A stretch of 8,033 nt of DNA from Bacillota bacterium. GTDB taxonomy: Bacteria; Bacillota_C; Negativicutes; Sporomusales; Sporomusaceae. The notes beneath the pieces were generated by a model. That model did not search any database. It worked only from the letters and a program-made list of their open reading frames with translations, and was not told the DNA's origin. Where the stretch lies: the NCBI GenBank assembly GCA_023441125.1, contig JAEZQV010000482.1, positions 1 to 8,033 of the forward strand. The letters are read 5' to 3'. Below are positions 1 through 8,033 of the stretch, in pieces. Within the stretch, counting starts at the first letter, position 1. The number at the start of each line of letters is the position of its first letter. The translations under genes were made by a program, and so were the position numbers.

Positions 1-1
1 C

Positions 2-700
2 TATGACGCCGCCCGGAAGATCGCCATTCTGGCTTCCATTGGTTTTGGCGCCCGGGTGACGCTTGATGATGTCTATATTGAGGGAATTACCAATATTGCG
101 ATTGAGGACATCGAATATGCGCGCGAGCTTGGCTTTGTCATCAAATTGTTAGCTGTCGCCAAACAAGACGACCGGGGTATCAATGTCCGGGTTCATCCGG
201 CCTTCCTGCCGACAACGCACCCGTTGGCGGCTGTCAATGATGTTTTTAACGCCATCTTTGTCAAGGGCGATGCGGTAGGCGAAACCATGTTCTACGGGCG
301 TGGGGCCGGAGAGTTGCCAACGGCGAGCGCGGTAACCGCCGATATCATCGATGTAGCCCGGGACATCCGGCATAATGTCAGCAGCCGGATTTTGTGCACT
401 TGCTTTGAACATAAAGCCATATATGGTGTTAGCAAAACGGAATCGCCATACTATATCCGCCTTCTGGTCGAGGATAAGCCGGGTGTACTGGCGGCTATTG
501 CCGGCGCTTTTGGCGCTCAGCAGGTCAGCCTGCATTCTGTCATCCAAAAACGCAAAGTAGAGCGGGCCACAGAACTGGTGCTCATTACCTACCGGGTATC
601 TGACGAAAATATTCGTCTGGCCATCAACACCTTACTGGGCATGTCCATCGTCCGCAAAATCGGTAGTGTAATCAGAGTAGAAGCTGAGCAAATTTCATAG
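2..700 (+). CDS. hom: Homoserine dehydrogenase, C-terminal part (5' end outside window)
   Basis: This enzyme reduces aspartate-4-semialdehyde to homoserine with NAD(P)H in the cytoplasm, the branch step towards threonine and methionine. The frame is open from base 2, so 232 residues are visible. Bacterial enzymes with an ACT tail usually have about 420-435 residues, so roughly the N-terminal 200 (the Rossmann NAD(P) domain) lie upstream. Visible marks are the family segment DAARKIAILASI at the left edge, the catalytic-domain stretch around GAGELPTASAVTADI (near bases 302-346), and a C-terminal ACT domain from about base 449, beginning YYIRLLVEDKPGVLAAI. ACT domains in this family usually mediate threonine feedback inhibition. 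The first internal ATG (base 56) is not the true start, because homology continues upstream of it. thrB follows after 20 bases, so the two are very probably co-transcribed. Identity is firm; only the regulation is inferred. Confidence 0.95.
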   Translation, partial: YDAARKIAILASIGFGARVTLDDVYIEGITNIAIEDIEYARELGFVIKLLAVAKQDDRGINVRVHPAFLPTTHPLAAVNDVFNAIFVKGDAVGETMFYGRGAGELPTASAVTADIIDVARDIRHNVSSRILCTCFEHKAIYGVSKTESPYYIRLLVEDKPGVLAAIAGAFGAQQVSLHSVIQKRKVERATELVLITYRVSDENIRLAINTLLGMSIVRKIGSVIRVEAEQIS

Positions 701-720
701 TAGCTAAAGGTGGCGATATT

Positions 721-1626
721 ATGGCAAACACCGTAAAAGTCCGTGTGCCGGGAACAACGGCCAATTGCGGTCCGGGGTTTGACGCAGTCGGTATAGCCTG
801 CACCATCTACAACGACCTGGAACTAACCGTAACCCAGGACACCGGCATTTCCCTGGAAGTAACGGGTGAAGGTGCGGGGGCCATTCCAGCCGACGGCTCT
901 AATGTTGTCGTCAAAGCCATTGCAATGGTTATGGAAAAAACCGGCCAGCAATTTCAGGGCATTAAACTAAAAATGATCAATCAAATTCCGTTGGCCAGAG
1001 GGCTGGGCAGCAGCGCAGCCGCTATTGTCGGCGGCCTGGTGGCGGCTAACGAACTGACCGGCAACCGGCTTAGCAGAACTGATCTACTGGATATGGCGAC
1101 CGCCATCGAAGGGCATCCTGACAACGTAGCGCCTGCCATCTTCGGCGGTATCACTGTCAGTATCATGGACAGCGGCCATGCTCGCTACTTACGGTTTCTG
1201 CCGCCTGTCGATTTCTCCATGGTAGCCGTTATCCCGGAATTCAACCTGTCTACCCGGGCAGCCCGGAAAGTATTGCCGCCAACGGTACCATTTGCCGATG
1301 CCGTATTTAATGTCAGCCGTACGGCTCTGCTGATTGGCGCCCTTGCCACCGGCGAACTCAAACTGCTGCTCCATGCTCTCGAAGACAGGCTGCTCCAGCC
1401 TTACCGGCAGCAGCTTATTCCCGGCATGGCCCAGGTACTTGCGGCAGCCCGCCAGGCAGGAGCGCTGGGGGCGGCGTTGAGCGGCGCCGGACCTTGTCTC
1501 CTGGCTTACACCGCCGAGAATTCGGACGAGGTGGGACAAGCTATGGTCAAAGCCTTTGCAATTCACAAGGTAAAAGCAAAATATCAAGTATTGCAGATTG
1601 ACCGGCAAGGTGCAATCATACTGTAA
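721..1626 (+). CDS. thrB: Homoserine kinase (GHMP kinase family)
   Basis: This enzyme phosphorylates homoserine with ATP to O-phosphohomoserine, the substrate of threonine synthase. The 301-residue length is normal for the family. The N-terminal segment VRVPGTTANCGPGFDAVG (residues 7-24) is the typical homoserine kinase opening. The GHMP ATP-binding motif PLARGLGSSAAA lies at residues 90-101, GHPDNVAPAIFGG follows in the middle, and the C-terminal GHMP signature ALGAALSGAGPCLLAY is at residues 248-263. The ATG is preceded by AAAGGTGG at a suitable distance. It sits 20 bases after hom and is followed directly by a strong terminator, so it ends that operon. Threonine synthase (thrC), often clustered with these genes, is not downstream and may lie upstream of hom or elsewhere. 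Nothing is broken or missing. Confidence 0.96.
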   Translation: MANTVKVRVPGTTANCGPGFDAVGIACTIYNDLELTVTQDTGISLEVTGEGAGAIPADGSNVVVKAIAMVMEKTGQQFQGIKLKMINQIPLARGLGSSAAAIVGGLVAANELTGNRLSRTDLLDMATAIEGHPDNVAPAIFGGITVSIMDSGHARYLRFLPPVDFSMVAVIPEFNLSTRAARKVLPPTVPFADAVFNVSRTALLIGALATGELKLLLHALEDRLLQPYRQQLIPGMAQVLAAARQAGALGAALSGAGPCLLAYTAENSDEVGQAMVKAFAIHKVKAKYQVLQIDRQGAIIL

Positions 1627-1637
1627 TATACCACAGG

Positions 1638-1675
1638 AAACCTGTTTGCGAACCAACGCAGACAGGTTTTTTGTT
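1638..1675 (+). terminator. Intrinsic terminator after thrB
   Basis: A 13-bp stem (1638-1650 with 1657-1669, containing one G-T wobble) closes a six-base loop AACCAA and runs into TTTTTT at 1667-1672. It begins 12 bases after the thrB stop codon and should end hom-thrB transcription. The 5' arm segment CCTGT (1641-1645) could instead pair with ACAGG at 1633-1637, forming a short 5-bp hairpin that would compete with the terminator. The longer stem should win. Confidence 0.9.
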
Positions 1676-1685
1676 TATTACATAT

Positions 1686-1712
1686 TTGCAGTATTTTACG
1701 GCACAATATAAA
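1686..1712 (+). promoter_or_regulatory. Possible sigma-70-type promoter for the second operon
   Basis: After the terminator there is an AT-rich gap before the gene at 1754. TTGCAG (1686-1691) resembles a -35 box and TATAAA (1707-1712) a -10 box. The 15-base spacer is shorter than the optimal 17, so the match is only fair. The position, between a terminator and the first gene of a tight cluster and about 40 bases ahead of the start codon, makes a promoter here likely even if these exact boxes are wrong. No clear operator repeat was seen. Confidence 0.4.
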
Positions 1713-1738
1713 AGAATTGCAACATTATTCCGTGTTGA

Positions 1739-1746
1739 AAGGAGGT
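1739..1746 (+). promoter_or_regulatory. Shine-Dalgarno site supporting a GTG start
   Basis: AAGGAGGT, a near-perfect anti-16S match, lies 7 bases before the GTG at 1754. The next in-frame ATG, at base 1778 (residue 9), is too far from it, so GTG is the start. Confidence 0.85.
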
Positions 1747-1753
1747 TAAGCGC

Positions 1754-2176
1754 GTGTCCGACCCTTATGCCCGCAATATGTTCGGCGCCTTTAATCCCTA
1801 TTACGCCAAACAACCTGTCATGGGCCGGCTGGTGGTAGTTCTGGACGGAGTATATGAAAATCGCGGGCTGGAACTCATTAAACCACCTTCAAGGGCCTTG
1901 CGCCAAACGGAAATTCACGAACTGATTGGTACCGCTGAAGCCGCTCAGCCTGGCAGTAAAGTGAATACGATTGCCTATGTCGGCTTTTTTGAAGTTTCTC
2001 AGGGCGGTGTAATTGTAGCCGGTGATCCAGTCACAATCGGCGGCAAAGTCGTCGGCAAGATTGCGGGATATGATGAAACACACATGCCTAATCATTTGAA
2101 TATCGTCCTACATGGCGACAAAAACCCCGGTAAAGACATCGGCTTGTCTGTCGCCGACGAAGTTATCATTGGTTAA
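1754..2176 (+). CDS. Small beta-rich protein of unknown function (tentatively DUF6917-like)
   Basis: This 140-residue soluble protein has no signal peptide or membrane segment. The first 20 residues are aromatic and Asn-rich (ARNMFGAFNPYYAKQ). After them come short hydrophobic strands separated by glycines: VMGRLVVVLDGVYENRGLEL, then VNTIAYVGFFEVSQGGVIVAGD, then a strand-turn-strand GGKVVGKIAGYD. The most distinctive segment is DETHMPNHLNIVLHGD, whose His pair and acidic residues could form a ligand or metal site (inference). The pattern suggests a compact beta-barrel. From memory it resembles the domain called DUF6917, but I could not verify this and would not assign a function. It starts with GTG behind a very strong ribosome binding site, is the first gene after the thrB terminator, and lies 26 bases before the RidA gene, so it probably leads that operon. 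Confidence 0.8.
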   Translation: MSDPYARNMFGAFNPYYAKQPVMGRLVVVLDGVYENRGLELIKPPSRALRQTEIHELIGTAEAAQPGSKVNTIAYVGFFEVSQGGVIVAGDPVTIGGKVVGKIAGYDETHMPNHLNIVLHGDKNPGKDIGLSVADEVIIG

Positions 2177-2189
2177 CCCATTTCAGCTG

Positions 2190-2195
2190 AGGAGG
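2190..2195 (+). promoter_or_regulatory. Shine-Dalgarno site supporting a TTG start
   Basis: AGGAGG lies 7 bases before TTG at 2203. No in-frame ATG occurs near the 5' end (the first internal Met is residue 147), so TTG must be the initiator. The resulting N-terminus (SYEAKAKELGI) fits the longer RidA subgroup. Confidence 0.85.
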
Positions 2196-2202
2196 GATCT
2201 GT

Positions 2203-2661
2203 TTGAGTTACGAGGCAAAAGCAAAAGAACTGGGCATCACGATACCCGAAGCTGCCAAACCATTGGCCGTATATGTCCCGGCAGTTAAGGAAGGCAACTA
2301 TATCTATACTTCAGGCCAAATCCCCCTGGTGGCCGGCGAACTTAAGTTTAAAGGCAAACTTGGCAAAGAACTGTCCGTGGAACAGGGCTATGAGGCCGCC
2401 AAGACCTGCGCCATTAACTGCCTGGCCGCTATTAAGGGCGTCGCGGGTTCGCTTGACAACATTGAAAAAATAATCAAAATTGTCGGCTTTGTCAACAGTG
2501 CGCCCGGCTTTGTCGATCAGCCCAAAGTAGTCAATGGCGCCTCCGAGCTTATTGGCGCCATTTTTGGCCCTGCCGGCGAACATTCCCGTTCCGCGGTGGG
2601 GGTAGCCGAACTGCCCATAGATTCGGCCGTGGAAGTAGAAATGATTGTCAAAGTTAAGTAA
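2203..2661 (+). CDS. RidA/YjgF/YER057c/UK114-family protein, probable enamine/imine deaminase
   Basis: RidA-type proteins are small cytoplasmic trimers that hydrolyse reactive enamine/imine products of PLP enzymes (for example 2-aminoacrylate) to keto acids plus ammonia. This one has 152 residues, longer than the roughly 128 of classical RidA. It fits the ~150-residue YjgF_like_1 subgroup by its opening (SYEAKAKELGITIPEAAKP) and by the segment VNSAPGFVDQPKVVNGASEL. The strand IYTSGQIPL is typical. The C-terminal block SRSAVGVAELPIDSAVEVEM carries Arg129, matching the position of the conserved active-site Arg of the superfamily. It is the only arginine in the whole protein. The start codon is TTG. 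It lies directly upstream of a PLP enzyme, the context expected for a protein that clears that enzyme's intermediates. Family is secure; the exact substrate is not. Confidence 0.92.
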   Translation: MSYEAKAKELGITIPEAAKPLAVYVPAVKEGNYIYTSGQIPLVAGELKFKGKLGKELSVEQGYEAAKTCAINCLAAIKGVAGSLDNIEKIIKIVGFVNSAPGFVDQPKVVNGASELIGAIFGPAGEHSRSAVGVAELPIDSAVEVEMIVKVK

Positions 2662-2712
2662 CAGCAAAAATGAGCAGCTAGCCAACATACAGCCATATTA
2701 AGGAGGACAACC

Positions 2713-4182
2713 ATGAGCACTCACAAATTCAAATTCCAGATGTATCGCGCTTTACAACAAAATATTCCTAACATCTATGCCGATGCTCGCAAGGCCGCCG
2801 ATGAACTTAACATACCCAAAGAGCTTAGAGGCAAGTTCGGTCTAACCGGGGCCATTTCCGGCTGCCCGGCCCCGCTGCGCGATGACATCATGGAGTACAG
2901 CGAACACGGCGCCAGAGAAGTCATTCCGCTGGCTAAACTGGTAGACGATATCCGTGAATTGGTAAAATCGGTCTATGGCGATGAATTTGACGCGGCCCCG
3001 GTGTCAACCTGTGAGGCCGGTCTGTGGGTAACGTTTGACAGTCTCTTCAGCCCGCCCATGATGGGGCGCGGTGATAACTACCGCTCCCGGTATATAGCCC
3101 CCTACGAAAAGCATTTACATCATCAAGGCGCTTACGGCCGCCCGTTCCCGGCCCGGTATAAAGACATACTGGGTGACCGCGGCACCACGGCCGGCGAACT
3201 CGGCTTCTACGGCAAAAGGCAAAACAATCTTGATACCGTTATCGTTCCGCTGGCCGGCGCCCGGTATGATGTCCATGGCATCAAATACCATCCGGTACCG
3301 CTGTTAACCGGCGTCGATCCTGAAGAATCCCTTGATATTTTAAGTGAGCATGCCAGCATTCACGCTCCGTTCCTGACCGGCATCACCAGCCTGGGCTATG
3401 AAACTCCGGGCTATGGCTATGCCGTTAAAGATGAAGAGGGTACTCCCCTCCTGCAAAAATACCTGGCCGATCTGGCTCACTCTTACGATATCCCGTATGT
3501 GATCGACAATGCCTGGGGACTGCCTTTCGTAGGCTGTAACCCGCTGAAAAACGGGGCGGACGTCATTATCTACAGTATGGACAAGGCTACCGGCGCGGCT
3601 ACCAGCGGTCTGATCATTGGCCGGGAAGAAGTCATGGTGCCCATCCGCCGGGCAATGGGCGTGCACGGTGACCGGTACGGTACGACTGCATCCTATGGCA
3701 AAGCCGCCTATGTAACCTTTGATCCGGGCAAAGAAGCACTGTTAAGCCAAATTCAGGCCCTTAAGGTGCTGCGCGACAACCCCAAAGTGTTGACCGATCC
3801 GGTTGATGCTCTCGAAAGAATCATCAAGGAAGAGTTTGCCAAGATTAACCTGCCCGCCCGTCTTAAAGACGGCATCATGATCTCCAAATCCTATAACTCA
3901 ACAGCCGTCGAAGTCAACTACGAAAAAACCTGGGAAGGCGGCGAACTGGGCATTCCCATCTTCTCTATTGAAGACATGTACGCCGGCAGTAATATCTTCC
4001 AGACCGGTATGGCGCAAATGGGCGTAATTCCGACAGTCGCTTATGACGGCAACATTTATATTTCCCCGGGCCTGGCCACTGTTGACAGTAAAAATAAGCT
4101 GCTCGAAGACGTTACCCGGTATGCCATTCAAGGTTTGGTCCGCCTGATTGAAATTACTTGTAAATATGCAGGCATTGCCTAA
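2713..4182 (+). CDS. Uncharacterised fold-type-I PLP-dependent enzyme (aminotransferase/SelA/SepCysS-like superfamily)
   Basis: This soluble enzyme of 489 residues probably uses pyridoxal phosphate on an amino substrate. The likely Schiff-base lysine is Lys291 in IIYSMDKATGAATSGLIIG, which has the pattern of the PLP lysine in SelA-like and cysteine-desulfurase-like proteins. About 26 residues earlier, YVIDNAWGLPF supplies Asp265, expected to contact the pyridine nitrogen. STCEAGLWVTF (98-108) sits where the phosphate-binding turn normally lies. Other notable blocks are the His/Gly-rich HHQGAYGRPFPARY and GDRGTTAGELGFYGKRQNN. No tRNA-binding domain is apparent, so a true selenocysteine synthase role is unlikely. 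AAGGAGG precedes the ATG closely. Flanking by RidA and a flavoenzyme suggests a lyase or decarboxylating/eliminating activity releasing an enamine or imine (inference). The fold is fairly certain; the reaction and substrate are unknown. Confidence 0.85.
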   Translation: MSTHKFKFQMYRALQQNIPNIYADARKAADELNIPKELRGKFGLTGAISGCPAPLRDDIMEYSEHGAREVIPLAKLVDDIRELVKSVYGDEFDAAPVSTCEAGLWVTFDSLFSPPMMGRGDNYRSRYIAPYEKHLHHQGAYGRPFPARYKDILGDRGTTAGELGFYGKRQNNLDTVIVPLAGARYDVHGIKYHPVPLLTGVDPEESLDILSEHASIHAPFLTGITSLGYETPGYGYAVKDEEGTPLLQKYLADLAHSYDIPYVIDNAWGLPFVGCNPLKNGADVIIYSMDKATGAATSGLIIGREEVMVPIRRAMGVHGDRYGTTASYGKAAYVTFDPGKEALLSQIQALKVLRDNPKVLTDPVDALERIIKEEFAKINLPARLKDGIMISKSYNSTAVEVNYEKTWEGGELGIPIFSIEDMYAGSNIFQTGMAQMGVIPTVAYDGNIYISPGLATVDSKNKLLEDVTRYAIQGLVRLIEITCKYAGIA

Positions 4183-4205
4183 AACAGAAACAGGAGGTAT
4201 CCCTC

Positions 4206-5504
4206 ATGGCTAAAATTGTTATTGTTGGTGGGGGGTGGGCCGGCTGCAGTGCAGCCGTGTCCGCCAAAAAAGCCGGCGCTGACGAAGTAATTTTGCTCGA
4301 ACGGGCGGATATGCTGCTGGGGACAGGCCTGGTCGGCGGCATTATGCGTAACAATGGCCGCTTTACCGCTACCGAAGAAGCAATTGCACTGGGTGGCGGC
4401 GATATATTCGAAGCGGTCGATAAAGTGGCCCGCCATAAAAACATTGAATTTCCCGGCCACAAACATGTAACCTTATATGACGTTGCCCATGTTGAACCTG
4501 CCATCAGGCGCGTTCTGGAGCACTACGGCGTCAAATACAACCTGATGGCCCGGGTACGCGATATAACCATCGACGGTCAGAAAATAAAGTCGGTGATTAC
4601 TGATAAAGATGACGAAATCTACGGCGATGTGTTTGTCGAAGCCACAGGCACTGCCGGCCCGCAGGGCCAGTGCAGCAAGTACGGCAACGGCTGTGTCATG
4701 TGCATCATCCGCTGTCCGTCCTTTGGGCCGAGAATCAGTGTGGCGGCCCGCGCCGGCGTGCAGGAAATGATCGGTCGCAAGGCAGATGGCAGCCTGGGGG
4801 CCATGAGCGGTTCCTGCAAACTGCATAAAGATTCCCTGGCCGAGCACATTGTACAGGAGCTGAACAGCAAGGGGGTAGTTGTTGTACCTATCCCGGAGGG
4901 CTTAAAAAAAGCCGAATCGCTGTCCATCAAGGCCTGTCAGCAATATGCCCTCCCAGAATTTGCCGACAATATTATTCTGTTGGACACCGGCCATGCCAAG
5001 CTTATGTCACCGTTTTATCCGCTGGACAAACTTCGCAAAATTCCCGGTTTCGAAAGCGCCCGCTATGAAGATCCCTATGCCGGCGGAGTAGGCAACTCCA
5101 TGCGCTTTACCGCGTTATCCCCCCGGGATAACGCCCTGAAAGTACAAGGTGTGGACAACCTGTTCTGCGGCGGCGAGAAAGCCGGTCTGCTGGTGGGACA
5201 CACCGAAGCGATCGTTACCGGTACGCTTGCCGGCCATAACGCAGTCCGCCAGGCTGCCGGCCAACAGCCGCTGGTGCTGCCGGAAACCCTGGCGATTGGC
5301 GACGCGATTGCCCATGTCCGTGAACAAATGCAAACCGAAGACGGCCTGAAGCTTAAGTACACGTTCTCGGGTGCACAATACTTTAAACGTATGCAGGAAA
5401 AAGGCTTATACACCACCGATGTGCAGGCAATTAAGAAGCGGGTGGAAACGGCCGGCTTAAGCGGTGTATTCGGCAGGTCTGTTACTAAGGGGGCCGCAGG
5501 ATGA
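4206..5504 (+). CDS. FAD-dependent oxidoreductase, GidA/TrmFO-like, with a four-cysteine cluster
   Basis: This cytoplasmic flavoprotein has 432 residues. The N-terminus KIVIVGGGWAGCSAAVSAKK holds the Rossmann GxGxxG-type FAD motif (G8-G13), and VILLERADMLLG follows with the ribose-binding acidic residue. A second FAD segment, EATGTAG, is at 145-151. Near the C-terminus VDNLFCGGEKAGLLVGHTEA (317-336) resembles the FAD-closing motif of GidA/TrmFO and related proteins. Between them lie Cys156, Cys163, Cys166 and Cys170, the last three in CxxCxxxCP spacing, which could bind an Fe-S cluster or metal or form a redox dithiol. The reaction is unknown; oxidation of an amino or keto intermediate, or electron transfer, is plausible. 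A role in tRNA modification is unlikely given the operon. It has a strong AGGAGGT site, lies 23 bases after the PLP gene, and overlaps the next gene by 4 bases. Confidence 0.87.
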   Translation: MAKIVIVGGGWAGCSAAVSAKKAGADEVILLERADMLLGTGLVGGIMRNNGRFTATEEAIALGGGDIFEAVDKVARHKNIEFPGHKHVTLYDVAHVEPAIRRVLEHYGVKYNLMARVRDITIDGQKIKSVITDKDDEIYGDVFVEATGTAGPQGQCSKYGNGCVMCIIRCPSFGPRISVAARAGVQEMIGRKADGSLGAMSGSCKLHKDSLAEHIVQELNSKGVVVVPIPEGLKKAESLSIKACQQYALPEFADNIILLDTGHAKLMSPFYPLDKLRKIPGFESARYEDPYAGGVGNSMRFTALSPRDNALKVQGVDNLFCGGEKAGLLVGHTEAIVTGTLAGHNAVRQAAGQQPLVLPETLAIGDAIAHVREQMQTEDGLKLKYTFSGAQYFKRMQEKGLYTTDVQAIKKRVETAGLSGVFGRSVTKGAAG

Positions 5505-6880
5505 CCGTAACGCTGACGTCCGTCCACTGGCTGTTTCTCTTTTGGGTTGGCGTAGTCATCGTGGTCATGGGCCTGCGTAAAGATCCGCTGGTGCCATGTA
5601 TCCTGGGTTTGCTGACAGTGGGCTGGCTGTTCAAGAAAAGCTTTATCGGCGGCATCACCAGTCTGTTTAATGCGCTCATCGTTGCCGGCGGAGAATTTTG
5701 GGGGATTATCGTCATTATATCCCTCATCGTTGCCCTCTCAAAGCTTTTGAGTGAAACAGGTGCCGACTATCTGGTCATGAGTCCGGCTGCCAAACTCATG
5801 ATCAATGCCGATATTGCCTACTGGGTAATCGGCATTGCCATGATGCTGGCATCCTGGTTCTTTTGGCCGTCGCCGGCAACGGCCCTCATTGGCGCCATCA
5901 TGTTTCCGGTAGCGGTGCGGGCCGGACTTTCCGCCATGGGCGCGGCGATGGCCATGAACCTGTTTGGCCACGGCATTGGCTTATCCACCGACTATGTCAT
6001 TCAGGGCGCGCCAACCATTACCGCCAAAGCCGCCGGCTTTGCCCATCCCGGTCCGGTTATTCAGGCCAGCATACCCCTGGCGATAACCATGGGCCTGGTA
6101 ACTACGATTGCCGCCTATATTGTCATTAAAAAAGATATCCGCAACAATCCCGAGTCGCATGCTGCCGAACGGGAAACTATTATTGGCAAAGAAATCAAGC
6201 GTGAGCTTACCGGTGTATCCTATTTTCTGGCGGTGGTAACACCTGTCGCCTTTTTCCTGGACGTAGTGGCCATGTGGATGCTGCAGCTCAGAGGCGGCGA
6301 TGCTACCGCTCTCCTGGGGGGGACAGCGGTACTGATCCTGGCCCTGGGAACCATGTTTAAATACGGCTGGGAAGGGTTGGAAAAAATCACCGACTTTGTG
6401 CGGGACGGTTTTATGTTTGGTATCAAAATATTTGCGCCGGTTATTATCATCGGGGGATTCTTCTTCCTGGGTAAAGGTGAACTGGCTCAAACCATTTTAA
6501 GTGATAAAACGGCAACCGGCTTTCTTGAAGACTTCGGGATAGCCCTGTCACAAGCCGTTCCGCTCAATAAGGTTTTTGTTGCGGTGGTCACTCTGGCAAC
6601 AGGTATTGTCGTCGGCCTTGATGGCTCCGGCTTCTCGCCGCTGCCGCTGGTCGGCAGTGTCGCCGCCACCTTTGGCAAGTCCGGTTTTGATACCGCAACG
6701 CTCGCGGCCCTGGGACAAATTGCCGGCGTCTGGACCGGCGGCGGTACCATTATCCCCTGGGGTTTAATCCCGGTCGCAGCCATTACCGGCGTCAATCCCA
6801 TCGACCTGGCCCGCAAGAACTTTGTGCCGGTTATAATCGGGTTTGTCGCTACGACCCTTGTGGCCGTTATTCTAATGTAA
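5501..6880 (+). CDS. Polytopic membrane transporter, family not assigned (ion-transporter-superfamily-like)
   Basis: This integral inner-membrane protein has 459 residues. Hydrophobic stretches suggest about 11-12 membrane segments, near residues 9-24, 28-44, 56-80, 105-123, 124-145, 188-210, 240-262, 268-285, 306-324, 352-375, 400-428 and 440-459. A charged, probably cytoplasmic loop lies at 210-238. Two Gly/Ser/Pro-rich stretches, FGHGIGLSTDYVIQGAP (155-171) and GLDGSGFSPLPLVG (372-385), sit one in each half. They resemble the re-entrant substrate-binding hairpins of inverted-repeat carriers such as the GntP, NhaC, CitM and DctM types. GGGTIIPWG (413-421) is another polar break in a membrane segment. 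The likely role is uptake or exchange of the substrate or product of the operon, possibly ion-coupled. The ATG overlaps the FAD gene's TGA (ATGA), indicating translational coupling. Being a transporter is likely; the substrate is unknown. Confidence 0.8.
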   Translation: MTVTLTSVHWLFLFWVGVVIVVMGLRKDPLVPCILGLLTVGWLFKKSFIGGITSLFNALIVAGGEFWGIIVIISLIVALSKLLSETGADYLVMSPAAKLMINADIAYWVIGIAMMLASWFFWPSPATALIGAIMFPVAVRAGLSAMGAAMAMNLFGHGIGLSTDYVIQGAPTITAKAAGFAHPGPVIQASIPLAITMGLVTTIAAYIVIKKDIRNNPESHAAERETIIGKEIKRELTGVSYFLAVVTPVAFFLDVVAMWMLQLRGGDATALLGGTAVLILALGTMFKYGWEGLEKITDFVRDGFMFGIKIFAPVIIIGGFFFLGKGELAQTILSDKTATGFLEDFGIALSQAVPLNKVFVAVVTLATGIVVGLDGSGFSPLPLVGSVAATFGKSGFDTATLAALGQIAGVWTGGGTIIPWGLIPVAAITGVNPIDLARKNFVPVIIGFVATTLVAVILM

Positions 6881-6913
6881 ATAGGTTTAATCTAATTAGC
6901 AGAGATACCATGT

Positions 6914-6948
6914 AATAAAAGGGTGATACGCGGTATCACCCTTTTATT
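6914..6948 (+). terminator. Perfect 16-bp hairpin, intrinsic terminator or attenuator
   Basis: AATAAAAGGGTGATAC (6914-6929) pairs perfectly with 6933-6948 around a GCG loop, and the 3' arm ends in CTTTTATT. The A-rich 5' side makes it potentially bidirectional. It lies 33 bases after the transporter stop and 24 bases before the next start codon. The next gene has the same orientation and no promoter room, so partial read-through or attenuation is likely. GATACC at 6904-6909 could alternatively pair with GGTATC at 6932-6937. Confidence 0.85.
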
Positions 6949-6972
6949 CCTTATGCGCAAAGGAGGCAGGCA

Positions 6973-7212
6973 ATGATTCAGCCATTGGAACAAGTAATGG
7001 ATGCCCTGGATGTAGAAACCTTTTTTGTCTGTGACAATGAACAGCAGGGCCGGAGTTTAATGCTGGGCTTGCTCAAGCAATGGGGCCTGACGGATGTCGA
7101 CGTTGTTTTTGCGCAGCACCTGGGGCCGGGAATCCGCGTAAGAGGCCGCGCCTATATTCACAGGCCGGCGGACAAATACAGCTGGATTGTACCCGACACG
7201 GAGCGAAAGTAG
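6973..7212 (+). CDS. Unrecognised 79-residue protein, upstream of a cobalamin protein
   Basis: I do not recognise this family. It is a small soluble protein with no signal peptide, membrane segment or cysteine pair (one Cys, in FFVCDNEQQGRS). The N-terminal half looks alpha/beta (IQPLEQVMDALDVETFFVCD, then a helix LMLGLLKQWGL). The C-terminal half is strand- and Arg-rich (GIRVRGRAYIHRPADKYSWI). A strong AAAGGAGG precedes the ATG. It ends 13 bases before the cobalamin-binding gene, so the two are almost certainly co-translated from one message. This position would suit a small subunit or accessory factor of a B12-dependent enzyme, as ornithine 4,5-aminomutase has a small subunit next to its large one. 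That comparison rests on context only; I see no sequence match. Codon use looks like its neighbours', which supports it being a real gene. Confidence 0.75.
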   Translation: MIQPLEQVMDALDVETFFVCDNEQQGRSLMLGLLKQWGLTDVDVVFAQHLGPGIRVRGRAYIHRPADKYSWIVPDTERK

Positions 7213-7225
7213 AGGTGTTAGCCAA

Positions 7226-8033
7226 ATGAAAAAAGTGCTCCTGGCGCCAATTGACCCGGTGCATGATATCGGTCTTAAAATGATTGCCCGAGGACTGGAA
7301 CAGGCCGGTCATCAGGTCATTCTCCTGCAGCCTGATTTACCGGCTGAAGAAATCGTTCAGCACATCCTCGGCCACCAGGATGTGGAAACCTTACTGCTCA
7401 GCCGGACACTGGGGTACGGAGTGGGCGAGCTGCTGGCCCGGTTTATCGACCTGGCCGACGCCGCAGGCATTCGCGAAAGAGTCAATATTGGCATCGGCGG
7501 TATGGCCATCCGTCCCGAACTGGCAGCCGAACTAGGCTTTGACGCTGGCTTCGGTCCGGGAACAACGGTGGAAGAGGTTGTCTGTTTTGTGGAAGACCGT
7601 GACTACAAGCCGGACCCCAACCGGACCAAAAAGAAAAAAATCGACATGACGGCGACTTATGACTATCGCTATGTTTCGCCCCATATTGGCGCCAAACTCG
7701 GACAAATAACCGAACTCATCCTGGACTGGGTTAAAGATAAAACCTCAGCCGGAGTGGAACGGGGGCATATCCGCGACCAGTATTGGGATGTCGAGCGCTG
7801 GCGGGACCGGCTGGGCAATGGCGACCTGGAGAAATATTATCCGTCCCGGTGCAGTGAAGTGCCCCAAAAATTTTATCAATCAGGCGAACTGCATCCCAAA
7901 ACCAGACGGTTTACCAAAGACGAAGTCGTCGGCCTGGAAAAATACCTGGAAGAAACCAAAGCGCGCATGTCGGTTGTAAAACTGCAGCATACCCGTTCAA
8001 AGCCGCTGGTCTTTAATCAATACGGTACAGGCT
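7226..8033 (+). CDS. Cobalamin-binding protein, probable B12-dependent mutase component (3' end outside window)
   Basis: The reading frame is open from ATG 7226 to the right edge (269 residues visible). Residues 1-125 form a flavodoxin-like B12-binding domain. KVLLAPIDPVHDIGLKMIAR contains His13, the expected lower cobalt ligand, with D-P-V-H-D-I-G in place of the usual DxHxxG. The loop LLLSRTLGYG (Ser59) and IGIGGMAIRP (Gly91-Gly92) match the second and third nucleotide-tail-binding motifs. A Lys-rich linker (TKKKK, 134-138) leads to a second region I do not recognise, containing YDYRYVSPHIGAKLGQITEL and ending in KLQHTRSKPLVFNQYGTG. That region may be the start of a fused mutase catalytic subunit, comparable in arrangement to glutamate mutase S and E chains joined (inference). 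The ribosome binding site is AGAGGTG. The cobalamin domain is well supported; the reaction is unknown. Confidence 0.85.
   Translation, partial: MKKVLLAPIDPVHDIGLKMIARGLEQAGHQVILLQPDLPAEEIVQHILGHQDVETLLLSRTLGYGVGELLARFIDLADAAGIRERVNIGIGGMAIRPELAAELGFDAGFGPGTTVEEVVCFVEDRDYKPDPNRTKKKKIDMTATYDYRYVSPHIGAKLGQITELILDWVKDKTSAGVERGHIRDQYWDVERWRDRLGNGDLEKYYPSRCSEVPQKFYQSGELHPKTRRFTKDEVVGLEKYLEETKARMSVVKLQHTRSKPLVFNQYGTG

Follow-up and report, generated by a model that had tools for sequence, protein, structure and literature searches.

A conserved gene cluster around a predicted PLP-free adenosylcobalamin mutase, with a possible role in meso-diaminopimelate catabolism

Introduction

Few adenosylcobalamin (AdoCbl) mutases exist, every known class defining a pathway of its own. 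The described systems closest to the locus presented here are the ornithine oxidative operon, ordered ord-ortA-ortB-oraS-oraE, the lysine 5,6-aminomutase (KamDE) and KamB of lysine fermentation, glutamate mutase (GlmES) and the meso-diaminopimelate dehydrogenase of Symbiobacterium thermophilum type. Diaminopimelate, a building block of the bacterial cell wall, makes up a large store of both carbon and nitrogen in dead cells. No mention of DUF6917, a protein family central to this work, was found in the open-licence literature, where neither a diaminopimelate fermentation pathway nor the present cluster was described among the matches listed (titles and abstract openings).

Results

Gene organization of the window

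Downstream of hom and thrB, the window (the whole stretch of 8,033 nucleotides analyzed) carries seven + strand open reading frames separated by 26, 51, 23, -4, 92 and 13 bases, in agreement with a sequence-only reading that had described seven same-strand genes with gaps of -4 to 92 bases. The first (1754..2176) encodes a DUF6917 protein of 140 aa (PF21891, 1.3e-45) and belongs to the cluster core. It is followed by an optional gene (2203..2661) for a RidA/YjgF-family protein, a predicted imine/enamine deaminase (PF14588, 1.2e-24), which scored 87.2 bits against PF14588 and 58.2 bits against PF01042, both over cut-off, and fell under the TIGR00004 cut-off. The third gene (2713..4182) encodes a fold-type-I PLP enzyme of 489 aa from an unnamed family, with Lys291 (MDK) as the likely Schiff-base residue. 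Two further optional genes encode a GidA-like flavoprotein, predicted to be an Fe-S/FAD oxidoreductase (4206..5504; PF01134, 1.8e-32), and a membrane protein predicted to be a transporter (5501..6880). The last two encode a 79-aa protein adjoining the B12 gene and likely its small subunit or partner (6973..7212), and the N-terminal part of a predicted AdoCbl mutase (7226..8033; PF02310, 1.6e-13), for which the ATG at 7226 was chosen as start, as in relatives, and whose reading frame runs past the window end.

The PLP enzyme, previously called uncharacterized, indeed scored under every curated family cut-off listed, including that of the Cys/Met-metabolism family PF01053 (20.3 bits, cut-off 27). 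A few records bear Cys/Met-metabolism names (methionine gamma-lyase and kin). A fold search for its reaction returned threonine aldolase, PhnW, NifS, SelA and Cap15 as tied nearest chains, and thus only fold type I is claimed. The Cys cluster noticed earlier in the FAD protein was present as C-x6-C-x2-C-x3-C in all 65 family members that are 380 aa or longer, window copy included. The transporter matched no Pfam family at E<=1 and had at least 6,618 relatives at E<=0.001, a few of them called transporter in UniRef; the 79-aa protein gave no family match in profile searches. Window genes did not match kamA, kdd, kce or kal models. No matches were obtained in the window by Rfam (gathering thresholds) or tRNA scans, nor for four window proteins in PHROGs (E<=0.1).

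Between thrB and the DUF6917 gene, folding and sequence reading revealed a T-tailed hairpin (1638..1669, + strand), likely the thrB terminator, indicating that the cluster begins anew at DUF6917. A perfect 16-bp hairpin, found by folding and unstranded, lies between the transporter and 79-aa genes (6914..6948) and is likely a terminator or operator, so that the 79-aa and B12 genes may form a second transcript. Similar hairpins, with the arm GGTGATAC, occur in Sporomusa malonica and S. acidovorans. Neither window hairpin was reported by a consensus scan.

Conservation of the cluster

Of 213 relatives in a public genome collection, the best 80 were kept as loci, and genes were counted by tblastn (E<=1e-6, one to three queries per family), counts from which diverged copies may escape; these counts replaced ORF-based families, in which antisense ORFs (e.g. 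f17, f26) had masked some real genes. Some redundancy is present: L032 overlaps L037 on a shared contig, L035 and L038 come from near-identical strains, and L139 repeats L072. The gene set occurs in several groups of bacteria, and its grouping was kept, beyond chance, in most of the 80 loci. Its core consists of DUF6917, the PLP enzyme, the 79-aa protein, the B12 protein and a KamB-like protein, the gene for which lies past the window or at another site in the genome. Among these best 80 of 213 relatives, DUF6917 was detected in 73 loci, the FAD protein in 60, RidA in 47 (0/6 Ignavibacteria-type loci) and the transporter in 31; in 71/72 the 79-aa and B12 genes were no more than 250 bp apart. 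Whether the genes are usually separate, the observation named beforehand as speaking against a single pathway, was examined in the 51 loci with full flanks, and the DUF6917, PLP, 79-aa and B12 genes were together in 44.

Across 199 genomes, DUF6917 and the B12 protein were found in an identical set of 17, every one with the PLP gene, which was itself present at full length in 18, the remaining matches being short generic PLP hits. A Spirochaete phylum sample gave 1/198 and added no new contexts, and no B12 protein was found in the plasmid collection. Two PLP relatives are accompanied by RidA with no B12 gene nearby: one is distant and plasmid-borne (Variovorax), the other is close and comes from Lucifera (L005). 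The enzyme can thus work in a different context.

Evidence for diaminopimelate as substrate

Ignavibacteria clusters encode a diaminopimelate dehydrogenase, over the TIGR01921 cut-off in 11/11 genomes and scoring 408 bits against 3wb9; in 13/13 sequences nine of the ten meso-diaminopimelate contacts are invariant and the tenth is F or Y. Its gene and the PLP gene occur in exactly the same 11 of 149 genomes, although this match and that of the 17 genomes above are partly one inherited block, so that nominal odds overstate independence. The genes for LysA, LD-carboxypeptidase, NamZ and AnmK that flank clusters point to murein. Clear murein islands lie beside only 5 of 90 cluster windows (L072 and L139 being one locus entered twice), a count in which most probe genes were chosen from the counted windows themselves and which, among 20 control windows, yielded one hit in each of 2. 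Seven windows from Tepidanaerobacter relatives carry LysA only, which may reflect mere chromosome order. Tentatively, we favour the reading that the seven genes belong to a conserved cluster which is centred on a predicted PLP-free AdoCbl mutase and catabolizes murein-derived meso-diaminopimelate. Points against it are the small number of clear murein islands, the PLP relatives that lack a neighbouring B12 gene, and the distribution and side activities of the dehydrogenase given below.

A serious if rather unlikely alternative is that the same AdoCbl pathway serves another D-amino or diamino acid, with a D-amino acid formed further along the route as substrate of the dehydrogenase. At locus L142 the cluster is flanked by a Na+/H+-antiporter-family transporter and two amidohydrolases, which we take to be D-aminoacylase-like, and these would suit such a substrate. 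So would the dehydrogenase distribution, no copy being found by tblastn in the DNA of 74 non-Ignavibacteria loci, Firmicutes and close relatives of the window included. According to PMC7424261, S. thermophilum-type diaminopimelate dehydrogenases accept pyruvate and further oxo acids for amination as well, yielding D-alanine and other D-amino acids. Against this alternative, the Ignavibacteria enzyme retains the meso-diaminopimelate contacts, and the flanking genes named above point to murein.

Genomic neighbours

In Sporomusa the cluster neighbours der (EngA), hom-thrB and plsY-, gpsA- and spoIVA-like genes, in Tepidanaerobacter a D-Ala-D-Ala carboxypeptidase gene and scpAB-like genes, and in heliobacteria valS- and mreB-like genes, all those termed "-like" being named by eye; the names Ord, OrtA, OrtB, OraE, KamB, KamD, KamE, KDD, KCE, NamZ, M14, GntR and der are model-confirmed. 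A homoserine/threonine link suggested by hom-thrB was set aside, the further neighbours being housekeeping genes in conserved order. This setting counts against the favoured reading, since a biosynthetic set might sit in the same way. That the genes are such a biosynthetic or housekeeping set, inherited in place in these three lineages and making an amino acid or cofactor precursor rather than serving fermentation, is nevertheless improbable in view of an FCD-regulator match in 50 of the 80 loci (best 80 of 213 relatives), the presence in Ignavibacteria clusters of a GntR/FCD regulator, the transporters, the murein-degradation neighbours and a patchy presence (18/199 genomes).

The B12 protein lacks a PLP anchor

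The last window gene had been described as encoding a cobalamin-binding protein. Binding of B12 is indeed predicted (PF02310), but the protein is not a mere binder, as full-length relatives are two-domain enzymes of about 606 aa. In the S. malonica copy, structure and fold search place a B12-binding domain first in the single chain, followed by a catalytic barrel of lysine-5,6-aminomutase type. The B12-ligand motif DxVHDx[GA]xK (DxHxxG type) is present in 65/65 family members. At the PLP lysine site, 11 residues after the B12-ligand His, 63 B12 proteins carry Leu (61), Val (1) or Met (1), whereas the Schiff-base Lys is found in 19/19 KamE and in all 15 motifs of 15 OraE. KamD Ser238, which faces the PLP ring nitrogen, aligns in a profile alignment with invariant Arg341 of the B12 protein (NYCSGLCMPE vs RAHRGLNTPE); residue numbers of S. 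malonica KamD are one lower than those of PMC3958899. PF09043 gave no match at E<=5 in the S. malonica locus (L002) and none at B12-protein sites across 199 genomes, and the score against the NCBIfam KamE model was 41.7 (cut-off 280). An RTTGQS phosphate loop, missing in 65/65 B12 proteins, was rejected as diagnostic, being missing also in 5/20 KamD and 15/15 OraE. In-cluster KamB-like proteins scored about 190 to 253 against NF052386 (cut-off 210), with 209.4 in L004.

The B12-binding domain protein belongs to an unnamed subtype, and is predicted to be an AdoCbl mutase without PLP of its own. Lysine and ornithine, whose fermentations the earlier reading had cited for comparison, are thus not indicated as substrates, the protein being without the PLP anchor of those aminomutases. 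The fold, the KamB-like partner and the public name of Sporomusa ovata protein P0128, a lysine 5,6-aminomutase subunit, might suggest an ordinary KamDE variant, but this is very improbable given the absence of the PLP lysine (63/63), the Arg in place of Ser238, the domain order, the lack of a PF09043 match and the separate possession by S. malonica of standard KamD and KamE. Least credible, and already disfavoured, is an assemblage brought together by chance or general co-regulation with no single pathway, for although RidA, the FAD protein and the transporter vary and PLP and RidA genes occur without the rest in L001 and L005, the coincident 17/199 and 11/149 genomes and the 79-aa gene beside the B12 gene in 71/72 loci (best 80 of 213 relatives) speak against it.

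Discussion

Under the diaminopimelate reading, murein peptides would be trimmed and meso-diaminopimelate imported. In Ignavibacteria, where the gene and its co-distribution are observed, the D-amino group would be removed by diaminopimelate dehydrogenase; in Firmicutes, the Sporomusa-like organism of the window included, it is probably oxidized by the Fe-S flavoprotein, with hydrolysis of the imine by RidA. A radical rearrangement of the carbon skeleton may be carried out by the B12 protein, for which the 79-aa protein is the likely small subunit and the KamB-like protein the likely reactivase, and the PLP enzyme, probably with DUF6917, would split or deaminate the product, giving fragments that enter central metabolism. 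A more specific proposal, possible without being probable, is a dedicated anaerobic meso-diaminopimelate fermentation in which a new class of one-chain, PLP-free AdoCbl mutase, related to lysine 5,6-aminomutase and having its own small subunit and reactivase, works alongside DUF6917 and a new fold-type-I PLP enzyme, these two forming a cleavage pair that uses CoA or water.

The suggestion of one undescribed pathway holds for a conserved amino-acid set of AdoCbl-mutase type, which is apparently undescribed, and not for the transporter, RidA and FAD protein, which are optional. If the proposal is correct, a lysine-aminomutase fold without a B6 anchor would show how a single scaffold gave rise to both amino-group and carbon-skeleton migration, and diaminopimelate fermentation would supply a missing part of cell-wall recycling in sediments, guts and digesters and help to explain how microbes recycle dead cells anaerobically. 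DUF6917, a named family of unknown function, gains a testable role, and the database name lysine aminomutase for the B12 protein is corrected.

Comparison with known systems

The cluster resembles the ornithine oxidative operon in its order of dehydrogenase, small protein, PLP enzyme, small protein and B12 mutase. Of 15 same-phylum windows, 10 showed the ornithine order, and in L148 Ord, OrtA, OrtB and OraE exceeded NCBIfam cut-offs, OraS being named by position. In profile comparisons the dehydrogenases are homologous over their full length (P 97%, E 1.5e-11), whereas homology of the mutases covers the B12 domain (P 98%, E 4e-12). Equating DUF6917 with OrtA, the PLP enzyme with OrtB and the 79-aa protein with OraS was rejected, hhalign E values (0.12, 0.48 and 0.17) being no better than those of mismatched controls, and no window protein matched NCBIfam OrtA or OrtB. 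The cluster mutase differs from that of the ornithine operon in lacking the PLP lysine and in its N-terminal B12 domain, and the Firmicutes clusters differ in having no dehydrogenase. From KamDE/KamB lysine fermentation, for which S. malonica has a separate standard cluster (L088; KamB, KamD, KamE, KDD and KCE over cut-offs), the B12 protein differs as one chain with the B12 domain first and no PLP lysine. It also differs from GlmES, with no match to the glutamate mutase catalytic chain (PF06368) and no profile similarity (hhalign E 0.08 or worse). The Ignavibacteria dehydrogenase is like the S. thermophilum-type meso-diaminopimelate dehydrogenase in its substrate contacts, but its gene is clustered with those for a regulator and a B12 mutase, and the genomes concerned encode DapF as well.

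Gene content and conservation of the cluster

The window contains the 3′ end of hom, then thrB and seven genes on one strand, and the open reading frames and their families confirm the sequence-only reading of seven same-strand genes. The closest named relatives are Sporomusa, with a PLP enzyme (2713–4182) 94% identical to those of S. malonica and S. carbonis. The B12 gene is truncated by the window end, the S. malonica copy encoding 606 aa (locus L002, 14689–16506). A 16-bp perfect hairpin (6914–6948) between the transporter and 79-aa (6973–7212) genes is a putative terminator or operator; its arm GGTGATAC is found at the same position in S. malonica (L002) and in S. acidovorans (L003), where the hairpin is imperfect. 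The predicted transporter (5501–6880), a membrane protein, matched no Pfam family, yet its relatives at E≤1e-3 number at least 6,618; it belongs to a transporter-like family that is unclassified and common among Sporomusaceae.

A scan of a genome collection with a PLP enzyme alignment identified 213 relatives, the best 80 of which were retained as loci and gene presence counted by tblastn. In these 80 loci DUF6917 (1754–2176 in the window) was present in 73 and the 79-aa and B12 proteins in 72 each. Counts for the remaining families were 62 (KamB-like protein), 60 (FAD protein, 4206–5504), 50 (FCD-type regulator), 47 (RidA, 2203–2661), 31 (transporter) and 5 (diaminopimelate dehydrogenase). 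Strand was tallied for DUF6917, 79-aa, B12, KamB, FAD and RidA, and every first-ranked match to these six families was on the PLP strand. The gene-neighbourhood check proposed with the sequence-only reading found the core genes together: DUF6917, PLP, 79-aa and B12 all occur in 44/51 loci with at least 20 kb of DNA, and the 79-aa gene is less than 250 bp from the B12 gene in 71/72. Hosts included Sporomusaceae, Peptococcaceae, heliobacteria, Tepidanaerobacteraceae, Ignavibacteria, one Treponema and one Candidatus Adiutrix. Desulfosporosinus sp. BG carries the cluster in two tandem copies on one contig (L032, L037).

In a phylum sample of 199 genomes, 18 encoded a full-length PLP enzyme, 17 of these the B12 protein and the identical 17 DUF6917. 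The exception, a Heliobacterium-like genome (G053) in which neither B12 protein nor DUF6917 was found, has a diverged PLP gene alone (L082, 9951–11465) in a place syntenic with heliobacteria. All 17 genomes with the B12 protein encode a KamB-family protein, inside the cluster or elsewhere; that of S. malonica is on a different contig.

PLP enzyme, RidA and a proposed deamination

The PLP enzyme has at least 1,157 relatives at E≤0.001, and most of the 120 listed are unnamed or "hypothetical". Its predicted model (pLDDT 89) is of fold type I, with the nearest family not clear-cut. On Variovorax paradoxus plasmid CP063167.1 (L001, 9398–13890), from which the B12 gene is absent, a 45% identical PLP relative is accompanied by RidA, an ABC importer of the sulfonate type and a GntR regulator, so that the same PLP chemistry may here be used aerobically. 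Lucifera locus L005 has only PLP and RidA genes within the DNA examined, a second Lucifera locus (L030) having the larger set. On the plasmid and in L005, RidA accompanies the PLP enzyme rather than the B12 protein, consistent with a product that is an enamine or imine.

In the six Ignavibacteria-type loci among the best 80, RidA and the FAD protein are both absent; five have the dehydrogenase and the sixth ends at a contig edge just before the PLP gene. The dehydrogenase never occurred with the FAD protein or RidA in any of the best 80 of 213 loci. Because the two sets replace each other, the flavoprotein and RidA are proposed to serve the same deamination as the dehydrogenase. All three are missing from the locus DNA examined in ten loci, including the contig-edge Ignavibacteria-type one. 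In L055 (9162–11451), L090 (4657–6923) and related thermophile loci, the Cys-cluster flavoprotein occurs in a second copy, preceded by a gene for a PRK05802-like FAD/NAD-binding electron-transfer protein, which suggests an electron partner for the flavoprotein.

Diaminopimelate as candidate substrate

Among 149 genomes of the class of Ignavibacterium, the PLP enzyme was present in 11 and the dehydrogenase exceeded the cut-off in exactly the same 11, with some weaker match in 42. The two genes adjoin on one contig in 10 and lie at the ends of two separate contigs in the eleventh (G229). All 11 have DapF and thus a probable route to meso-diaminopimelate that does not need the dehydrogenase. Contigs permitting, gene order is GntR regulator, dehydrogenase, DUF6917, PLP, 79-aa, B12, KamB; the regulator was labelled in 8/10 windows (in L138 a GntR/FCD protein), and antisense ORFs masked the 79-aa gene or dehydrogenase in a few. 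The dehydrogenase matches the solved S. thermophilum enzyme at 408 bits. Of the ten meso-diaminopimelate contacts named for diaminopimelate dehydrogenase in PMC7424261, nine are invariant in 13/13 sequences and the tenth is F or Y.

Murein-related genes flank some clusters. In Ignavibacterium locus L068 they lie to both sides of the cluster and comprise LysA (485 bits), NamZ fused to an amidase, and genes resembling NagK and AmpG; Treponema L025 has a NagZ-type hexosaminidase, NamZ, LD-carboxypeptidase and M14 peptidase; Fermentithermobacillus L076, with no B12 gene seen within the locus DNA examined, has a MurQ/PBP4B-like piece, NagZ type, AnmK (455 bits) and DppA-like genes. LD-carboxypeptidase is present in L143 and L147, and LysA in L147. 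Probe proteins from these loci gave at least one match in 12/80 plus 2/10 cluster windows, versus 2/20 windows of genome G255, 0/15 ornithine-operon windows and 0/40 short windows; most cluster windows lacked a murein gene in this search. Seven of the 12 matched LysA alone (Tepidanaerobacter relatives) and two M14 alone. At least two families occurred in four cluster windows versus zero control windows. As most probes came from the matching windows themselves, only cross-matches are independent, for example recovery of the Treponema island with Ignavibacteria probes.

These data support the earlier suggestion of an undescribed amino-acid pathway, with core composition changed and diaminopimelate added as a concrete candidate substrate; the main weakness is that the evidence on the substrate was drawn from relatives rather than the window's own lineage.

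Comparison with ornithine and lysine systems

The ornithine operon, its order read in 10/15 same-phylum windows, has the same gene order as the Ignavibacteria-type cluster: dehydrogenase, small protein, PLP enzyme, small protein, mutase. The cluster dehydrogenase and mutase are homologous to those of the operon, the mutase by sequence over the B12 domain only, whereas the two small proteins and PLP enzyme have no detectable relation to their counterparts. This order and homology therefore led us to propose a three-step scheme by analogy, in which the D-centre would be deaminated, an AdoCbl rearrangement may follow and PLP-dependent cleavage would presumably complete the pathway. Gene content, conservation, co-distribution and motif loss are demonstrated by the data, whereas cofactor use, substrate, partners and step order are inferred. 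A public record names the Sporomusa ovata B12 protein (P0128) L-beta-lysine 5,6-aminomutase beta subunit, although the PLP lysine missing from the family's sequences argues against this name. S. malonica has a standard lysine fermentation cluster (KDD, KamB, KamD, KamE, KCE; L088, 7895–15036) separate from the new cluster, providing a useful internal control.
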